DNA of 64,000 bases, taken from Clostridiales bacterium (lineage in GTDB: Bacteria; Bacillota; Desulfotomaculia; Desulfotomaculales; VENG01). The notes under the pieces were generated by a model. The model saw only the letters and a program-made list of their open reading frames with translations, did not search any database and was not told the origin of the DNA. The stretch spans positions 1 through 64,000 of the forward strand of contig JADQBQ010000043.1 in the NCBI GenBank assembly GCA_016278505.1, written 5' to 3'. The translations under genes and the position numbers were made by a program. Positions 1-64,000 of this stretch are shown here, piece by piece; the first letter of the stretch is position 1, and each line of letters opens with the position of its first letter.

Positions 1-447
1 AACCAGAGACGTATATATTACAGGTAACAATGTAAGCCGGTAATTTATTAGGTACAAACCTAGGATTACAATCAAAAAACACTCCGGAACAGAATAGAAA
101 ACAATTACAGGCCAAGATAAATCGTACATACTACCAAACCTCCTCCAGGTTTTTACTGGAGGTTTCGCCATATTTTTTCAATATCCTGTTTTTAAATTGC
201 ATTTTTGGCAACTAGAATCCTTCCGGACGGGTCTGAAATGCCGGTTTAGGGGCGCGAAATGCCAGGTAATTATGAAGATCTAAAAAGGTTGTAGGGCAGT
301 GAGTATTTTCAGGTTAATTTCTTCTGGCAATTCGAACCCTTAAAGCGGGAGGTTAGGCCCAGGGTATTGAAAAGGCAGTCTTTGGCAAATACAATTGGAA
401 TAGCAGTAAAGATATGGTGATAGAAAGAAATGTTTTAGGAATAATTT
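1..447. other. No supportable gene
   Basis: No reading frame here can be defended. The one clear structure is a short hairpin at 142-162 (arms CCTCCAG and CTGGAGG) followed by a T-rich stretch, which could end a gene lying left of the window. The rest looks like decayed sequence, in keeping with the broken gene that follows. Confidence 0.5.
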
Positions 448-976
448 ATGAGAGTATTTACAATTTCAGATATATATAAATTTTGATGAAAACGACTACA
501 AAGATGACTTCCTTATTATGGCAGGAGATATAACCGACTCAATTTCTTCATATTGCAGGCTTTTTCTGAGCTTAGAAGACGATTCAGTGAAGTTTTATAT
601 TCCCGGCAATCATGATTTGTTGGTGAGGCGTGACAGAGGAATAGATTCTCTTGAAAAGTAACCCTCGTTAAAAACCTAACAAAGGGCTTGGGCATTCGTA
701 TGGAGTTAGCCCATTTTTGACCGCTTTCAATTGTTCCTCCCTAGGGTGGTACGATTATTTTTTCGGTGTTATGTCAGTAAATATACTTGTTTTTTGGGCG
801 GACTACTTTGCTTGTAAATGGCCTGATAATATGACGAAAAGGCTATTACAAGGCACTTCACCTCGCTTAATGAAATAAGCTTGAATGCAATAAATAAATA
901 TGTAACTTCATCAACCGATACACTTACTTATAACGATCTTACTGCATTACCAAATAATAAAAAAACGAAAAAATGA
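448..976 (+). pseudogene. Calcineurin-like metallophosphoesterase remnant
   Basis: Three frames must be joined to read a phosphoesterase. It begins MRVFTISDI at 448, shifts at about 483, and continues with the metal-binding blocks MAGDITDS and IPGNHDL before stopping at 661. Further blocks (WYDYFFG, WADYFACKWP, then TRHFTSLNEISLN) follow in other frames to a stop at 976. GD..D and GNHD are signatures of the family, and the WYDY and CKWP blocks fit its C-terminal part. Several frameshifts show that it is dead. Confidence 0.75.
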
Positions 977-1363
977 GGATAAGGTGGCATCCACCAGATC
1001 GAGCCCTCGCAACAGGTCCGATAAGGGAAAGTCCACCCTACCCCTGGAATTAGTATACTACTGGGGATGGTGATTTTCAATGGTTGCCACCTTCTTCTAA
1101 ATCTACATTTGAAGGGGGTTATCAACAGTACAAAAAATCAGTAACTAAATGTTTAGGACATGTTAAATGTTAGAATTACACTGATATCGTGGAAAAATGA
1201 ACTTACTTTAGCAAGTATTTGGGTTATTTATCACACCCTGCAAGTAGGAACTAGAATTCATCTTTTGGGTGCCTCAGTGAAGATTGTCCCTATGAGGGGA
1301 AGGTGTCTCTTTAAACCTATTTTACGAGCTCAATTAAAAATATTTGCGATAGGAGGAAGATTC
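977..1363. other. Intergenic, no gene recognised
   Basis: No frame resembles a protein. A longer in-frame extension of the next gene to an ATG at 1160 exists, but it has no ribosome site and reads as non-protein sequence. The region ends with the AGGAGG (1351-1356) used by the gene at 1364. Confidence 0.5.
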
Positions 1364-2617
1364 TTGTTGATAAGAAAAACTTTTCATTTTACTGTGATTT
1401 TTACTCTTATTTCGCTTATGTGTATGAGCCTAATATCTACAGCATTTGCAGCAAGCAATGGAGATAATGGTAAAAAATATTTACCAAGTAAAGTTATAAA
1501 TGCTTTAGAACAAAAATCTAAAGGCATTCAAACAAGTGAATCAGATCAGATTTTAGGTAATGTTTTAGCACCAAGTTCCATGAATATTGAGACTCCAAAT
1601 ATTAATATGGATAAAGTAGTTATTACAACACCTTTGAGCGCCTTTAAATATAATTTCAAAAAGGATTTAAGGCAACATGGATATACGGAAAACGAAATTG
1701 AAAATTTTTCCTTTGGGGATTATAAAAAGGCTGAAAGCAGTTGGAAGCTTAAGAAAGAGCAAATCATTGTCGCAAAAAAATTATACCCAAAATTGAAAAA
1801 CGTGGATATAAGTAGCTGGACAAATGCAGACTTCAATAATTATTTTTCTAAGATGAATAAGGCTAGTTTGGCAAAACGTTTTAAACAGGAACAGCTGCAA
1901 CAATTGAAACAAAAAGGAATAAATTTTGAAGATGTAATCTATCTTTTTAAAGAGTTTCATACGGTTGATGCGGTTCTATCCCAACCTGATGCAAAGCTAA
2001 AGGAAACAATAAAAGATTACTATCAGTTTAAACTTGATCAAGTTGAGCTCTTAGCTACTAATCCAGATCAATCAAAGTATACACAATTAGATATGCCCCG
2101 GTACGGAGTCGACTGGTTTCTTAATGATGTTGTGACTAGTGACTATTGGTTGCAGGTTCAGTCTGACCGTACATTAGTTTCACTTAGGGCACTGTATAAA
2201 ATCGGTCTCAGTAGCTTTAATGGTTATATTACGAATATGTACGGGACTTATTCGTTGAGCCAGGGAGGAGCACATGAAGGAATTGATTTTGCATATGGTG
2301 GCATAGGAACAAGCATATATGCAATATTCGATGGAACTGATGTACTTACAGGTGGATATTATCACCAACTAAGTGTTTATGATGACGACGTCAATAAAAC
2401 TTATAACTTTTTGCATATGAGTGAGGTGGATGCGCCAGGCGAACCAGTAACACATGGGGATTATGTAGGTAAACAAGGAGACGAAGGTAATGCAACTGGA
2501 GCCCATGTACATTTTGAAGTTCATTCCGGAGAAACAACTGGTTTATCCGGTGAGCATGATGATGTTTTAGGCTCTATTTCTCCTTATCAACTGCAAATAT
2601 ATTTAGGCGAATTATAA
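1364..2617 (+). CDS. Secreted M23 (LytM-type) metallopeptidase with N-terminal repeat module
   Basis: Predicted exported zinc peptidase acting on peptidoglycan cross-bridges. The TTG at 1364 is chosen because AGGAGG lies 7 nt upstream and the product then starts with a clean signal peptide (about 30 residues, ending STAFA). Residues ~38-225 form a module shared with the next gene: YLPSKVIN, then DLRQHGY, FGDYK, YPKLKN and a DVIYLFKEFH segment. Residues ~290-400 are the M23 domain with HEGID (H304, D308) and the HVH ligand pair (H381, H383). The protein is 417 aa. The module has no function I recognise. A terminator follows. Confidence 0.85.
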   Translation: MLIRKTFHFTVIFTLISLMCMSLISTAFAASNGDNGKKYLPSKVINALEQKSKGIQTSESDQILGNVLAPSSMNIETPNINMDKVVITTPLSAFKYNFKKDLRQHGYTENEIENFSFGDYKKAESSWKLKKEQIIVAKKLYPKLKNVDISSWTNADFNNYFSKMNKASLAKRFKQEQLQQLKQKGINFEDVIYLFKEFHTVDAVLSQPDAKLKETIKDYYQFKLDQVELLATNPDQSKYTQLDMPRYGVDWFLNDVVTSDYWLQVQSDRTLVSLRALYKIGLSSFNGYITNMYGTYSLSQGGAHEGIDFAYGGIGTSIYAIFDGTDVLTGGYYHQLSVYDDDVNKTYNFLHMSEVDAPGEPVTHGDYVGKQGDEGNATGAHVHFEVHSGETTGLSGEHDDVLGSISPYQLQIYLGEL

Positions 2618-2664
2618 TGATATAAAAGCTAAAAATTTATTTGTTAGTAAAACATTTTTTCATT

Positions 2665-2702
2665 AGGCTGTCGAAAAAAATTCGGCAGCCTAGTATTTTT
2701 TG
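2665..2702 (+). terminator. Rho-independent terminator
   Basis: AGGCTG/CAGCCT stem extended by TCGAA/TTCGG, followed by a T-rich tail. It ends the M23 peptidase gene. Confidence 0.75.
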
Positions 2703-2796
2703 AGACATGATTATAAAGCTTGATCAGGAACCCCTCATGTCAGGGAACATATGTGCTATAATATCTGTAGCTATAAATGGGAGAGGAACCAAGATT

Positions 2797-3079
2797 ATGG
2801 CACAGCAAAAAGATATGAGTTTATTTGAATTTCAGCAGCGTTTTAACAGCGAAGATGCCTGCCAAGAACACCTTTTCAATATGCGTTGGTCGGAGGGTTT
2901 TAAGTGTCCGCGTTGTGGATGTAATGAATACTACCATTTCTCAACACGTCGGCTCTATCAATGTCAAAGTTGCAGTTATCAAGCGTCACTCACAGCCGGG
3001 ACTATTTTCCATAAGACCCGCACAGCGTTGCACAAATGGTTTTGGGCCATCTTCTTGGTTGCCAATGACAAACGAAATG
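2797..3079 (+). pseudogene. IS1595-type transposase N-terminal fragment
   Basis: Reads from ATG 2797 as the zinc-ribbon N-terminus of an IS1595/ISXO2-type transposase: FQQRFNSEDAC, CPRCGC, YQCQSCSYQ, and the following TIFHKTRT...WFWAIF block that ends VANDKR. The family normally continues with an HTH and a DDE catalytic region. Here the sequence breaks off at about 3079 and runs in frame, without a stop, into the lipoprotein gene. It is a truncated insertion remnant. Confidence 0.85.
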
Positions 3080-3090
3080 AGGTGTTTATA

Positions 3091-4851
3091 ATGAAAAAAA
3101 AATTATGTGTTATTCTTTTGTTGATACTGGCAATTTGCGTAGGATGCCAATCAAATACATCAAACAAAAGGCCTGTCAAGAAGATTGATGGCGTGACAAT
3201 GGTACCAGTTAAAGAAATGAGCAATTTATTGTCATTTGCATATAAAAAAGTAAATGGAAATATTTTATTAAAACAGGATAATATAGTTTTGAAAATTAAT
3301 CATGACTCAAATCTTGTGTATAAAGATGGGTACATTATGGATATATTGGAAAGATCTCCTGCCGATGTGGGTGGTAAAGCTTATCTACCTATGAGTTTTT
3401 TTACTAATTATTTGCAAGCCAATATAAAAATAGATGAAAATAAAGACGTTAATCTATTAAATAGTGGCATTTCATTTTATAGTGCAGTTAAATTTCTACC
3501 CAAAGAAATTCTTAATATGACTAATAATGAAAATTACCCATTTAAGAATAAAATGAAAAAAGCAATTACACTAACAAGTTCCATGAATACAAAAGAGACA
3601 AAAATAAACGCAAAAAAGATTATTGATACACGGCCATTGGATTATCATGCAAAAGCGGATTTGAAGGAGCATGGTTATAACATGATTGAAATTATAAACT
3701 TTGCCTACGCAGATTACAAACTAATAAGAAGTGAATGGAAAGTTACTAATAGCCAAATTAGGCAGGCAAAAGAGTTATTTCCTGAGTTAAAAAATAAAGA
3801 TATAAGAAACTGGACTAATGAAAAATACGAAAATTATCATGTTAGTGCAGATAAATCCTATTTCACTATTGATCAGATTAAATCGTTGGCCCTAAATTAC
3901 CACGATAGAAAACATGATGATGGGAATTATAAAAAGAAACTTAATACTAGGAGTGTTAATGGGGTATTAATGGTGTCAGCAAAAGATATTAGTAATTTGC
4001 TAAAAATTAATTTTAATATTGACGAGCAAGGGGGTATTGTATTTAAAGAAGATAATATTATGCTTAAACTTAATTTTGATACCCCATATGTGTGTAGGGG
4101 AACTTATATTCTTGACGTATTGGAGGCTAAGCCAACTATTAGAAATGATATTGTTTTTATACCTTTAGAGTTTTTGACAGATTATTTAAATATTTCATTG
4201 AAATCGGATAATAATCAGATATATATAGTCAGTATTGATGATTCTTCTCTATACGATGTGGTAAAATTTTTACCCAAAGAGGTTGTTAATGCAATTGATA
4301 ATAAAAGCTATCCATACAGAGATAAGGTGATTAAAGCCATTGGACTGCCCAGGTCAATGAATATCGAGATTCCAAAAATAAATATGAAAAGAATTATTAC
4401 AACAACTCCTTTGAGTGAATTTAAATATGATTTTAAGCAAAGCTTAAGACAACACGGATATTCAGAAAAACAAATTACAAATTTTACTTATGGGGATTAT
4501 AAAGTGATAGAAAAAACATGGAAAATTCCAAAAAAAATGATTAAATCCACAAAACTTTTGTATCCAGAATTAAAGCGCAAAGATTTAAGCAATTGGACCT
4601 ATGGTGATTTGGAAAACTACTCCACTTTTAAGGATACAATAACCCCAAACAATCGTTTTACAGAGGAACAAAAAAAACAATTTAAAGAAAGAGGAATACT
4701 ATTAGAAGACACAATTTATTTGATTAAAGCGTTTCATCAACCTGACACAATTTTAGCTCAATCCAATGAGGTACTGAAGAAAATAATAACAGGGTATTAT
4801 AAATTTTCTATAAATATGTTGAGAACTTCAAAAAATGACGGCAACCTGTAA
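3091..4851 (+). CDS. Lipoprotein with two copper-amine-oxidase-N-like domains and two repeat modules
   Basis: The start is ATG 3091 behind GAGGTG. A longer in-frame reading begins in the upstream transposase scrap. The N-terminus is a lipoprotein signal peptide with lipobox CVGC (Cys19). Two similar halves follow, each made of a ~90-residue domain resembling copper-amine-oxidase N-terminal (stalk) domains (VTMVPVKEMSNLL / VLMVSAKDISNLL) and then the module also present in the M23 protein at 1364 (KFLPKEI..., LKEHGY / LRQHGY, YADYK / YGDYK, WTNEKYENY). The C-terminus matches the M23 protein up to its linker but has no peptidase domain. 586 aa, AT-rich, function unknown. A shared surface partner is plausible but inferred. 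Confidence 0.75.
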   Translation: MKKKLCVILLLILAICVGCQSNTSNKRPVKKIDGVTMVPVKEMSNLLSFAYKKVNGNILLKQDNIVLKINHDSNLVYKDGYIMDILERSPADVGGKAYLPMSFFTNYLQANIKIDENKDVNLLNSGISFYSAVKFLPKEILNMTNNENYPFKNKMKKAITLTSSMNTKETKINAKKIIDTRPLDYHAKADLKEHGYNMIEIINFAYADYKLIRSEWKVTNSQIRQAKELFPELKNKDIRNWTNEKYENYHVSADKSYFTIDQIKSLALNYHDRKHDDGNYKKKLNTRSVNGVLMVSAKDISNLLKINFNIDEQGGIVFKEDNIMLKLNFDTPYVCRGTYILDVLEAKPTIRNDIVFIPLEFLTDYLNISLKSDNNQIYIVSIDDSSLYDVVKFLPKEVVNAIDNKSYPYRDKVIKAIGLPRSMNIEIPKINMKRIITTTPLSEFKYDFKQSLRQHGYSEKQITNFTYGDYKVIEKTWKIPKKMIKSTKLLYPELKRKDLSNWTYGDLENYSTFKDTITPNNRFTEEQKKQFKERGILLEDTIYLIKAFHQPDTILAQSNEVLKKIITGYYKFSINMLRTSKNDGNL

Positions 4852-4868
4852 GGCTGCCGTTATTTTTT
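4838..4868. terminator. Intrinsic terminator between convergent genes
   Basis: ACGGCA / TGCCGT stem with a T-rich tail, overlapping the stop codon of the lipoprotein gene. It faces the 3' end of the minus-strand coaBC fragment. Confidence 0.65.
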
Positions 4869-5210
4869 GCCCTCACTGCTTAAGATTCTCTTAACATTAT
4901 CCAGTATGATATTGCCCAGTTGTTCCTTATCCATCATGGCAAGGGTTTGAACAGTTCCGTCAGTAAATACCAGCTTAGCGACATTGGTATCAGTACCAAA
5001 CCCCGCACCGGGAACCGTAATATCATTTGCCACCATGATGTCTAAATTTTTCTTACTCATCTTTTCCATGGCATTATTTTCTAATTCGTCAGTTTCAGCC
5101 GCAAATTCCACCAGCAATTGCTTCTGTTTTTTCTTTCCCAGTTCAAGCAATATATCGGGCGTTCTTTCCAATTCCAATGTCAAAGTGTCACCGTTTTTTT
5201 TTGATCTTTT
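4860..5210 (-). pseudogene. coaBC: coaBC (Dfp) 3' fragment
   Basis: The C-terminal third of the bifunctional phosphopantothenoylcysteine decarboxylase / phosphopantothenate-cysteine ligase. Visible blocks are LERTPDILLELG, VEFAAETDELENNA, KKNLDIMVANDI, then a glycine-rich GAGFGTDTN loop. The N-terminal flavoprotein domain and most of the ligase domain are missing, and the 5' side runs directly into a sensor-kinase remnant. It cannot make the enzyme, so an intact coaBC is expected elsewhere in the genome. Confidence 0.85.
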
Positions 5211-5699
5211 GCGGTGCAACATATGCAAGGCAATATAATGGTACAAAGCACTTTATTCCCGACATTTTGTAATTCTACTTCACCGTGATAACTGTCAATA
5301 ATCCTTTTAACGGTATACAAACCAACCCCTTGGTGTCCTTCCTTACCCGATACCCCCGCTTTAAAAGGTTGTATGTCTTCCGGAATCTTCCCCGAATTAA
5401 TGATCTCAAAATATACTTTAGAATATTGTCCGGAACAACTCTTCCATGCTATCAGAAAAAGCCGCCTGAGAATTTAGTTCCGCTTCATTTTCTACCAGTT
5501 GAAGAAGTGATCTGATTAAAAATCCGTTTACAATCAACCCCGCAATAAGTGAAAAGGAAATACCCGTGATGAGAATATCTTTGGGTATGTTGGAAAAGAC
5601 ATTTTGAGAACTTACATACAGGCTACCGTTCATGATACTCAACAGCATAATCAAGATAACAAACGACATGATCAAGTATAATGTCAATTTTCCCCTCAC
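5211..5699 (-). pseudogene. Sensor histidine kinase remnant
   Basis: Read on the minus strand, the N-terminal part (from ATG 5699) has two membrane segments around LIMSFVILIMLL and ITGISFSLIAGLIV, then stops near 5418. In another frame an HATPase C-terminus follows: FEIINSGKIPEDI, GVSGKEGHQGVGLYTVKRI, IIDSYHGEVEL. This resembles GHKL kinases of the CitA/DcuS or SpoOB-like group. The phosphoacceptor region is deleted, and the 3' end is fused to the coaBC fragment. Confidence 0.75.
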
Positions 5700-5711
5700 G
5701 ATAAAAACGGA

Positions 5712-5935
5712 ATAAATCCAGTTCTCCAGCCTTTTGCCACAGCAGTTGAACTGCCCCGTGAGACCGGGACCGCACTTTCTTGGTTAGGGGGTCGTTCCTT
5801 AGTTTATGCAATAATTGCTCGATCGTGCCCAAATGCATCAAAACAACAGGGCGGGGGTTACCATTAACCCGCTTGGATTCAATGATTTTGACAATAGGTA
5901 TACTTGCCGATTATTTGTTTGCGAATGGTAGCCAT
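5712..5935 (-). pseudogene. IS transposase N-terminal fragment
   Basis: A minus-strand reading starts MATIRKQIIGKYTY at 5935. After a frameshift it continues IIESKRVNGNPRPVVLMHLG, then LRNDPLTKKVRSRSHGAV and LWQKAGELDLF. The pattern 'ESKRVNGKPR..V..LG' is typical of IS1634/IS4-like transposases. Only the first ~75 residues remain; the reading then runs into the sensor-kinase remnant. Confidence 0.6.
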
Positions 5936-6004
5936 ACTTGGTTTATACCATACTTTGGATATCAACTGGAAACTAACTATTTTAAGCTCAATAGTTAGTT
6001 TATA

Positions 6005-6159
6005 CAAGCGATCGCTTTAATGTCTGTCCTTAGCGCCATTTTCAAGATAACCTACTGTAGGGTATCCTTAAAGAGGCTCTTGAGCATTTCATTTACGTCG
6101 TCGACTGTGTGACATTCCTGTGCCAATTTCTTGATAGTCGTATCCTTCACGTTTTGCAT
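6005..6159 (-). pseudogene. IS256-type transposase fragment
   Basis: From ATG 6159 the minus strand reads MQNVKDTTIKKLAQECHT, then VNEMLKSLFKDTLQ and a stop at 6053. The next frame gives GYLENGAKDRH. IS256-family transposases have EML..LFKDTLQ..LEAE.DEHLGY at this place, so about eight codons were deleted and the frame was lost. The rest of the element is absent. Confidence 0.6.
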
Positions 6160-6313
6160 AAATGGTTCAGCTCCTTTATTGGTAGTTATAACCATTTGTA
6201 CAAAACGAATTGCTTTCTCGGGAGTTGAAAATAATTGGATAATTTTTTTTTAGCCGATTCTAATTCAATTAATTTAAATTTTATTATTTATATTAGAAAT
6301 TTATATTATTTGG

Positions 6314-6793
6314 TTGCCATTAGAAGAAAAGATTTTATTAAACGATATTTGCTTTGATACTAAAGCAAAGGATTTATGGGTAACCATATTTGATTCAGTA
6401 TCTGAATCTATAATTAATACTACTGATTTAAATAAAAAAGACTATGAATACTGGAATAGCAATAAATTTGATTTTAGTAGTTTGTTTAGTCTAAATTATG
6501 TAGAAACTGATTATTATGAAAAAATAAAAAAGTCATTTGAATCTTGGTATTGGGGAGTTGGAATTCGTATGTGTAATAAGTTTTCCGGTAGTATTATAGA
6601 AAAGTACTATTTTGATTTGATAGATATGGGAAAAGCGAAAAACCTACCGTTAAAAGATATAGTTTTTCATTTACAAGTGGTTTACGATAACCCCCCAAAA
6701 GAGTGGAAATTAAAGAATGAGAACATGATTATAATATCTCCCCAAGCCATGCTCCCTACAGTTGAAGAAATATTCAATCTTTTGCTTCGCTAA
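6314..6793 (+). CDS. Hypothetical protein, AT-rich
   Basis: A 159-aa frame starting at TTG 6314 with no convincing ribosome site, so the start is uncertain. The sequence is charged and aromatic (EYWNSNKFDFSSL, ESWYWGVGIRM), with no signal peptide, membrane segment or motif I recognise. Composition is more AT-rich than the chromosomal genes on the right, which suggests acquired DNA. It lies between transposase scraps. It may be a fragment of a larger protein. Confidence 0.4.
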   Translation: MPLEEKILLNDICFDTKAKDLWVTIFDSVSESIINTTDLNKKDYEYWNSNKFDFSSLFSLNYVETDYYEKIKKSFESWYWGVGIRMCNKFSGSIIEKYYFDLIDMGKAKNLPLKDIVFHLQVVYDNPPKEWKLKNENMIIISPQAMLPTVEEIFNLLLR

Positions 6794-6795
6794 TT

Positions 6796-6989
6796 AGGGC
6801 CTGCTGAACAGTCCTAATTTTTAATAAAACATCACAAAGAGGGTGTACCAAAAGCCAGCTTATGCTGGAACAGGTATCGCAGAAAAAAGGACAAAAGAAC
6901 ACGGAGCCTATGCTCCAAGTTTATCACCAAGAACTGCATATAGATTACGCTTTCGGCGGTCTCTTTTAGCCTACATTCCCAGTCAAATT
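6796..6989. mobile_element. Internally deleted end of the IS5-type element
   Basis: Starts with the same terminal sequence as the neighbouring element (AGGGCCTGCTGAACAG at 6796). It then repeats the element's 3' coding end in altered form (CCAAAAGCC...TATGCTGGAACAGG, as at 7045-7070). It is a solo end or a heavily deleted copy lying head-to-tail beside the full element. Confidence 0.6.
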
Positions 6990-7055
6990 AGGGCTTGCTG
7001 AACAGTCAACTTTAATCAATTAAAATACCATAATGAGGTTCCAACAAAAGCCAAA

Positions 7056-8219
7056 TTATGCCGGAACAGGTGTCGCAGAAAAAAGAACAAGGAGCCTATA
7101 CTCCCTTTTTCGGGCGGTCTTTTTAAGGCGCGCCATAATACGTGCCAGGCCATATCGGCGCTTGCCTTCGCCGAATTTTGCCTCCACTGCATTACGTTCA
7201 CTGGCATCTTGTCGTTCCAGGCGTTTCTGATCTTTCTGTTTCTCTTTGTCAGCCGGTGGTCTCCCTAGCTTTGGCCCGCTGAGTCGTATATCACGTTCCT
7301 CACAGTACCGAAGGTTCTCTCTGTTTCGGTAAATCTTATCGGCCTGAACGACTTTAGGATAGTGCCCGTACCGTTTTCGGTAGCGTTCACACGTTTCTAT
7401 TAAGGTTTTACCCTCATTAAAGGCGTCCCAACTCAGCGTTTCCACGTAGGCGTAACCGTCTACAATGCTGATGGCAACTTTGGCACCAAACTCAACATTG
7501 GCTGTAGCTTTACCTCTAACGATGGGACGAACATGCGGCTGACTGATGCTGACAATACGATCGGTTATCTTATGGGTGCGGTGGGTGTACATGTAGAGCT
7601 GCTGTTCGTAGAGTACACGAATGGTGCTCAATGCTTCTAGATGTTTCTGACTCAAGCCATGACCATCGCCGGCCACAGCAAGCAGGCGATCTACAGCACC
7701 CAGGTTGCGTCGAACATAGCGTAGTTGCTTGCCAACGGCTTTGCGGATACCTTTCTTTCCAGGTTTCTTGTTTCGAGCAATGCTTAGAAAGGCTTTACGA
7801 GCTATCTGACGGTAAGTGCGCGGTCTTTTGCCTGGCTTACCAAGATTCTTATGTACTATGTCGATAATGTCATCCAACTTCTCCCTGGCTTCGTTAAGTA
7901 GGGATAGGTCAGTGGGATAGCGTATGTCTGCGGGGGCGCAGGTAGCGTCCAGGATGAGTTTACCTTGGTTGACCGGATATGTTATGAAGGAAGAAGCTTT
8001 TCTTCCTGACTTATTGGATTCTTCCGGTTTATGGCCATCTGAGGGCGGTCCCGATTTGTTGTCATCGTCGTCATTTCTTTTCTCTTCCGATTTCCTGGCT
8101 GCCATGCAGATTTTTTCGTTGATATCTTTTAGCGCTTCGCTTCCAAAGCGCTTACGGAAGTGGACCATAAGGGAAGGGTCAAATGGTGGCCGGTCCTGGT
8201 ATTCCTTTAGGCCGATGAA
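7056..8219 (-). CDS. IS5-type transposase, 3' exon
   Basis: C-terminal 387 residues of a DDE transposase. The three catalytic acids are visible in context: LILDATCAPADIRYP (D), VVQADKIYRNREN (D) and RNAVEAKFGEGKRR (E). A basic, low-complexity stretch (KRNDDDDNK...) separates the first two blocks. The exon starts at FIGLKEYQD. Joined to the exon at 10692-10964 it gives a 478-aa product in frame, so the transposase is intact if the intron splices. Confidence 0.85.
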   Translation of the reverse strand, partial: FIGLKEYQDRPPFDPSLMVHFRKRFGSEALKDINEKICMAARKSEEKRNDDDDNKSGPPSDGHKPEESNKSGRKASSFITYPVNQGKLILDATCAPADIRYPTDLSLLNEAREKLDDIIDIVHKNLGKPGKRPRTYRQIARKAFLSIARNKKPGKKGIRKAVGKQLRYVRRNLGAVDRLLAVAGDGHGLSQKHLEALSTIRVLYEQQLYMYTHRTHKITDRIVSISQPHVRPIVRGKATANVEFGAKVAISIVDGYAYVETLSWDAFNEGKTLIETCERYRKRYGHYPKVVQADKIYRNRENLRYCEERDIRLSGPKLGRPPADKEKQKDQKRLERQDASERNAVEAKFGEGKRRYGLARIMARLKKTARKREYRLLVLFSATPVPA

Positions 8220-8325
8220 GGTGAGTAGCACGGGGGAGTTTCACCCCCAGGACAGCGATAGGTAAGGGTCTTCCACGCATATTACCGATAAAGTAATATC
8301 GTTCGGAAGCCCTTTTCCCCCGCTT

Positions 8326-8362
8326 CACACCGGACGTGAGACTTTAACCTCATCCGGCGCTC
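8326..8362 (-). ncRNA. Group II intron domain V
   Basis: On the minus strand GAGCGCCGGATGAGG, then the AAAGT segment, then CTCACGTCCGGTGTG. This matches the conserved domain V hairpin form (GAGCCGGAUG...GAAAGU...CACGUCCGGUU). It lies just after the maturase stop codon and ~105 nt before the intron 3' end, leaving room for domain VI. Confidence 0.8.
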
Positions 8363-8364
8363 CA

Positions 8365-10174
8365 TCAACCTTTAACGCAAGCGTAATTCAACTTTTTTCT
8401 CATCCTGTTTAGTTTGTTTTGTATCGCTTTGGTCAGCTTTACATTGTCCGAATTACTATGAATCAATATGTGGCATGCTTTGCAGACACTGGCTAGATTA
8501 GGCACCCGATTAAGTGATGCAAGAGGCAAATGTTCTTGAATGTGGTGAAATTCAATATTGGTTGCATTGAGTTCTATATTACAGATTCTGCATTTGCTTT
8601 TGTCTCTGTTAAGGGCATAACCCCGGTTGAGAAAGTACTCGAAGTTGTACCTTGGGCTTCCCCGGTTATGGGTGATTTTTTCCATCAAATGATTGCCGAG
8701 TAATTCATCATTTCTTGGAAGTGCTTGCCTTTTACCGGTACGCTTTTGATACCGTTCCCTACCTTCTGGGGTATATGGGGTTTCATCCTGAGTCTTCAGC
8801 TTTGTTTTAGTCCATTTACAAAATCGTAGTGAGGTGACCCCAATTGTTTGATTGTAATATTCGATAGCGGGTATCTTGGAAAGGTACTGGCTATGAACGG
8901 TCATCAGGTTGTTTGTTTGATGTGCCGGAACCCATTTGCCTCCCAGCTTTTTGATTTCCCGATAGGCCAATCGTGAGATATCCCAGGCATATTTCGCAAG
9001 GTCTGAATTAACATAGGTTGCAGCCTGATAGTAATTAATTAAGCCGCGTATGATACCATTGACCCTGTGAATTTGATAAATTGCCAGGTCTAAGTTAGCA
9101 CGTTTCCTAATCCGTTTGACCTGTTTTCGAACTTCAATCATCTTATTCTTCAGTCGGTTAGGGTTGGGTCGAGTTCTGGATTTATGTCCTATCCTGGATA
9201 TCCCTGATGGGACAACCTTGTAGGTAAATCCAAGAAATTCAATGGGCCTTTTTTTAACGCAGGTAATTTTCGTCTTTTCATTCGACAGTGTCAGTTTGAG
9301 TCGCGTCTGAAGGTAATTTTGCAATCGTTTTTTCCATTTTTCTGCGTTGGATTTCGTATCTGTGATAAGAACCCAATCGTCGGCATACCTTACCAAATAG
9401 GCTGGTTTTAGCTTGCTTCGTTTCCTCAATGATTGAATTTTATTACTCTTGGCTGTATATGGATATCGGGTTTTTTTTCTTCCCATGCCTTGGCGATGGA
9501 CCAGTCAAACGCATTAAGGTAGGCGTTGGCCAATAAGGGGGCTTATGCTAAGCTTAGCATAATGCCCCTTGAGGTGTTCCGGAAGTCCTCTCCTTGGTCT
9601 CTCCATTGGGCATTATCATAGGTATTTTAAGCCATCTAGCAATGTAAAGAAGCACCCACGGATTATCAGTGTGCTTAGCAACAGCCTTCATTAGCAACTC
9701 ATGATCTAGATTGTCAAATAGTCCTTTGATGTCAAATTCCACTACCCAGTCTGTCTTCCAGCACCTTTCTCGGGTTTTCTGTATGGCGTCCAATGCAGAT
9801 TTGTTTGGTCTATAGCCATAGGAGTCTTCGCAGAAGATTGGTTCCACCAGGGGCTCGAAGTATAATCGGGCAGTCATTTGGGCTATGCGGTCTTCTACTG
9901 TGGGAATCCCCAATAGTCTTATTCCGCCGTTCTTTTTCGGAATCTCAACACCCAGTACCGGTTTTGGGATATAACTGCCTGATGACATCCGGTTCCAAAG
10001 CTTATATAAGTTGTTTCTCAGATTTTGCTCATACTTCTCAATGGTGGTTCCATCAATTCCTGCTACGCCTTGATTTGCTTTGACCTTGCGAAAGGCTAGG
10101 AGTACTGCTTTTTGTGATATCTCGTACGGTTTCCTTCTGTCCAAAATGTTCCTCCCATTACGAATGGTTGACAT
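8365..10174 (-). pseudogene. Intron-encoded reverse transcriptase/maturase with HNH domain, frame-broken
   Basis: N-terminal half (10174-9554): RT blocks ANQGVAGIDG, YIPKPVLGVEIPKKNG, SYGYRPNKSA, VVEFDIKGLFDN (catalytic Asp) and SGTPQG. The C-terminal half (9486-8365) has the YADDWVL catalytic motif, the maturase region and a C-terminal HNH endonuclease (CRICNIEL...EFHHI...CKACHILIHS). Between them PLLANAYLNAFDW is readable in another frame. A 31-nt inverted repeat interrupts the coding at the PQG/SPLLAN junction, and a second shift falls at a run of eight A. Without these lesions it would be a full-length group II ORF. Confidence 0.85.
9538..9568. repeat. Inverted repeat breaking the RT frame
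   Basis: The perfect 20-nt palindrome TTATGCTAAGCTTAGCATAA (9543-9562) is flanked by GGGGC and (T)GCCCC, giving nearly 15-bp arms with one bulge. It sits exactly where RT coding should pass from PQG to SPLLAN. Confidence 0.8.
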
Positions 10175-10691
10175 TCCCAGAATTCGATGACCCTGCCCCT
10201 TCGCTCCACAACCATTACAGTTGCTTCCTCACTACTACGAGCAGGTCCGCCCCTTATCATGTCATTCGTATTCACTCTTATGCTTCAAACATTTGAGTTT
10301 TCCGTTGGCATCCATGATAAGGTTCTCACGTTCCCTATGAAAGCCTAAATCATGTTCTCGCCGCATTTACGCCGATTGCCGCCTGGTCAGTAAACAGGTT
10401 TTTTCCAGGCTTATCCCTGGGCCCAATACCTGCCCGGTTTTGACAATTCTAAATACCGTATTACGACGCGTCATCCGCGGTTCGCTTTCGCTCGACTCCA
10501 TGATTTACACTTGACTGTTTCGTACAGCCTTTTTCTTCAACGCTCAGCACCACAGATTTTGACTGCAGCACCTTGAAGTAGTTTGACACCCCTTCCTGTA
10601 AAGCGATGCCGAGGGGCCCACCCTCATCTTTCATAGAGCATGACATGAAATTTTAGTGTTGCCACCATCCTTTCATGTCTTCGTGACACAC

Positions 10692-10964
10692 ATATTGCAG
10701 ATACGGATTTTCAGTGATCTGCTCCACTGTTTCACGGTCGCTGTAGCCACACTTTTCTTTTATGATCAAGGCACCAAGTGCCATTCGAACGGGTTTAGCC
10801 TTCTGCCCACGGTTGCTGGGAAAAAGATTAGCATAGCGTTCTTCAATGCTCTGCCAAGGGATAATTTTAGCCAGTTTTACCCAACGATTATCAGCTTTTA
10901 ATTTGCCTTCAAAGGGCAATACAAATTCTTCGAGATATAGTTGATTTTCCATTTTACGGAACAT
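10692..10964 (-). CDS. IS5-type transposase, 5' exon
   Basis: First 91 codons of the split transposase, starting ATG 10964 (MFRKMENQLYLEEF), 6 nt after GGAGG. It contains the DUF772-like block LGALIIKEKCGYSDRETVEQ and ends exactly at the LQY codon where the intron begins. Reading on into the intron gives a short spurious extension and a stop at 10653. Confidence 0.85.
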
Positions 10965-11084
10965 ATTATGCCTCCAGGTGCACGGTTTTTTCAAGTTTTG
11001 CCATGTTTTCCATGCATCTTACTTCGACAAATATGCTCCTAAACCCTTGATTTTATTGGGTTTTTGTTGTGTTCAGCAGGCCCT

Positions 11085-12587
11085 AGATAGATAACACTTT
11101 CAGAGGTCTCCTTTAGACGCGCCATGATACGTGCCAGGCCATAGCGACGTTTACCTTCTCCAAACTTGCCCTCGACCGCATTACGTTCGCTGGCATCTTG
11201 TCGTTCAAGGCGTTTCTGGTCTTTTTGTTTCTCTCTGTCAGCCGGTGGTCTTCCAAGCCTTGGTCCGCTGAGTCGTATATCACGTTCTTCACAGTATCGG
11301 AGATTCCCCCTGTTTCGGTAAATCTTGTCAGCTTGAACGACTTCGGGATAGTACCCGTATCTTTTGCGGTAGCTTTCAACCGATTCTATTAAGGTTTTAC
11401 CCTCATTGAAGGCGTCCCAACTCAGTGTTTCCACGTAGGCGTACAATGCTGATAGCTACTTTAGCACCGAACTCGACATCGGCTGTAGTTTTACCCCTAC
11501 GATGGGACGAACATGCGGTTGACTGAGGCTGACAATACGATCGGCTATCTTATGAGTGCGGTGGGCATACATGTGGAGCTGCTGTTCATAGACTTCACGG
11601 ATGGTGCCCAATGTTTCCTGATGCTTCTGACTCAGGCCATGACCATCGCCGGCCACAGCAAGCAGGCGATCTACGGCACCAAGGTTGCGTCGAACATAGC
11701 GCAGTTGCTTGCCAACGGCTTTGCGGATACCTTTCTTTCTAGGTTTCTTGTTTCGAGCAATGCTGAGAAAGGCTTTACGGGCTATCTGACGGTAGGTGCG
11801 CGGTCTTTTGCCTGGCTTCCCAAGATTCTTGTGTACTATGTCGATAATGTCATCCAACTTCTCTCAGGCATCGTTAAGCAAAGATAAGTCAGTGGGGAAG
11901 CGTATATCTGCCGGGCGCAGGTGGCGTCCAAGATGAGTTTGCCTTGGTTGACCGGATATGTTATGAAGGAAGAAGCTTTTCTTTCCGGGTTATTGGATTC
12001 TTCCGATTTATGGCCATCTGAGGGCGGTTCCGGCTTGTTGTCATCGTCATCCTTTTGCTCTTCCGCTTTCCCGGCTGCCAGGCAGATTTCTTCGTTAATA
12101 TCCTTTAGGGCTTCGGTACCAAAACGCTTACGAAAATGGACCATCAGAGATGGGTCGAATGGTGGCTGGTCCTGGTATTCCTTTAAGCCGATGAAGTATT
12201 GCAGATAGGGATTCTCAGTTATCTGCTCCACTGTTTCACGATCGCTGTAGCCGCATCTTTCTTTTATGATTAAGGCTCCAAGGGCCATTCGTACGGGTTT
12301 CGCCTTCTGCCCGCGGTTGCTGGGAAAAAGATTGGTATAGCGTTCTTCGATGCTTTGCCAAGGGATAATTTTAGCCAGTTTTACCCAGCGGTTATCAGCT
12401 TTCAATTTGCCCTCAAAGGGCAGTACAAATTCTTCGAGATAAAGTTGATTTTCCATTTTACGGAATATATTGTGCCTCCAAATGCACGGTTTTTTCAATT
12501 TTTACAATGTTTTCCATGCATATAATTTCGACAAATATGCTCCTAAATCCTTGATTTTATTGGTTTTTTGTTGTGTTCAGCAGGCCC
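11085..12587 (-). mobile_element. IS5-type insertion sequence, intron-free decayed copy
   Basis: A second copy of the same element directly beside the first. Its outer end has the same terminal sequence (TGTTCAGCAGGCCC at 12574-12587). Its inner end is truncated within the last transposase codons, so the two copies appear to share the terminus at 11070-11084. It lacks the intron. Confidence 0.75.
11100..12456 (-). pseudogene. IS5-type transposase, frameshifted
   Basis: The N-terminal part (12456 to about 11870) is colinear with copy 1 and includes LQYFIGLKEYQD without interruption. The frame then breaks near 11870 (after DATCA) and again near 11450 (VDGYAYVE region). The third piece keeps RNAVEGKFGEGKRR but ends in foreign sequence. 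In place of the copy-1 start ATG there is ATA. It is non-functional. Confidence 0.85.
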
Positions 12588-12683
12588 AAGTTATTCCATC
12601 TTAGTACTGGACCCCCAAAAAAGGACACACGTACCCTGTGGATAACGGTTTTTGTAAATTTTAATCTATAACATTGATATGCA

Positions 12684-13985
12684 TTAAGCACTAGATGGGT
12701 AGGCATAATGCTTGACTTTCATGGCCTCCAAGGTTTTGTCTCTCCCTTCAGGAACGGCTATATCCTGCATGTGTCGTATCATGAGTTTGATTAGCCTGAA
12801 GGTATCCGCCATAATACTGAATATCTCTACTCTGGGAAGGCGTCTGACCGGCAACTTCTTATGCCGCATAACTGAGTCCAGGGAATTTGATTCTATAGCA
12901 AAATTGAGCTCTACCTGTTTGCGAAACTTTTGAAACTCCTTGTGCAGCTTCGAGCCAAGCGGTACCGGGCTGTTGATCAGAGGATTCTCCCAATAGTTCT
13001 GGTGAAAATACTTATTGCAAGTTGGGTTGAAAAGACAGCGTTGGCAGTGCTTTTCATCTCCTATAAACCATATATCCATAGTTTCTTTATCAAACCTATC
13101 CCATATTAGTGGCTTGTCTTGTGGGCAAAGGAATTGTCGGTCCTTATTCATATCCTCTGGCAGCACAGTGTTTTTCTTAACGCCAGTTGTTAAAATCACA
13201 TCGTGCTTGGCCAGGGTTTCAACGTTCACATCATGATCAAAATAACCGAGGTCAGCCACCAGGTATTCAAGCTTAAGGTCTTCTACCTGATCTAGTTTTT
13301 CCAACAGTGGGAGTAGTACCTTTACGTCATGTACATTAGCAGGTAAAGTTATCGAGATCAGCGGTACCGGGCCTAGCTTAGAATGGCTAACGATAGTATG
13401 TTTGCGATAGCCGACAAAGTATTTGTTCATGTTGGTTTTGTTACGCATACTGCCTACAGCGGCGTCCGGGTCAGTGAATGTTTTTGGGCAAGAGCATTTC
13501 TTTTTATCAGCACAATCACAGTGCTTCTTTCCCGGCCGGCCAACATTTGCAAATAGTGGTCTGGAGTCTACAGCAGTAAGGGTAGGATTTAGGAAACCGT
13601 CGAGCTTCAGTGCTTGTGCAACAATTTTGAACAGTATCTGGTAAAAAAGCTCAACTCCAACTTTAGCTCTGAAGTCACTCATGCTATTATGAGAAGGTAT
13701 ACGTTGTGATCCTACGAAATTGCGGTAACTTTGGTTCTGTGGCTTTTTTAAATTACGCTCTAAGTCACGATAAGAGCTGATTTCATTTTTGGTAAAGTAC
13801 AGATAATGAGCTCGGAACATGGTTATTGGATTATGGGGAATGCGTCCGCCCTTCTTGTATAACGGTAAGATGAGATCAGATACAAACGAATCGTCTACAA
13901 ATTCAATATAGTCAATGAGTTCCCTATCAAATCCAAGTGTGTTATAATAACTCATGGGAAAAAGATCCAACTGAAGGTCTGTCAT
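12684..13985 (-). CDS. DDE transposase (IS1182/IS4-like)
   Basis: The start is ATG 13985 behind GAGGTG (433 aa). Likely catalytic residues lie in LTAVDSRPLFA (D), YLVADLGYFDHDV (D) and LNFAIESNSLD (E). A cysteine-rich stretch (CDCADKKKCSC) and a later C..C cluster (HCQRCLFNPTC) suggest zinc binding, as in several IS1182-like enzymes. The frame is intact. Element ends are not obvious: the left end lies in 12588-12683 and the right end in about 13990-14050, where it cuts the tnpB remnant. Confidence 0.8.
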   Translation of the reverse strand: MTDLQLDLFPMSYYNTLGFDRELIDYIEFVDDSFVSDLILPLYKKGGRIPHNPITMFRAHYLYFTKNEISSYRDLERNLKKPQNQSYRNFVGSQRIPSHNSMSDFRAKVGVELFYQILFKIVAQALKLDGFLNPTLTAVDSRPLFANVGRPGKKHCDCADKKKCSCPKTFTDPDAAVGSMRNKTNMNKYFVGYRKHTIVSHSKLGPVPLISITLPANVHDVKVLLPLLEKLDQVEDLKLEYLVADLGYFDHDVNVETLAKHDVILTTGVKKNTVLPEDMNKDRQFLCPQDKPLIWDRFDKETMDIWFIGDEKHCQRCLFNPTCNKYFHQNYWENPLINSPVPLGSKLHKEFQKFRKQVELNFAIESNSLDSVMRHKKLPVRRLPRVEIFSIMADTFRLIKLMIRHMQDIAVPEGRDKTLEAMKVKHYAYPSSA

Positions 13986-14052
13986 AAATGTGCACCTCGC
14001 TTGGTTTTGGTTATTGTTGGGGAATAATAACTCAAAATTCGACAAGCGGCGG

Positions 14053-14545
14053 TGCATTTCCTATTTCCGGTATTGCCCGGGAAGCAAAAAAACCACTGGT
14101 GGGTGAAAAGCTCGACATCGTAGATTGCAAGTCCAGCCTGGCTTACGGTAATAAGAAGCGTAACTATAAGCTGACCAGGTTTGCATATGCCAAGATCGAC
14201 CAGAGTATCGAGAGCCGGGCACGCAAGGAAGGTGTTGTTGTTATCCGGAGAAATGCCGCCTATACCTCGGTCATTGGTAAGATGAAGTATATGCGAGCGC
14301 TGGGAGTGTCAATTCATACCGCAGCGTCACTTGTAATCGGCCGGCGCGGGCTGAGATTTAAGGAGAAGGTGCCTGCACTGTACCGGCAACTTATCCCGGA
14401 GAAGAACCTTAATAGGCACCACTGGAGTCACTGGCGGTTTTTGCACCGGCACTTAAAGCAGTATAAAACACAAAGATTCTACAAGGTACCGTTAACCGGA
14501 ACACCTTTCGATAGTATGAAAGCTTGTAAGTCTGCAGTAGCTTAA
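14053..14545 (+). pseudogene. tnpB: TnpB (IS200/IS605 OrfB) C-terminal fragment
   Basis: The C-terminal part of a TnpB-related RuvC nuclease: REAKKPLVGEKLDIVD (the acidic RuvC-II position), LAYGNKKRNYKLTRFAYAKI, then RNAAYTSVIGKMKYM and TAASLVIGRRGLRFKEK. The N-terminal RuvC-I half is missing because the DDE element at 12684 lies where it should be. No intact start exists, so this is a remnant. Its right end is still recognisable downstream. Confidence 0.8.
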
Positions 14546-14780
14546 CTATTTAAGTTAACTGATATCAAAGTACAAACTCTGGCAGCATATTACCGGTCAA
14601 AGTGCGTGGTCATAACCGGAGGATTGTGAGCGTATCCGGCCGGGTGCAATAATATGTCTGCCTTGCTTACCTTTTGAGGATGGATTCTCTGGCCAGGTCT
14701 GCTCGCGCGGGCTAATACTTTCGGTTCTGCCGTTGGTATATAAGGTCAGGAAACCCGGCTCAAATTGTACAGTTGAACGG

Positions 14781-14832
14781 GGTTTCTAGGGAAACCAAAA
14801 TCTCCCGCCTCTTATAGGCGGGAGTAGTTCAA
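14781..14832 (+). mobile_element. IS200/IS605-type right end with hairpins
   Basis: Two stem-loops, GGTTTC-TAGG-GAAACC (14781-14796) and CTCCCGCCT...AGGCGGGAG (14802-14824), are followed by AGTAGTTCAA. EamA coding sequence resumes at 14833. Subterminal hairpins and a short pentanucleotide boundary are typical of IS200/IS605 ends, and the RNA guide of TnpB is normally made from here. Confidence 0.65.
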
Positions 14833-15000
14833 TTAGGCCCTCCAGTAACCATGGTAATGGCTTGGGCCGCATTTGGTGACAGGCTCCAACTGATGGACGT
14901 AGTCGGCTTGATTATTGTGGCCGTTGGTGTATTATTGACACAGGTAACATCAAGAGGTGCCTCCCGAATGCACAGAGAACATGAAAAAACCACAGTTTAA
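14833..15000 (+). pseudogene. EamA/DMT transporter C-terminal fragment
   Basis: 56 codons reading GPPVTMVMAWAAFGD, LQLMDVVGLIIVAVGVLL, then a hydrophilic tail and stop at 15000. This is the last two membrane segments of a 10-TM drug/metabolite exporter (EamA). The 5' part is absent, replaced by the IS200/IS605 end. DMT proteins include the biotin importer YigM, and the gene abuts a biotin operon, so a biotin-related role is possible but only inferred. Confidence 0.75.
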
Positions 15001-15049
15001 AGATTGATTCTGTACAAGAGGACAATGTGAGCATTGCAGCACCCTTGCA

Positions 15050-15080
15050 TTGTAAACCTCAGACGTTTTGAGGTTTACAA
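15050..15080 (+). promoter_or_regulatory. BirA operator 1
   Basis: TTGTAAACC-N13-GGTTTACAA, the BirA-box arrangement known in Firmicutes. The dyad extends to 14 bp on each side, so it can also form a strong hairpin. Its right half overlaps the -35 element of the promoter at 15074. Confidence 0.85.
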
Positions 15081-15102
15081 TGCCGTTAGAGTCTGGTAGA
15101 AT
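15074..15102 (+). promoter_or_regulatory. SigA promoter of the biotin operon
   Basis: TTTACA (15074-15079), 17-nt spacer, TAGAAT (15097-15102). Position between the two BirA boxes implies repression by biotinoyl-AMP-loaded BirA. Confidence 0.7.
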
Positions 15103-15127
15103 TTTTAAAAGGTTATTTATCTCTTAA

Positions 15128-15158
15128 TTGTAAACCTTTTTGTTTTCATGGTTAACGA
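15128..15158 (+). promoter_or_regulatory. BirA operator 2
   Basis: TTGTAAACC-N13-GGTTAAC, same spacing as operator 1, 78 bp downstream centre-to-centre and between promoter and bioD start. Confidence 0.75.
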
Positions 15159-15198
15159 TCCTCGGAAGAGAAAATAAAACGCAAGGAGGAAATAAAAA

Positions 15199-15963
15199 AT
15201 GCGGGGTTTCTTTATTACCGGTGCCGACACCGGGGTGGGGAAGACGGCCTGTACTGCGGGGCTGGCGGCCAACCTCAAACGAAGAGGGTTTGACGTGGGC
15301 ATTATGAAACCCGTGCAGTCAGGAAGTGAAAAGACCGGTAACGGCCTGGTTTCCGTTGATGCCCTGTATACCATGACAGTGGCGGGAATAAATGATCCCG
15401 TGGAATTGGTGAGCCCTTACCGCCTGGAACCGCCCCTGGCCCCGTCGATGGCAGCCCAAATTTCCGGGGTTAATATTGAAGTACACAAAATTGAACAAGC
15501 CTACCGGGAATTATGCAAGCGGCACCGGTTTATGCTGGTGGAAGGGGCCGGCGGAATCATGGTGCCGGTAACGGGCAGGTTTTTGATGGCCGACCTGGCA
15601 AAGATGCTTAACCTGCCGGTTTTGATTGTGGCCAGGCCCGGCCTGGGGACGGTAAACCATACCCTGCTCACTATAGAGTACGCCAAATCCAGGGGCATTC
15701 AAGTGGCCGGAATTATTATCAACGGGTTCAATGAAAGTGAAGCCGGCCCGGCGGAGAAAACCAACCCGGGTTTAATTGAAGAGTTATCCGGAGTCCCGGT
15801 GGTGGGAATCATTCCTTATGATGCTGATTTAGATGTTGATACATATAAACCGGGCCGGATAACCGAACTGGTGGGGGAAGGAATGAATTGGGAAAAGTTG
15901 TCCCTTCCCGGGCCCGAGGGGGATAACGGTAATGCAATGGATATTAACTGCAAGGGAAATTGA
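15199..15963 (+). CDS. bioD: Dethiobiotin synthase
   Basis: Closes the ureido ring of DAPA with CO2 and ATP to give dethiobiotin. The P-loop GADTGVGKT is at residues 8-16, followed by MKPVQSG and VEGAGGIMVP, both diagnostic of BioD. AAGGAGG precedes ATG 15199. 254 aa, slightly longer than the usual ~230 because of a C-terminal tail that overlaps the next gene by 32 nt. First gene of the BirA-controlled operon. Confidence 0.95.
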   Translation: MRGFFITGADTGVGKTACTAGLAANLKRRGFDVGIMKPVQSGSEKTGNGLVSVDALYTMTVAGINDPVELVSPYRLEPPLAPSMAAQISGVNIEVHKIEQAYRELCKRHRFMLVEGAGGIMVPVTGRFLMADLAKMLNLPVLIVARPGLGTVNHTLLTIEYAKSRGIQVAGIIINGFNESEAGPAEKTNPGLIEELSGVPVVGIIPYDADLDVDTYKPGRITELVGEGMNWEKLSLPGPEGDNGNAMDINCKGN

Positions 15964-16363
15964 AGGCATAATCCCTCACCGTTACCCTTTCCTGCTGGTG
16001 GACGGGATAAGTGAGCTAATACCCGGCAGCCGGGCCATGGGACACAAACGGGTTTCCGCCGGCGAATTTTTCTTGCAGGACGAGCCGGGTGGCAAACAAA
16101 TACTACCCCGGGCACTGGTCCTGGAAGCCATGGCCCAGGTGGGGGCGGTGGCCGTTTTAAGTCATTCTCTGTACCGGGGCAAAAGCACCCTTCTGGCCGG
16201 AATTAACGGAGCTGCTTTTATGAAAGATGTGGCGGCAGGAGATGAAATCCGCCTGGAAGCCGAAGTAACGAAGATTAAAGGGAATATCGGCAAAAGAAAA
16301 TGCCGGGCGCTGGTGAGAGATGTTTTAGTGGCCAAAGCTGATATTTTATTTGCCTTAATTTGA
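15932..16363 (+). CDS. FabZ-like 3-hydroxyacyl-ACP dehydratase
   Basis: Hotdog-fold dehydratase, 143 aa, starting inside bioD (translational coupling). IPHRYPFLLVD carries the catalytic His (H16), and LVLEAMAQVGA carries the Glu (E65). The loop between them differs from standard FabZ: the usual FPG.P..PG stretch reads EPGGKQILPR, so it is a divergent paralogue rather than the housekeeping copy. Its place between bioD and fabG in a BirA operon suggests use in pimeloyl-chain synthesis (inference). Confidence 0.85.
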   Translation: MQWILTAREIEGIIPHRYPFLLVDGISELIPGSRAMGHKRVSAGEFFLQDEPGGKQILPRALVLEAMAQVGAVAVLSHSLYRGKSTLLAGINGAAFMKDVAAGDEIRLEAEVTKIKGNIGKRKCRALVRDVLVAKADILFALI

Positions 16364-16385
16364 GTAAAAGATGGGGTGACCGGTA

Positions 16386-17129
16386 ATGGAAAACCACTCT
16401 AAAGTGGCTCTGGTAACAGGTGGCGCCCGTGGTATAGGAGCTGCTATTGTACATAAGCTGGCCGCCGGCGGGTTTGACGTGCTTATAAATTATAAAAACA
16501 GCAGCCAGGCAGCCAACCAACTGGCACAGGAGGTTATCTCCCGGTATAAGATTAAGGCTTTACCCTGCCGGGCCGATGTTTCCCTTTTCGGTGATGTTGC
16601 GGAAATGATAAGCCGGGTCAAGGAAGAATGGGGACGCATAGATGTGCTGGTAAACAATGCCGGTATTGCCCGGGATGCCCTGCTGGCCAGGATGACCGAA
16701 GATGACTGGGATCAAGTGATAAACACCAACTTAAAAGGCGTCTTCAACTGTACTAAAGCCGTCCTGAAAACAATGCAGAAACAGCGCCGGGGGCGCGTAA
16801 TCAACATAGCTTCGGTGGTGGGACAAAAAGGGCAAATGGGCCAGTCCAATTACGCCGCGGCAAAGGCCGGCGTTATTGCCTTCAGCAAGTCGCTGGCCCT
16901 GGAGCTAGCCCGCTGGGACATAAAGGTTAACGTGGTGGTTCCCTGTTTCACTGAAACCGACATGACCGCCCAATTGCCGGCCGGAACCAGGGAAAAAATA
17001 CTGGCGAATATTCCCTCAGGCCGCCCCGGGAGCCCGCAGGATGTGGCCAACATGGTTTATTTCCTTGCTTCCGAAGAGGCGGGCTACATTTCGGGTCAGG
17101 TCTTCAATGTCGACTGCCGGGTGGTGTAA
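16386..17129 (+). CDS. fabG: FabG-type 3-oxoacyl-ACP reductase
   Basis: Short-chain dehydrogenase, 247 aa. NADPH-binding TGGARGIG (11-18), NNAG (90-93), catalytic S143, Y156 and K160, with N115 completing the tetrad. A GGGGTGA ribosome site precedes the ATG. It reduces 3-oxoacyl-ACP during chain elongation. In this operon it is flanked by a FabZ-like dehydratase and a FabF-like condensing enzyme, giving three of the four elongation activities. An enoyl reductase is not present here. Confidence 0.9.
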   Translation: MENHSKVALVTGGARGIGAAIVHKLAAGGFDVLINYKNSSQAANQLAQEVISRYKIKALPCRADVSLFGDVAEMISRVKEEWGRIDVLVNNAGIARDALLARMTEDDWDQVINTNLKGVFNCTKAVLKTMQKQRRGRVINIASVVGQKGQMGQSNYAAAKAGVIAFSKSLALELARWDIKVNVVVPCFTETDMTAQLPAGTREKILANIPSGRPGSPQDVANMVYFLASEEAGYISGQVFNVDCRVV

Positions 17130-17136
17130 GTAGCAT

Positions 17137-18387
17137 ATGCAAAACCGGGTGGTTGTGACCGGATTAGGGGTTATATCGCCCATTGGCACCGGTAAAAACA
17201 ATTTCCGGACAGCCCTGGAAAAGGGGAAGGTGGGCATAGATAAACTCACGCGGTTTGATGCTTCGGGGTATCGAACCGGCATAGCGGCAGAAGTTAAAGA
17301 TTTTAAGGCAGATAAATATATGGACGCGGAAATGGCCAGCCGGATGCCCGGGTTCTGTCAATTTGCCCTGGGCGCCGCAACCCAGGCTATTGCTGACGCC
17401 GGGTTGAACACCGAAAAAGAAGACCGGCAGCGAATGGGAGTGTTAATGGGAACCAGCAGGGGAGGGATAGCCGCCTTGGAGGAGTTTGAGCCGCAGGCGA
17501 GTTCTGTGGAAGATTTAGAACCCGGTGCTGCAAGTACATATTCTTTTCTGTATTGTTTCCCTAATGCAGCAACCTCATTTGTGGCCGGTATGGCCGGCGC
17601 CCGGGGGCCTTCCGGTACGGTGATGGTGGCCTGCGCCTCGGGCAGCGCGGTTATCGGCAACGCATTTCGTGTCCTGCAGCGGGGAGATGCGGATGTAATC
17701 ATAGCCGGGGGAACCGAAGCCCCCCTTTCACCCCTTATTTTTGCCGGTACCTGTGCCTCCAGGGCCATGTCCACTCTCAATGAAAGCCCCCAAAAGGCCA
17801 GCCGCCCCTTTGATAAAAACCGGGACGGTTATGTAATGGGCGAAGGGGCCGGGGTGGTGGTACTGGAAACACTGCAGCACGCTTTAAAACGAGATGCAAA
17901 AATATACGGTGAAATCACCGGGTATGGTTTAACCTGTGACGCCCATCATATAACCGCTCCCGACCCGGACGGCAGGGGAGGTGCCGGGGCCATGAGCCTT
18001 GCCCTTTCGGAGGGCGGAGTTTCGCCGGCGGATGTTGACTATTTAAATGCCCACGGAACATCCACACAACTGAACGACCGTAATGAAACACTCAGTATCA
18101 AGCAGGTTTTTGGTACTCATGCTTACTCCCTGCCGGTGAGTTCAACCAAATCAATGACCGGACACCTTTTGGGCGCCGCCGGGGCGGTGGAATTCATTGC
18201 CTGCCTGCTGGCCATGGAAAACAGCTTTATTCCCCCCACCGTTAATTATGAAACCCCGGACCCGGAATGCGACCTGGATTTTGTACCCAACCGGGCCCGA
18301 AAGCGTAATTTAAATCTTGTTATGTCCAATTCGCTGGGTTTTGGAGGGCATAATGCCAGCTTACTAATTAAGAGATATGTAGATTAA
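17137..18387 (+). CDS. fabF: FabF-type beta-ketoacyl-ACP synthase II
   Basis: Condensing enzyme of 416 aa with the Cys-His-His triad intact: C166 in MVACASGS, H306 in NAHGTST and H343 in TGHLLGAAGA. The nucleophile context ACASGS differs from the common ACATGT of housekeeping FabF, as does an inserted acidic segment around residues 113-132. Seven nt after fabG. Elongates acyl-ACP with malonyl-ACP. Given its operon it may be dedicated to a dicarboxylic (pimeloyl) chain, which is inference. Confidence 0.9.
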   Translation: MQNRVVVTGLGVISPIGTGKNNFRTALEKGKVGIDKLTRFDASGYRTGIAAEVKDFKADKYMDAEMASRMPGFCQFALGAATQAIADAGLNTEKEDRQRMGVLMGTSRGGIAALEEFEPQASSVEDLEPGAASTYSFLYCFPNAATSFVAGMAGARGPSGTVMVACASGSAVIGNAFRVLQRGDADVIIAGGTEAPLSPLIFAGTCASRAMSTLNESPQKASRPFDKNRDGYVMGEGAGVVVLETLQHALKRDAKIYGEITGYGLTCDAHHITAPDPDGRGGAGAMSLALSEGGVSPADVDYLNAHGTSTQLNDRNETLSIKQVFGTHAYSLPVSSTKSMTGHLLGAAGAVEFIACLLAMENSFIPPTVNYETPDPECDLDFVPNRARKRNLNLVMSNSLGFGGHNASLLIKRYVD

Positions 18388-18404
18388 ACAAGGGAGGTTT
18401 ACCT

Positions 18405-19784
18405 GTGCATAATTTTAAACCGGAACAGATAGAAAAATGGGACAAGCAGTATGTTTGGCACCCTTTTACGCAAATGAATGAATGGGAAAAAGAAAAACCA
18501 CTGATAACCGCAAGAGGGGAAGGCAGCTATCTATATGACATAGAGGGCAACAAATACCTGGACGGTATTTCTTCCCTGTGGGTTACTGTACACGGCCACC
18601 GAAAAGAAGAAATAAACCGGGCCATTAAAGAACAGCTGGATAAACTGGCTCATAGCACGCTTTTGGGTCAGGCCAATGTTCCGTCGACGTTGCTGGCTAA
18701 AAAATTAGTGGAAATAACACCACAGGGCCTGAACAAGGTTTTTTATTCCGAAAGCGGTTCCACTGCGGTGGAGATCGGCCTGAAGATAGCCTACCAGTAC
18801 TGGCAGCAAAAAGGGGAAGAAAAATATAAATCCAAGCGCAAATTTATATCCCTGGCAAACGCATACCACGGTGATACTGTGGGCTCGGTCAGCGTAGGCG
18901 GTATCGATCTCTTCCATAAAATATTTGCCGGGCTGCTGTTCGAAACTGTGAGCGCGCCGGCCCCCAACTGTTACCGTTGCCCGTTAAACCTGAGCAGAGA
19001 AACCTGCTCCATGGATTGCATTAAAGAGATGGAGTCACTGTTAGCCCGTCACCGGCATGAAATAGCGGGTGTGGTGGTGGAACCTCTGGTGCAGGGTGCG
19101 GCCGGTATGGTGGTGGCGCCGGAAGGTTACCTGGCCAAAGTCCGGGAACTTTGTACCCGGTACAATGTTTTGCTTATTGCCGATGAAGTGGCGGTGGGAT
19201 TTGGCCGCACCGGTAAAATGTTTGCCTGTGAACATGAAAATGTAGAGCCGGATATAATGTGCCTGGCCAAGGGAATAACCGGCGGCTACCTGCCACTGGC
19301 GGCCACCATGGCTACTGATGAAGTATATAATGCATTCCTGGGTAGTATAGATGAGTTTAAAACCTTTTATCACGGCCACACCTATACGGGAAACCCGCTG
19401 GGAAGCGCCGCCGCTTTGGCCAACCTGGAATTGTTTGAGCAAAATAAACTAATTGATGCTCTGCAGGAAAAGATTTTGTTCTTAACTGAAGGTCTAAAAA
19501 AATTTAGCCAGCTTCATCATGTTGGTGACGTGCGGCAAAAGGGTATGATGGTGGGAATTGAAATTGTCGAAAACACAGAAACCAAGGAACCTTTCCCGGC
19601 TAAATACAATATTCCCCACCGGATCGTTTTGGAAGCCCGGAAAAATGGCTTAATCATCAGGCCCCTGGGGAACGTAATGATACTTATGCCAATCCTTTCC
19701 ATGAGCCTTGCAGAATTAAGAGAAGTCCTGGACATTACTTATGCAGCTGTTAGTAAGGTAACCGAGGAGGAAGACCCGTGCTAA
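18405..19784 (+). CDS. bioA: DAPA aminotransferase
   Basis: Adenosylmethionine-8-amino-7-oxononanoate aminotransferase, a class III PLP enzyme of 459 aa. GTG start at 18405 with AGGGAGG. Visible landmarks: YVWHPFTQM near the N-terminus (typical BioA), SGSTAVEIGLK, LIADEVAVGFGRTG and CLAKGITGGYLPLA with the PLP lysine. A cysteine-rich stretch (NCYRCPLNLSRETC) is found in BioA of clostridia and bacilli. Overlaps bioB by 7 nt. Confidence 0.95.
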   Translation: MHNFKPEQIEKWDKQYVWHPFTQMNEWEKEKPLITARGEGSYLYDIEGNKYLDGISSLWVTVHGHRKEEINRAIKEQLDKLAHSTLLGQANVPSTLLAKKLVEITPQGLNKVFYSESGSTAVEIGLKIAYQYWQQKGEEKYKSKRKFISLANAYHGDTVGSVSVGGIDLFHKIFAGLLFETVSAPAPNCYRCPLNLSRETCSMDCIKEMESLLARHRHEIAGVVVEPLVQGAAGMVVAPEGYLAKVRELCTRYNVLLIADEVAVGFGRTGKMFACEHENVEPDIMCLAKGITGGYLPLAATMATDEVYNAFLGSIDEFKTFYHGHTYTGNPLGSAAALANLELFEQNKLIDALQEKILFLTEGLKKFSQLHHVGDVRQKGMMVGIEIVENTETKEPFPAKYNIPHRIVLEARKNGLIIRPLGNVMILMPILSMSLAELREVLDITYAAVSKVTEEEDPC

Positions 19785-20743
19785 AAACAATAACAGAAAA
19801 GATAACCACGGGCCTGCCCGTAAATAAACAGGAAGCAACTCAAATTAATCAATTGGAAGGGAAAGAAATCTATGAACTCATAACCCTTGCCGGAGGGGTT
19901 ACCCGTCAATCCTTTTCCGATAGCGAAGTGGAATTGTGTTCCATTATCAATGCCCGGTCGGGCAGCTGCAGCGAAAATTGTGCTTTTTGTGCCCAGTCGG
20001 CCCATCACAAAACCGAGGTGCAGACGTACCCCATGCTGCAGCCGGAAGAGATACTCCGCACCGCCGTTAAGGTAGAGGAATCAGGCGTAAAAAGGTTTTC
20101 CGTTGTCACCAGCGGCAGGGGTATCTCCCAGCGTGACCTGGAAACCGTGCTGGAAACTCTCCTGCTTCTGCGTCGGGAAACTGACCTTAGCCTGTGCGCG
20201 TCCCTGGGTATCATTGACCAAAAACAGGCGGGCATGCTTGCAGAGGCTGGACTGTCAAATTACCACCACAATCTGGAAACGTGTTCCGGCTATTTTGAGC
20301 AGATTTGTACCACCCACACCTACCAGAAAAGGGTGCAGACTATAATTAACGCCCAAAAAGCAGGGTTACGGGTCTGTGCCGGGGGAATACTGGGCCTGGG
20401 TGAATCCCTGCAGCACCAGGTGGAAATGGCCATGGAATTAGAAGAGCTTAATATTGATTCGGTACCTTTGAATTTTCTCAATCCCATCCCCGGGACACCG
20501 CTCCAGAGCCGGAGGGCACTGTCTCCCCTGCAAATATTGCGGGCCATAGCCATATTCCGCCTGGTACTTCCCGGAGCGGTAATACGCCTCTGCGGCGGCA
20601 GAAAAGAGGGGCTTCGCCGCTTGCAGCCCCTGGCCTTTTTAGCCGGAGCCAACGGCCTGATGGTAGGCGATTATCTAACCACCCGCGGCAGTGCTATACA
20701 GGAAGACTTTGCAATGCTGCGCGATCTGGAATTTTTCAATTGA
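19778..20743 (+). CDS. bioB: Biotin synthase
   Basis: Radical-SAM enzyme that inserts sulfur into dethiobiotin. The [4Fe-4S] motif CSENCAFC gives C64, C68, C71. The downstream YHHNLET, GLGE and LNFLNPIPGTPL blocks are standard BioB. 321 aa from GTG 19778, coupled to bioA. It ends at 20743, and a dispersed repeat starts 6 nt later. A decayed copy of its 3' third lies at about 21450-21748. No bioF, bioC, bioH, bioW or bioZ gene accompanies the operon in this window. Confidence 0.95.
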   Translation: MLKTITEKITTGLPVNKQEATQINQLEGKEIYELITLAGGVTRQSFSDSEVELCSIINARSGSCSENCAFCAQSAHHKTEVQTYPMLQPEEILRTAVKVEESGVKRFSVVTSGRGISQRDLETVLETLLLLRRETDLSLCASLGIIDQKQAGMLAEAGLSNYHHNLETCSGYFEQICTTHTYQKRVQTIINAQKAGLRVCAGGILGLGESLQHQVEMAMELEELNIDSVPLNFLNPIPGTPLQSRRALSPLQILRAIAIFRLVLPGAVIRLCGGRKEGLRRLQPLAFLAGANGLMVGDYLTTRGSAIQEDFAMLRDLEFFN

Positions 20744-20749
20744 GTAAAA

Positions 20750-20776
20750 GGGCAAGCAAGAACCGTCCCCACTTGC
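20750..20776. repeat. Dispersed intergenic repeat A, copy 1
   Basis: GGGCAAGC then AAGAACCGTCCCCACTTGC directly after bioB. The GCAAG and CTTGC ends can pair. Further copies lie at 21750, 22205, 27440 and 54895. Confidence 0.85.
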
Positions 20777-20850
20777 ACAATCTTCTAAATTAAGTTTTGG
20801 GGCATAATATATTATCAAGGATTGATAGATTGCATAAAGGGTGGTATTAT

Positions 20851-21063
20851 ATGAATAAGAAGGAAAGAAATAAACTGAATAAGGAGGCTGGAAATATGCC
20901 CCTTGTTGGAACTGCTAAAAAACGGCTGGGATTTAAAGCAAAACTAGATAAAATAAGTGCTAAAGCTAACACATTAACTGGTAAAGATCGCATGATAGAG
21001 CTTGATCCGCAAAACCCTTATCACAAAGTATGGTATGAGGAAGATCAGTATAAGGGTAAATAG
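20851..21063 (+). CDS. Putative antitoxin, unrecognised family
   Basis: A 70-aa basic protein from ATG 20851 behind an AAGGGTGG site. The C-terminal part is acidic and aromatic (LDPQNPYHKVWYEEDQY), a pattern that could fit into a toxin groove. I see neither a ribbon-helix-helix nor an AbrB fold as found in usual MazE antitoxins. The stop is 2 nt before the MazF-like gene, so the pair is co-translated. The antitoxin role is inferred from position only. Confidence 0.6.
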   Translation: MNKKERNKLNKEAGNMPLVGTAKKRLGFKAKLDKISAKANTLTGKDRMIELDPQNPYHKVWYEEDQYKGK

Positions 21064-21065
21064 AA

Positions 21066-21410
21066 GTGCCTAATATTGGAGATATTTTTACAGCTTTAGT
21101 TTATTATAAAGGGCAAGCCGGGCCAGCGAAAGCTAGACCAGTGTTAGTTGTTAATGATCTTGGAAATGATTGGTATACTATAGTTGAAATCACGTCTGTG
21201 CCCCCAAAAAGTCCACCAGGATATTATGATGGTTTCAAAGAACCTATTAAAAACTGGTGGGAATGTGGCTTGGATCAACAATCATACGTAAAATGTAGCC
21301 CAAATAATGTTCATAATGTTGAAGGGATCCGCTTACACCAACATATTGGAACTATGAATACGGATGATTTTGATTATATAACTGATAAAATTATTGAATA
21401 TGGAGAATAA
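21066..21410 (+). CDS. PemK/MazF-like toxin
   Basis: 114 aa from GTG 21066. The start (NIGDIFTALVYY...ARPVLVVND) has the beta-barrel opening and the RPVLVV strand of PemK/MazF endoribonucleases, and VKCSPNNVHNV is in the place of the second barrel block. Such toxins cut mRNA at short sequences. This one is clearly distinct from the EndoA at 41216. The module sits between bioB and a second bioB 3' end, a sign of insertion. Confidence 0.7.
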   Translation: MPNIGDIFTALVYYKGQAGPAKARPVLVVNDLGNDWYTIVEITSVPPKSPPGYYDGFKEPIKNWWECGLDQQSYVKCSPNNVHNVEGIRLHQHIGTMNTDDFDYITDKIIEYGE

Positions 21411-21434
21411 GACCTTTTCTTAAGGTCTTTTTTT
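21409..21434 (+). terminator. Rho-independent terminator
   Basis: AAGACCTT / AAGGTCTT stem with seven T, ending the toxin module. Confidence 0.8.
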
Positions 21435-21449
21435 GTTGTTTAGGAAAGT

Positions 21450-21748
21450 ATACTTTTGGAGATACCGCTCCTGAATTATGGGGTTTTCTATTATTAATCC
21501 CATAACCCGGAACACCTTCCCAAAAACCAAAGGGCATTGTTTCCCATGCAAATAATATCCCGCCTGGTACTTCCCGGAGCGGTAATATGCCTCTGTGGCG
21601 GCAGAAAAGAGGGGCTTCGCCACTTGCACCCCTGGCCTTTTTAGCCGGCGCCAACGGCCTGATGGTAGGCGATTATTTAACCACCTGCGGTGGCACAATA
21701 CAGGAAGACTTGCAAATGCTTCGCGACCTGGGACTTTTTGAAGAGTAA
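21450..21748 (+). pseudogene. bioB: bioB 3'-end duplicate
   Basis: Aligns with roughly 20460-20743 of bioB: CCGCCTGGTACTTCCCGGAG and GGCCTGATGGTAGGCGATTA are identical stretches. Similarity is weak at the left and high toward the right, and the last codons (EDLQMLRDLGLFEE) still read as a BioB C-terminus. Frameshifts and stops lie inside. Even the repeat that follows bioB is copied here. The piece forms a ~200-bp direct repeat around the toxin module. Confidence 0.85.
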
Positions 21749-21749
21749 A

Positions 21750-21777
21750 GGGGCAAGCAAGAACCGTCCCCACTTGC
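21750..21777. repeat. Dispersed intergenic repeat A, copy 2
   Basis: Same sequence as at 20750, following the bioB duplicate as it follows bioB itself. Confidence 0.85.
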
Positions 21778-21858
21778 TTCCTGGCGTGAAGTTCTTTTGA
21801 CGGGATCAATGGGGTTAAAGGCGTTGTATGTAGGGCTTTGGGGCAAACAATTTTTTTG

Positions 21859-21885
21859 GACAGGATTAACAGGATCTACAGGATT
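21859..21885. repeat. Dispersed intergenic repeat C (GACAGGATTAACAGGAT type)
   Basis: GACAGGATTAACAGGAT followed by CTACAGGATT. AGGAT recurs every 9-10 nt. Related copies, some inverted, lie at 22021, 22129, 40152, 48676, 55655, 55822, 62633, 62865 and 62939. Confidence 0.8.
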
Positions 21886-22020
21886 ATTTAAAAAGCCACA
21901 CCCAACCCGAAAGCCGTGATCATATAACCGGAGCTAATGGACTAACTTATAATTATAATATAAAGAATTATTTTTTAATAAATTGCCTTTAAAAGACCTT
22001 AAAGCCACTGACCCCAGAGC

Positions 22021-22048
22021 ATCCCATTAAATCCCGTTAATCCCGTCG
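22021..22048. repeat. Dispersed repeat C, inverted copy
   Basis: ATCCCATTAAATCCCG then TTAATCCCGTC, the reverse-complement form of repeat C. Confidence 0.65.
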
Positions 22049-22128
22049 AAAAGAAGACCCAACAGGCACGACCAAAAACTCTTTTTGAATCTTTTTCCCA
22101 AAGACCCCAAAGCTACTGACCCTTGAGT

Positions 22129-22154
22129 ATCCTGCAAATCCTGTAATCCTGTCA
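22129..22154. repeat. Dispersed repeat C, inverted copy
   Basis: TATCCTGCAAATCCTGTAAT then CCTGTC. Rest of 21778-22306 holds only such repeats and no gene. Confidence 0.7.
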
Positions 22155-22204
22155 AATAAATGTTGGCCCCAAAGCCATGACCTAAACAATCTTTATCTAA
22201 TGAA

Positions 22205-22229
22205 GCAAGCAAGAACCGTCCCCACTTGC
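22205..22229. repeat. Dispersed intergenic repeat A, copy 3
   Basis: GCAAGC then AAGAACCGTCCCCACTTGC, just upstream of the met operon promoter region. Confidence 0.85.
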
Positions 22230-22306
22230 TACAAAAATTCTATGAATTTAACAGTTTTGTAACAATAGTATGTTATGATAGCTAAAACAAAAAAGTTATT
22301 TAGGTA

Positions 22307-22422
22307 GCTCTTATCGAGAGTGGTGGAGGGAAAGGCCCTATGAAACCCGGCAACCCGTTCGGTATTATAACCGGACTTGGTGCTAAATCCTTCAGGGCAA
22401 GTTTGTCCTGGCAGATGAGAGG
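22307..22422 (+). ncRNA. SAM-I (S-box) riboswitch
   Basis: Canonical S-box sequence elements in order: CTCTTATCGAGAGTGG, GGAGGGA, GGCCCTATGAAACCC, GGCAACC, GGTGCTAAATCC, then the 3' closing strand GATGAGAG. The intrinsic terminator at 22436 gives the off state when SAM is bound, so metY-metA are repressed by SAM. Confidence 0.95.
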
Positions 22423-22435
22423 TTGTTAATATTAA

Positions 22436-22470
22436 TTAACCCTTTCCATCTGTGAAGGGGTTAATTTTTT
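22436..22470 (+). terminator. S-box terminator
   Basis: TTAACCCTTTCC / GAAGGGGTTAA stem with a T run, directly after the SAM aptamer and 30 nt before the metY start. Confidence 0.85.
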
Positions 22471-22501
22471 TAAAACATTACCCATTATAAGGAGGGAAAT
22501 A

Positions 22502-23791
22502 ATGGCAGGTAAAAAGTGGGGTTTTGAGACTGTAGCGCTGCATGCCGGTTACCAGCCGGATAGTGAAACACTTTCCCGGGCAGTACCCCTATATCAAACC
22601 ACATCTTATGTTTTTCGTGATTCAGAGCACGCGGCAAATCTGTTTGCTTTAAAGGAAGAGGGTAATATTTACAGCCGCATTGGTAACCCCACCGTTGAAG
22701 TACTGGAAAAGCGTTTGGCCGCACTGGAAGGAGGGGTAGGAGCGCTTGCCCTCTCCTCCGGTCATGCCGCCATTTATACCGCAATATTGAATATTGCATC
22801 GGCCGGTGATGAGATTGTATCCTCAAGCAGCCTTTACGGGGGAACGTTTAACTTATTTAAACATACCCTACCCCGCCTGGGGATTAAAGTGCACTTTGTG
22901 GATCCAGACCGGCCCGAAAACTTCCGCAAGGCTATTTCTGATAAGACAAAAGCCATCTTTGCGGAAACTATCGGCAATCCCGGGTGTGATGTGCTGGATA
23001 TGCAAGCGGTTGGTAAAGTGGCCCGTGAAGCCGGCATACCAATCATCGTAGACAGTACTTTTGCAACCCCCTTTTTATGCCGCCCGTTTGAATTTGGCGC
23101 TGACATTGTTATTCATTCCATGACTAAATTTATTGGTGGCCATGGTACAAGTATGGGCGGCATCATAATAGATTCAGGAAATTTTAACTGGACACAAAAC
23201 GATAAATTTCCGGGATTATCTGAACCTGACCCCAGTTACCATGGAATTTCATATACAAAAGAAATGGGTCCGGCGGCATTTGTCGGCAAGGCCAGAGTAC
23301 AGCTTTTGAGGGATATAGGCGCTTGTTTAAGCCCCTTTAATGCCTTTATGATACTTCAGGGTATGGAAACCCTTTCTTTAAGAATGGAACGACACGTAAG
23401 CAATGCGCAACAAGTGGCTAACTTTTTAGAAAACCACCCCCGGGTTAACTGGGTTTCTTATCCAGGGCTAAGTAGTCACCCGTCCTATGCATTGGCAAAA
23501 AAATATTTGTCCAGGGGCGCCGGGGCGATAATGACATTTGGCATTAAAGGCGGTTTGGAAGCCGGCAAAAGATTCATAGAGAACTTGCGGGTTTTCTCTC
23601 ATCTGGCCAATGTGGGTGACGCAAAATCCCTGGTGATACACCCGGCTTCAACCACCCACAGTCAATTATCCGAAGAAGAGTTGCTAAAGGCCGGTGTCTT
23701 TCCTGACATGGTGCGCCTATCCATTGGGCTGGAAAGCGTCGATGATTTATTGGAAGACCTTGACCAGGCTCTTGGAACCTCAAATTCATAG
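22502..23791 (+). CDS. metY: O-acetylhomoserine sulfhydrylase
   Basis: PLP enzyme of the Cys/Met metabolism family, 429 aa, making homocysteine directly from O-acetylhomoserine and sulfide. The PLP lysine is in [25 protein letters not shown] and [14 protein letters not shown] are standard MetY blocks, and the ~430-aa length (rather than ~390 for MetB/MetC) also favours MetY. AAGGAGGG ribosome site. It is under the SAM riboswitch with metA downstream, fitting direct sulfhydrylation in a sulfide-rich anaerobe. Confidence 0.93.
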
Positions 23792-23867
23792 GAGTAATTT
23801 TCAAAAAATGATCCTTGCATGAAGTAAGAAGATAGCGGTTTTTATACTGACCTAAGGGGATGTTTTT

Positions 23868-24785
23868 ATGCCAATTAAAATACCTGATAATCTTCCAGCA
23901 GTGGAAATCCTCAATGGAGAAAATATATTTGTAATGACCGAAACCCGTGCCGTTCACCAGGATATTCGGCCGCTAAGAATTCTAATACTAAACTTAATGC
24001 CAACGAAAATAATTACAGAAACACAATTATTAAGATTGCTCGGCAACACTCCCTTGCAAGTTGAAACAGAGCTTTTGCGAACCAAAACACGTGACTCTAA
24101 AAACACTCCCGCAGAACACTTGGCTGTTTTTTACAAAACTTTTGAAGAAGTAAAAAAGGAAAAGTTCGATGGTCTTGTTATTACAGGAGCACCGGTGGAA
24201 CACTTTGAATTTCACCAAGTGGATTATTGGGATGAATTGAAAGAAATAATGGAATGGTCAAAACAACATGTAACCTCAACTTTTTACATCTGTTGGGCGG
24301 CCCAGGCCGGACTTTATTATCACTTTGGTATTCCAAAATATGAATTGAACCAAAAGTTGTTTGGCGTGTTCAAACATTATGTCAATAAAAGAAATGTCAA
24401 GCTTTTGCGGGGTTTTGACGATGAATTTTATGTCCCGCATTCCCGGTACTCGGAAGTGCGCCGGGAAGATATTGAGAATGTTCCTGAACTGGAAATACTC
24501 TCTGAATCCGATAAAGCGGGTATTTACTTGGTGGCAGCCCAAAACCGCCGCATGTTTTTTATCACCGGTCATTCCGAATATGACCTCCTTACCTTAAAAA
24601 AAGAATACGAACGGGATATACAGAAAGGAATCAAAATTTCGGTGCCGCAAAACTATTTTCCCGGTGATGACCCGCAAAACACTCCAGTGGCGAGATGGCG
24701 AGGACACGCCCATTTACTATTTTCGAACTGGTTGAACTACTATGTCTATCAGGAAACACCATACAATTTGACGGAAATCGGGTGA
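23868..24785 (+). CDS. metA: Homoserine O-acetyltransferase (MetA family)
   Basis: 305 aa. Catalytic residues are C142 ([10 protein letters not shown]), H235 and E237 (ITGHSEYD). Residue 111 is Glu (ITGAPVE). In this family Glu at 111 is reported to select acetyl-CoA, while Gly selects succinyl-CoA, so despite the common 'succinyltransferase' label this enzyme should make O-acetylhomoserine. That matches the metY neighbour 76 nt upstream, with which it shares the S-box leader. Confidence 0.93.
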
Positions 24786-24953
24786 TAAACACCGATACCG
24801 TCACCGGTGGAAGGGCCGGTACCAGGGGTGAAACGATAATAGACAGCTACTAAAAGGTAACACCGTCAAAGGCTAATTGATAATAGAAAGCAGTTAGATT
24901 CACTAATTGCAAATGTTGAAAAAACAATTGCATCAAAGGAGAGGAGTGTAGTA

Positions 24954-25373
24954 ATGAGTGATAAAGAAAAATTTGCGGGCTTTAAGAAAAAGTTAATTGC
25001 AGACAATGAAAAGGAATATGGCCCGGAAATCCGTGAAAAGTACGGAGACAAGGTGGTAAATAGATCCAATAATAAGCTGGAAAACATGACCCGGGAACAA
25101 TATGATGAAATTACCGGGCTGGAAAATAAGGTTATGGAAACACTTCAAGCAGCATTAAAAACCGGTGACCCCGCGGGGAAATTGGCCCAAGAAGCAGCAG
25201 ATTTGCACCGTCAATGGCTAATTTTTTATTGGGATAACTATAATGAAGAAGCCCATGCCGGAGTTGTTCAGATGTATGTTGATGACGAAAGATTTAAAGC
25301 TTATTATGACAGGGATCGACCCGGAACAGCAGAATTCCTGAGAGATGCAGTCATTATTTATTTAGGTTTATAG
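24954..25373 (+). CDS. TipAS antibiotic-recognition domain protein
   Basis: 139-aa stand-alone TipAS-like domain: YDEITGLENKVMETLQAAL, a LHRQWLIFYWDNYNEEAH block and a C-terminal AEFLRDAVIIYL. In TipAL this helical domain binds thiopeptide drugs behind a MerR DNA-binding domain. Here no MerR part is fused or adjacent, so it may sequester a ligand, or regulate together with another protein. AAAGGAGAGGAG lies before ATG 24954. Followed by a MarR/MFS pair, a plausible resistance neighbourhood. Confidence 0.8.
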   Translation: MSDKEKFAGFKKKLIADNEKEYGPEIREKYGDKVVNRSNNKLENMTREQYDEITGLENKVMETLQAALKTGDPAGKLAQEAADLHRQWLIFYWDNYNEEAHAGVVQMYVDDERFKAYYDRDRPGTAEFLRDAVIIYLGL

Positions 25374-25552
25374 CCGTATTTTTGCCATTGTCAATGCGTT
25401 TGAAACAATGTATTTATAATGTAAAGATAAGCGTTGGATCAATAGATAGTTATTAGGATAAAAAAGAGTCTTCAGTCAATTAATCACTATACTGATAATA
25501 TGTGTTATGATAAGCTAAAACCCAAGAAAACTATTGGGAGGTGATGGCCATC

Positions 25553-25996
25553 ATGGAAGAGTTTAAGGTTGAAGAAAGCCTGGGCCACCTGGCGGCCAAG
25601 GTGCACCAGATTTTTTCAGCCCAGTTTAAAAAGGAGCTTGCCGGTTACAATATTACGCCTCCCCAGTTCGGAACTCTGGCATTTTTGTGGAGGCATGACG
25701 GTATTAGTCAGATCCAACTTGTCAACAAAATGCATAAGGACAGGACCACCACCAGCGGGATAATTGACCGCCTGGAAAAGGAAGGCCTGGTCACAAGACA
25801 GGGGAGCCCTGATGACCGGCGCTCTCATATGGTGTTTGTTACCGATAAGGGATACAGAATAAGGCCCGCCCTGGAGGGGCTGGCGTTACAAGTAATACTG
25901 GATGTTACAAATATGTTAACCGGCGAAGAGAGGGAGACACTACGTCTGCTGCTGAAGAAGGTATATGATAATGCACCGCACTCTCTATTTTTATGA
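25553..25996 (+). CDS. MarR-family transcriptional regulator
   Basis: Winged-helix repressor, 147 aa. ISQIQLVNKMHKDRTTTSGI is the recognition-helix region, followed by RLEKEGLVTR and the wing SPDDRRSHMVFVT. An in-frame GTG lies at 25541 inside the GGGAGGTG site, so ATG 25553 is preferred. Overlaps or nearly abuts the MFS gene, so it likely controls that exporter and its own promoter, an extended -10 (TG-T-TATGAT, 25503-25511) being visible upstream. Confidence 0.9.
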   Translation: MEEFKVEESLGHLAAKVHQIFSAQFKKELAGYNITPPQFGTLAFLWRHDGISQIQLVNKMHKDRTTTSGIIDRLEKEGLVTRQGSPDDRRSHMVFVTDKGYRIRPALEGLALQVILDVTNMLTGEERETLRLLLKKVYDNAPHSLFL

Positions 25997-26013
25997 ATAC
26001 TGGGAGGGATAGA

Positions 26014-27417
26014 ATGAGTCAAGAAGCTTCTTTAAAGAGATATACACTGCTTGTGGCCGCCATGGCCTCTTTTCTGACACCCTTTATGGGTAGCGCTGTA
26101 AACCTTGCCATACCGTCCATAGGTCATCAATATAGTAGTAGTGCCTATCTTTTAAGCTGGGTGGCCACCAGTTACATTTTGGCCGCGGCCGCCTTTTTGG
26201 TGCCTATCGGTAGGCTGGCTGACATTGTTGGGAGGAAAAAGGTTTTTATTGCTGGAATCTCTTTTTTCGCACTGGCTTCAGTATTATGCGGTCTGGCCTG
26301 GTCGGTGGAGGCGCTGATAATTTTTAGAGCGGTACAGGGTATAGCCAGTGCCATGATTTTCGGCACCTCCATGGCCATTCTGACCTCTGTTTTTCCACCT
26401 CAGGAAAGGGGAAAGGTGTTGGGGATTACTGTGGCCTCGGTGTATATTGGGTTATCACTGGGGCCGGTGCTCGGCGGTTTTCTAAATCATAATCTGGGCT
26501 GGCAATCTATTTTTTATTTCACGGCTTTGATAGCGGTGCTGGCAGTGCTTTTTACTTTGGCCCGGCTAAAAGGGGAGTGGGCCGGTGCCCGGGGAGAAAA
26601 ATATGATTTTGCCGGTGCTGCTCTTTATGCCGTCGGATTGGTGGCCCTTATGTACGGAGTATCTTCGGTGACCGCGTCTCACTGGGCTAAGTACTCATTA
26701 TTGCTGGGCCTTGTGATGTTGGTGCTGTTCATAAGACATCAGCTAAAAGTGGAGCACCCACTGTTGCATTTAAAGCTGTTTAGTAAAAATGCTACCTTTG
26801 CCTTTTCCAATTTGGCGGCCTTTATTAATTATAGTGCCACTTTTGGTGTGGCTTTTTTGCTTTCCCTTTACCTGCAGGTAGTGTTAGGGTTCAATTCGCA
26901 AACCGCAGGTTTTATGCTTCTTTCCCAGCCGGTTTTGATGGCTCTTTTGTCACCCTTTGCGGGTACCCTCTCAGATAGGATTCAGCCGAGGGTGGTGGCA
27001 TCCCTGGGTATGGCAGTTACTGCCCTGGCCCTGTTCATATTCTGTTTTCTATCCATGCAAACACCGCTGTGGCTTGTGGTGGCGAACCTTGCTCTCCTGG
27101 GTTCCGGGCTGGCACTTTTTTCCTCTCCCAACACCAACGCAGTGATGGGCTCGGTGGAAAAGAAATTTTTAGGGGTTGCTTCTTCCACTATCGGTACCAT
27201 GAGACTTACAGGCCAGGCTGTTAGCATGGCCGTGGTAACACTGATACTTGCCCTTTACGTGGGGAATGTGGAACTAAGTCAGGCACCTGCTGATATGTTG
27301 GTAAAAGGCACCAGGACATCAATGTTGGTGTTCGCAGCCACCTGCATCGGTGGTGTTTTCGCGTCCCTGGCCAGGGGAAATATGAGGAAGCAAGGAGAGG
27401 TAGAACAACCTCTATGA
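26014..27417 (+). CDS. MFS multidrug transporter (DHA2, 14-TM)
   Basis: 467 aa with about 14 hydrophobic segments. DHA2 signatures: GSAVNLAIPSIG in TM1, LVPIGRLADIVGRKKVF (motif A), VLGITVASVYIGLSLGPVLGG (motif C, antiporter). ATG 26014 has GGGAGG 6 nt upstream; an alternative ATG at 25993 overlaps the marR stop. Likely an efflux pump controlled by the upstream MarR protein. Substrate unknown. Confidence 0.9.
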   Translation: MSQEASLKRYTLLVAAMASFLTPFMGSAVNLAIPSIGHQYSSSAYLLSWVATSYILAAAAFLVPIGRLADIVGRKKVFIAGISFFALASVLCGLAWSVEALIIFRAVQGIASAMIFGTSMAILTSVFPPQERGKVLGITVASVYIGLSLGPVLGGFLNHNLGWQSIFYFTALIAVLAVLFTLARLKGEWAGARGEKYDFAGAALYAVGLVALMYGVSSVTASHWAKYSLLLGLVMLVLFIRHQLKVEHPLLHLKLFSKNATFAFSNLAAFINYSATFGVAFLLSLYLQVVLGFNSQTAGFMLLSQPVLMALLSPFAGTLSDRIQPRVVASLGMAVTALALFIFCFLSMQTPLWLVVANLALLGSGLALFSSPNTNAVMGSVEKKFLGVASSTIGTMRLTGQAVSMAVVTLILALYVGNVELSQAPADMLVKGTRTSMLVFAATCIGGVFASLARGNMRKQGEVEQPL

Positions 27418-27439
27418 AGAAAAAAGGCAGTGGAAAGCA

Positions 27440-27479
27440 TAAAGAGGCAAGTGGGAACCGTCCCCACTTGCCTCTTTAT
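27440..27479. terminator. Bidirectional terminator built from repeat A
   Basis: AAAGAGGCAAGTGGG / CCCACTTGCCTCTTT perfect 15-bp stem with a 7-nt loop holding the repeat A core AACCGTC. It lies between the convergent MFS and NTPase genes. Confidence 0.8.
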
Positions 27480-27482
27480 GTA

Positions 27483-28345
27483 CTAATTGCCGTTAACCTG
27501 GGTTGCCAGATCGAGTATTCGGGCCATGGTTTGTTCCCTTCTGGTGTTGATGGCCTCGAAATCCATGTAAGGTACATAGTATTTTTCCATTTCGTCGTGT
27601 TCCTGTTTGGCCTGGGAAATGAACCGGATGGCCTGTTCCATGCTCAGGCGGTACAATTCCCGGGCTACTTTCTTCTCAGCCAGGAACTTTTCATTGATAA
27701 CTGCGTTTACGAACTCTGTGGTGTCAACAACCTTATCTCCGTTTAAGGGTTTAAAGTAGTGAGGTTCCACGGCGTTGATCACCGCTATCCCGATGTCCGG
27801 TATCACCAGGTGGTCTACCAGTGCGGGATCCAGAGCGCAGTGGTATGCTTCTACGTGATGTCCTCTCATTAATGCTGCTTCCATGAGTCGGCGCACCAAT
27901 GTATTTTTGCCGGTGCCGTCATCGCCGTTAATGATGTAGCGTGTTTCTACATCAGCAACTATGCTGTCCAGGTGGCTTTCCGGCCCTTTAGGGGTAATGG
28001 CGGTGGCGAATAAATGCCTGGCTTTGGGGCTGTCAGTCTGACGGGGCTTACCTTCAAATATTTGGTGAGTGAGTTCCAAAACCTTTTTATCCAGAGCCCC
28101 CACATCTAGGGCGCCTGTATCCCGGTAATAGGACTTTACTTCGTCCAGGAATATTTTTGCCGCACCCAGGTAGGAATAGGCGCGCTTGAAAAGTCTTCCC
28201 ACTTCCTTTTTAATGGCCAAAATTTCTTTTTTGTTGGCTCTTAGACCTTCTTCGTTCCAGTGGTCGCCTAAATGAATTATTACGTCCACGGCGCCCGGGT
28301 TTTTGGGATCTACTACGTGAAGGGTCGTTCTGGTAGCCAAACATG
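27483..28345 (-). pseudogene. Tandem P-loop NTPase, 5'-truncated copy
   Basis: Nearly identical over ~285 residues to the intact gene at 32681-33799, from HVVDPKNPGAVDV to the C-terminus, including the second P-loop-like GDDGTGKNT. The N-terminal NTPase half with the first Walker A is missing, and the sequence degrades around 28325-28345. Only a few differences (for example YVPYMD versus YVPFMD) separate the copies, so duplication or gene conversion was recent. Translation from an in-frame start at 28367 is possible but unlikely to be meaningful. Confidence 0.8.
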
Positions 28346-28491
28346 GTGAAAACAAAACTAAAAACAAAATAATAACGTTTATAGGTCAAATTGCCTTAAC
28401 CCCTGGCAATTAAGGCTTGATAGAGCTTGCAGTAGTAGCAAATTAGTAGTAAAATAGTCTAAAAAATTTATGCGAGGAAGTTGATGATAAT

Positions 28492-29805
28492 ATGAGTGAG
28501 CCAAATGAGCCAATTGCACCGGAAGAGATTTCAGATTTGGACAAATTATATGAGATATTCACAACAAGATACCTTACTAAAAGGGAAATTATGTATCGAC
28601 TTCCTCCTGGATTCAAACTCAATGAATTTTGGCCAAAATTCATTGAGTACAGAAAGAAAATTGGCAAAAAAGTACCTTTACTAGATCAACTAGGTGAAAA
28701 TTTTTGGTTATGCCCAACTCCCTATCAGGAACAACTGGATATAATTGAAAAGCATGCAAAACATACGGCATATAGTTACATAGATGCCATTTTTAAGAAA
28801 GTGCCAAAATCTGAGAAAGCACTGATTATGGACGCCCTTATAGACGAGGCCTTTAATTCTAGTGTTATAGAAGGAGCTTTTTCGACAAAAAAGAGGTCAA
28901 AAGAATTAATAGAGAAACAAATAAAGCCTGTAAATGTAAGTGAACAAATGATTCTAAATAATTACAAAGCATTAGAGTATGTTCTTGAAAATATCCATAA
29001 AGAAATTGATGAAAATACAGTTCTTGAAGTGTATAGAATAATAACACAGCACACTTTGGATAAAGAAAGTATCTGTGAAAAATATAGGGATGATAGTGTC
29101 ATTGTTTGGGATTATACCAATCAAAGGACAATCTATGAAGGACCACCACATACGGAAGTTCAACCGATGATGGATGACTTGATCCACTTTATTCAATCCA
29201 AACAAAATTTACATCCCGTTGAAAAAGCATCTATCATACACTTTTATTTTGTATATACCCATCCCTTTTTTGACGGCAACGGCAGGACAGCTCGTGTATT
29301 TCAATATATGTATTTGCTACAACATGGCTATGAGTTTTTTAAGTTTTTTTCGATATCAACAGTGATAAACGAGCAAAAAAATAAATACTACAAGGCAATT
29401 CAAAACACTGAGGACAACTCAAGTGATCTAACTTACTTTATCGAATTTAACATTAAAATGATGATAGATTCGATCATTAATGTACTAAGTAGACTTGGCA
29501 AGGAATATGGTAGGTTGCTTATCTTTGATTACCTAGAACGCAATGTTATTTTGTTAACTATACGTCAAAGGAAATGTTTAGCATATTTTATAAAGACAGA
29601 AAGGAACTATATTACCATAAGCGAATATGAGAAAAAATATAAAATATCGTATGAAACTGCACGCAAGGATCTAAATAGGTTAGAGGAAATCGGTCTTTTT
29701 AAGAAAAGAAAAGTGGGAAAAAAATACATCTACAAATTTATTGGCCTGGAAAAATTGGGTTTAGGTCAATTTGCAATAACAAAACAACTATATTTTAATA
29801 ATTAA
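28492..29805 (+). CDS. Fic-domain protein with N-terminal inhibitory motif
   Basis: 437 aa. The active-site loop HPFFDGNGRTAR is canonical for AMP-transferring Fic enzymes. SSVIEG near residue 124 matches the (S/T)xxxE(G/N) inhibitory helix, placing it before the Fic core (class II, self-inhibited). The C-terminal ~100 residues form a winged helix (ISYETARKDLNRLEEIGLF). Fic proteins with this layout modify or de-modify a target hydroxyl. Very AT-rich compared with neighbours and located in a decayed island, so probably acquired. Confidence 0.9.
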   Translation: MSEPNEPIAPEEISDLDKLYEIFTTRYLTKREIMYRLPPGFKLNEFWPKFIEYRKKIGKKVPLLDQLGENFWLCPTPYQEQLDIIEKHAKHTAYSYIDAIFKKVPKSEKALIMDALIDEAFNSSVIEGAFSTKKRSKELIEKQIKPVNVSEQMILNNYKALEYVLENIHKEIDENTVLEVYRIITQHTLDKESICEKYRDDSVIVWDYTNQRTIYEGPPHTEVQPMMDDLIHFIQSKQNLHPVEKASIIHFYFVYTHPFFDGNGRTARVFQYMYLLQHGYEFFKFFSISTVINEQKNKYYKAIQNTEDNSSDLTYFIEFNIKMMIDSIINVLSRLGKEYGRLLIFDYLERNVILLTIRQRKCLAYFIKTERNYITISEYEKKYKISYETARKDLNRLEEIGLFKKRKVGKKYIYKFIGLEKLGLGQFAITKQLYFNN

Positions 29806-29811
29806 CAGAAA

Positions 29812-29873
29812 ACAAGCATTAGAAGAGCAGCTTGAAACAATAAATGACCGGCTAAGTGAATTGACCGACATAT
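29812..29873 (+). pseudogene. Serine-recombinase C-terminal scrap
   Basis: Reads RKQALEEQLETINDRLSELTDI then stop, the coiled-coil tail type of large serine recombinases. The following ~70 nt continue in other frames. Short and not translatable as a protein. Confidence 0.4.
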
Positions 29874-29988
29874 GAAACAACGGTCAGACACTTAATCAAC
29901 GAGCAGGTGGAACCGGAAAAGCAGGAAAGGAAGGCGGTAAGCATGAATTTGGATAATACCGTAGCTTACAGTGGAATAGCCAGGACAT

Positions 29989-30023
29989 AAACCCGGGATT
30001 AAATATAAATCCCGGGTTTTTTT
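29989..30023 (+). terminator. Rho-independent terminator
   Basis: AAACCCGGGATT / AATCCCGGGTTT perfect 12-bp stem with seven T. Confidence 0.85.
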
Positions 30024-30089
30024 AGTTTTAGGACAATCATTGAGCAGCGTAGAATCTACTGAAAAGATATTATGCGAGGGGTGTCCATT

Positions 30090-30248
30090 TTGAAAAATAA
30101 ACTGGGAACCAAATACAAGGTTGTAGTTAATTATGCCGACAAAAATGATGGCCGCGAGGTACTATCTGAAGCGAGGAGGTATATCTATAATCGTCTGGTA
30201 GAAAAGTTGCACAAAGAAAAAGGAGGGACTATAGCTAAACGTTGTTAG
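30090..30248 (+). CDS. Small protein upstream of a serine recombinase
   Basis: 52 aa from TTG 30090 (LKNKLGTKYKVVVNYADK...), ending 7 nt inside the recombinase start region, so the two were translationally coupled. Basic, with a helix-forming middle (LSEARRYIYNRLVEKLH). No known motif. It probably belongs to the recombinase operon as an accessory or regulatory peptide. A weak GCGAGGGGTG site lies upstream. Confidence 0.55.
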   Translation: MKNKLGTKYKVVVNYADKNDGREVLSEARRYIYNRLVEKLHKEKGGTIAKRC

Positions 30249-31074
30249 CTATCATTTATATACGCGTATCTACTGAAGAACAGGTAAAGCATGGATATAG
30301 CTTATCAGGACAGGAAGAAGCTTGTCTTGAAAAGGCTAAAGAAATCGGTGCCGGTACTCTAATCTTTAAAGATGAAGGTATTACGGGAGCAGTATTAGAG
30401 CGGCCAGGGCTGCAGGGTGCATTAGAAGCCTGCAAAAACCCTGAATGCAAACACTTTATTGTTTATGACCCTGACCGCCTTTCCCGTAAACTGGCCCACC
30501 AGCTAATGTTAGTTGATACTATTGAAAAAGCAGGCTGCCAGCTTGAATTTGTCAATTTTGAATGGACAGACACTCCTGAAGGGCGGCTTTTCTACAGCTT
30601 GAGAGGGGCTATCGCAGAATATGAAAGAGAAAAATTCAAAGTTCGCTCTAAGTTTGGAAAGTTATCTAAGGCACGCAGCGGCTTATTGACCCATAACCCC
30701 AGGATATAAGGCTATCGTTATCTATCGGAGAAAAGCAGCCTGGCAATAAATGAAGAAACCGCTGCAAGGATTTTTACAGCATTTAGGAAGGGTTTAGTGG
30801 AGCTGGACGAATTTGAAAAAGCCTCTAAAGATATAAACGAGAGCCGAAAAAACTGTGAAGATAGGCTTTTGAAATTGAACAAAAGCTTGAAGTGAATGAG
30901 CAGCAGGAAGGTGGTTTAATGAAGTTAAAGGAACTCGCTATGCAAGTAGTAAGTAGGTTAGAGACCCTGGACAATGAAGAACGTTCACATGTCACCAGGT
31001 TATTGGTCAAGAAGATTACTATCTTTCCTGATAATGAAATTGTGATAGAGGTTGCCTTTGGTAGCGCTGATTAA
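30242..31074 (+). pseudogene. Large serine recombinase, decayed
   Basis: The N-terminal resolvase domain is well preserved: IIYIRVSTEEQ (nucleophile Ser), GYSLSGQ, YDPDRLSRK. At 30707 an in-frame TAA replaces the expected Tyr codon, since the same frame continues RI*GYRYLSEKSSLAINEE. The recombinase DNA-binding middle is deleted, and only the tail (FRKGLVELDEFEKA..., then VTRLLVKKITIFPDNEIVIE in another frame) remains. Typical integrase of a mobile element, now inactive. Confidence 0.8.
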
Positions 31075-31100
31075 TGTTATGATAAACCCACTTATGGTTG

Positions 31101-32545
31101 CTAAAAAATCAAATTCAAGAATTTTTTAACTAATTCCGGATCAAATTGAGCCCCAGCCTCTCTTCTTAGTTCATCTAAAGCTTCCACTTTGGAAATACTC
31201 TTTTTATATGGTCGCCCATGGATCATCACGTCAAAGGCATCCACTATGGCAATGATTCTTGAATGAAGTGGTATTTCATTTCCTTTTTGCCCCTGGGGAT
31301 ATCCAGTTCCATCCCAGCGTTCATGGTGCGACAAAATAGTTTCGGCTATATGTGACAGCTCGAAAGACGCCTAAGCAATACGAAAACCTATTTCAGGATG
31401 TTTCTTCATGGTTGCCCACTCTTTATGAGTAAGTTTACCGGGTTTTTTCAAAATTTGGTCAGGTATTGCTACCTTACCTATGTCATGCAATGATGCTAAA
31501 AGGGATAACTCGTCCAATTCATTACTCGATAGACCAAGGGCTTGTCCCATACTCTTACTAAGCAGCCTCAAGCGCTCGGCGTGTTCTTCTGTTTCATGTG
31601 TTTTTTCCTTTAAAGTACGCTGTAAAGAATAAATAATAGCACTACGACTACTTTTTCTTTCAGTAAGCTTGTTGCGATACATACGGTCCTCTGCTTGAGC
31701 AATAACCATTTCAACTTTCTGTAAAACATCTTCCTTGGAGGCAATGCCCAAAGCGATACTTGGTTTGATCGGTTTTTTAGCCGCCTTTTTACAGGATTGA
31801 TTTATGCGACAACCAATCTGCACAGCAATGTCCTTGTTAGTTTGTGGTAAGAGAATTGCAAATTCATCCCCACCCCAGCGACAAATGATATCTTCTTTCC
31901 TGCAGGAATCCTTTATAATCTGAGCTATGTTTGCTAAAAGTTCGTCACCTTTATTGTGTCCAAACGCATCATTAGTCAACTTAAGGCCATTGACATCCGC
32001 GATTATTATGCTCAAAGGCAGTTGCCTTGGAGCATTTAAACGTTTTAGTTCTTCTTCAAAGAAGGTCCGGTTGTGCAAGCCTGTTAATTTGTCATGAAAA
32101 CTTAGGTATCTAATTCGTTCTTCTACTCTTTTTTGTTCCGTAATGTCTAAGAGGGAAATTATTTTTTCCCTCGTGCGGGGCATCATTTCAACCATAGTAA
32201 AAACATCTCTTTCGTTCCCATCCCTGCGGCAAAATTTAAACTCATAGTTGCCAGGGGATAAATCGTTTCCTGAAACAAATTCCGGCCAGCTTCTTATTCC
32301 CTCCAGTTCAGCTTTGGTATAACCTGAAAGTTGTTGAAACTTTGTATTTGTCAATGACAATGTCATATCCGCTTCAATTATTACAGTGGCAGTCCCGGTG
32401 TTTTCAAAAACCGCGCGGTATCTTTCCTCAGACGCTTGAAGTGCTTCCATTGTTTGCTTACGTTCTATAGCATGGTGGATAGTTCGTATTAACATATTAG
32501 AATTAATTTGGTTTTTAGAAAGATAATCTTGGGCACCATGAACAC
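31101..32545 (-). pseudogene. REC/PAS/GGDEF/HD-GYP signalling protein, truncated and with a stop
   Basis: Minus strand: receiver C-terminus (HGAQDYLSKNQINSN), PAS (ASEERYRAVFENT), GGDEF domain with RWGGDEFAILLP, then HD-GYP with HDIGK and HHERWDGTGYPQG. Both c-di-GMP synthesis and breakdown motifs are present. The frame is open except for one TAG at 31372-31374, where homologues would have an amino acid; the same frame resumes ASFELSHIAETIL. The start and most of the receiver domain are missing (the upstream sequence is unrelated), so it is a pseudogene. Confidence 0.8.
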
Positions 32546-32621
32546 AATGGGACGGTTCTTTTGTGTTGAAAAAATAAATTTTTATGCTAGACCCTGCCAT
32601 GGTGTAGCAGGTTTTTCTATG

Positions 32622-32662
32622 AAAAAAAATCTCCTCCTGGGTTACATCCCGGTGAGGAGATT
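32622..32662 (-). terminator. Rho-independent terminator of the NTPase gene
   Basis: On the minus strand AATCTCCTC / GAGGAGATT with an inner CCGGGA/TAACCC loop region and eight T, 18 nt beyond the NTPase stop. Confidence 0.8.
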
Positions 32663-32680
32663 TGTGTAATAAGAGACTTG

Positions 32681-33799
32681 TTAGTTACCGTTTACTTGGG
32701 CTGCCAGATCCAGTATGTGATCCATGGTTTGTTCTCTTCGGATATTGATGGCCTCGAAATCCATGAAAGGCACGTAGTATTTTTCCATTTCGTCGTGTTC
32801 CTGTTTGGCCTGGGAAATGAACCGGATGGCCTGTTCCATGCTCAGGCGGTACAATTCCCGGGCTACTTTCTTCTCAGCCAGGAACTTTTCATTGATAACT
32901 GCGTTTACGAACTCTGTGGTGTCAACAACCTTATCTCCGTTTAAGGGTTTAAAGTAGTGAGGTTCCACGGCGTTGATCACCGCTATCCCGATGTCCGGTA
33001 TCACCAGGTGGTCTACCAGTGCGGGATCCAGAGCGCAGTGGTATGCTTCTACGTGATGTCCTCTCATTAATGCTGCTTCCATGAGTCGGCGCACCAATGT
33101 ATTTTTGCCGGTGCCGTCATCGCCGTTAATGATGTAGCGTGTTTCTACATCAGCAACTATGCTGTCCAGGTGGCTTTCCGGCCCTTTAGGGGTAATGGCG
33201 GTGGCGAATAAATGCCTGGCTTTGGGGCTGTCAGTCTGACGGGGCTTACCTTCAAATATTTGGTGAGTGAGTTCCAAAACCTTTTTATCCAGAGCCCCCA
33301 CATCTAGGGCGCCTGTATCCCGGTAATAGGACTTTACTTCGTCCAGGAATATTTTTGCCGCACCCAGGTAGGAATAGGCGCGCTTGAAAAGTCTCCCCAC
33401 TTCCTTGTTGGTGGCCAAAATTTCTTTTTTGTTGGCTCTTAAACCTTCTTCGTTCCAGTGATCGCCTAGATGTATTATTACGTCCACGGCGCCCGGGTTT
33501 TTGGGATCTACCACGTGTGGTGCTGTTCCGTCCAGCATGGCTACCCTGATGGACGGTATTACGATGCCGTCCAATGAGTCGTTATCTGAGGAGCAGCAGT
33601 GGAATTCCACATCATAGCCTTTTTCCAGCATGGTCTCGCCTATTTTACGCATAAATGTGGACTTACCCACCCCCGGTCCGCCTTTGATGACAAAAATACG
33701 GGTGGCATCGGGTTCGATGATATAATCATAAAATGAGTAAAAGCCTTGGCTTGTGTTCCCGCCTGGAAATACTTTTTTAAATTTTCCTTTGCTGTTCAA
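32681..33799 (-). CDS. Tandem P-loop NTPase (PRK06851-like)
   Basis: 372 aa. The start is TTG 33799 (LNSKGKFKKVFPGG) with AAGGAGGGT upstream. The first half has Walker A GGPGVGKST, the second half the altered GDDGTGKNT, so two NTPase halves are fused. HVVDPKNPGAVDV and LDGTAPH separate them. No signal peptide. The family is widespread in clostridia and unassigned in function. A nearly identical 5'-truncated copy is 4.3 kb to the left. Divergent from the ANTAR regulator gene. Confidence 0.8.
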   Translation of the reverse strand: MNSKGKFKKVFPGGNTSQGFYSFYDYIIEPDATRIFVIKGGPGVGKSTFMRKIGETMLEKGYDVEFHCCSSDNDSLDGIVIPSIRVAMLDGTAPHVVDPKNPGAVDVIIHLGDHWNEEGLRANKKEILATNKEVGRLFKRAYSYLGAAKIFLDEVKSYYRDTGALDVGALDKKVLELTHQIFEGKPRQTDSPKARHLFATAITPKGPESHLDSIVADVETRYIINGDDGTGKNTLVRRLMEAALMRGHHVEAYHCALDPALVDHLVIPDIGIAVINAVEPHYFKPLNGDKVVDTTEFVNAVINEKFLAEKKVARELYRLSMEQAIRFISQAKQEHDEMEKYYVPFMDFEAINIRREQTMDHILDLAAQVNGN

Positions 33800-34014
33800 A
33801 AATTTACCCTCCTTAATCCAACTATACCAATTATCGAGAGACAAATGAATGCACTTTACGCCTATGCCGGCACCGTTGGCGGCATTAACAGACATTGTAC
33901 ACTATTATGTTTATGCATTTATGGCCTCGGATTGCGACAGAATTAACCCTGTCTATTATTTTTTTTTCCACCGTGTTAAAATATTACAAGAATAGACGCT
34001 TTAGAGGTGTCCGA

Positions 34015-34593
34015 ATGAATGGTGCCAGGATTGTAATTGCAGATAAGGAAAAAGGCTTCAGGAAGCAGTTGCGGGAAATACTCAAGCAGGCGGGTTACCT
34101 GGTGGTCGGTGAGGCGGAAGATGTAAAGACTACTTTGCACCTGGTTTCCCAGACAGAGCCTGAATTACTGGTACTGGATGTCGATTTGCCGGGTTTCGGA
34201 GAAATGCAATTAATAAGGGTGCTGGAGGAGCGGCGGGTGGTGTCGGTGGTTTTAACCTTTCCCTATGATCACCGGCTAATAGTAGATATGGCCGCTGCCG
34301 GGGGGGTTTTCGGTTTGCTCACCAAACCGGTACAGGAAACCTCGGTTTTCCCTATACTTGAATCGGCCCTGGTAAATTTCAGGCGGGTAAAGCTTCTGGA
34401 AAAGGAAACCGGAAAGCTGCGCCAGGAACTGGAAACACGGAAAGTGGTAGAGCGCGCCAAGGGATTATTGATGGAAAAGAAGGGCATGAATGAGGCGGAC
34501 GCTTTCCGATACTTGCAAAAGCTTAGTATGGATCGTTGTGTAAGTATGATGAAGGTGGCCAAACAAACTGTTATAACCTTGCAAAACCGGTAA
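34015..34593 (+). CDS. ANTAR-domain response regulator 1
   Basis: 192 aa, ATG 34015 behind GAGGTG. An N-terminal receiver with phosphoacceptor D55 (LLVLDVDLPG) and conserved Lys in LLTKPVQ, a coiled-coil linker (KLLEKETGKLRQELETRK), and a C-terminal ANTAR helix bundle (VVERAKGLLMEKKGMNEADAF). ANTAR proteins bind paired hexaloop hairpins in leader RNA and prevent termination. The glnA paralogue directly downstream has such a leader (34680-34757), and so does the second glnA. The partner kinase is not in the window. Confidence 0.9.
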   Translation: MNGARIVIADKEKGFRKQLREILKQAGYLVVGEAEDVKTTLHLVSQTEPELLVLDVDLPGFGEMQLIRVLEERRVVSVVLTFPYDHRLIVDMAAAGGVFGLLTKPVQETSVFPILESALVNFRRVKLLEKETGKLRQELETRKVVERAKGLLMEKKGMNEADAFRYLQKLSMDRCVSMMKVAKQTVITLQNR

Positions 34594-34639
34594 CTAATAT
34601 CCTCCATATATTGTATGTTGTATAATAAAAAAATAGGTA

Positions 34640-34667
34640 TTGCTTTTATAAATTTAAGTGCTATACT
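34640..34667 (+). promoter_or_regulatory. Promoter of the glnA-paralogue leader
   Basis: TTGCTT (34640-34645), 16-nt spacer, TATACT (34662-34667). Transcription would start about 34674, just before the leader hairpins. Confidence 0.5.
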
Positions 34668-34679
34668 TATAGATAAATA

Positions 34680-34757
34680 TTATGCAAATAAAAGGGCAAT
34701 GGCGTCCTTTCCACGAGTTAATGTTAATCGCATTAACCCCTGGAAGGACGCTTTTTA
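34680..34757 (+). ncRNA. Candidate ANTAR-responsive antiterminator leader 1
   Basis: Hairpin P2 AAGGGC-AATGGC-GTCCTT (34692-34709) has a hexaloop with A at 1 and G at 4, the ANTAR RNA signature. It overlaps the 5' arm of a terminator formed by GCGTCCTTTCCA (34702-) and TGGAAGGACGC (34741-34751) with a T tail, so the two are mutually exclusive. A small stem TTAT-GCAA-ATAA (34680-34691) lies where P1 should be but lacks a clear A1/G4 loop. Confidence 0.65.
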
Positions 34758-34788
34758 TTTTGTTGGAAATTATTGGAGGAATGACAAG

Positions 34789-36117
34789 GTGAAAGCTTTT
34801 ACAAAGCAAGATGTAATAGAAAAAGCACGTGAATACGACGTAAAGTTTATACGCCTTCAATTTACCAATATACTGGGGTCTTTAAAAAATATCGCCATTA
34901 CCATTGAGGAGCTGGAAAGAGCACTGAACGGCCAAATCAGTTTTGACAGTTCGGTTATAGAGGGATCCACAGGCTTTAGGGAATCGTCTGTTTACCTTTA
35001 CCCGGACCCCAGCACCTTTGTTATTTTTCCCTGGCGACCGCGGGAAGGGGCGGTGGCCCGGCTTATATGTGACGTGGCCGCTCCGGACGGGTCTCCATTT
35101 GGAGGGTGCTCTCGCTTAGCACTGCGTAATGTGATTAATGAATACTCTAATGCAGGATTGGACCTGCAGGTGGGGGCAGAGGTAGAATTTTTCCTATTTC
35201 ATACTGATGAGAGGGGTAAGCCCACCGTGGTTACGCATGACCAGGCCGGGTACTGTGACATGACCCCGGTAGATATGGGGGAGAATGCCAGGCGTGACAT
35301 GGTGCTTACGCTGCAGGAAATGGGTTTTGATGTTTCCTCGTCCCACCATGAAATAGCTCCAGGACAGCACGAGATTTTCCTGAAAGAAGATAATGCTCTA
35401 ACTATGGCGGACAGTATTGCAACTTTTAAATTTGTGGTCCGTACTATTGCCCAGAGACATGGGCTGCATGCTACATTTATGCCCAAGCCCCTTGCTGATC
35501 ACAATGGTTCGGGGATGCACTTGCATTATTCCCTCTGGGAAGAGACGGAAAATATCTTTCATGACCCACAGGCGCATAAAGGGCACAGTGAAATTCTTTA
35601 CAACTATACCGGGGGCATTTTATACCATGCCAGGGCTATAACGGCCATAACCAACCCGCTGATTAATTCATATAAACGGCTGGCCCTGAATGATCTGGCA
35701 CCTGTGCTGGCCAGCTGGTCCGCGGAAAATAGGAGCACCATGCTGCGGGTTGAAAATCAGCCTGGCAAAGGTCCCAGTGTAGTACTAAGAAGCCCGGACC
35801 CGGCCTCAAACCCCTACCTAGCACTGGCGGTAACTATGAAGGCCGGCCTGGACGGGGTGGAAAAGAAAATGTCCTGTCCCGATGCGGTATCCGGAGATTC
35901 CAGCGAATCAGTAGATATCCGTAGACTGAGAAGGGAAATGGGGCTGCCACCCAGGCTGGAAGAAGCGTTAAAAGCGCTAAATACAGATGACGTCATAGGC
36001 GAGGCACTGGGCGGACACATCCGGCAGCGCTTCATGAAAACAAAGGAAAACGAGCTGGAACGGTTTCACCTGCAGGTGCACCAGTGGGAGATTGAGGAGT
36101 ATTTGAAAAGTTATTAA
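34789..36117 (+). CDS. Divergent glutamine synthetase paralogue
   Basis: 442 aa, GTG 34789 with TTGGAGGA. Clear GlnA-I fold: ISFDSSVIEG, GAEVEFFLF, SSSHHEIAPGQHEI, GSGMHLHYSL. But GYEAP of canonical GS reads NDLAP (catalytic flap E327 in E. coli numbering is L303 here), and [13 protein letters not shown] reads KGPSVVLRSPD (R355 to Ser, metal ligand E357 to Val332). The canonical paralogue at 38795 keeps all of these. It may use another substrate, work poorly, or be regulatory. It lies in the ANTAR-controlled nitrogen locus. Confidence 0.85.
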   Translation: MKAFTKQDVIEKAREYDVKFIRLQFTNILGSLKNIAITIEELERALNGQISFDSSVIEGSTGFRESSVYLYPDPSTFVIFPWRPREGAVARLICDVAAPDGSPFGGCSRLALRNVINEYSNAGLDLQVGAEVEFFLFHTDERGKPTVVTHDQAGYCDMTPVDMGENARRDMVLTLQEMGFDVSSSHHEIAPGQHEIFLKEDNALTMADSIATFKFVVRTIAQRHGLHATFMPKPLADHNGSGMHLHYSLWEETENIFHDPQAHKGHSEILYNYTGGILYHARAITAITNPLINSYKRLALNDLAPVLASWSAENRSTMLRVENQPGKGPSVVLRSPDPASNPYLALAVTMKAGLDGVEKKMSCPDAVSGDSSESVDIRRLRREMGLPPRLEEALKALNTDDVIGEALGGHIRQRFMKTKENELERFHLQVHQWEIEEYLKSY

Positions 36118-36164
36118 AGGTGAACAACCTTTTATATATTTAACTTCAACAGGGAGGTCGATAG

Positions 36165-36203
36165 ATGGTTAAAGTAGTTAAGTATGTTGAAAGAGATATA
36201 TAA
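36165..36203 (+). other. 12-codon micro-ORF in leader of the glutamate-synthase-like gene
   Basis: ATG 36165 after AGGGAGG (36151-36157) encodes MVKVVKYVERDI and stops at 36203. The ribosome site is stronger than needed for noise. It is followed by a TTACTTAAT/ATTAAGTAA hairpin before the next ribosome site. It could be a leader peptide or the relic of a deleted gene. Confidence 0.35.
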
Positions 36204-36278
36204 AGATTAGAGAGATAATTTTACTTAATGTACTTTATTAAGTAACTATATGATTAATTTATTTTAGGAGGATGGAAA

Positions 36279-37859
36279 ATGAGTTTTAGTAATGGAATTA
36301 ATGCCAGTGCAGCAACCAGAACCAAACTGCGTACCGGTGACAGCAAATGTCCTTTCAGCGGTATGTGTGTAACCTGCTTGGACGGATGTCCGGGCCTGTG
36401 TGAAATCGGAAAATCTGCCATCAGGGGTAAAGAAGTGCTTTACCCACAGCCCTTTGGGAAGACTACTTCCGCTTCGGAAAAAGATTATCCTGTCGATTAT
36501 TCACATTTTAACATAATGGGTACAGCAGTGGGTGCTCAAGGGATCGAAGCTGATCCTGATAAGGCTATTTTCCCGGCTGTCAATCTTGAGACCGCCTTTG
36601 GTTCCAAGGGTGACCTCAAGTTGGACCTGCCCATCGTTGTAGCCGGTATGGGTTCTACCAACGTGGCTGCTAATAACTGGGATCACCTGGCTGCAGGTGC
36701 TGCCATTTCCGGTGCAGGCATAGTAATTGGTGAGAACGTCAGTGCCATGGATCCCAATGTGGAAATTAAAGATGGCCGTGTAGTACATTCCCCAAATCTG
36801 GAGCGCAGGGTAAAGGATTTCCAGGATTGGTCAAACGGTAAAGGTTTTATTGCGGTACAGGCTAACGTAGAAGATACAAAGCTGGGTGTGCAGGAATATG
36901 CTTTGGATAAACTGGGCGTTGAGGCCGTGGAAATCAAATGGGGCCAGGGCGCCAAGGATATTGGCGGCGAGGTGAAGCTGGATACCCTGGAAAGGGCACA
37001 GCAGCTGAAGAGCCGTGGCTATATAGTGATGCCGGATCCAGATGATGCAAAGGTGCAGGAAGCTTTCAAGGCCGGATCATTTACAGAATTTGAACGTCAT
37101 TCCCGTATTGGCATGGTAGAGCAGGAAAGCTTTATGGCTCGCGTGGAAGCACTGCGTAATGCCGGAGCCAAATATGTATTCTTAAAGACCGGTGCTTACA
37201 GGCCTGCTGACCTGGCCCGGGCCGTAAAATTTGCTTCCGATGCCAAGCTGGATCTTTTGACCGTTGACGGTGCCGGTGGTGGAACCGGTATGAGCCCCTG
37301 GCGGATGATGAACGAGTGGGGAGTTCCCACCGTATACCTGCAGGCAATGCTCGTGAAGTACTGCGACAAGTTGGCAGCAAAAGGTGCTTACGTACCTCCT
37401 GTGGCCATTGCCGGCGGATTTACCCTGGAAGACCACATGTACAAAGGTCTGGCCATCGGTGCCCCTTATACAAAAGCTATTGGTATGGCCCGTTCCGCCC
37501 TTAGTGCTGCTATGGTTGGTAAGACCGTAGGAGAGGCAATTAAGAACGGTAAAATTCCCGCCGAATACAAGAAGTACGGTGAGACTATGGATCAAATCTT
37601 TATCGGTGCTACCGAACTTAAGGAGAAACTTGGGGCCGAAGCGTTTAACCGCCTGCCGGCAGGTGCTATCGGCGTACACACCTACTTTGAGCGTCTGGCT
37701 CAAGGACTGCGTCAATTCATGTGTGGATCCCGTAAATTCGCACTGGAATACCTCAACAGGAATGATGTGGTTGCACTAACTAAAGACGCTGCCGAGATTA
37801 CCGGTATTCAGTATATAATGGATGCAGATGCTGACGAGGTTGAACAAATTTTGAGTTAA
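36279..37859 (+). CDS. FMN-binding glutamate-synthase-family protein
   Basis: 526 aa, ATG 36279 with AGGAGG. The N-terminus has a cysteine cluster (CPFSGMCVTCLDGCPGLC) likely to hold an Fe-S centre. The remainder matches the FMN/Fe-S synthase domain of GltB (DLPIVVAGMGSTN, IKWGQGAKDIGGEV, LLTVDGAGGGTGMSPW, IAGGFTLEDHMYKGLAIGA). No amidotransferase domain, as in archaeal-type stand-alone synthase subunits. Flanked by glnA genes and ANTAR regulators, so a role in ammonium assimilation is likely. Whether it makes glutamate alone is unknown. Confidence 0.85.
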   Translation: MSFSNGINASAATRTKLRTGDSKCPFSGMCVTCLDGCPGLCEIGKSAIRGKEVLYPQPFGKTTSASEKDYPVDYSHFNIMGTAVGAQGIEADPDKAIFPAVNLETAFGSKGDLKLDLPIVVAGMGSTNVAANNWDHLAAGAAISGAGIVIGENVSAMDPNVEIKDGRVVHSPNLERRVKDFQDWSNGKGFIAVQANVEDTKLGVQEYALDKLGVEAVEIKWGQGAKDIGGEVKLDTLERAQQLKSRGYIVMPDPDDAKVQEAFKAGSFTEFERHSRIGMVEQESFMARVEALRNAGAKYVFLKTGAYRPADLARAVKFASDAKLDLLTVDGAGGGTGMSPWRMMNEWGVPTVYLQAMLVKYCDKLAAKGAYVPPVAIAGGFTLEDHMYKGLAIGAPYTKAIGMARSALSAAMVGKTVGEAIKNGKIPAEYKKYGETMDQIFIGATELKEKLGAEAFNRLPAGAIGVHTYFERLAQGLRQFMCGSRKFALEYLNRNDVVALTKDAAEITGIQYIMDADADEVEQILS

Positions 37860-37892
37860 GCCCCGGTAGTTTGGGAATATAATTTGTAGGGC

Positions 37893-37935
37893 AAAGATGT
37901 CCTCGGCAGGTTTACCTGTTAGGGGACATCTTTTT
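37893..37935 (+). terminator. Rho-independent terminator
   Basis: AAAGATGTCC / GGACATCTTT stem with an inner GGCAGG/CCTGTT stem and a T run, after the glutamate-synthase-like gene. Confidence 0.8.
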
Positions 37936-37988
37936 CTTAAGCTGCTGTTTACAGTAAAGGCAGCACATTATAAAGGAGGCAAATTGTC

Positions 37989-38576
37989 GTGGGGAACCAG
38001 AGAGTCGTACTGGCAGATAATGACAGTGCCTCGAGAAAGAATATTAAGGCTCAGCTCTCACGATTCGATAACTGGGTCGTGGGTGAGGCTGGTGACGGTA
38101 TAACTGCGCTGAAGCTGGTCAGGAGCAGGCAACCGGACCTGTTGGTAACTAAAGCATTTCTCCCGGGTATGGATGGTGTGCAGGTGGCTAAAATAATGCG
38201 GCAGGATAATCTGGCACCCGTGGTTTTAGTAGGGTCGTCCTTCCAGCAAAGTGTGCTGGAAAAGGCAAGAGATGCAGGTGTTTTCGCTTTCCTGCAAAGC
38301 CCTGTTGAGGATTCGTCCCTGCTCACTGCGGTGGAGTTGGCAGCTGCTAATTACCGGGAAATGATGCGGCTGGAAGGAAAAATACAAGACCTGGAAAGAA
38401 AGCTGCAAACCCGGAAAGTTGTAGAGAAGGCTAAAGGTATACTAATGGAAACAAAGAGTGTGTCAGAGGCAGAGGCATTCAGCATGATGCAAAAACAGAG
38501 TATGAATGAGAGAAAAGGGATGCAGGCCATCGCTGAGGCTATAATAATGGCCTATAATCTAATGCAAGACATATGA
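37989..38576 (+). CDS. ANTAR-domain regulator 2, receiver lacks the phosphoacceptor
   Basis: 195 aa, GTG 37989 with AAAGGAGG. Same architecture as the regulator at 34015, but the phosphoacceptor position is Lys (K55 in LLVTKAFLPGMDG), and the conserved Lys of the fifth strand is Ser (FLQSPVED). The acidic pair near the N-terminus is kept. The ANTAR part (VVEKAKGILMETKSVSEAEAF) looks intact. It should not be switched by ordinary phosphorylation. It may dimerise with regulator 1, sense a ligand or be constitutive. It precedes the second glnA leader. Confidence 0.9.
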   Translation: MGNQRVVLADNDSASRKNIKAQLSRFDNWVVGEAGDGITALKLVRSRQPDLLVTKAFLPGMDGVQVAKIMRQDNLAPVVLVGSSFQQSVLEKARDAGVFAFLQSPVEDSSLLTAVELAAANYREMMRLEGKIQDLERKLQTRKVVEKAKGILMETKSVSEAEAFSMMQKQSMNERKGMQAIAEAIIMAYNLMQDI

Positions 38577-38619
38577 AACAAGGCCCCTGACAATTTACCT
38601 GAAGATTTGTCAAAATAAA

Positions 38620-38648
38620 TTGTAATGTTTAGCTACAGGTGATATACT
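38620..38648 (+). promoter_or_regulatory. SigA promoter of glnA
   Basis: TTGTAA (38620-38625), 17-nt spacer, TATACT (38643-38648). Start expected about 38655. Confidence 0.65.
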
Positions 38649-38680
38649 ATCAACAGTCATTATTACATTACATAAACGGT

Positions 38681-38760
38681 GCGAGATATCGCTTAATGGG
38701 CAATGGGGCCTGCATGTTTCAGGGTGAGTATAATCACCCTGATATACTGTGGGCTTTTTA
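38681..38760 (+). ncRNA. Candidate ANTAR-responsive antiterminator leader 2
   Basis: P2 hairpin GGGC-AATGGG-GCCT (38698-38711) with an A1/G4 hexaloop. Its 3' arm is also the 5' arm of the terminator GCCTGCA...TGTGGGC (38708-38754), which contains an inner CAGGGTGA/TCACCCTG stem and ends in TTTTTATGTTTTT. A GCG-AGATAT-CGC stem (38681-38692) sits at the P1 place. Same arrangement as leader 1. Confidence 0.7.
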
Positions 38761-38794
38761 TGTTTTTATAGCTTAGAGAAGGGTGTGACAATCT

Positions 38795-40126
38795 TTGTCC
38801 AAACTTACCCACGACGATGTGCGTAATTTGGCCCGGGAACTGGGAGTGAAATTTATACGGCTCCAGTTTACCGACATTTTCGGCGTATTAAAGAATGTAT
38901 CAATTACAGTAGAGCAGCTGGATAAGGCACTTGATGGTGAATTAATGTTTGACGGCTCTTCCATCGAAGGTTTTGTGCGTATCGAAGAATCGGATATGTA
39001 CCTGCGCCCGGACCCCTCTACATTTGTGGTTTTTCCCTGGAAACCCAGGGAGGGGGCAGTAGCCAGGCTTATTTGCGACATCTACGATTCCGAAGGACAG
39101 CGCTTTATAGGTGACCCCCGCAATGTGTTGCGGCGCGCTATTGACGATGCCGCGGAATTGGGCTACAGCATGAATGTAGGTCCCGAGGCGGAGTTTTTCC
39201 TGTTTCACGTGGACGGGGACGGTAGGCCCACTACAATAACCCATGATCAGGCCGGTTACTTTGATTTAACACCGGTGGATTTGGGTGAAAACGCCCGCCG
39301 TGATATGGTGATCACGTTGGAGCAGATGGGCTTTGAGATTGAAGCCTCGCATCACGAAGTGGCGCCGGGGCAGCATGAGATTGACTTTAAGTATTCGGAC
39401 GCGCTGGATATAGCGGATAAAATAGTTACCTTTAAATTTGTAGTGCGCACCATTGCACAGCGGCACGGGCTGCATGCAACCTTTATGCCCAAGCCAATAT
39501 TCGGTATTGCCGGGTCGGGGATGCACCTAAACCAGTCACTGATGAAAAATGGAAGCAATGCTTTTTATGATCCCGAGGGGGATAACAAGCTCAGTAAGGA
39601 CTGCCAACACTATATTGGAGGCCTTATGGCTCATGCGGCTGCCATTACGGCGGTGGCCAACCCTAATATTAACTCGTATAAGCGCCTGGTATCGGGCTAC
39701 GAGGCTCCAGTGTATATGGCATGGTCTTACAGAAACCGCAGTCCTTTGGTGCGCGTGCCTGCAAAGCGCGGGCCTTCAACTAGAGTTGAGCTGAGAAGCC
39801 CGGATCCTTCCTGTAACCCGTATCTGGCTCTGGCAGCCTGCTTGCGGGCCGGCATGGATGGTATCAAAAACAAAATTGAGCCCCCGCCGCCCTGTGATCG
39901 TAATATATATGAACTAACAGCCGGTGAGCGCAAGGAATTGGGTATTGGTACCCTGCCTGAAAGCTTGAACGAAGCTATGTTGGAACTTTCCACCGACGAT
40001 GTAATTAAAGACACTCTTGGTAAGCATGTATTGCAGCGTTTCATGGAAGCCAAAAAAATAGAGTGGGACCGTTACCGCACCCAGGTTCATCCTTGGGAGC
40101 TTGAAGAATACCTGAGCAAATTTTAA
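38795..40126 (+). CDS. glnA: Glutamine synthetase type I
   Basis: 443 aa from TTG 38795 (GAGAAGGG upstream). All active-site blocks are present: [51 protein letters not shown], and [19 protein letters not shown] with the Arg/Glu pair missing from the paralogue. Makes glutamine from glutamate, ammonium and ATP. Length and absence of the adenylylation Tyr loop fit the GSI-alpha group of Firmicutes, normally controlled by feedback. Expression here probably also depends on ANTAR antitermination. Confidence 0.95.
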
Positions 40127-40151
40127 AAAATACCCCAAATCTTGCGTATAC

Positions 40152-40197
40152 TGTTAATCCTGTCCAAAAAGACAGGATTACAGGATTTGCAGGATAC
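40152..40197. repeat. Dispersed repeat C, facing pair forming a hairpin
   Basis: AATCCTGTC-CAAAAA-GACAGGATT stem followed by ACAGGATTTGCAGGAT. Two repeat C units in inverted order. It may act as a weak terminator after glnA. Confidence 0.75.
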
Positions 40198-40353
40198 TGA
40201 TTAAATATTACCAAACCTCAAAGAAATACCCAACAATGTTTTAATTACAATTATACCTGCCAAATTTCTTATATCTTTTTAGCCAATTGACAAACCTGCC
40301 GATAAAAAATAGAATTAGTAATATCTATTTTAATGAGGAACGGGGTGTAGATT

Positions 40354-40851
40354 ATGACCCATACTGTAGCTGTACTGGTGTCAAATAAACCGGGGGTTTT
40401 AGCGCGTATTTCGGGGCTTTTGAGTAGACGTGTCTTCAATATTGAGAGTATTGCCGCCGGGTACACTGAAGAACCGGACGTTACCCGTATTACCCTGGTT
40501 ATTAAGGGTGACGAACAGGTATTGGACCAGGTCATTAACCAGCTGTCCAAACTTGTGGACGTGATTAAAATACAAAAATTGGAGGAAGGTTCCGGGTCTA
40601 TTGAGCGAGAATTGGCTATGATAAAGGTAAAAGCTGACCCAGCTAAAAGACGAGATATTGTAGACATTGTCGAAATCTTTCGAGCCAATATCGTTGATGT
40701 TAACCGGGAAACCATGGTCATCCAAATTATCGGTGACGGACAGAAGATCAATGCCTTTACCTGTGTGCTGGAAGAGCAAGGTATCGTGGAAATGGTCCGT
40801 ACGGGTAAGGTAGCACTTTCACGCAGTCCTATAGCGGCTAAGAACGAATAA
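40354..40851 (+). CDS. ilvN: Acetolactate synthase small subunit
   Basis: 165 aa with the N-terminal ACT domain (TVAVLVSNKPGVLARISGLL, FNIESIAAG, TRITLVI) and a C-terminal ACT-like half (FRANIVDVNRETMVIQI). It is the valine-sensing regulatory subunit of the branched-chain amino-acid enzyme. The usual ilvB catalytic subunit is not beside it, so it is an orphan in this window. The symbol could equally be ilvH. Confidence 0.93.
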   Translation: MTHTVAVLVSNKPGVLARISGLLSRRVFNIESIAAGYTEEPDVTRITLVIKGDEQVLDQVINQLSKLVDVIKIQKLEEGSGSIERELAMIKVKADPAKRRDIVDIVEIFRANIVDVNRETMVIQIIGDGQKINAFTCVLEEQGIVEMVRTGKVALSRSPIAAKNE

Positions 40852-40863
40852 TTAAGGCAAGTA

Positions 40864-40894
40864 TTGACAAATTTCCTGTTAATGTGTATATAAT
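40864..40894 (+). promoter_or_regulatory. SigA-type promoter of the endoAI-endoA pair
   Basis: TTGACA at 40864-40869, then TATATA at 40887 (17-nt spacer) or TATAAT at 40889 (19-nt). Confidence 0.6.
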
Positions 40895-40940
40895 AGAGTA
40901 TATTTTTGGCGACAATAAAAGTATAGGGGGGGTCTAACAG

Positions 40941-41213
40941 GTGTCCCAGGTAAAGCGCATCATGATTAGCCTTCCTGGTAATCTACTGGAAGAGGTAGAT
41001 GGTATTGCCGCTGCTGAAAGGCTCAACCGGAGTGAATTTATTCGGGAGGCTATGAAATTGTATATTCACGAACGCAAGCGGCACCTGTTAAGGGAACAAA
41101 TGAAAGAAGGTTATATGGAAATGGCCAAGATCAACTTGGCTCTAGCAGTTGAGCAGTATCGATTGGAGTCTGAAGTCGCGCCGGCTTATGAACCGCTGGC
41201 GGGGGTCAAGTAA
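40941..41213 (+). CDS. Antitoxin EndoAI (MazE type, ribbon-helix-helix)
   Basis: 90 aa, GTG 40941 after [27 protein letters not shown] followed by [13 protein letters not shown] is a classic ribbon-helix-helix DNA-binding fold, as in B. subtilis EndoAI. The C-terminal half should wrap the toxin. Stops 2 nt before endoA. The pair is autoregulated in relatives. Confidence 0.9.
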
Positions 41214-41215
41214 AA

Positions 41216-41566
41216 ATGCAGATTCGCCGTGGAGACGTGTATTATGCTGATCTAAGCCCGGTGGTGGGGTCAGAACAGGGAGGCACTCGCCCTGTTCTTA
41301 TTTTACAAAACAACATTGGTAACCAGTACAGCCCCACCACTATTGTAGCCGCCATTACCTCCCAGATTGCCAAGGCCAAGCTACCAACACATGTGGAAAT
41401 GGGGCCTACTACGGACGGTCTGGGAAGAAGTTCAGTGATACTGCTGGAACAGATAAGGACCATTGATAAAAGCAGGCTGTTGGAAAAAGTAACTTCACTG
41501 AATGAAGAAATGATGGAAAAAGTTGATCAGGCGGTGGAAATAAGCTTGGGGCTGGTAGATATATAA
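41216..41566 (+). CDS. Endoribonuclease EndoA (MazF)
   Basis: 116 aa. [30 protein letters not shown], and the catalytic-barrel blocks [11 protein letters not shown] and [13 protein letters not shown] are textbook EndoA. In Bacillus the enzyme cuts UACAU in mRNA. Chromosomal core copy, different in sequence from the accessory toxin at 21066. Confidence 0.95.
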
Positions 41567-41662
41567 ATACATATGAAGCACTTACTGCATACACACTTAG
41601 GAAGTTCACCCATAGGAAATCTTATACATACTAAGTTCCTTTAGATTCCTTCAAACATAGCT

Positions 41663-41695
41663 GAAATACATCTCATAAAGAGATGTATTTCTTTA
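41663..41695 (+). terminator. Rho-independent terminator
   Basis: GAAATACATCTC / GAGATGTATTTC with a T-rich tail, after endoA. Confidence 0.75.
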
Positions 41696-41748
41696 TTTAT
41701 GCGTCCCCTCATACTATAGAATATAATTTAAAGATTGGGGATGGCGCG

Positions 41749-42447
41749 ATGCTTCCTATTATTGGTATAACATGCTCGGCAGATGACAGTGCCAACCGCT
41801 TTTTTTTAAGTAGGGACTATGTGCAGGCAGTGGTAAAAGCCGGCGGGATACCGGTTATACTTCCGCCTGGTGGTATTGATCCGGAAATGCTTGTTTCCTC
41901 ATTGGATGGTTTACTATTGTCCGGTGGCGGAGACATTGACCCGCTTTTTTTTAATGAGGAACCCCTGCCGATAACCGGTGATGTGGACCCTGAACGTGAT
42001 TTGTTCGAGATAAAAGTGACGCAGCTGGCCTTGGAGTGCAGGTTACCCGTTTTAGGTATTTGTCGGGGGATGCAGGTATTAAACGTGGCGGCAGGTGGGA
42101 CAGTTAGCCAAGATATATCTTTAAAAATAGCAAAACCCTTGAAACACAATCAACAGGCGCCCCGCTGGTATCCCACCCACAGTATTACGGTGAAGAAAGA
42201 AACGCGGGCAGCACATATTATGGGTGAAGGTGTGCAGAGGGTAAATAGTTATCATCACCAGGTTATAGGAGATCTGGCGCCCGGGTTTATTATTTCAGCT
42301 ACTGCTTCGGATGGTGCCGAAGAAATTATAGAGTGCACAAAAAACACCTACTGGGTGGTGGGTGTGCAGTTTCACCCGGAAAATATGTGGCGGCACAATT
42401 CGAGCTTTTTAAGACTTTTTTCGTGCTTCGTCCGACATTCTTTTTAG
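41749..42447 (+). CDS. Gamma-glutamyl-GABA hydrolase-like (peptidase C26)
   Basis: 232 aa from ATG 41749 (MLPIIGITCSADD). Class I glutamine-amidotransferase fold with nucleophile in GICRGMQVLN, catalytic His in QFHPENMW. GGGDIDPLFF and NSYHHQV are PuuD-family blocks. It splits gamma-glutamyl amides. The substrate is not evident here, as the rest of the putrescine pathway is absent. The next gene, an amidohydrolase, starts 94 nt downstream. Confidence 0.85.
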   Translation: MLPIIGITCSADDSANRFFLSRDYVQAVVKAGGIPVILPPGGIDPEMLVSSLDGLLLSGGGDIDPLFFNEEPLPITGDVDPERDLFEIKVTQLALECRLPVLGICRGMQVLNVAAGGTVSQDISLKIAKPLKHNQQAPRWYPTHSITVKKETRAAHIMGEGVQRVNSYHHQVIGDLAPGFIISATASDGAEEIIECTKNTYWVVGVQFHPENMWRHNSSFLRLFSCFVRHSF

Positions 42448-42541
42448 GAGGAAAGAAGAGGTTGGGGGCGAATTTGAAAACTGTAAGTTCATGCAAGAAA
42501 ATACTGTAATAATATGGAAGATGAAAGGGAGTAGTGTACAA

Positions 42542-43693
42542 TTGTTGGCAATTGTCGGTGGACAAGTATGGACAATGACAGGAGATGTGCATCCTCAGGC
42601 TGTAGTTTTGGTGGACAAGGGTAAAATTGTCGCCGTAGGCCCTAAAGTGGATGTACCTGCGGATGCCGAAGTTGTTGATGCAGCAGATAAAATAGTATTA
42701 CCCGGATTTATTGATGCTCACTGTCACCTGGGGATAATGGAAGAAATTTACCGCATCGAGGGTGATGACGGAAATGAAAACACCGATCCTGTAACACCAC
42801 AGTTGCGCGCTATTGATGGCATAAACCCCGGAGATGAGGGGTTCGGTGATGCTGTCGCCGGAGGCATTACCACGGTTGTTTCCGCACCGGGCAGCGCCAA
42901 TGTAATCGGCGGTGAAATGGTTGCTATCAAAACCCACGGTCGGGTAATCGACGATATGATTATAAAGTTCCCTGCGGGGCTCAAGGCTGCACTAGGGGAA
43001 AATCCTAAGCGCAATTACGGCGAAGCTAAGAAGATGCCGGCGACTCGTATGGCTAATGCGGCTCTCCTACGGGAAACACTGGTGGAGGCACAAAATTTTC
43101 TGTGCCGGCAAACACGGTCATTGAAGGAAGATAGCGGTCTGGTGGAGCGTAATCTGAAAATGGAAGCGGTGGCCAGGGTCTTGAGCAAAGAAGTCCCGCT
43201 AAGGGTGCATGCGCACAGGGCCGATGATATAATGACGGCCATCCGTATTGCCAGGGAGTTTAATATTCGGTTGGTGCTGGAACACTGTACAGAGGGGCAC
43301 TTGGTGGCGAAACATATCGCCCGCGCCGGGGTGCCGGCGGTGGTGGGTCCGGTAATTACCAGTAGGGCAAAGGTGGAATTGAAAGAAAGGAATTTGGAAA
43401 CCGCTGCCGCCCTAGCTAAGGCCGGGGTGCCCTTGGCCATTATTACTGACCACCCGGTGGTGCCCATTCAATACTTACCCTTATCTGCAGGCCTTTGCTG
43501 TAAGGGTGGGCTTACCGAAATGCAGGCATTGAAGGCTGTTACCATCGGGGCGGCCAGGGTTATCGGGTTGGAGGAATCTCTGGGCAGCTTGGAGCCCGGA
43601 AAAGATGCGGATATTGTCATTTGGCAGGGACATCCTTTTGACCTACGCAGTAAAGTTAAGCGAGTGTTGATAAATGGAGAGCCTGTGGTTTAA
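42542..43693 (+). CDS. Amidohydrolase (imidazolonepropionase/dihydroorotase-like)
   Basis: About 383 aa. The start is set at TTG 42542, where AAAGGGAG lies 10 nt upstream and the product begins AIVGGQVWTMTG. An ATG at 42491 is in frame but lacks such a site. Metal ligands: DAHCHLG (HxH), VHAHRADD, EHCTEGH, ITDHPVVP. PGKDADIVIW near the end is typical of the fold. It hydrolyses a C-N bond; the substrate cannot be told. Confidence 0.85.
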   Translation: MLAIVGGQVWTMTGDVHPQAVVLVDKGKIVAVGPKVDVPADAEVVDAADKIVLPGFIDAHCHLGIMEEIYRIEGDDGNENTDPVTPQLRAIDGINPGDEGFGDAVAGGITTVVSAPGSANVIGGEMVAIKTHGRVIDDMIIKFPAGLKAALGENPKRNYGEAKKMPATRMANAALLRETLVEAQNFLCRQTRSLKEDSGLVERNLKMEAVARVLSKEVPLRVHAHRADDIMTAIRIAREFNIRLVLEHCTEGHLVAKHIARAGVPAVVGPVITSRAKVELKERNLETAAALAKAGVPLAIITDHPVVPIQYLPLSAGLCCKGGLTEMQALKAVTIGAARVIGLEESLGSLEPGKDADIVIWQGHPFDLRSKVKRVLINGEPVV

Positions 43694-43814
43694 TTTAGGT
43701 AATTTGTTAAAAAAAGTTAGCAATGTGGAAGGATAACAAATTTTACCGTCGAATAGTCCAGTTAAAGAAGAAATATTACATTTTTTTCATGATGTGTTAT
43801 ACGGGGGGTTGGGC

Positions 43815-44213
43815 ATGGTTAATAAATTAGATATTTTGGTGGTTGATGATCAGCCGGGTGTACGTCAATTGTTGGGGATAATTGTTTCAGAACAGGGCGA
43901 TAATGTGCGCGAAGCACAGAACGGCAAAGAGGCTGTAGAACTGGTAAAAAAGTGGAAGCCGGACTTGGTAATTATGGATATTCGGATGCCTGTTATGGGT
44001 GGAGTAGAGGCCCTGGAAAAAATGAAAATACATACTCCCCATCTGCCGGTGGTAATGATGACTGCTTATGGATCGGAGGAAGCCCTGAAGGATCTGCGCA
44101 AGAAAGGAGCTGTTATGTGCTTGACCAAGCCCTTTGATGTGGAATTTATTAAGATCCTGCTAAATGATTTTCGCCAAAAAAAGTGCAGTAATAGTGTTGC
44201 ATTAAGTTGTTAA
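43815..44213 (+). CDS. Stand-alone receiver protein (Spo0F-like)
   Basis: 132 aa, ATG 43815 with GGGGGG. Receiver domain with acidic VVDDQ, phosphoacceptor in VIMDIRMPVMGG, Thr in MMTAYG and Lys in LTKPFD. No output domain, so it could act as a phosphorelay intermediate. Spo0F of Bacillus is the closest concept, but assignment to sporulation is only inferred from the organism. Confidence 0.85.
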   Translation: MVNKLDILVVDDQPGVRQLLGIIVSEQGDNVREAQNGKEAVELVKKWKPDLVIMDIRMPVMGGVEALEKMKIHTPHLPVVMMTAYGSEEALKDLRKKGAVMCLTKPFDVEFIKILLNDFRQKKCSNSVALSC

Positions 44214-44293
44214 ATTATTTCCTGACCATATTTCTTATCGGAAAGGGGTTACAGCCGAGACGGCATTGGTTATAATAAAACAGAGGTGGTAAA

Positions 44294-44773
44294 ATGCCTG
44301 TGTTAAGAACAACATCACCCCTGGAAACTGAAGCTGTGGGAGAGTATCTGGGCTCTCTGGCGGTTCCGGGGGATATTTTTTGTCTTTATGGAGATCTTGG
44401 GGCAGGCAAAACGTGTCTGGCCCGTGGTGTGGCGCGGGGCCTAGGGGTAAATGAGCCTGTCACCAGCCCCACTTTTACGTTAATTAATGAATACCAGGGG
44501 CGCATCCCCTTTTTCCATATGGATGTCTACCGGTTGGAAGACTCGGAAGACATGGTTGACCTGGGCTATGAAGAATACTTTTTTGGTGAGGGAATAACTT
44601 TATTAGAATGGGCAGGGAGGATAAGTGAAATACTTCCGGCCTCGCGCTTGAATATCTTTATAATGACAGCGGGTGAAGATGAAGATATACGGGAAATCAC
44701 CCTGGAAGGACTTGGTGACCGGTATATTCACCTGGCCGAGGAGCTGAAAAGAAATGTACGTACTGGGAATTGA
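44294..44773 (+). CDS. tsaE: TsaE ATPase, tRNA t6A modification
   Basis: 159 aa with Walker [14 protein letters not shown] and the block [19 protein letters not shown] diagnostic of TsaE. Drives the TsaB/TsaD complex that makes N6-threonylcarbamoyl-adenosine at position 37. Overlaps tsaB by 20 nt. Confidence 0.95.
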
Positions 44774-45461
44774 AGCGGCGACGCCGGTTGCTGCGGTGGC
44801 AGTAGTGGCGGAAGACAAGGTGCTGGCGGAGCGTATGGTCAATAACCGCAAAACCCACTCAGTTAATTTACTTCCTATGATCAAGGCTGTGCTGGAGGAA
44901 GCAGGAATAGAATTAAGTGAGTTAAGTGGGATTGCAGTTTCTGCCGGGCCGGGTTCTTTTACCGGGCTACGCATTGGTATGAGTACTGCCAAAACATTGG
45001 CCCATGTTACAAACCTTGACATTGTAGGCGTTTCTACTCTGGATGCGCTGGCTTTAAGATTTTCTGCCGAAGATAAGCTCGTGTGTCCCATTCTGGATGC
45101 CAAAAAGAATGAAGTCTATGCCGGTATATATAGAAGTGGCATCTGCATAAAGGGCCCTGTGGCTTTGGATATTAAAAGCCTTGTCCGCATACTCAGCGCA
45201 TACCAAGAAGACGTGGTGATGCTGGGGGACGGAGTATTGACTTACCGTGAACAGTTGTCGCAAGAACTGGGCCCGAAGGTTTCTTTTGTACCTGTATCTT
45301 CTCTTCTCCCCGGGGGGAGCGAGATAGCCTGCCTGGGCTTAAGCCGCATTAAGGCGGGCGAATATACCACCTCTTTTGAGTTGCGTCCACAGTATGTACG
45401 CCTGTCTGAGGCAGAAGTGAAGTGGATGGAAAAATACCGGTGCGGGGTTGAATGCAGCTAG
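44754..45461 (+). CDS. tsaB: TsaB, tRNA t6A modification
   Basis: 235 aa. [37 protein letters not shown] and LDALALRF are standard TsaB sequence. It is a non-catalytic partner of TsaD. The cluster tsaE-tsaB-rimI is conserved in Firmicutes; tsaD is not beside it here. Confidence 0.95.
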   Translation: MYVLGIEAATPVAAVAVVAEDKVLAERMVNNRKTHSVNLLPMIKAVLEEAGIELSELSGIAVSAGPGSFTGLRIGMSTAKTLAHVTNLDIVGVSTLDALALRFSAEDKLVCPILDAKKNEVYAGIYRSGICIKGPVALDIKSLVRILSAYQEDVVMLGDGVLTYREQLSQELGPKVSFVPVSSLLPGGSEIACLGLSRIKAGEYTTSFELRPQYVRLSEAEVKWMEKYRCGVECS

Positions 45462-45472
45462 GAGGGAATGAA

Positions 45473-45955
45473 TTGCTTGAATTTGAACAGATGCGGTTTG
45501 ACTATATAGAGCAGGTGGTGCAAATAGAAGAGCAGTGCTTTTCTTCCCCATGGTCCGCCAGTGCATTTATGTACGAAATCACTTATAACAACTTAGCTCA
45601 TTACATTGTAGCCTTAAAGGAAGATAAAATAATTGGTTACGCGGGTATGTGGGTGATCCTTAGCGATGCCCACATTACTAATATTGCTGTCTGCCCCTCT
45701 CAGCGGGGTAACAAGTACGGTAAAAATATAATGTTGGAGATGATGGCCCGAGCCTGTTTTTTCGGGGCTTCCAAGATGACATTGGAAGTGCGTGTTTCCA
45801 ATACTCACGCCAGGCAATTGTACCGACGCCTGGGGTTTGTGGATCACGGTTGCCGTAAGAAATATTATTCAGATAATAACGAAGATGCTATTATCATGTG
45901 GAGGGATCATTTAGATCCTGGTCTGGCGCAAGAATGGACTAATATTGCGAAGTAA
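45473..45955 (+). CDS. rimI: Ribosomal-protein alanine N-acetyltransferase RimI
   Basis: GNAT acetyltransferase. The acetyl-CoA loop is VCPSQRGNKYGKNI, with LEVRVSNTHARQLYRRLGF downstream. The start is placed at TTG 45473, 5 nt after AGGAGGG; an ATG at 45452 overlapping tsaB is possible. Acetylates the N-terminal Ala of ribosomal protein S18. The last gene of the t6A cluster. Confidence 0.9.
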   Translation: MLEFEQMRFDYIEQVVQIEEQCFSSPWSASAFMYEITYNNLAHYIVALKEDKIIGYAGMWVILSDAHITNIAVCPSQRGNKYGKNIMLEMMARACFFGASKMTLEVRVSNTHARQLYRRLGFVDHGCRKKYYSDNNEDAIIMWRDHLDPGLAQEWTNIAK

Positions 45956-46146
45956 TTTAACCAATAACTATCAAAATGGGACCGGTTCCTTTTCTCGCTA
46001 TTTTAAAAAGGTGCCTGTCCCTTTTTGTTATCTCCAAAGGAACAATCAAAATAGTGAATAAATTGGCAGGAATTTTCCTCCTAAGCATCTAATTAGTTTA
46101 TAAATATGTAGAAATATGTACCATAGCTTCCTTTGGAGTTGATATT

Positions 46147-47142
46147 TTGTTGGGAGAAAAGATTAGGCCTTCCCGTTCTCGGCCTTCTTCATTTACTTTA
46201 ATGTTCATACCGCATTCAAAACAATCTGTTTCCAGTATGAGTATTCCCGGGTGGTTTTTAAAGATTATTTCAGTAGTGCTTGTCGGGATAGTGATTTCCC
46301 TCATTTGGTTTGGTTTTAAGTACTGGTACATGAGGGAAAGTATCGATGAGCTTGATATCCTGCGCTCTATCAATAAGAAACAGGAGTTAAAGTTAAAGTC
46401 ACTGGAAACCGAGGCCACTAAACTGCATGAACAGATGCAGGAGGTGGAATTTCTGGAGAAAGATGTCCGCAATTTACTTAAGGACGGGAAACTTGCTAAT
46501 AGGTCCGGAGCCAGATCCTATCGCGATGATTCTTTATCCGGTAAGGGCGGCGGCCCCGCTCGGCCTGAAACCGGGGAGCGTAAATTCATGCTTTCTTTGT
46601 TAGGGCGCCCGTCTTTAGGTGAACAGTCAGAAGAATGGAATACCAGGTATTCTACTGTTGATAATATAGTATCATATATGTCTGCGCGGACAGGTGATAT
46701 GAAAGAAGAGCTGCAGGTACTGAAAGAGGATGTAGAAAAAAGGAAAGATTACCTGGCAGCCAGGCCATATGGTATGCCGGTGATAGGTAATATTACCTGT
46801 GCCTATGGCTACAGGGATTCACCTTTTTCCGGGGGAACTGAATTCCACCCTGCTCTGGACATAGCTGCTTCGTATGGTACATCGGTGGTTGCCACAGGAA
46901 AAGGCAGGGTGATTTTTGCCGGTTACAGAACCGGGTACGGACGGACAGTCATAATCCAGCATGCTTACGGGTTTAGAACCATGTACGCACATAATTCAAG
47001 TCTTTTGGTTGATGTGGGTGATATTGTACAAAGAGGTAAAATAATATCCCGAGTAGGAAGTACCGGGAATTCCACCGGTCCCCACGTCCATTACGAAGTA
47101 TTATCCAACGGAGTAAATGTAGATCCCGGTATTTATAGTTAA
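46147..47142 (+). CDS. Membrane-anchored M23 peptidase
   Basis: 331 aa from TTG 46147 (GGAGT upstream). One membrane segment at ~36-63 (FLKIISVVLVGIVISLIWF), a coiled coil at ~65-110, then the LytM domain with HPALDIAASYGT and GPHVHYEV metal ligands. This envelope endopeptidase is followed at 47 nt by a bactofilin gene, a pairing often seen, where bactofilin positions the peptidase. Confidence 0.9.
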   Translation: MLGEKIRPSRSRPSSFTLMFIPHSKQSVSSMSIPGWFLKIISVVLVGIVISLIWFGFKYWYMRESIDELDILRSINKKQELKLKSLETEATKLHEQMQEVEFLEKDVRNLLKDGKLANRSGARSYRDDSLSGKGGGPARPETGERKFMLSLLGRPSLGEQSEEWNTRYSTVDNIVSYMSARTGDMKEELQVLKEDVEKRKDYLAARPYGMPVIGNITCAYGYRDSPFSGGTEFHPALDIAASYGTSVVATGKGRVIFAGYRTGYGRTVIIQHAYGFRTMYAHNSSLLVDVGDIVQRGKIISRVGSTGNSTGPHVHYEVLSNGVNVDPGIYS

Positions 47143-47188
47143 AAAGCACGGATCCGGGTAAAATCCCTGACAGAAGGAGTAGATAGGT

Positions 47189-47644
47189 TTGTTTGGAAAG
47201 GATAACAAGCATGTCATTAATGAAAAGCTTGATACAGTGATCGGAAATGGGGCTATGTTTACCGGTTCACTTAAAGTGGAAGGTACGCTGCGTGTGGACG
47301 GTAGGGTGGACGGTGAAATAGAAGTGCAGGGTGATATCATAGTGGGAAAGTCGGCGGTGATTAAGGCTGTAATCAAAGGTCGCAATGCTACCGTGGCCGG
47401 AGAGGTAAGCGGAGATGTGTTTCTGGAAGGCAAGCTGGAACTGGACAGAACTGGAAAATTATACGGCGATATAGAAGTGGACAAGCTTGTGGTTAACGAG
47501 GGCGGGGTGTTCAAGGGTAAAAGCGAAATGAGTGAGCGCGATGAGTCCCGCAGTAAAAATAATAAAAAGTTAAAAGAGCGCGAAGAGAAGGATAACAACA
47601 AAACGGCAAAAAACGCAAACAATAAAGATAAAAAAGCAGGATAA
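47189..47644 (+). CDS. Bactofilin
   Basis: 151 aa from TTG 47189 with GAAGGAG. The DUF583 beta-helix repeats are plain: GTLRVDGRVDGEIEVQGDI, AVIKAVIKGRNATVAGEVSG, GKLYGDIEVDKLV. The C-terminal 40 residues are charged and disordered (Lys/Asn/Glu). Bactofilins polymerise without nucleotide and organise cell-wall enzymes, here presumably the upstream M23 peptidase. Confidence 0.93.
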   Translation: MFGKDNKHVINEKLDTVIGNGAMFTGSLKVEGTLRVDGRVDGEIEVQGDIIVGKSAVIKAVIKGRNATVAGEVSGDVFLEGKLELDRTGKLYGDIEVDKLVVNEGGVFKGKSEMSERDESRSKNNKKLKEREEKDNNKTAKNANNKDKKAG

Positions 47645-47650
47645 TCATTC

Positions 47651-47697
47651 CATATCCCCTTTAATGCGTAACATTTGGTACATTGAAGGGGATATTA
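47651..47697 (+). terminator. Intrinsic terminator
   Basis: ATATCCCCTT / AAGGGGATAT with an inner AATG/CATT pair, followed by TATTATG. Confidence 0.7.
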
Positions 47698-47836
47698 TTA
47701 TGTTTAAACTAGTGGATATACTTACCTATGCTTTTTGATAGGTTACCGGAACCTCGCCGGAGAAGATAATAATTTTACGGCTGGTTCTTAGCATATGCTG
47801 ATCATGATAAATGTTATGAAGGAGATATAGTCTGCC

Positions 47837-48394
47837 ATGCCTCAGGGGAAAAATGATAAAATCAAACGCTTCTTACTCGGGCTGCTGGCCTTTTTAGGGC
47901 CCATTGCCGTGGGTGCTGCCGCTATTGAGGTGGGTGGCTACATGGCTTTTTGGTTTTTATGTTATTTTTTAATGTTGTTTATTCCGGTAGCTTTTCTGTT
48001 CTGGCTTACTTACAGTTACGTTGTTCATATATCGGCTGAGAAGGTGGAAGACAGGCTTAATGATCAAGGGGAGGTATTTTTATCAGCGCTGGAAGAGCGG
48101 TTTGATATTATAGACGGAGTGGTTTGGGACCGTTCCTTTCGCAGGCGTTCCAGGTTTTCAGCCAGGAGGCCGTTTGACAAGCTGGCAGTATCAGTATCGG
48201 AAAGATGGCCGGTTTTGTCCCTGGAGGAAAGGCAGCAGTTGGCGGAGGAATTGTCCGGCATGTTACGCAGGTGGATTAAAAAAAACGGGGTAGAACGCAG
48301 GGGCCACGATATTAAAGTTGACTTTTATTACGGCCAAGAAGATCCGTCCCTGGAGGGCAAATACAGCGGCGGACAGTTAGAGCTTTTTGATTAG
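47837..48394 (+). CDS. Unknown two-TM protein with charged C-terminus
   Basis: 185 aa, ATG 47837 after GAAGGAG. Two membrane segments (LLGLLAFLGPIAVGAAAIEV and FWFLCYFLMLFIPVAFLFWL) and a soluble C-terminal half ending QLELFD. I do not recognise a family. Confidence 0.75.
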   Translation: MPQGKNDKIKRFLLGLLAFLGPIAVGAAAIEVGGYMAFWFLCYFLMLFIPVAFLFWLTYSYVVHISAEKVEDRLNDQGEVFLSALEERFDIIDGVVWDRSFRRRSRFSARRPFDKLAVSVSERWPVLSLEERQQLAEELSGMLRRWIKKNGVERRGHDIKVDFYYGQEDPSLEGKYSGGQLELFD

Positions 48395-48675
48395 CATTAG
48401 ACGGGCTATTTGGGTATTCCTTTGGGTCTTTTAAATTATATGTTATGAAAAATGAATTATAATCCGGTAAGCAAGTGACCCTAAATTTGTTGTGTGTTAT
48501 TATATTAGTATTAAATTATTGATTACACTGCAAAAAGTCTAAATTTAAGAGTTGTCCATATATAGTTAAGAGCAGAATTTATTACGGTCATGTATTGTAG
48601 TTGGCTTATAAAAAATGGGGTTTTTGCAGCAAAATTAATTATTAAGCTCTTTATTTACTGTTTTTTATGTTTTGA

Positions 48676-48703
48676 AATCCTGTTGATCCTGTTAATCCTG
48701 TCT
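48676..48703. repeat. Dispersed repeat C, inverted copy
   Basis: AATCCTGTTGATCCTGTTAA then TCCTGTC. The ~375 nt between the gene ending at 48394 and the tRNA hold only this repeat and the tRNA terminator. Confidence 0.8.
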
Positions 48704-48736
48704 AAGAAAAAATTTTTTGTCTTTAAGTACTTAAAA

Positions 48737-48760
48737 AGCAGTACGGTTACCCGTACTGCT
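48737..48760 (-). terminator. tRNA terminator
   Basis: On the minus strand AGCAGTACGG / CCGTACTGCT with TTTTT, 11 nt beyond the tRNA 3' end. Confidence 0.85.
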
Positions 48761-48770
48761 TTCGTCCAGA

Positions 48771-48845
48771 TGGTGCGCCTACCAGGAATCGAACCTGGGC
48801 TTCCGGCTCCGGAGGCCGGCGCTCTATCCCCTGAGCTATAGGCGC
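48771..48845 (-). tRNA. tRNA-Arg (anticodon CCG)
   Basis: 75 nt including encoded CCA. Acceptor GCGCCTA pairs with TAGGCGC. The D arm is GCTCAGGGGATAGAGC, the anticodon stem CCGGC/GCCGG holds loop CTCCGGA (CCG reads CGG), and the T arm is CCAGG-TTCGATT-CCTGG. All helices are intact. Confidence 0.95.
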
Positions 48846-48977
48846 CAAAATAATATTATAAAATTAGCCGCAAAATCTATTATACCGAAAATAAATAATA
48901 ATGCAAGAGGTAATGTTTTGGTTGGGTTGAGATTTTGAGGCATTAAGGTTGTTTAAAAGTTATAAGGGGGCAAGAGT

Positions 48978-49622
48978 ATGTGTAATATAATTTCCGCCTA
49001 CCAAGAAGCGGTAAAAGAGTTTAGGCAGCATGACCCCGGCGACGTTACCCTGAGAAGTGGTGCGGTGTACCACGCCAAGCAGGCTATATTTACCATCTCT
49101 TACTTCAATCTGGAGCATCAAATCGACAGGGAAGGCAGGGTCACTTTAAATGGAAAAAGTGTGCCCTATAATGATCGTACCTTGATCCTGCAGTATTTAT
49201 GTTATGCAAGCGGCCTTCCACCCCGGGAAAAATGGATTTCCTTTCTTGAACTGCCGGACGGGAGGCATCACTATATACCCTTCCAGACAGACGCCACCAT
49301 CCCGGTGGCCAATCAATTTGGCTGCAGCCCGGAGGAATTTGCCAGAGCGGCACGCCAACTGGGTGGGACACTTATAAAAATGGGAGACTTGGGTTTTTCC
49401 GTACCCGCCCTGCCCAAACTTCCCCTGGCTGTAACGTTATGGGAAGGTGACGAAGAATTTCGCGCCCAAGCCAACATTTTGTTTGATTCTGTGGCGTCTA
49501 CTCATTTAAGTACAGCCGCCCTGTGGGTGCTGGGAGTTGAACTGGCCACGAAATTGTTGGGCCACATTGATCAGAGAGCAGCAGCTAAACAGGAAGTTAA
49601 TTGGCTGGGTAAGCAGGAATAG
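48978..49622 (+). CDS. DUF3786 domain protein
   Basis: 214 aa, ATG 48978 after AAGGGGGC. Soluble. The first half (YHAKQAIFTISYFNLEH...ILQYLCYASG) and the second (DATIPVANQFG..., FSVPALPKLPLAVTLWEGDEEF) match the layout of DUF3786 proteins found in anaerobes, often near cobalamin or methyltransferase genes. No such genes are nearby. Function unknown. Confidence 0.8.
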   Translation: MCNIISAYQEAVKEFRQHDPGDVTLRSGAVYHAKQAIFTISYFNLEHQIDREGRVTLNGKSVPYNDRTLILQYLCYASGLPPREKWISFLELPDGRHHYIPFQTDATIPVANQFGCSPEEFARAARQLGGTLIKMGDLGFSVPALPKLPLAVTLWEGDEEFRAQANILFDSVASTHLSTAALWVLGVELATKLLGHIDQRAAAKQEVNWLGKQE

Positions 49623-49639
49623 TACATTAATTAAGATAG

Positions 49640-50989
49640 CTATACTTTCTCTCCCTCTCCTTTACCCAGACCTTCCAGAACTATTCGCTGCCTGGGAGGG
49701 TAGTAATCGCTGGAAATATGTTCCTTACCTATCTCATTCCCGTCCTTTATCAGAATGCGGAAGACTTCTGCCTTATATCCAGGACTACCTGAATACTTAA
49801 CTTCCCGCAAACCGGTTTCTAATGTCGAAGTCTTTTTGACCACTACATTGGGCATAATTTTGTTTATCTTTGTTATCAGTTGTACACTAGTACTGTTATT
49901 ATTTTGTCCACCCAAAATAATGACAGAGAGACGGTTATCCTGCAAAGAAGATAAAATATAAATAGGATTGTCATAAGTGTTTTTGAACTTAAAGTCTTTG
50001 TAACCATATGCTACAGTGGCATCTAACCCGGGTGTCACGTATCCTACTGCCATGGAATGAGGGTAACGTTCAACGATATGGAGATTAGCAAGCAGTACTG
50101 CATCATAAAGAGTTGTTGATACCTGGCATATTCCCCCGCCCAGACCCGACAAAATATTTGTATTACTAATTATTGGTGCATTTTTGTAGCCGCTTTTTTT
50201 ATCTCTTTTTCCAACTAGTTGGTTAAAAGAAAATATTTCACCGGGCCTTAATAGTGTATTGTTGATTTTTTGCGATGCAAGCTCAAGATTTGTTACTCTG
50301 TTAGGTGAATAGGGGTTAAACTTTGTCTCGCACTCACCTAATATATAGTTGATGGAAGATAAGTCAGAGGCCTTAACCTGTGGGTCAATAGTTTCAATTA
50401 CTGCGGGGAGCGAATCGTGTATTTCCAGTTGCCCTTCTTTTATTTTTTCTATTGTAGCCCCTACATTAATGCGCCGGCCTTCCCGGTGTCTAATCATAGT
50501 TATTTTTTTGTTCTGCAAGAGAAGGCGGGCATTTTGTGGGCTTTGCTTATAATTGTCATTGATGGCAATTATCTTATTTCTGAGTTTTTTGTTTTGAAAT
50601 GTATAACTAACCGGAATGTCTAACTGCAGGTATTGTAATCTGAGGGCTTGAAGCCCTTGTTTTACTGAACCACCATTTCTACCCACTGTAAATGCTTTAT
50701 CTACAGTCTTTTGATAATCAATGTTAACGCCGATTTCTTGATAACTAATGTCCCACTTTTGATCATTTGCCGTTATCAGCAGTTTGTTTTTATCCGGTGT
50801 GTCCAACCTTTGCTTTAGTTTAGATAGAGCTTCTTCTTTTGTCATATCTCCCAGCGGTATACCTTGAACCCGGATGCCAGGCAGGATATTCCTTTCTGCC
50901 TGATTCGCCACAAAATAGGCTCCACCCAAAAGAATAATGATTATTTGGGAAGTGAGGATAGTAAAAATGCATATAAGCTTGCGGTACAC
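49640..50989 (-). CDS. VanW-family exported protein
   Basis: 449 aa with an N-terminal membrane anchor (ILTSQIIIILLGGAYFV), a PG_binding_4 region (LPGIRVQGIPLGDMTKEEA), then the VanW domain (LLRPGEIFSFNQLVG, GGGICQVSTTLYDAVLLANL, ERYPHSMAVGYV) and a G5-like C-terminus. VanW domains are predicted peptidoglycan-binding or lipid II-modifying units. First in a minus-strand group with the PRC-barrel gene. Confidence 0.88.
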   Translation of the reverse strand: MYRKLICIFTILTSQIIIILLGGAYFVANQAERNILPGIRVQGIPLGDMTKEEALSKLKQRLDTPDKNKLLITANDQKWDISYQEIGVNIDYQKTVDKAFTVGRNGGSVKQGLQALRLQYLQLDIPVSYTFQNKKLRNKIIAINDNYKQSPQNARLLLQNKKITMIRHREGRRINVGATIEKIKEGQLEIHDSLPAVIETIDPQVKASDLSSINYILGECETKFNPYSPNRVTNLELASQKINNTLLRPGEIFSFNQLVGKRDKKSGYKNAPIISNTNILSGLGGGICQVSTTLYDAVLLANLHIVERYPHSMAVGYVTPGLDATVAYGYKDFKFKNTYDNPIYILSSLQDNRLSVIILGGQNNNSTSVQLITKINKIMPNVVVKKTSTLETGLREVKYSGSPGYKAEVFRILIKDGNEIGKEHISSDYYPPRQRIVLEGLGKGEGEKV

Positions 50990-51014
50990 CGGATCACGTC
51001 CTTAATGTTTGCGC

Positions 51015-51764
51015 TTACTTGGAATTCATGGTCAGCTCGACATACTTGCCTGCATCGGATACCTTTTTCACCAATTCTTCAGTTATTTCTTCGCCCTCTT
51101 TTACAATTACGTTATTATGTTCATCCAGTATGTCTTTAGATGTGTGGCGCCCAAGAAGGTACTTGCGCTGGTGTTCTTCAAATACTTTAACTGGTTTTTC
51201 ACTTTCATCTTGTTCTTTCTGCTGTTCCACCTCGGTAGTGTTTAAGGTTGGCTTATTTTCCTCGGGCTGCGTTATGTTTTTCGATTCTTCTTCCGGTTTT
51301 TGATATGCATTTTCATCTATTATGATCATTTCGCTGCCGAGGGTCAGGATTAAAGCCGCAGTAATAAAGTCAGATCCGTTTTCGGCCATCTGGTAACCGG
51401 AGATTTTGCCATCATCCTCGGCTATAAAAAACTCGCTTACGGATCCCAATATTTCCCCCTTATTGGTCATGACTTTCGCATTGAGTATATTAGTGTTTTT
51501 ATTTAATAGCTCTATTGCAGAATCATTCATGCTGAGAGGTTTTACATTATTGCCATCCTGTGTAGTAAGAGCAGATTCACCAATGCCTATTACATCCGTA
51601 TAGTTAATTACACGCATTTCTTGATACCATTTTTCTCTGTTTATCAGGAGAAATTCCACGCTTTTAGTGTCAGGGTTTACTACCAGAGCCTCAATTTGCC
51701 CCAGGTTTTCCCCCCCATTAATAGCTATTACTGGCAAGCCATTTATTTCTTTTGTTTTTTTCAT
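51015..51764 (-). CDS. PRC-barrel domain protein
   Basis: 249 aa, ATG 51764 with CGGAGGGA. Two PRC-barrel domains: INGLPVIAINGGENLGQIEALVV at the N-terminus and NTNILNAKVMTNKGEILGSVSEFFI. The second half is acidic and Glu/Lys-rich, ending in a separate conserved-looking block (LLGRHTSKDILDEHNNVIVKEG). In Firmicutes such proteins (YlmC-like) are linked to sporulation. It lies 26 nt from the VanW gene. Confidence 0.85.
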   Translation of the reverse strand: MKKTKEINGLPVIAINGGENLGQIEALVVNPDTKSVEFLLINREKWYQEMRVINYTDVIGIGESALTTQDGNNVKPLSMNDSAIELLNKNTNILNAKVMTNKGEILGSVSEFFIAEDDGKISGYQMAENGSDFITAALILTLGSEMIIIDENAYQKPEEESKNITQPEENKPTLNTTEVEQQKEQDESEKPVKVFEEHQRKYLLGRHTSKDILDEHNNVIVKEGEEITEELVKKVSDAGKYVELTMNSK

Positions 51765-51795
51765 GTCTTTCCCTCCGTTTTTGATTCGTTGTAAA

Positions 51796-52767
51796 TTAAT
51801 TTTGTAAACGTTTCATGTTAGAAATTAGATCTGTTTGTATTTGCGGCTCTAATTGATCCCCCCATGTATCAAATAATATTTTTAAGATCTCCGCAGCCTG
51901 CCACCTTTGGCCCATTAGATTGTAAATTGCACTTATTTCTAAACCCAGCTTTACATTGAGTTTGGCATCTGAGCTAAAATGCATTGCATCCATAAAACAG
52001 TTAACTGCTCCTACCATATTACCGGACATTCGGAGTGAGAATCCCTTGGCTATGATAGAACTGATATTCACATTTTCTTCAAATTGTTCATTGTTCTTAT
52101 CTTGGGCTTCCCCCTCAGGAACAGGTTCGTGTTCTTCTTGGTTGTCGGAAGTAGTCATCTGATCAAGAGTGTTGTCTTGTTGAAGTGCATCTTCCTTATG
52201 TTCCATATTAATCTGTCCCGGTTTCAGGTCGACTGGGATTCCAATAACTGACTGCAGCTTGTCCATCTGTATAATATTAAAAATGGGAGCAGTGATGTCA
52301 TAATTTGTTTTTACGAGGCCGGGATCGTGAGCTCTTTCATCACTAGCCAGTTCTTCAGTAGGCGTGAAAGACATTATGCTGTTTTCTACTGCTTGATCTT
52401 TTATTTCTTTGGTCTTTGTAACTCGATCATTTTGTTGGGGATTAGTGGCAGATGTCTTTGAGATTTCTATATCATGCGAGGCATCCTCTGCATTCGCATG
52501 ACTAGGAATATTATGGGTAGGAACATCATTTTGGTCAATTAGATAAATAACAAAAACACAAGGTATTATGAATGATGCAAAAAGAAGAATCGAATTATGC
52601 CACTCCATCATGCTGCTCATAAAAGGAAACATCATGGTTAAAAGGAAGGATGTGAGGACAATTAGGAATAATACAGGAGTACGCAAAGGAAGATAATAGC
52701 GTAGGAAATACAATAGTAAAGCAAATAGAATAGTAGTAATGGCAGCGAATGTTGCAAAATACCCCAC
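51796..52767 (-). CDS. Unknown membrane protein with acidic linker and helical C-terminus
   Basis: 323 aa from GTG 52767, 8 nt after AAAGGAGG. An upstream in-frame ATG at 52800 has no such site. Four short membrane segments at the N-terminus (LFALLLYFLRYYLP, VLFLIVLTSFLLTMMFPF, LLFASFIIPCVFVIYL), a long Glu/Asp/Thr-rich linker, then a TPR-like helical end (GNMVGAVNCFMDAMHFSSDAK). I do not recognise a family. 31 nt upstream of the PRC gene on the same strand. Confidence 0.75.
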   Translation of the reverse strand: MGYFATFAAITTILFALLLYFLRYYLPLRTPVLFLIVLTSFLLTMMFPFMSSMMEWHNSILLFASFIIPCVFVIYLIDQNDVPTHNIPSHANAEDASHDIEISKTSATNPQQNDRVTKTKEIKDQAVENSIMSFTPTEELASDERAHDPGLVKTNYDITAPIFNIIQMDKLQSVIGIPVDLKPGQINMEHKEDALQQDNTLDQMTTSDNQEEHEPVPEGEAQDKNNEQFEENVNISSIIAKGFSLRMSGNMVGAVNCFMDAMHFSSDAKLNVKLGLEISAIYNLMGQRWQAAEILKILFDTWGDQLEPQIQTDLISNMKRLQN

Positions 52768-52834
52768 TTCTTCCGCCTCCTTTATCATATATATATACAA
52801 TTAGTGAGGTGAAGTGCAATTTCCTGCTTGTAAA

Positions 52835-52859
52835 GGACAAAAATTGCTAATTTTTGTCC
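52835..52859. repeat. Inverted repeat
   Basis: GGACAAAAATT-GCT-AATTTTTGTCC, a perfect 11-bp dyad in the space between two minus-strand genes. Possible operator. Confidence 0.5.
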
Positions 52860-52917
52860 TTAGGGTGAAAGTCACTTGCTATTATAAATATAGCCAAAAT
52901 AAGAACCACAAATTCAA

Positions 52918-52946
52918 TAAAAAGCCCGGCTTAGACGGGCTTTTTA
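52918..52946. terminator. Intrinsic terminator
   Basis: AAAAAGCCCG / CGGGCTTTTT stem, usable in both directions. It follows the small gene at 53011 on the minus strand. Confidence 0.75.
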
Positions 52947-53010
52947 TTGCTATTTTTGATTTTCTGGTCTACGGTCTTTTCCTTATGTGGTAATTCTACA
53001 TCGACGAAGA

Positions 53011-53229
53011 CTATTTCGAAGGAGGATGGTATGAATTATTATTTTTCATTAACTTGGCTCTGGAAACCTGTATTCTTTCTTCCAACATACTGCTTAGGAT
53101 TCTGAGTTCTAATTCGTTAACCTGTTCCGGGCTTTTGTATTGAAGCACTTCGATTATCGCATATTCCACCTCATCAGGGTGATATCCATATGAAACCAAG
53201 CATTGACATACTTCATTCAGTTTCATCAT
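53011..53229 (-). CDS. Small hypothetical protein
   Basis: 72 aa from ATG 53229 after AGGGGTGA. Helical and acidic (GYHPDEVEYAIIEVLQYK, ELRILSSMLEERIQVSRAKL). No family recognised. Monocistronic. Confidence 0.6.
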   Translation of the reverse strand: MMKLNEVCQCLVSYGYHPDEVEYAIIEVLQYKSPEQVNELELRILSSMLEERIQVSRAKLMKNNNSYHPPSK

Positions 53230-53386
53230 AATCACCCCTAAATTTCGATAATTTACCTAGTTTCATTTTGTGATTTCTGTCGTGTAAAGTAAATAAGGAT
53301 TTTGTCACCATTATATGGGACCAAAGTCTCATTTTGAGGACAAACTTCAAGGTTAGATAACAATCCAGTCATCCTACTGTCCGGTA

Positions 53387-53959
53387 TTAATAAAACTTTC
53401 TACGCTGCATGTGGTCCTGCACATCCATAAGGGTTTCTCCGAATCGTTGGAAATGAACTACTTCCCTTTCTCGCAGGAAAAGCAACACATCTTTTACCTG
53501 AGGGTCGTCGGTCAGGTGCAGTAAGTTTTCGTATACAGCCCGGGCTTTTTGTTCTGCCGCCAAATTTTCATGCAGGTCCGCCACCGGATCGCCTGTGGCG
53601 GAAACGTAAGCCGCTACCCAGGGGTTTCCGGCGGCGTTTTCCCAATACAGAGCCCTGTCATGGTCTGCATAATGAGCTCCTAGATCGGCGGCCTTAATAG
53701 CCTCGATAGAGGCACCCTCCAGCAACTTGTATACTAGTGTGGCCACTACTTCCATGTGGGCAAGTTCTTCCGTACCGATATCGGTCAATACCCCCTTTGC
53801 TTTGCCGGTGGGCATTGTGTATCGCATGTTTAGGTAACGGAGCGATGCTGATAATTCTCCCTCCGGCCCACCGTACTGAGTGATGACATATTTAGCCATG
53901 CGGGGATCAGGAGCTGTAACCCGGACGGGTACCTGCAGTTTCTTTTCATACAGCCACAT
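53387..53959 (-). CDS. cotJC: Spore coat protein CotJC (manganese-catalase fold)
   Basis: 190 aa. GGPEGELSASLRYLNMRYTM, TDIGTEELAHMEVVATLVY and VVHFQRFGETL supply the Glu/His ligands of a di-manganese centre. Third gene of cotJABC, transcribed in the mother cell (SigE in relatives) and built into the spore coat. Confidence 0.95.
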   Translation of the reverse strand: MWLYEKKLQVPVRVTAPDPRMAKYVITQYGGPEGELSASLRYLNMRYTMPTGKAKGVLTDIGTEELAHMEVVATLVYKLLEGASIEAIKAADLGAHYADHDRALYWENAAGNPWVAAYVSATGDPVADLHENLAAEQKARAVYENLLHLTDDPQVKDVLLFLREREVVHFQRFGETLMDVQDHMQRRKFY

Positions 53960-53998
53960 ATTAACATTCCTTTCTTAAAAATTTTGATTTATACTAAC

Positions 53999-54262
53999 TT
54001 AGTACTTTATTTCCCACGGCCATGGGCTTTCCACCCAGGTCCAGCTGTCTTGCATAACCGGAGAATAACCGAAATTGACCAGGGGTCCGTATACCTTTTC
54101 ATATTTGCGAACAGCTTGCATTAAGTCGCGGTGTACATTGTTGTACATTTCCAACGCCCGCCGATCTCCCGGGTGCGTATCCAGGAATAAGTTCAAATCC
54201 ACCGCTACAAAAGACAACTCCTGTATTTTGCGCAGCAATAGGGATTGGCTGCGAGAGTCCAT
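53999..54262 (-). CDS. cotJB: Spore coat protein CotJB
   Basis: 87 aa. LRKIQELSFVAVDLNLFLDT, NVHRDLMQAVRKYEKVYGPL and SWTWVESPWPWE are typical CotJB sequence. Lies between cotJA and cotJC in the same operon. Confidence 0.93.
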   Translation of the reverse strand: MDSRSQSLLLRKIQELSFVAVDLNLFLDTHPGDRRALEMYNNVHRDLMQAVRKYEKVYGPLVNFGYSPVMQDSWTWVESPWPWEIKY

Positions 54263-54279
54263 TAAAAATCACCTCCGTT

Positions 54280-54498
54280 TTAATAGTGATAAGGACGGTA
54301 CAATTCGGGAAACATGGTACCCACTTCCAAAGCTTTGCCTGGGGGGTAAACCTGCCCGAGTCTTTGGATGGGTACGTACGCCCGTGCCAGTTCCATACCC
54401 GGTGAGGGTGGACAGTACCCGACCGGCTGACTTTGATCTTGATATGGCACTGCTTGAGTACTCTTAGGCTCAGGGTTTTGATCACTGTTCCTATACAT
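54280..54498 (-). CDS. cotJA: Spore coat-associated protein CotJA
   Basis: 72 aa from ATG 54498 (MYRNSDQNPEPK), GGAGGTG upstream. ARAYVPIQRLGQVYPPGKAL and the ending FPELYRPYHY are conserved in CotJA. First gene of the cotJ operon. Confidence 0.9.
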   Translation of the reverse strand: MYRNSDQNPEPKSTQAVPYQDQSQPVGYCPPSPGMELARAYVPIQRLGQVYPPGKALEVGTMFPELYRPYHY

Positions 54499-54626
54499 GT
54501 AAAACACCTCCGGTTTTAGTATTTATTTACAATAATATGCAATCTGCGACAGATGCGTTCCATTTCAAGCAAATCCCATGCAAAACGATACCTGGTAATA
54601 CAGGCGTGGGACAGTAGGATAAAAGT

Positions 54627-54664
54627 CCTTATGTAAATCCACCCACAGTCCGATTTACATAGGG
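54627..54664. repeat. Inverted repeat upstream of cotJ
   Basis: CCTTATGTAAATC / GATTTACATAGGG, 13-bp arms with one mismatch, spacer 12. Possible operator or leftover element in the cotJA upstream space. Confidence 0.5.
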
Positions 54665-54843
54665 GCTGCTATGTTAGACAATATGGATGTAGAAAAAAGA
54701 CAAAATTCCAACTATATTAAGGATTTATGCTGAAAATAGAACCGAAGCATTAAAAATTTGAAAAGCTTGACAGCATGCAAAAGTAAAAAGGATTCTCTTA
54801 AACAGATTGGAGAGTAATACCATATCGCAAATTTCCTTTCCTT

Positions 54844-54871
54844 CCCCACTTTTTTGTGGGGGATTTTTTTT
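54844..54871 (+). terminator. Intrinsic terminator without an evident gene
   Basis: CCCCAC / GTGGGG with eight T, plus strand. No gene precedes it on this strand. Confidence 0.6.
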
Positions 54872-54894
54872 GCTTTAAATGAGGCAGTGGAATA

Positions 54895-54923
54895 GGGGGC
54901 AAGCAAGAACCGTCCCTACTTGC
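54895..54923. repeat. Dispersed intergenic repeat A, copy 5
   Basis: GGGGGCAAGC then AAGAACCGTCCCTACTTGC, one base changed from copies 1-3. Confidence 0.8.
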
Positions 54924-54995
54924 TGCGTGATTTTTTTTCTGTTATCCGGAGAAAATATGACGGAACTATATTTAATCGATTGGGAGGTAATTTTG

Positions 54996-55382
54996 ATGTT
55001 AAACCCCGGAGAGCGTTCTATACTGGCTTATTTCGGCTCCAGCGGGGATGCCGAAAAGGCATCGGAAAAGCTTAAAAATATGGGGTATAAAGATGTGCAG
55101 GTGGACCGGGTTTCTAAGTTTGGAGTGAACCATGACGATGAATACAATAATCCCATGATGGGCAGGGCCGAAACAGGCACCGGCCTCACCCTTTATTCTG
55201 CCAACACTGATAAGTTGAGTAATTCCGATACCAGGGTGCTAATGGGAGCCGATCCGTCGGTAAGCGGCTTTGCCGGCAATGAAATGGCCGGCGGAGAAGC
55301 CTTCTTGGTTACTGTGGTTACTACCGATGTCGGTTTTGACCTGGCAGAAAAGGTGCTCAAGCAGCATGGGGCCCAACTCTAA
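54996..55382 (+). CDS. Hypothetical protein
   Basis: 128 aa from ATG 54996, GGGAGG upstream. The N-terminal ~45 residues (SILAYFGSSGDAEKASEKLKNMGYKDVQVDRVS) look like a small alpha/beta domain also seen in SPOR-like or stress proteins with EAE.A...L...G pattern. The C-terminus (EAFLVTVVTTDVGFDLAEKVLKQHGA) resembles a second such unit. No exact family recognised. Followed by a small gene 20 nt on. Confidence 0.65.
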   Translation: MLNPGERSILAYFGSSGDAEKASEKLKNMGYKDVQVDRVSKFGVNHDDEYNNPMMGRAETGTGLTLYSANTDKLSNSDTRVLMGADPSVSGFAGNEMAGGEAFLVTVVTTDVGFDLAEKVLKQHGAQL

Positions 55383-55402
55383 GAAAAAAGGTGGTGTTTT
55401 GC

Positions 55403-55591
55403 ATGGATAGGCCTGATAAACTTCCCGCACTGACTGAAAATTTGCGCAAAAATATGGAGAACCCTGTTCTTTCTCCCGAACAGGCGGATTTGTTAGATTC
55501 CGGTTATGTAGATAATTTCGACGAAGCCTTAGAACTCCTGGAAAAATCAGAGCAAGTAAAGCCAGATTATCTGGACAAACCGTATTTTTAA
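55403..55591 (+). CDS. Small hypothetical protein
   Basis: 62 aa from ATG 55403, AAAGGTGG upstream. Acidic (LSPEQADLLDSGYVDNFDEALELLEK). Likely co-transcribed with the gene at 54996. Confidence 0.6.
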   Translation: MDRPDKLPALTENLRKNMENPVLSPEQADLLDSGYVDNFDEALELLEKSEQVKPDYLDKPYF

Positions 55592-56094
55592 ATGGAAATT
55601 GCCGGTGTACTGGAAAGAAAACAATTAGGGTCGTAACTTAGGGGTTAAATTTTAGGCAGGATTACAGGATTTGCAGGATGCTTTAGGGTGTGCTTTGGGG
55701 CCTTAAAAAACATTTTTAAATCATTTGTATTAATATTTTGGAATGTATACACAAACTAGAATGAAAATTTATTTCCGTAAATAAAACATCTTGGGTCGTA
55801 CTTTTGGGACAACAATTTTTGACAGGATTAAAAGGATAAGTAATGGAGTTTATCTGATTTGGAAACAAAAATAGTAGAGTGTAAATTTACATTTGGTAAA
55901 TACCTAAAGAATGCATGCAAAAATCCCATATATCCCGGGCATTTTCGTAAAAACCTTACCCAAAAGAAAATCCCAAACAAAAAAGACCTCAAAGTACGGC
56001 CTTAAATGCTGCGACACCCCGATATGCTTGTGTTTGAAGCTGAATTTGGATAAAATGGTACTACAGTTCAATTGGTCCAAGGGAGTGCTTTATT
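55592..56094. other. Intergenic with two copies of repeat C
   Basis: No gene seen. Repeat C at 55655-55680 (GGCAGGATTACAGGATTTGC) and a partial copy at 55822-55842 (TTGACAGGATTAAAAGGAT). The ribosome site GGGAG for the next gene is at 56081. Confidence 0.6.
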
Positions 56095-57033
56095 TTGAAA
56101 CGAGTAGTAAGCGTAAGCCTTGGCTCGTCCAAACGGGATCACAAAGTGGAAACCGAACTTTTGGGAGAAAAATTTGAAATCAGCCGCAGGGGAACAGATG
56201 GCGACTTTAAAAAAGCCATGCAGATAATTCAGGAATTGGATGGCTCAATTGATGCCATAGGTTTAGGCGGCATAGATGTTTACGTATATGCCGGCAAAAA
56301 GCGCTATGCCTTGGCCGACGGTTTGAAATTAATGCGGGCCGCTAAGGTTACTCCGGTGGTGGACGGCAGCGGTCTTAAAAATACACTGGAACGGGAAACT
56401 GTTCGCTATTTATTAAAAAATACTAATTATATTAAACCCCATACAAAAGTGCTCATGGTGAGCGGTGTGGATCGTTTCGGCATGGCCCAGGCCTTTTCCG
56501 AAGCCGGGTGTAATTTAACACTGGGGGACCTGATGTTTGGTCTGGGTATTCTCCATCCTATAAAATCAGTGGAAAAGCTGGAAAGCGTGGCCAGGAAATT
56601 GCTGCCTATAATTTCTCATTTGCCCTTTGGCTTGCTTTATCCTACGGGGAAAAAACAGGATGCCCAAAATGAAGCGAAGGCGAACAAGTTCGCTCGTTTT
56701 TATCTGGAATCAGAGATTATTGCAGGCGACTACCATTATATCAAAAAATATCTACCCCCCAAATTGCCGGGCAAACTGGTTATCACCAACACCACTACCA
56801 GGGATGACGTAAACATGCTGAGGGAGCGGGGTGCGGCAGCGTTGATTACAACGACACCTGTGCTTGACGGACGTTCTTTTGGGACCAATGTCATGGAGGG
56901 CGTTCTGGTTGCCCTTGCCGGTAAGCCCTGGGACCAAATTACCGTGGATGAATACGTGGATTTACTGGCTCGGCTTGAATTTGAGCCGCAAATAATACAA
57001 TTACAGAAGGATTCAACCATAGGTACGGCATAA
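56095..57033 (+). CDS. Conserved protein, annotated elsewhere as quinate 5-dehydrogenase-like
   Basis: 312 aa, TTG 56095 with AAGGGAG. Sequence such as VVSVSLGSSKRDHKVETELLG, IDAIGLGGIDVYVYAGKKRY, MLRERGAAALITTTPVLDGRSFGTNVMEG fits a conserved clostridial family often labelled quinate/shikimate dehydrogenase-like. I see no clear NAD-binding G.G..G, so the enzymatic name is doubtful. Confidence 0.6.
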   Translation: MKRVVSVSLGSSKRDHKVETELLGEKFEISRRGTDGDFKKAMQIIQELDGSIDAIGLGGIDVYVYAGKKRYALADGLKLMRAAKVTPVVDGSGLKNTLERETVRYLLKNTNYIKPHTKVLMVSGVDRFGMAQAFSEAGCNLTLGDLMFGLGILHPIKSVEKLESVARKLLPIISHLPFGLLYPTGKKQDAQNEAKANKFARFYLESEIIAGDYHYIKKYLPPKLPGKLVITNTTTRDDVNMLRERGAAALITTTPVLDGRSFGTNVMEGVLVALAGKPWDQITVDEYVDLLARLEFEPQIIQLQKDSTIGTA

Positions 57034-57039
57034 AAAATG

Positions 57040-57068
57040 TAAAAAGGGTACAGGCACCTTTTTTTTAA
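57040..57068 (+). terminator. Intrinsic terminator
   Basis: AAAAAGGGT / GCACCTTTTT arms with a T run, after the gene ending at 57033. Confidence 0.6.
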
Positions 57069-57100
57069 AAAAATCAAAATCAGGAGCCCTGTTCCCTTTT

Positions 57101-57979
57101 TTATATGCCTATAGCCTTGTATACCTCATTGTCCACGGCATTATCATACCGCATGCCTTTGTCTTTCCTAAATTGTATTACTCCTTTTTCCATACCTCCA
57201 CCCCATATCCCATCAATGGGACCGTCATAATAACCGTATCTTTGCAACAACCTTTGGATCTCCATCACGTCGGATCCCCTTTCGTTGTGGCGCATCATTC
57301 TGAAATTAGGTGCCCTGTAGGTGAATGGGTTGCCGATAATGATAATGCGGCTGTCTGCTTGCACCCAAGGGTAAATCTCCTCTACATTGATGTTATTCAT
57401 ACGTATACACCCGTGGCTGGCATAACTGCCGATACTGTTAGGTTTGTTAGTGCCGTGCACTCCGTATAATCCCCAGGGAACTGTAATACCAATCCACCTG
57501 GTCCCAAAACCTGTTCCCCAATTCAGTGCCTTTCGCTGTACCTGCCAGTTCCCAATGGGAGTGGGAGTTTTTCTTTTTCCTACGGCCACCGCATATTTGC
57601 GGTAAGGCTCGCCGTTATCCAAAACAGTAAGTACTCTGCTCCTGGTATCTATTAACAAATCAACTTTTCCCGCAGGTGGGGGTACTTCATTTTTGGCAGT
57701 CATGCTACTTGCGGAATTTGCTACTGTTTCTTGGGTGGTTAGTCCTGCCACCCCATCCGGTGTTAAGCCCTTTGCCCTTTGAAAGCTAATCACCGCTTGT
57801 TCGGTTTTGGGGCCAAAAACGCCGTCTATTTTCCCATTGTAAAAATCCATTTGTGCTAACTCTTTCTGCAGCCTCAATACATCACTACCACAGATATTCG
57901 GTGTTATCAAAGCTAGGTCCCTGCCTGGGTCGGTAAGTGCTTCGCACGCAGAACACTGAGCAGCGACCGTGGGTAACAT
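57101..57979 (-). CDS. L,D-transpeptidase with two peptidoglycan-binding domains
   Basis: 292 aa from ATG 57979. PG-binding domain 1 at ~33-82 (LRLQKELAQMDFYNGKIDGVFG), YkuD catalytic domain ~104-215 with HGTNKP and the SHGCIRMNN cysteine motif, PG-binding domain 2 at the C-terminus (IQRLLQRYGYYDGPIDGIWG). Upstream, in frame, lies a perfect signal peptide (QIVLFLVILCSAQLTVML) with no ATG/GTG/TTG; the real start may be ATA 58045 or ATT 58048 behind GAAGGTGG. Forms 3-3 cross-links. Confidence 0.85.
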   Translation of the reverse strand: MLPTVAAQCSACEALTDPGRDLALITPNICGSDVLRLQKELAQMDFYNGKIDGVFGPKTEQAVISFQRAKGLTPDGVAGLTTQETVANSASSMTAKNEVPPPAGKVDLLIDTRSRVLTVLDNGEPYRKYAVAVGKRKTPTPIGNWQVQRKALNWGTGFGTRWIGITVPWGLYGVHGTNKPNSIGSYASHGCIRMNNINVEEIYPWVQADSRIIIIGNPFTYRAPNFRMMRHNERGSDVMEIQRLLQRYGYYDGPIDGIWGGGMEKGVIQFRKDKGMRYDNAVDNEVYKAIGI

Positions 57980-58143
57980 TACCGTTAACTGGGCCGAACA
58001 AAGGATGACCAGAAAGAGAACGATTTGTGGAAGTTGCTTTTGTATAATACCACCTTCTTCAAGAAAGATATAAAAACAGTCATATCTTACCCTGTTGTCT
58101 GCATATATATAAGTAAATGGACAAACCCGGCAGGAGGGATGAT

Positions 58144-58731
58144 ATGAGAAAATGCTCCATTGGAATTATTTTGTTGCTGGCTATTTGTTTAGTGGGATGC
58201 TCTTCACCACCGGAGGATTCAAGTAGCAGTGAACAAATAACGGAGGTAAACGGCAGCGGTCTGACCAAAACCCCTGAGATGCCGAGTGATTCTTCTACCG
58301 TCGCCGAGCCCGTTAACGGAGAAACCACCACCATAGTGCTTTACTTTGCCGGAGGTGACGGTAATCTTGTTCCTGAACAGCGGGAAGTTCCCAAAGTAAC
58401 AGGGATTGCGCGTAAAACCATGGAGGAGCTGTGCAAAGGGCCTCAAACCGATGGACTACAGAGTACGCTTCCGGCGGGCACCGAGCTTTTGGATATAAAT
58501 ATCAGGGACGGCCTTTGTACCGTGGACTTTTCACAGGAATTGGTTGATAACCACCCCGGTGGATCTTCCGGTGAATTGCTCACTATTTATTCCATTGTGA
58601 ATACCCTTACTCAGTTTTCCAGTATCCATCAGGTGGCCTTCCTCATTGAGGGGCAGCAGGTTGAGACTTTAGCCGGACACATGGATTTAACGATACCGAT
58701 ACAAAGGAACCCTGATATATTAAAAGGTTAA
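58144..58731 (+). CDS. GerMN-domain lipoprotein
   Basis: 195 aa, ATG 58144 with GGAGGGATG. Lipobox LVGC, a low-complexity Ser/Thr/Pro linker, then one GerMN domain (TTIVLYFAGGDGNLVPEQREV, NTLTQFSSIHQVAFLIEGQ). B. subtilis GerM has two such domains and sits beside rph, as this gene does a few kilobases away. Spore envelope role is inferred from that synteny. Confidence 0.9.
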   Translation: MRKCSIGIILLLAICLVGCSSPPEDSSSSEQITEVNGSGLTKTPEMPSDSSTVAEPVNGETTTIVLYFAGGDGNLVPEQREVPKVTGIARKTMEELCKGPQTDGLQSTLPAGTELLDINIRDGLCTVDFSQELVDNHPGGSSGELLTIYSIVNTLTQFSSIHQVAFLIEGQQVETLAGHMDLTIPIQRNPDILKG

Positions 58732-58732
58732 A

Positions 58733-58761
58733 ATAACCCTTGCCAAGGGTTATTTTTTTGT
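58733..58761 (+). terminator. Rho-independent terminator
   Basis: AATAACCCTTG / AAGGGTTATT with seven T. Confidence 0.85.
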
Positions 58762-58957
58762 TTGAAATTAAACAATTGGAACTATTTGTAGATATCTTCC
58801 GTCTAAATTTATAGGAAATACTGGGATTCTACATGCTAAACGGCTGGTAGATATATGAAACAGTTATTTAGTGAAGGATTTCCGGGAAAAGTGTTGAATT
58901 TAAGGGGGTGTTTGGAAACTATTTTAAAAAATGATAAAACGGAAAAGGAGTTAAACC

Positions 58958-61219
58958 ATGCCGACAGAGACAAAAAGACATTGGCGTAACACAGGTTGGT
59001 TGATCAGTTTGACTTTTTGCCTTGCTTTTTTGCTTGGATATCCAGGGTTGGGCGCCGCCGCTTCAGTGGCAGTGGTGGATGCTTCCTCGTTAAATGTGCG
59101 CAGCGGGCCGGGCCCGCAACACGGTATAAGTGACCGCGTCATAAAAGGAGACCAATTGCCGGTGTTGGAACAGCGGGGGGATTGGTACAAAGTTCGTCTG
59201 GCTAGCGGAAGTGCCGGCTGGGTCGCCGGTTGGCTGGTAAATATAAAAGAAGAGCAAGTAGTAATCAAGACCGGTGTTCTGAATGTGCGTGGGGGGCCGG
59301 GAACCGGAAATGCCAAAGTGGGCACAGTACATAGCGGAAACAAGCTTCAGGTTCTGGATTCATCCGGTGATTGGTACAAAGTTAAACTTCCCAGCGGCAG
59401 CAGTGGCTGGGTTGCCGGTTGGCTGGTAGAAGTGGAGACAACACAGGCACCAGAGAAAGGCACCGGCCAGCCAAGTCAGAACACAGAGAATGAAAATAAA
59501 AAGGCTGTGGTAAAAGGTACTTTAAATGTGCGGTCCGGTCCCGGTACGTCCAATAACATAGTAGCCCGCGCGGAAAGTGGGGATAAACTGCCTATAATAG
59601 AATCCTCAGGTGGGTGGTGTAAGGTGCAACTGCCCGGCGGGAAGACAGGTTGGGTAGCCGGTTGGCTGGTAGAAGTGGAGACAACACAAGCACCAGAGAC
59701 AGGCACCGACCAGCCAAGTCAGAACACTGACAATTTGAATAAACATGCCGTGGTAAACGGTACTTTAAATGTGCGGTCCGGTCCTGGCACGTCCAACGAC
59801 ATAGTAACCCGCGTGGAAAGTGGAGATAAACTGCCTATAATAGAATCCTCAGGTGGGTGGTGCAGGGTGCAGCTGCCCGATGGGAAGACAGGGTGGGTCG
59901 CCGGTTGGCTGGTGGACATAGAGGGGACAACTGTTCCTGGTACCAGCAGCGATACTGGTACCGGGAACGGCCAGCCAAAAGAGGATACGGAAAGTATAAG
60001 CAAACAGGCCGTGGTCAAGGAAAGTGCTCTAAATGTGCGTAGTGGACCTGGGACCTCCAACGATATAGTGGCCCGCGTCAAAGAAGGAGATAAGTTGCCC
60101 ATAGTAGAGTCCTCAGACGGGTGGTGCAAAGTACAGTTGCCCGGCGGGGGCATGGGCTGGGTCGCCGGCTGGTTGGTCGATATCAAATCTATATCAAAGC
60201 AGCCTGAAGAGAGCGAAAGTGATGAAGGTAAACCGGACTTGGATTTGGGCAGTGAGCCAGAACCTGATTCCGGTGAGGAGCCGGGACAGAAGGAGGAAGA
60301 TGCGGCTAATCCACAGTTGACTAAGTTACACGTGCGGGAATCAGACGGTCGCGTAATGGTAAATATAACCGCCACCGTTTCCATGGAACACAACATTTTT
60401 ACCTTGACCGGACCTGATCGATTGGTTGTTGATTTAATAGGTGTTAAGCCCGGCGATATCCCGGAAGAACTGGATGTAAGCAGTAAGTTGGTTAGTCGGC
60501 TGCGTACCGGCTGGTTTGATAAAAACCCTAATACTGTACGCCTGGTATTTGACGTTAAGGATTCTATTTTATTTTCTGCCCAATCGATTAACGACGGCAG
60601 GGAATTGGCTTTGGAAATGTATGTACCTGAATTGGGGGACTCCCTGCGTAACAAGGTAATAGCCATAGACCCCGGTCATGGCGGGAGTGAGCCCGGCACA
60701 CACGGGTCCACCGGCATAGCAGAAAAATATATAAATTTGGATGTAGCCCTTTTAACTGCCCACTTGCTCAGACAAAATGGGGCCCGGGTGGTATTAACCA
60801 GGTCAGATGATACATTTGTAGGTCTGGAAGAACGTACGGATATAGCCCGCAGGGCCGAAGCAGACATTTTTGTCAGCATACACATGAACGCCAACCCCGT
60901 CACTTCTAAGAGCGGCACCAGTACCTATTACCGCCGTGATGATATTACCGGTCTGGGAGTGTCGCAGGCGGATAACCTGAGTTTGGCCCGGGGGGTTCAA
61001 GGTGAATTATTAAAATCTTTGGGCCGCCGTGATCTCGGTGTGAAACAGGCCAATTTTGTAGTGTTGCGCACGGCTGTTATGCCGGCTGTGCTGGCGGAAG
61101 TATCCTTTCTCTCTAACCTGGAAGAAGAGAGGCTATTGATGACCGATTCTTATAAGGCCAGGGCGGCTGAGGGAATAACCAAGGGAATTGTCAATTACTT
61201 CGCCCGCAAAGGCGAATAA
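58958..61219 (+). CDS. N-acetylmuramoyl-L-alanine amidase with five SH3 domains and AMIN
   Basis: 753 aa, AAAAGGAG before ATG 58958. Signal peptide, then five bacterial SH3 repeats (each ends GWVAGWLV; about 32-90, 96-152, 183-238, 254-309, 338-394), an acidic linker, an AMIN domain (HVRESDGRVMVNITATVS, ~450-550) and Amidase_3. Zinc ligands are in DPGHGGSEPG (H), GIAEKYINLDVA (E) and FVSIHMNAN (H); catalytic Glu in LAEVSFLSN. Repeats 3-5 are nearly alike, a recent expansion. It cuts the MurNAc-L-Ala bond of peptidoglycan. Confidence 0.95.
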   Translation: MPTETKRHWRNTGWLISLTFCLAFLLGYPGLGAAASVAVVDASSLNVRSGPGPQHGISDRVIKGDQLPVLEQRGDWYKVRLASGSAGWVAGWLVNIKEEQVVIKTGVLNVRGGPGTGNAKVGTVHSGNKLQVLDSSGDWYKVKLPSGSSGWVAGWLVEVETTQAPEKGTGQPSQNTENENKKAVVKGTLNVRSGPGTSNNIVARAESGDKLPIIESSGGWCKVQLPGGKTGWVAGWLVEVETTQAPETGTDQPSQNTDNLNKHAVVNGTLNVRSGPGTSNDIVTRVESGDKLPIIESSGGWCRVQLPDGKTGWVAGWLVDIEGTTVPGTSSDTGTGNGQPKEDTESISKQAVVKESALNVRSGPGTSNDIVARVKEGDKLPIVESSDGWCKVQLPGGGMGWVAGWLVDIKSISKQPEESESDEGKPDLDLGSEPEPDSGEEPGQKEEDAANPQLTKLHVRESDGRVMVNITATVSMEHNIFTLTGPDRLVVDLIGVKPGDIPEELDVSSKLVSRLRTGWFDKNPNTVRLVFDVKDSILFSAQSINDGRELALEMYVPELGDSLRNKVIAIDPGHGGSEPGTHGSTGIAEKYINLDVALLTAHLLRQNGARVVLTRSDDTFVGLEERTDIARRAEADIFVSIHMNANPVTSKSGTSTYYRRDDITGLGVSQADNLSLARGVQGELLKSLGRRDLGVKQANFVVLRTAVMPAVLAEVSFLSNLEEERLLMTDSYKARAAEGITKGIVNYFARKGE

Positions 61220-61268
61220 AAAACGGGGACCGTGCCCTTGAGATTAAGGGGACTGTTCCCGTTTTTTA
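61219..61268 (+). terminator. Intrinsic terminator
   Basis: AAAAACGGG..., inner GTGCCCTT/AAGGGGAC, ...CCCGTTTTTT. The loops contain the GGGACCG/GGGACTG core of the repeat A type. Confidence 0.8.
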
Positions 61269-61278
61269 ATGTCTATTC

Positions 61279-61572
61279 TTAGAAAAGGGTATTTTCAATC
61301 CAGCTACGAACTTCTTTGTTAATGGGATAAAGCCCGTCTTTGTCGGGCGAGATGCCCTGGACCCGTAAAGCTTGCTCTAGCATATCCCCAGGAGGCTGTA
61401 TGTCTAAGGTGGTGCTCTGGCTGTAATTTTGCTTCATATGGTACAGTGCCAACCGGGCCTCGTTGTCCAAAACATCGATTACAAAGGTATACCCGGCCGG
61501 CCTGGGCGCTGTGAATTCACTTTCTAAGGAAAGGTTCCACCGGATCTCTTCCTTAGTTTGTGGGTAATACAT
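61279..61572 (-). CDS. Hypothetical protein
   Basis: 97 aa, ATG 61572 with AAGGAG. Soluble, no motif recognised (LSLESEFTAPRPAGYTFVIDVLDNEARLAL split by charged turns). Convergent with the amidase gene. Confidence 0.6.
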   Translation of the reverse strand: MYYPQTKEEIRWNLSLESEFTAPRPAGYTFVIDVLDNEARLALYHMKQNYSQSTTLDIQPPGDMLEQALRVQGISPDKDGLYPINKEVRSWIENTLF

Positions 61573-61827
61573 CTGCTCACTCCTTGTTTACTTGGTATGG
61601 ATTTTTAGAAAGCTTACTAATTTCTTTACTTACATATTTGCCATTGTATGTTTATGGGATACCATTTAGTGATAAATTAATGTACACTGGCCTCAGACCA
61701 AGGATAAGTGTGCCGCCAGTACGGGACGGTAGCTTGAAAACATGGCCTTACTTTTGGATATAACTATGGAAGAACCTTTAAGTGGGCTTTGCCCTTCAGC
61801 TAGGCATGGTTTAGGGAAGGAGGATTT
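61573..61827. other. Intergenic, nothing identified
   Basis: No gene, clear promoter or repeat found before the ribosome site GGAAGGAGG of the gene at 61828. Confidence 0.5.
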
Positions 61828-62598
61828 ATGTTGCAACTTACGGTATTAGGCCGTTGGGCCCCGTACCCACGGGCCGGCGGGGCCTGCTCCGGTTACCTGG
61901 TACGGGCGGGAAACACTAATATTATGCTGGATGCGGGTAACGGTACATTCAGTAACCTGTGCCGGAATATGGATATGCGGCGGCTTGATGCTTTACTGCT
62001 CTCTCACCTTCACCCGGATCATTATACGGACTTGTATTGCCTGCAGCATGCCATGGATTGGGCGGTGAAACAGAGGGGGCGACCGTATCCTTTAAATGTA
62101 TATATGCCTACGGAGCCGGCGGAAGTCTTTAATGCATTTAAGTCAAAACCGGGCCTTAATGTGCTCCCTTACGAAAGGCTGCCCCTGGATCAGGAGCAGG
62201 GTCTGAATTTGCGCCGGGCAGAGGTGGGGGGAATGTCCCTGCGGTTTCTGGCGGTGCCCCACAGCAAGCCGGGTTATGCGGTTTCGATTAAGGCAGGCGA
62301 GAAAACGCTGGTCTTTTCCGGGGACTGTGCTCCCAACGAAAATCTAACTACCCTGGCCCATGGAGCGGATATATATTTGAGTGAGGCAAGTGGCCTGGAC
62401 GGGGACGCTGATTATTTATACGGTAAGCACCATACTGCCCGCCAGGCAGGAGAAACCGCCTCCCGGGCAGAGGTGAAGAGGTTGATACTGACGCATTTCT
62501 GGCCCGAGCACCCGGTGGAGGAATTGCTACGCCAGGCAGGGGAAGGCTTCGGCGGCCCGGTTGAGCCGGCGGTGGAGAATGAGAGCTATTATGCGTGA
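61828..62598 (+). CDS. MBL-fold metallohydrolase
   Basis: 256 aa. Zinc motif SHLHPDHYTDL, later VPHSKPGYAV, FSGDCAP and YLSEAS, all positions of a metallo-beta-lactamase fold related to RNase Z/ElaC-like hydrolases. ILTHFWPEHP is the C-terminal ligand. GAAGGAGG before ATG 61828. Substrate unknown. Confidence 0.88.
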   Translation: MLQLTVLGRWAPYPRAGGACSGYLVRAGNTNIMLDAGNGTFSNLCRNMDMRRLDALLLSHLHPDHYTDLYCLQHAMDWAVKQRGRPYPLNVYMPTEPAEVFNAFKSKPGLNVLPYERLPLDQEQGLNLRRAEVGGMSLRFLAVPHSKPGYAVSIKAGEKTLVFSGDCAPNENLTTLAHGADIYLSEASGLDGDADYLYGKHHTARQAGETASRAEVKRLILTHFWPEHPVEELLRQAGEGFGGPVEPAVENESYYA

Positions 62599-63008
62599 AA
62601 TAGTGTATGTCCTGGCTTATGGGTCATTTTTTGACAGGATTAACAGGATTGCCAGGATTCTTTGGGGATGTTTTGGGGGTCTTTTAAGAGATATAGGATA
62701 ATAAACATAATAATTTTATATCTATTTCCCTATGGTAATTCCTTTTTAGACTTACTTCGATACAAGGATTCTTATTTAAAATTAAGGCTTTTATTATTCT
62801 AAAATGATTTTTCAACAATCACTTTGACTTATATAGACAAGGTCTCTTTGTTGTAATGACCAAAATCCCACAGATCCCGTTAATCCCGTCAAAAAATACT
62901 TTTCTGACCCGAAAGGAATGACATTAAATCTCTATCTTGTGAATCCTGTAATCCTGTCTAAAGTGGTTTTGAAATGAATGTAGTGTTAATATATAGGAGG
63001 CGTTAATT
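62599..63008. other. Intergenic with three copies of repeat C
   Basis: Repeat C at 62633-62659 (GACAGGATTAACAGGATTGC), and inverted copies at 62865-62890 (AATCCCACAGATCCCGTTAA) and 62939-62960 (TGAATCCTGTAATCCTGTCT). No gene. Ends with the AGGAGG of rph. Confidence 0.7.
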
Positions 63009-63749
63009 TTGCAACGAACAGACGGTAGAAACAGCAATCAGATGAGGCCCGTGAAAATGCACAGGGACTTTACCAAACATGCTGAGGGATCGGTTTTAAT
63101 CGAAATGGGGGATACCAAGGTCATCTGTACCGCTTCCGTGGAAGAAAGAGTGCCCCCGTGGCTAAGGGATGCAGGAAAAGGCTGGGTGACCGCCGAATAC
63201 TCCATGTTGCCCCGCAGTACCGGAACCCGCACTTCGCGTGAGGCAGCCCGCGGCAAGATTGGGGGACGCACACACGAAATACAGCGGCTCATAGGACGTT
63301 CCCTGCGTGCAGTTATTGATTTAAAAGCCCTGGGTGAGCGTTCCGTGGTACTGGACTGCGATGTAATACAGGCCGACGGGGGTACCCGTACGGCATCAAT
63401 CACCGGTGCCTTTGTGGCCCTGGCAGATGCCCTGGGGAAAATGGTTAAGGACGGGCGAATCAGTAAAATGCCGCTGCGGGATTTCGTGGCCGCTATCAGT
63501 ATTGGCGTAGTAAAGGATGAAATACTGCTGGACCTTTGTTATTCCGAGGACTCTACCGCTGAAGTGGATATGAACATTGTCATGACCGGTGCCGGTAAGT
63601 TCGTGGAAATACAGGGGACAGGCGAGGAAGCCTCCTTTGGCCGGGATGAGGTAAATACAATGCTGGACCTGGCCACAGAGGGAGTACAAGATCTTATCAA
63701 ATACCAGCGCGAAGTGCTGGGAGAAGTGGCGCAGTTAGTAAAGGGGTGA
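63009..63749 (+). CDS. rph: Ribonuclease PH
   Basis: 246 aa from TTG 63009 after AGGAGG. Phosphorolytic 3'-5' exonuclease for tRNA maturation. Visible blocks: [56 protein letters not shown], all highly conserved. Followed at 4 nt by the XTP diphosphatase gene, the order rph-rdgB known from Bacillus. Confidence 0.95.
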
Positions 63750-63753
63750 TTTT

Positions 63754-64000
63754 TTGCGCTTGGTGCTGGCGACCAAAAACCAGGGTAAAGTAAGAGAATT
63801 GCAAGAAATGCTTCAGGATACTGGTTTTGAAGTGGTTTCCCTAGCAGCGTATCCGGACCTGCCTGAGGTGGAAGAAGACGGCGACACCTTCCAGGCCAAT
63901 GCCGTTAAAAAGGCCCGGGAAATTGCTGCTGCCACGGGAGAGCTGGTTATGGCGGATGACTCCGGGCTGGAAGTGGACTTTCTAAACGGGGCCCCCGGGG
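63754..64000 (+). CDS. rdgB: XTP/dITP diphosphatase (RdgB/HAM1), partial
   Basis: TTG 63754 with AAGGGGTG overlapping the rph stop region. [37 protein letters not shown] and [17 protein letters not shown] are typical of the family, which removes non-canonical purine triphosphates. The gene runs past the window end. Confidence 0.93.

Follow-up and report, generated by a model that had tools for sequence, protein, structure and literature searches.

Glutamine synthetase (GS) active sites lie between subunits, and the n2 metal holds the ATP phosphates for transfer. In Bacillus subtilis GS regulates TnrA/GlnR, and lengsin (PDB 2j9i), a vertebrate class I GS-family protein, is said to have no GS activity. 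Control of an ANTAR protein by a ligand-binding protein is known from the AmiC-AmiR pair. A further pair, the NasS-NasT complex, dissociates on nitrate (PMC3795266), and an A1/G4 hexaloop is a described feature of the RNA targets of ANTAR proteins (PMC8164766). Organic-amine ligases are described as conserving the ligands of ATP, glutamate and Mn but not all catalytic residues of GS; Asp50 is among those lost, as is a glutamate of the flap to which the text gives the number 357 (PMC11335346).

The window analysed here is the whole stretch of 64,000 nucleotides at positions 1 to 64,000 of contig JADQBQ010000043.1. It carries a GS paralogue in a cluster with the following features:

34015..34593, forward strand: RR-ANTAR regulator 1 (receiver and ANTAR domains, PF00072 and PF03861), probable start ATG at 34015
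34640..34667, forward strand: promoter-like TTGCTT-16-TATACT, recognized by eye in aligned leaders, where TTGA.../TATAAT-like hexamers recur
34691..34710, forward strand: hairpin AAAGGGC-[AAUGGC]-GUCCUUU with an A1/G4 hexaloop (ANTAR-target type), conserved in orthologous leaders
34702..34757, forward strand: terminator-like stem GCGTCCTTTCCA...TGGAAGGACGC plus T-run, from RNA folding, position conserved in aligned leaders
34789..36117, forward strand: GS-I paralogue without E327, S53 and E357 (n2 metal site), from PF00120, PF03951, TIGR00653 and residue tables
36279..37859, forward strand: GOGAT-like FMN-domain protein with an N-terminal Cys cluster CPFSGMCVTCLDGCPGLC (PF01645, 50.1 bits)
37989..38576, forward strand: RR-ANTAR regulator 2 with a degenerate receiver (D57 to K, K109 to S; PF03861 and PF00072)
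38795..40126, forward strand: canonical GlnA of the same cluster (TIGR00653, 587 bits; E327 and E357 present, Ala at N264)

Elsewhere in the window, two nearly identical ATPase-like ORFs (27483-28367 and 32681-33895, reverse strand) stand on either side of a segment with a Fic-type gene, a GGDEF/HD ORF and a short serine recombinase, an arrangement that points to duplication or insertion in the recent past. The window also holds pieces of group II introns and a SAM riboswitch (8252-8362 and 10509-10625, reverse strand; 22308-22421, forward strand).

The paralogue gene is intact, as an earlier note on this DNA had stated, and runs from a GTG start at 34789 to a stop at 36117 (442 amino acids). 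By both Pfam GS domains its product is a member of the glutamine synthetase family, with scores above the gathering cut-offs (PF00120, 376.7 bits against 24; PF03951, 86.9 bits against 33.4). The cut-off of the NCBIfam GlnA equivalog TIGR00653 was missed marginally (428.5 bits against 429.15), the downstream GlnA scoring 587.1 bits with the same model. The NCBIfam cut-offs for GSIII (307.2 vs 469.6 bits) and glutamylputrescine synthetase (271.7 vs 650 bits) were not reached. The source genome holds five GS genes. An AlphaFold model of the paralogue, built with 12 sequences, had a mean pLDDT of 78.6 and a pTM of 0.85, but residues 147-161 and the flap (291-305) fell below 50 and the active site is not judgeable from the model.

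Catalytic residues were compared in Salmonella numbering, by alignment to the GlnA of the locus (55% identity, no gaps through the catalytic motifs) and to E. coli GlnA, whose sequence aligned cleanly. The substitutions listed in the earlier note were borne out by both gap-free alignments: the flap motif GYEAP is NDLAP (E327 to L303) and STRVELR is GPSVVLR (R355 to S330, E357 to V332). The ammonium site carries another change that the note had not mentioned, S53 to V56; thus the flap E327 and the S53 of functional GlnA are Leu and Val in the window. The remaining metal ligands (E129, E131, E212, E220, H269) are present, as had been claimed, together with D50, N264, R321, R339, R344 and R359. 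The flap also has Asp at 326, which might keep part of the flap charge and partly stand in for E327. An alignment error behind the missing residues was ruled out by the absence of gaps and by the same losses in orthologues. The second glnA, described earlier as canonical, is indeed so at E327 and E357. At N264, a position that binds glutamate, its residue is Ala; the same holds for 51 of the 106 other GSs of these loci, about half of the GlnAs of the order, and Asn-type and Ala-type GlnAs often stand side by side.

A class-level search of 113 genomes identified ∼50 orthologues of the paralogue, at roughly 57-69% identity, and the gene is present on contigs that bear the names Pelotomaculum and Desulfallas. 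A DNA pattern search across the phylum added only two carriers outside the order; its pattern demands Leu at 327 and the sample was sparse, so that absence is not measurable from it. No description of this paralogue was found in the open-access literature. In a Pelotomaculum transcriptome four glnA genes were downregulated in coculture, and the text does not single out the paralogue (PMC6046458).

Residues were counted in 55 unique proteins encoded directly upstream of a GOGAT-like gene. E327 is found in none of them, and E357 is absent from 49. Four of the six proteins that keep E357 are sister proteins of the Thermincola/f51 type, in which the rest of the metal sites is complete too; the other two are heavily eroded and have lost E129, E131, E212 and E220. 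With these six left out, a complete n2 site (E129/H269/E357) occurs in 0 of the 49 remaining clade members, and n1 is kept in 41. By comparison, n1 and n2 are both kept in all 99 canonical GlnAs of the neighbourhood, a set obtained after removal of seven atypical or partial sequences. The loss of E327 is not universal: a further orthologue at a contig end in a 57% complete genome (L079) retains Glu at 327, with Val at 357. Nor is the R355 to Ser substitution a family feature, since 42 of the 55 proteins have Arg at this position and the Ser in the window is atypical. Conservation of the reported substitutions among orthologues therefore holds for E327 and E357 and fails for R355.

Supply of the lost charges from neighbouring positions, raised in the earlier note as a point against its claim, is conceivable for one of them only. 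An acid at 326 is present in 27/49 orthologues, the window included, and might help; E357 has not been replaced from nearby, because no orthologue has an acid at 354-358. Other positions are retained throughout the clade. D50, G265, R321, R339 and R359 are near-invariant, and a Cys directly after Y179 occurs in 54/55 paralogues, even in the most eroded members, where 100 of the 106 other GSs have Phe. A second candidate for a clade-specific Cys was rejected, as 43/106 other GSs share it.

The earlier note had argued that loss of E327 and E357 should abolish normal glutamine formation. This is likely to be correct, judging from the residues, but by a narrower route. Loss of E327 alone is no proof of inactivity, since it is replaced while E357 is kept in E. 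coli PuuA (Tyr; sequence from the MG1655 record), in a GSIII protein of locus L132 (Trp) and in PDB 11zs (GTFAP). What is decisive is that the n2 metal site has been lost (E357 is gone, and E129 or H269 erodes as well), by which the formation of gamma-glutamyl phosphate should stop. The suggestion that the protein is kept for "another reaction or as a subunit that modulates GS" fares better in its second half: n2 loss argues against another reaction and for a regulatory subunit.

Another reaction could be that of a gamma-glutamyl ligase for an organic amine, of the PuuA/GoaS/GSIII kind, in which a hydrophobic pocket would have taken the place of the ammonium site. PuuA combines loss of E327 with S53 to Val as the paralogue does, GSIII and 11zs also lack E327, and in the Thermincola-type sisters n2 is complete (E129, H269, E357), as it should be in an enzyme. 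However, such a ligase would replace E327 and keep all metal ligands, as PuuA does, E357 included; in the window E327 is Leu and E357 is Val, and no clade member has a complete n2 site. NpaA1 likewise keeps its ATP, glutamate and Mn ligands (PMC11335346). Our alignment shows PuuA to have lost residue 327 and kept 357, and the D50/E357 pattern of the paralogue clade is the reverse of that described for amine ligases in PMC11335346. The first 98 residues of the paralogue align to GlnA without gaps and apparently without the extra loop of GoaS (the "15th motif" of PMC11335346), and D50, lost in GoaS, is kept. We consider an amine ligase improbable. In L132 (1562-6447) the GSIII gene (TIGR03105, 624 bits) lies near a gene whose product is 63% identical to the GOGAT-like protein, and the region resembles a GmaS/N-methylglutamate-type cluster.

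In a maximum likelihood tree, from a quick search without bootstrap and with long-branch outgroups, the 41 paralogues used form one clade (SH-aLRT 99) apart from all canonical GlnAs. The E357-retaining Thermincola-type proteins are its sister, with support of 100 for the joint clade. The parsimonious order of events would be loss of S53 and E327 first, followed by loss of E357 and erosion of E129/H269. On this reconstruction the S53/E327 loss predates the split from the Thermincola-lineage sister, and the n2 loss (E357, often with E129 or H269) probably came later, within this order.

The dN/dS of the paralogue is about 0.05-0.15 in close pairs (simple Nei-Gojobori estimates), comparable with the values of the neighbouring GlnA and GOGAT-like genes or a few-fold higher, and the gene is therefore under purifying selection and maintained. 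Together with the orthologues and the single-clade tree, this upholds the proposal that it is kept for something other than glutamine synthesis. It is nevertheless dispensable, because it is missing between intact neighbours in two genomes (G030 and G031), reduced to a short fragment in G100 and frameshifted in G088, where an assembly error is possible. These losses, and a sequence drift faster than that of GlnA, are what might be expected of a functionless gene decaying in the operon, but reading frames that are long and intact in about 50 genomes, residues fixed specifically in this clade and the low dN/dS make plain decay very improbable.

The gene order of the locus is conserved: RR-ANTAR 1, the GS paralogue, the GOGAT-like flavoprotein, RR-ANTAR 2 and one or two canonical GlnAs, often with IlvH. 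In the 58 loci that carry the paralogue, which include related genomes and are not independent, RR-ANTAR 1 adjoins the paralogue in 56 (54 on the same strand, 2 divergent) and the GOGAT-like gene lies directly downstream of it in 54. The four exceptions to the latter are two contig ends, one case of overlapping reading frames and one separate second copy, a stand-alone gene in genome G035 (L071, 6018-7394) without ANTAR or GOGAT-like neighbours. Loci with a GOGAT-like gene but no paralogue mostly lack RR-ANTAR 1 as well, as judged within the fetched flanks and with several loci from one genus. RR-ANTAR 1 is present where the paralogue is gone or broken in four loci (L113, L114, L136 and L143), two of which hold paralogue remnants. 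Overall, the presence of the paralogue follows that of RR-ANTAR 1 more closely than that of the GOGAT-like gene.

This distribution bears on the idea that the paralogue is a subunit of the GOGAT-like flavoprotein, where it might, for instance, bind glutamine/glutamate or handle ammonia in place of the missing amidotransferase part. The GOGAT-like protein matches no NCBIfam family and has no PDB relative by sequence, its PF01645 match being weak. Adjacency of the two genes persists even where a 43%-identical variant occupies the same place, as it does in some genomes, and the relative in L132 also lies near a GSIII gene. Against such a partnership, the GOGAT-like protein is highly conserved, with identities of about 72-86% in much of the order, and is retained where the paralogue has been lost, so the paralogue is not needed for it; a separate, stronger glutamate synthase match is also present elsewhere in the source genome. 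We regard this explanation as quite improbable, and like the amine ligase it is less likely than assembly with GlnA.

Assembly with canonical GlnA, as a hetero-dodecamer or mixed rings that lower or tune GlnA activity, is the main rival, though an unlikely one. A dead subunit would spoil the sites it shares with its neighbours. The paralogue has the same fold as the GlnA of its locus and the 55% identity given above, its N-terminal beta-grasp, which completes the neighbour's site, is present (the consensus residue is identical at 69% of positions 1-98), D50 is nearly invariant, and in most genomes both genes belong to the same operon; in the window GlnA starts 2.7 kb downstream of the paralogue. 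On the other side, C-terminal residues 430-442 are poorly modelled and the paralogue drifts faster than its supposed partner.

The leader of the paralogue gene offers a different connection. A fold of 34594-34800 gave z = -4.56, and the 3' arm of the hexaloop hairpin overlaps the 5' arm of the terminator. The hairpin occurs in 49/55 orthologous leaders, against 2.8 expected from shuffles, nearly always as GGGC-AANGNN-GUCC. Covariation is seen at the fifth pair of its stem (paired in 48/50, against a mean of 36 in shuffles; value reached by 0/500 shuffles), and the inner four pairs hardly vary. The ANTAR-type leader announced in the earlier note is thus real as one conserved A1/G4 hairpin plus terminator, but not as the classical two-hairpin motif: a strict search recovered the latter in 1/56 paralogue leaders, with 2.5 expected and hence no excess. 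The same search found it in 40/108 other glnA leaders (L007-L144; 3.0 expected), which makes antitermination of glnA look common in the order. Before the paralogue there may not be room for a complete first hairpin, given how close upstream the promoter-like hexamers, placed by eye, lie. No Rfam family matched the leader at gathering score, and a consensus promoter and terminator scan of 34560-34800 reported nothing, its loop limit of 3-8 being too short for this stem.

We tentatively favour the view, without giving it even chances, that the paralogue is a catalytically disabled GS kept by selection in a nitrogen operon as a ligand-binding regulator, perhaps as a partner of the RR-ANTAR protein. 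It appears to be maintained by an order of anaerobic Bacillota comprising Pelotomaculum, Desulfallas and relatives. After n2 loss it retains the fold of GS, the n1 ligands for the most part, and R321, R339 and R359, the arginines for substrate and phosphate; it would still bind glutamate, glutamine or nucleotide and would not transfer phosphate from ATP. Most likely it would control the neighbouring RR-ANTAR protein in response to a ligand, and that protein would free the operon leader from its terminator, much as nitrate-binding NasS acts on the RR-ANTAR protein NasT. A more specific form, in which the pseudo-GS is a nitrogen sensor of RNA antitermination that binds glutamine/glutamate and releases or holds the RR-ANTAR protein, which in turn would open the glnA leader as well as that of its own operon, is possible but rather doubtful.

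The regulatory reading draws on the single clade, the n2 loss, purifying selection, the Cys after Y179, adjacency to RR-ANTAR 1 and the leader hairpin. The phospho-acceptor set of the receiver is not consistently conserved in either ANTAR family, and this unevenness fits control by a partner protein. Weighing against it are the loci in which RR-ANTAR 1 persists without the paralogue, at least for a while, the missing two-hairpin target, the related genomes behind the counts and the Asp at 326. In addition, RR-ANTAR 1 of the window retains D57 and K109 and could be phosphorylated.

Conversion of a central enzyme family into a probable regulator is unusual, and here a GS without n2 is kept across many families of an order. 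The paralogue is a candidate for what conveys the signal sensed by response-regulator-type ANTAR proteins beside glnA, and its E357-retaining sisters provide a natural before-and-after comparison for the stepwise loss of catalysis. If all genes of this kind are annotated as glnA, the number of functional GSs in these anaerobes is overestimated.

Among known systems, type I GlnA (GSI-alpha of Bacillota) shares fold, length, n1 ligands and substrate arginines with the paralogue, which differs in lacking E327, S53 and E357 and in falling just below the TIGR00653 cut-off. PuuA, NpaA1/GoaS and GSIII/GmaS share the replacement of E327 (by a bulky or aromatic residue in the amine-ligase cases checked), and PuuA also the Val at S53. 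In these enzymes E357 and the metal ligands are retained (as seen in PuuA, for E357 also in the L132 protein, and according to PMC11335346 in NpaA1), whereas the paralogue has no n2 site, and GoaS loses the D50 that the paralogue keeps. Lengsin is reportedly likewise a GS-family protein kept for a non-catalytic role, but it is a eukaryotic lens protein outside any nitrogen operon and only remotely similar in sequence (E 1.2e-14). In B. subtilis a GS-family protein also conveys nitrogen status to gene expression, although there the active enzyme does so and acts on DNA-binding proteins. NasS is a transporter-type binding protein and the paralogue a GS relative with a putative ANTAR partner; as in NasS-NasT and AmiC-AmiR, a candidate ligand-binding protein is encoded beside an ANTAR regulator, and a target RNA precedes the operon.

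Follow-up and report, generated by a model that had tools for sequence, protein, structure and literature searches.

A glnA-linked ANTAR regulator lacking the phosphotransfer residues of its receiver, in a cluster with a predicted pseudo-glutamine synthetase

Regulator 2, encoded on the forward strand at positions 37989-38576 of the window (the whole stretch of 64,000 nucleotides that was analysed), is a receiver-ANTAR protein in which the residues of phosphotransfer have been replaced. With a probability of about 0.55 it is read here as an antiterminator that would act independently of phosphorylation and whose activity would depend on how much of it is synthesised and, less certainly, on a partner of the glutamine synthetase family. 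Judged from the sequences, the regulator-2 class has lost the constraint on the phosphorylation site, has kept its output domain and has not itself been lost.

The genes of both regulators are intact open reading frames, and both products score above the Pfam cut-offs for the receiver (PF00072) and ANTAR (PF03861) domains; in regulator 2 the receiver reaches 59.6 bits and the ANTAR domain 69.7 bits (cut-off 27.3). The pairwise alignment of the two proteins (36% identity) agrees with the first-pass annotation, which had noted Lys for the phosphoacceptor Asp and Ser for the conserved Lys in regulator 2, and Asp and Lys in the paralogue at 34015: regulator 2 has K55 (codon AAA at 38151-38153) and S104, regulator 1 has D55 and K104. 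Position 82 of regulator 2, aligned to the conserved receiver Thr/Ser of Rv1626 and EutV, is Gly. With all three sites replaced, the receiver would probably not be phosphorylated in the normal way, as had been proposed earlier from the first two. The acidic-pocket residues D10 and D12 are retained, and so are the RNA-contact residues R142, K149, E160, F164 and M172. Regulator 2 thereby combines a receiver fold with the absence of the three phosphotransfer residues, as expected of a pseudo-receiver, and does not have the set of Asp, Thr/Ser and Lys that defines EutV-type phospho-control. An AlphaFold2 model with a mean pLDDT of 77.3 shows a receiver, a long helix and an ANTAR bundle (this model had the two window proteins as its only input; the other four models had pLDDT below 60), and its best Foldseek matches were EutV and Rv1626.

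The neighbouring genes are all encoded on the same strand. Regulator 1 (34015-34593), assigned by its Pfam domains, the pairwise alignment and its membership in a clade of 57 proteins, is followed by GlnA1 (34789-36117), a predicted pseudo-glutamine synthetase, then by a protein with a glutamate synthase domain (PF01645; 36279-37859) whose position in the cluster is conserved, by regulator 2, and by GlnA2 (38795-40126), a glutamine synthetase of the b type with 12 of the 12 checked catalytic residues present. This order, with a second GlnA2 gene as an optional last member, recurs in the loci of many relatives, and the earlier statement that the two regulators share architecture and locus was borne out. 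With regulator 2 as query, a match was found in 118 of 120 relatives. The sample drew on the own genome and on 85 of the matched relatives, with 98 usable stretches in all (two further stretches, 100-base fillers, were excluded), and together with the window it yielded 150 full-length receiver-ANTAR proteins. These were divided into the regulator-1 clade (57 proteins, support 0.996), the regulator-2-type proteins with a GlnA2 gene behind them (82) and 11 others. When named genomes were scanned for regulator 2, a single distant match was obtained (L104), at a locus with no counted gene.

Residue 55 varies widely among the 82 regulator-2-type proteins: it is Glu in 37, Asp in 31, His in 4, Gln in 4, Gly in 3, and Ala, Asn and Lys in one each, the only Lys being that of the window protein. 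Whether K55 is fixed in orthologues, a check that the first-pass annotation had suggested, is thus answered in the negative; what recurs is the absence of Asp (51 of the 82 proteins), mostly with Glu instead. Fitch parsimony gave at least 10 switches between Asp and non-Asp at site 55 (19 or more in 200 label shuffles) and 17 residue changes. Ranked for conservation by entropy among the 112 receiver positions of the regulator-2-type proteins, site 55 is 82nd, K104 13th and D12 21st. Residue 104 is Lys in 79 proteins, Ser in two (regulator 2 and L031) and Arg in one. The residues R142, K149, E160 and M172 are invariant in all 82 proteins, and residue 164 is always either Phe or Tyr. Because Asp55 is present in 31 of the proteins, and the full set of D55, K104 and T/S82 in 21, phosphorylation may still matter in some lineages. 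The conservation of K104 could reflect selection on a phospho-like salt bridge between Glu55 and Lys104, and not on a free protein-binding surface. The other protein with Ser104, encoded at 2494-3084 of L031, has Glu55 and represents an independent loss of the receiver Lys.

The regulator-1 clade is also mixed at this site, with Asp in 38 of the 57 proteins, Glu in 17 and Ser in 2. The earlier scheme, in which a phospho-switchable regulator is paired with a constitutive or partner-controlled one, therefore finds no support as something special to regulator 1 and regulator 2, since Glu55 occurs on both sides. The search for HisKA_2 kinases (PF07568; the one kinase family searched) gave no match in the own genome and found such a kinase in 14 of the 120 relatives. 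EutW, the partner of EutV, is a kinase of this class. Regulator-1-clade proteins with Ser55 and Pro104 are encoded at L007 (6462-7052) and L054 (6686-7339).

The phylogeny groups regulator 2 with a protein of a relative, G001 (Glu55, Lys104), and with a second copy from the own genome, in stretch L004 (Asp55, Lys104), with a support of 0.887. The suspicion of a recent decay, which Asp in close relatives would have signalled, finds an echo in this same-genome paralogue, the only member of the small clade with Asp55; it does not agree with the other nearest relatives, which mostly have Glu55 (G001, L020 and others), nor with the root-to-tip length of regulator 2, which is ordinary (rank 40 of 82) and makes simple decay unlikely. 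As Glu and Lys codons differ by one G-to-A transition, Glu55 is the most likely ancestral state behind Lys55. Regulator 2 deviates at 6 of the 62 positions with a conservation of 90% or more in the class, the class median being 1.5, which fits some relaxation after duplication and counts to a degree against the preferred reading.

The second copy, regulator 2' (D55, K104), lies on contig C56 (L004, 5638-8587) between a PII gene and a glnA gene (GlnA2a); the adjoining PII and amtB-like genes presumably are what their translations, from which they were named, suggest. In many relatives a tandem pair of GlnA2 genes lies downstream of regulator 2, and the window GlnA2 resembles the second of the pair (76-88% identity in most loci) more closely than it does the first (about 67-77%). 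We infer that regulator 2 was duplicated and the pair then split, regulator 2' and GlnA2a now being on C56, and the K55 form and GlnA2b in the window.

GlnA1 looks like a conserved, catalytically dead pseudo-glutamine synthetase, as far as its residues can be compared with those of other synthetases. In an alignment of 140 synthetases it forms one clade with 53 relatives (support 1.0), and the equivalents of E327, E357 and Ser53 are missing in all 54 (in GlnA1 itself they are Leu, Val and Val). In enterobacterial numbering these residues presumably are the catalytic base, a metal ligand and part of the ammonium site, respectively. Among the other 86 synthetases E327 and E357 are kept in 86 and Ser53 in 85, and all 12 checked residues are present in the four further synthetases detected in the own genome. 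The GlnA1 clade retains R321 (54/54), R359 (53/54) and E212 (53/54), so that ligand binding may survive. GlnA1 follows regulator 1 directly in 52 of the 57 members of the regulator-1 clade; in the remaining five the next gene is the glutamate synthase gene (three cases) or no probe gene is present on the strand (two cases). When evolutionary distances were compared, the highest partial correlation was that of regulator 2 with GlnA1 (0.58, 47 loci), which is given little weight because the glutamate synthase control mixes two paralogues, some only 40% identical. Searches of open-access literature gave nothing that was recognised as dealing with a pseudo-glutamine synthetase accompanying ANTAR regulators or with Asp-less glnA-linked ANTAR proteins, which is not proof of absence.

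ANTAR-type leaders were defined by a hexaloop (A1, G4) whose stem has four or more pairs and which is overlapped by a terminator. Such leaders do precede the glnA genes, as the earlier scheme of two regulators acting on two glnA leaders had supposed; the window has three of them and not two, the third lying before the gene of regulator 2 itself. On the forward strand, the glnA1 leader (34690-34757; single hexaloop GGGC[AATGGC]GTCC) and the leader of regulator 2 (37885-37934; AGGGC[AAAGAT]GTCCT) were found by the hexaloop and terminator search and by covariance model R1 (41.2 bits, and 27.6 bits with E 8.6e-4, respectively). The glnA2 leader (38697-38775; TGGGC[AATGGG]GCCTG) was found by the hexaloop and terminator search only and is not among the nine R1 matches in the own genome. 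The same search showed no ANTAR-type leader upstream of regulator 1 in the window. Across the sample, leaders conforming to the definition are present upstream of glnA1 in 53 of 55 cases (1.7 in dinucleotide shuffles), of glnA2 in 99 of 130 (2.0), of regulator 2 in 26 of 94 (1.7 in shuffles; 68 of 94 under a laxer stem rule), of the glutamate synthase gene in 5 of 66 (0.0 in dinucleotide shuffles) and of regulator 1 in only 2 of 56 (1.0).

When 40 of the 53 glnA1 leaders were aligned, their terminator was seen to comprise 17 pairs, 12 of which show compensatory changes. The competing P2 stem is 98% paired, a percentage reached by none of 500 shuffles, and its outermost pair covaries (GC in 18 leaders, AU in 13, GU in 5, other in 4). 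A scan for -10 and -35 elements predicted a promoter in all 53 glnA1 leaders, with a median distance of 25 nt from the -10 to P2 downstream; in the window 26 nt separate the end of the predicted -10 from the P2 stem. Since promoters would be expected in 21 of the 53 leaders from shuffles, the short distance between promoter and P2 is suggestive only.

Dual hexaloops (P1 followed by P2) occur in at least 35 of 94 regulator-2 leaders and at least 48 of 130 glnA2 leaders, both counts being lower bounds because the P1 hairpin was at times picked as P2 by the automatic procedure (e.g. gggtac[AATGAT]gtgccc). None was found among the 53 glnA1 leaders, where 1.1 would be expected by chance. The three window leaders all consist of P2 only, with no P1 hexaloop (A1, G4) upstream at close spacing; in the glnA2 leader the P1 place is taken by a hairpin with the tetraloop GCGA[GATA]TCGC and no consensus hexaloop. 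Leaders with dual hexaloops lie upstream of both regulator 2' and GlnA2a, and two strict dual patterns matched the own genome at three places only, all on C56 (the glutamate-synthase operon, regulator 2' and GlnA2a), with no match for the reversed control. Model R1 also recognised, on C56, the glutamate-synthase operon (27.3 bits), an asparagine-synthase gene (26.6 bits) and the leaders of regulator 2' (21.8 bits) and GlnA2a (17.6 bits); its other matches were a weak one inside a coding region on C36 (18.5 bits) and two with E above 3. Similar hexaloops were read by eye upstream of a glnA gene at C56:113413. Thus the K55 regulator is placed among single-hexaloop leaders and the D55 copy among dual ones, a pairing seen in one genome that may be due to chance. 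The C56 leaders of the asparagine synthase gene and of the glutamate-synthase operon (L114, 6586-7090) are divergent, the former with a single hexaloop and the latter with a dual one.

NitR of Clostridium is an ANTAR-type antiterminator linked to glnA. Regulator 2 resembles EutV (EutW/EutV of Enterococcus faecalis), which has the same receiver and ANTAR architecture, was the best Foldseek match, shares the RNA-contact residues except that Tyr164 is Phe in regulator 2, and likewise goes with a terminator-overlapping hexaloop that has A1 and G4. In the available text of PMC8934654, residues equivalent to R142, K149, E160, Tyr164 and M172 make the hexaloop contacts, and Asp54 of EutV is phosphorylated by EutW; regulator 2 differs in having Lys, in a genome in which no HisKA_2 kinase was found. 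One hexaloop is given as the minimal binding unit of EutV and two as needed in vivo in the accessible parts of PMC3369931 and PMC8934654, whereas each window leader shows a single one. AmiR of Pseudomonas aeruginosa resembles regulator 2 as an ANTAR protein with a pseudo-receiver devoid of phosphorylation residues (PMC8934654, as far as available) and offers a model for control by a partner. AmiR is absent, however, from the sequence and Foldseek matches listed for regulator 2, and its partner AmiC binds ligands; nothing like AmiC was seen among the genes of the window locus, where the neighbour is a synthetase-like protein. In Paracoccus denitrificans, the portion of PMC3795266 at hand describes a receiver-bearing ANTAR regulator, NasT, held by the ligand sensor NasS and freed on ligand binding, although there the sensor binds nitrate or nitrite and the target is nasA. 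Ramesh et al. (2012, PMC3369931) predicted ANTAR target RNAs next to genes of glutamate synthase and further nitrogen genes in Desulfotomaculum reducens and D. acetoxidans; the available part of that paper mentions neither loss of the phospho-Asp nor a pseudo-synthetase nor a single-hexaloop class in these regulons. Pseudo-receiver ANTAR proteins (AmiR) and ANTAR targets at Desulfotomaculum nitrogen genes are thus already known (PMC3369931, in the part available). The repeated loss of the phosphorylation site in a glnA-linked class, the conserved pseudo-synthetase and the class of single-hexaloop leaders are new as far as literature searches show.

According to the preferred reading, regulator 2 would antiterminate without phosphorylation of its receiver, which would serve, as in AmiR, as a module for protein binding and dimerisation. 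The amount of the protein would be set by read-through of its own leader, caused by regulator 1, by regulator 2 itself or by the second copy. Less certainly, a glutamine-synthetase-family protein of the same cluster, GlnA1 in the first place, might bind and switch it, and this binding might carry nitrogen status to regulator 2 with no kinase involved; gating by GlnA1 would then be analogous to that of AmiC on AmiR and NasS on NasT. Because the phosphorylation site has been lost repeatedly with the RNA-gripping part intact, and GlnA1 is apparently dead, the locus may sense nitrogen without phosphorylation. A complete kinase-free circuit, in which dead GlnA1 would read glutamine status and control phosphorylation-less ANTAR regulators acting on single-hexaloop leaders before GlnA1 and before the regulator itself, is a speculative extension, more doubtful than the core of the reading.

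If GlnA1 itself is the centre of control, binding glutamine, glutamate or a nucleotide and holding or releasing the ANTAR regulators, phosphorylation would become dispensable. This explanation is tentative. The loss of E327 and E357 throughout a monophyletic class and their retention in all other synthetases, the regular position of GlnA1 behind regulator 1 and behind its own ANTAR-type leader, and the precedents of AmiC-AmiR and NasS-NasT (PMC8934654, PMC3795266, both as far as available) speak for it, and the peak of the distance correlation adds a weak hint, reduced by its poor control. The five regulator-1 genes without GlnA1 directly behind them do not agree with it, and GlnA1 might have a different role, either in adjusting mixed GlnA oligomers or as the catalyst of some other reaction. 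Slightly less plausible is a receiver locked in the active state, K55 pairing with D10 and D12 in place of the metal and K104 and fixing a dimer-competent form, in which case only expression would set activity. The coincidence of K55 with S104, the usual Lys being gone while D10 and D12 stay, would suit such a state, and the leader of the gene would provide the expression switch; Glu55 of the relatives, one G-to-A step from Lys, may mimic phospho-Asp, but His, Gln, Gly and Ala at the same site are unlike a phospho-mimic. Altered expression of a constitutively active pseudo-receiver is named as a possibility in the accessible part of a 2025 review (PMC12632262).

That regulator 2 acts only as the partner of regulator 1 or of the second regulator-2 copy, binding the same leaders and raising or damping their output, appears improbable. 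The two regulators have the same architecture, neighbouring genes and a common leader type, and WhiI/BldM offers a precedent (PMC12632262, in the part available), yet they are only 36% identical. Slighter still is the chance that the regulator 2 of the cluster became dispensable after the duplication and is decaying, its function being carried by the D55/K104 copy with glnA2a on C56. The second copy adjoins glnA2a, PII and amtB genes, K55 is found in regulator 2 alone and S104 in 2 of the 82 proteins, which speaks for this explanation; the intact reading frame, the ordinary root-to-tip length, the invariant RNA-contact residues and the retained leader argue against it, and lack of Asp55 is in any case the majority state of the class.

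The available part of PMC12632262 names the switching of pseudo-receivers as an open problem. In regulator 2 the output joined to the pseudo-receiver is a known RNA-binding one, and the leader can be read as transcription read-through. As residue 55 varies naturally in a conserved cluster (Asp, Glu, His, Gln, Gly, Ala, Asn, Lys), receiver swaps make the question directly testable, with the adjacent pseudo-synthetase as a concrete candidate sensor. The single-hexaloop leaders also raise the question of whether recruitment by a first hairpin is a general requirement.

At the gathering threshold, Rfam found no ANTAR leader in the window, the matches being group II intron pieces, a SAM riboswitch and tRNA; two group II intron pieces and the SAM riboswitch lie at 8252-8362, 10509-10625 and 22308-22421. 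The window also includes a direct repeat, 300 nt or more in length and with 94% identity between its copies (27484-27783 and 32682-32981), located in two open reading frames, the longer one P-loop NTPase-like, which flank a resolvase gene at 30242.
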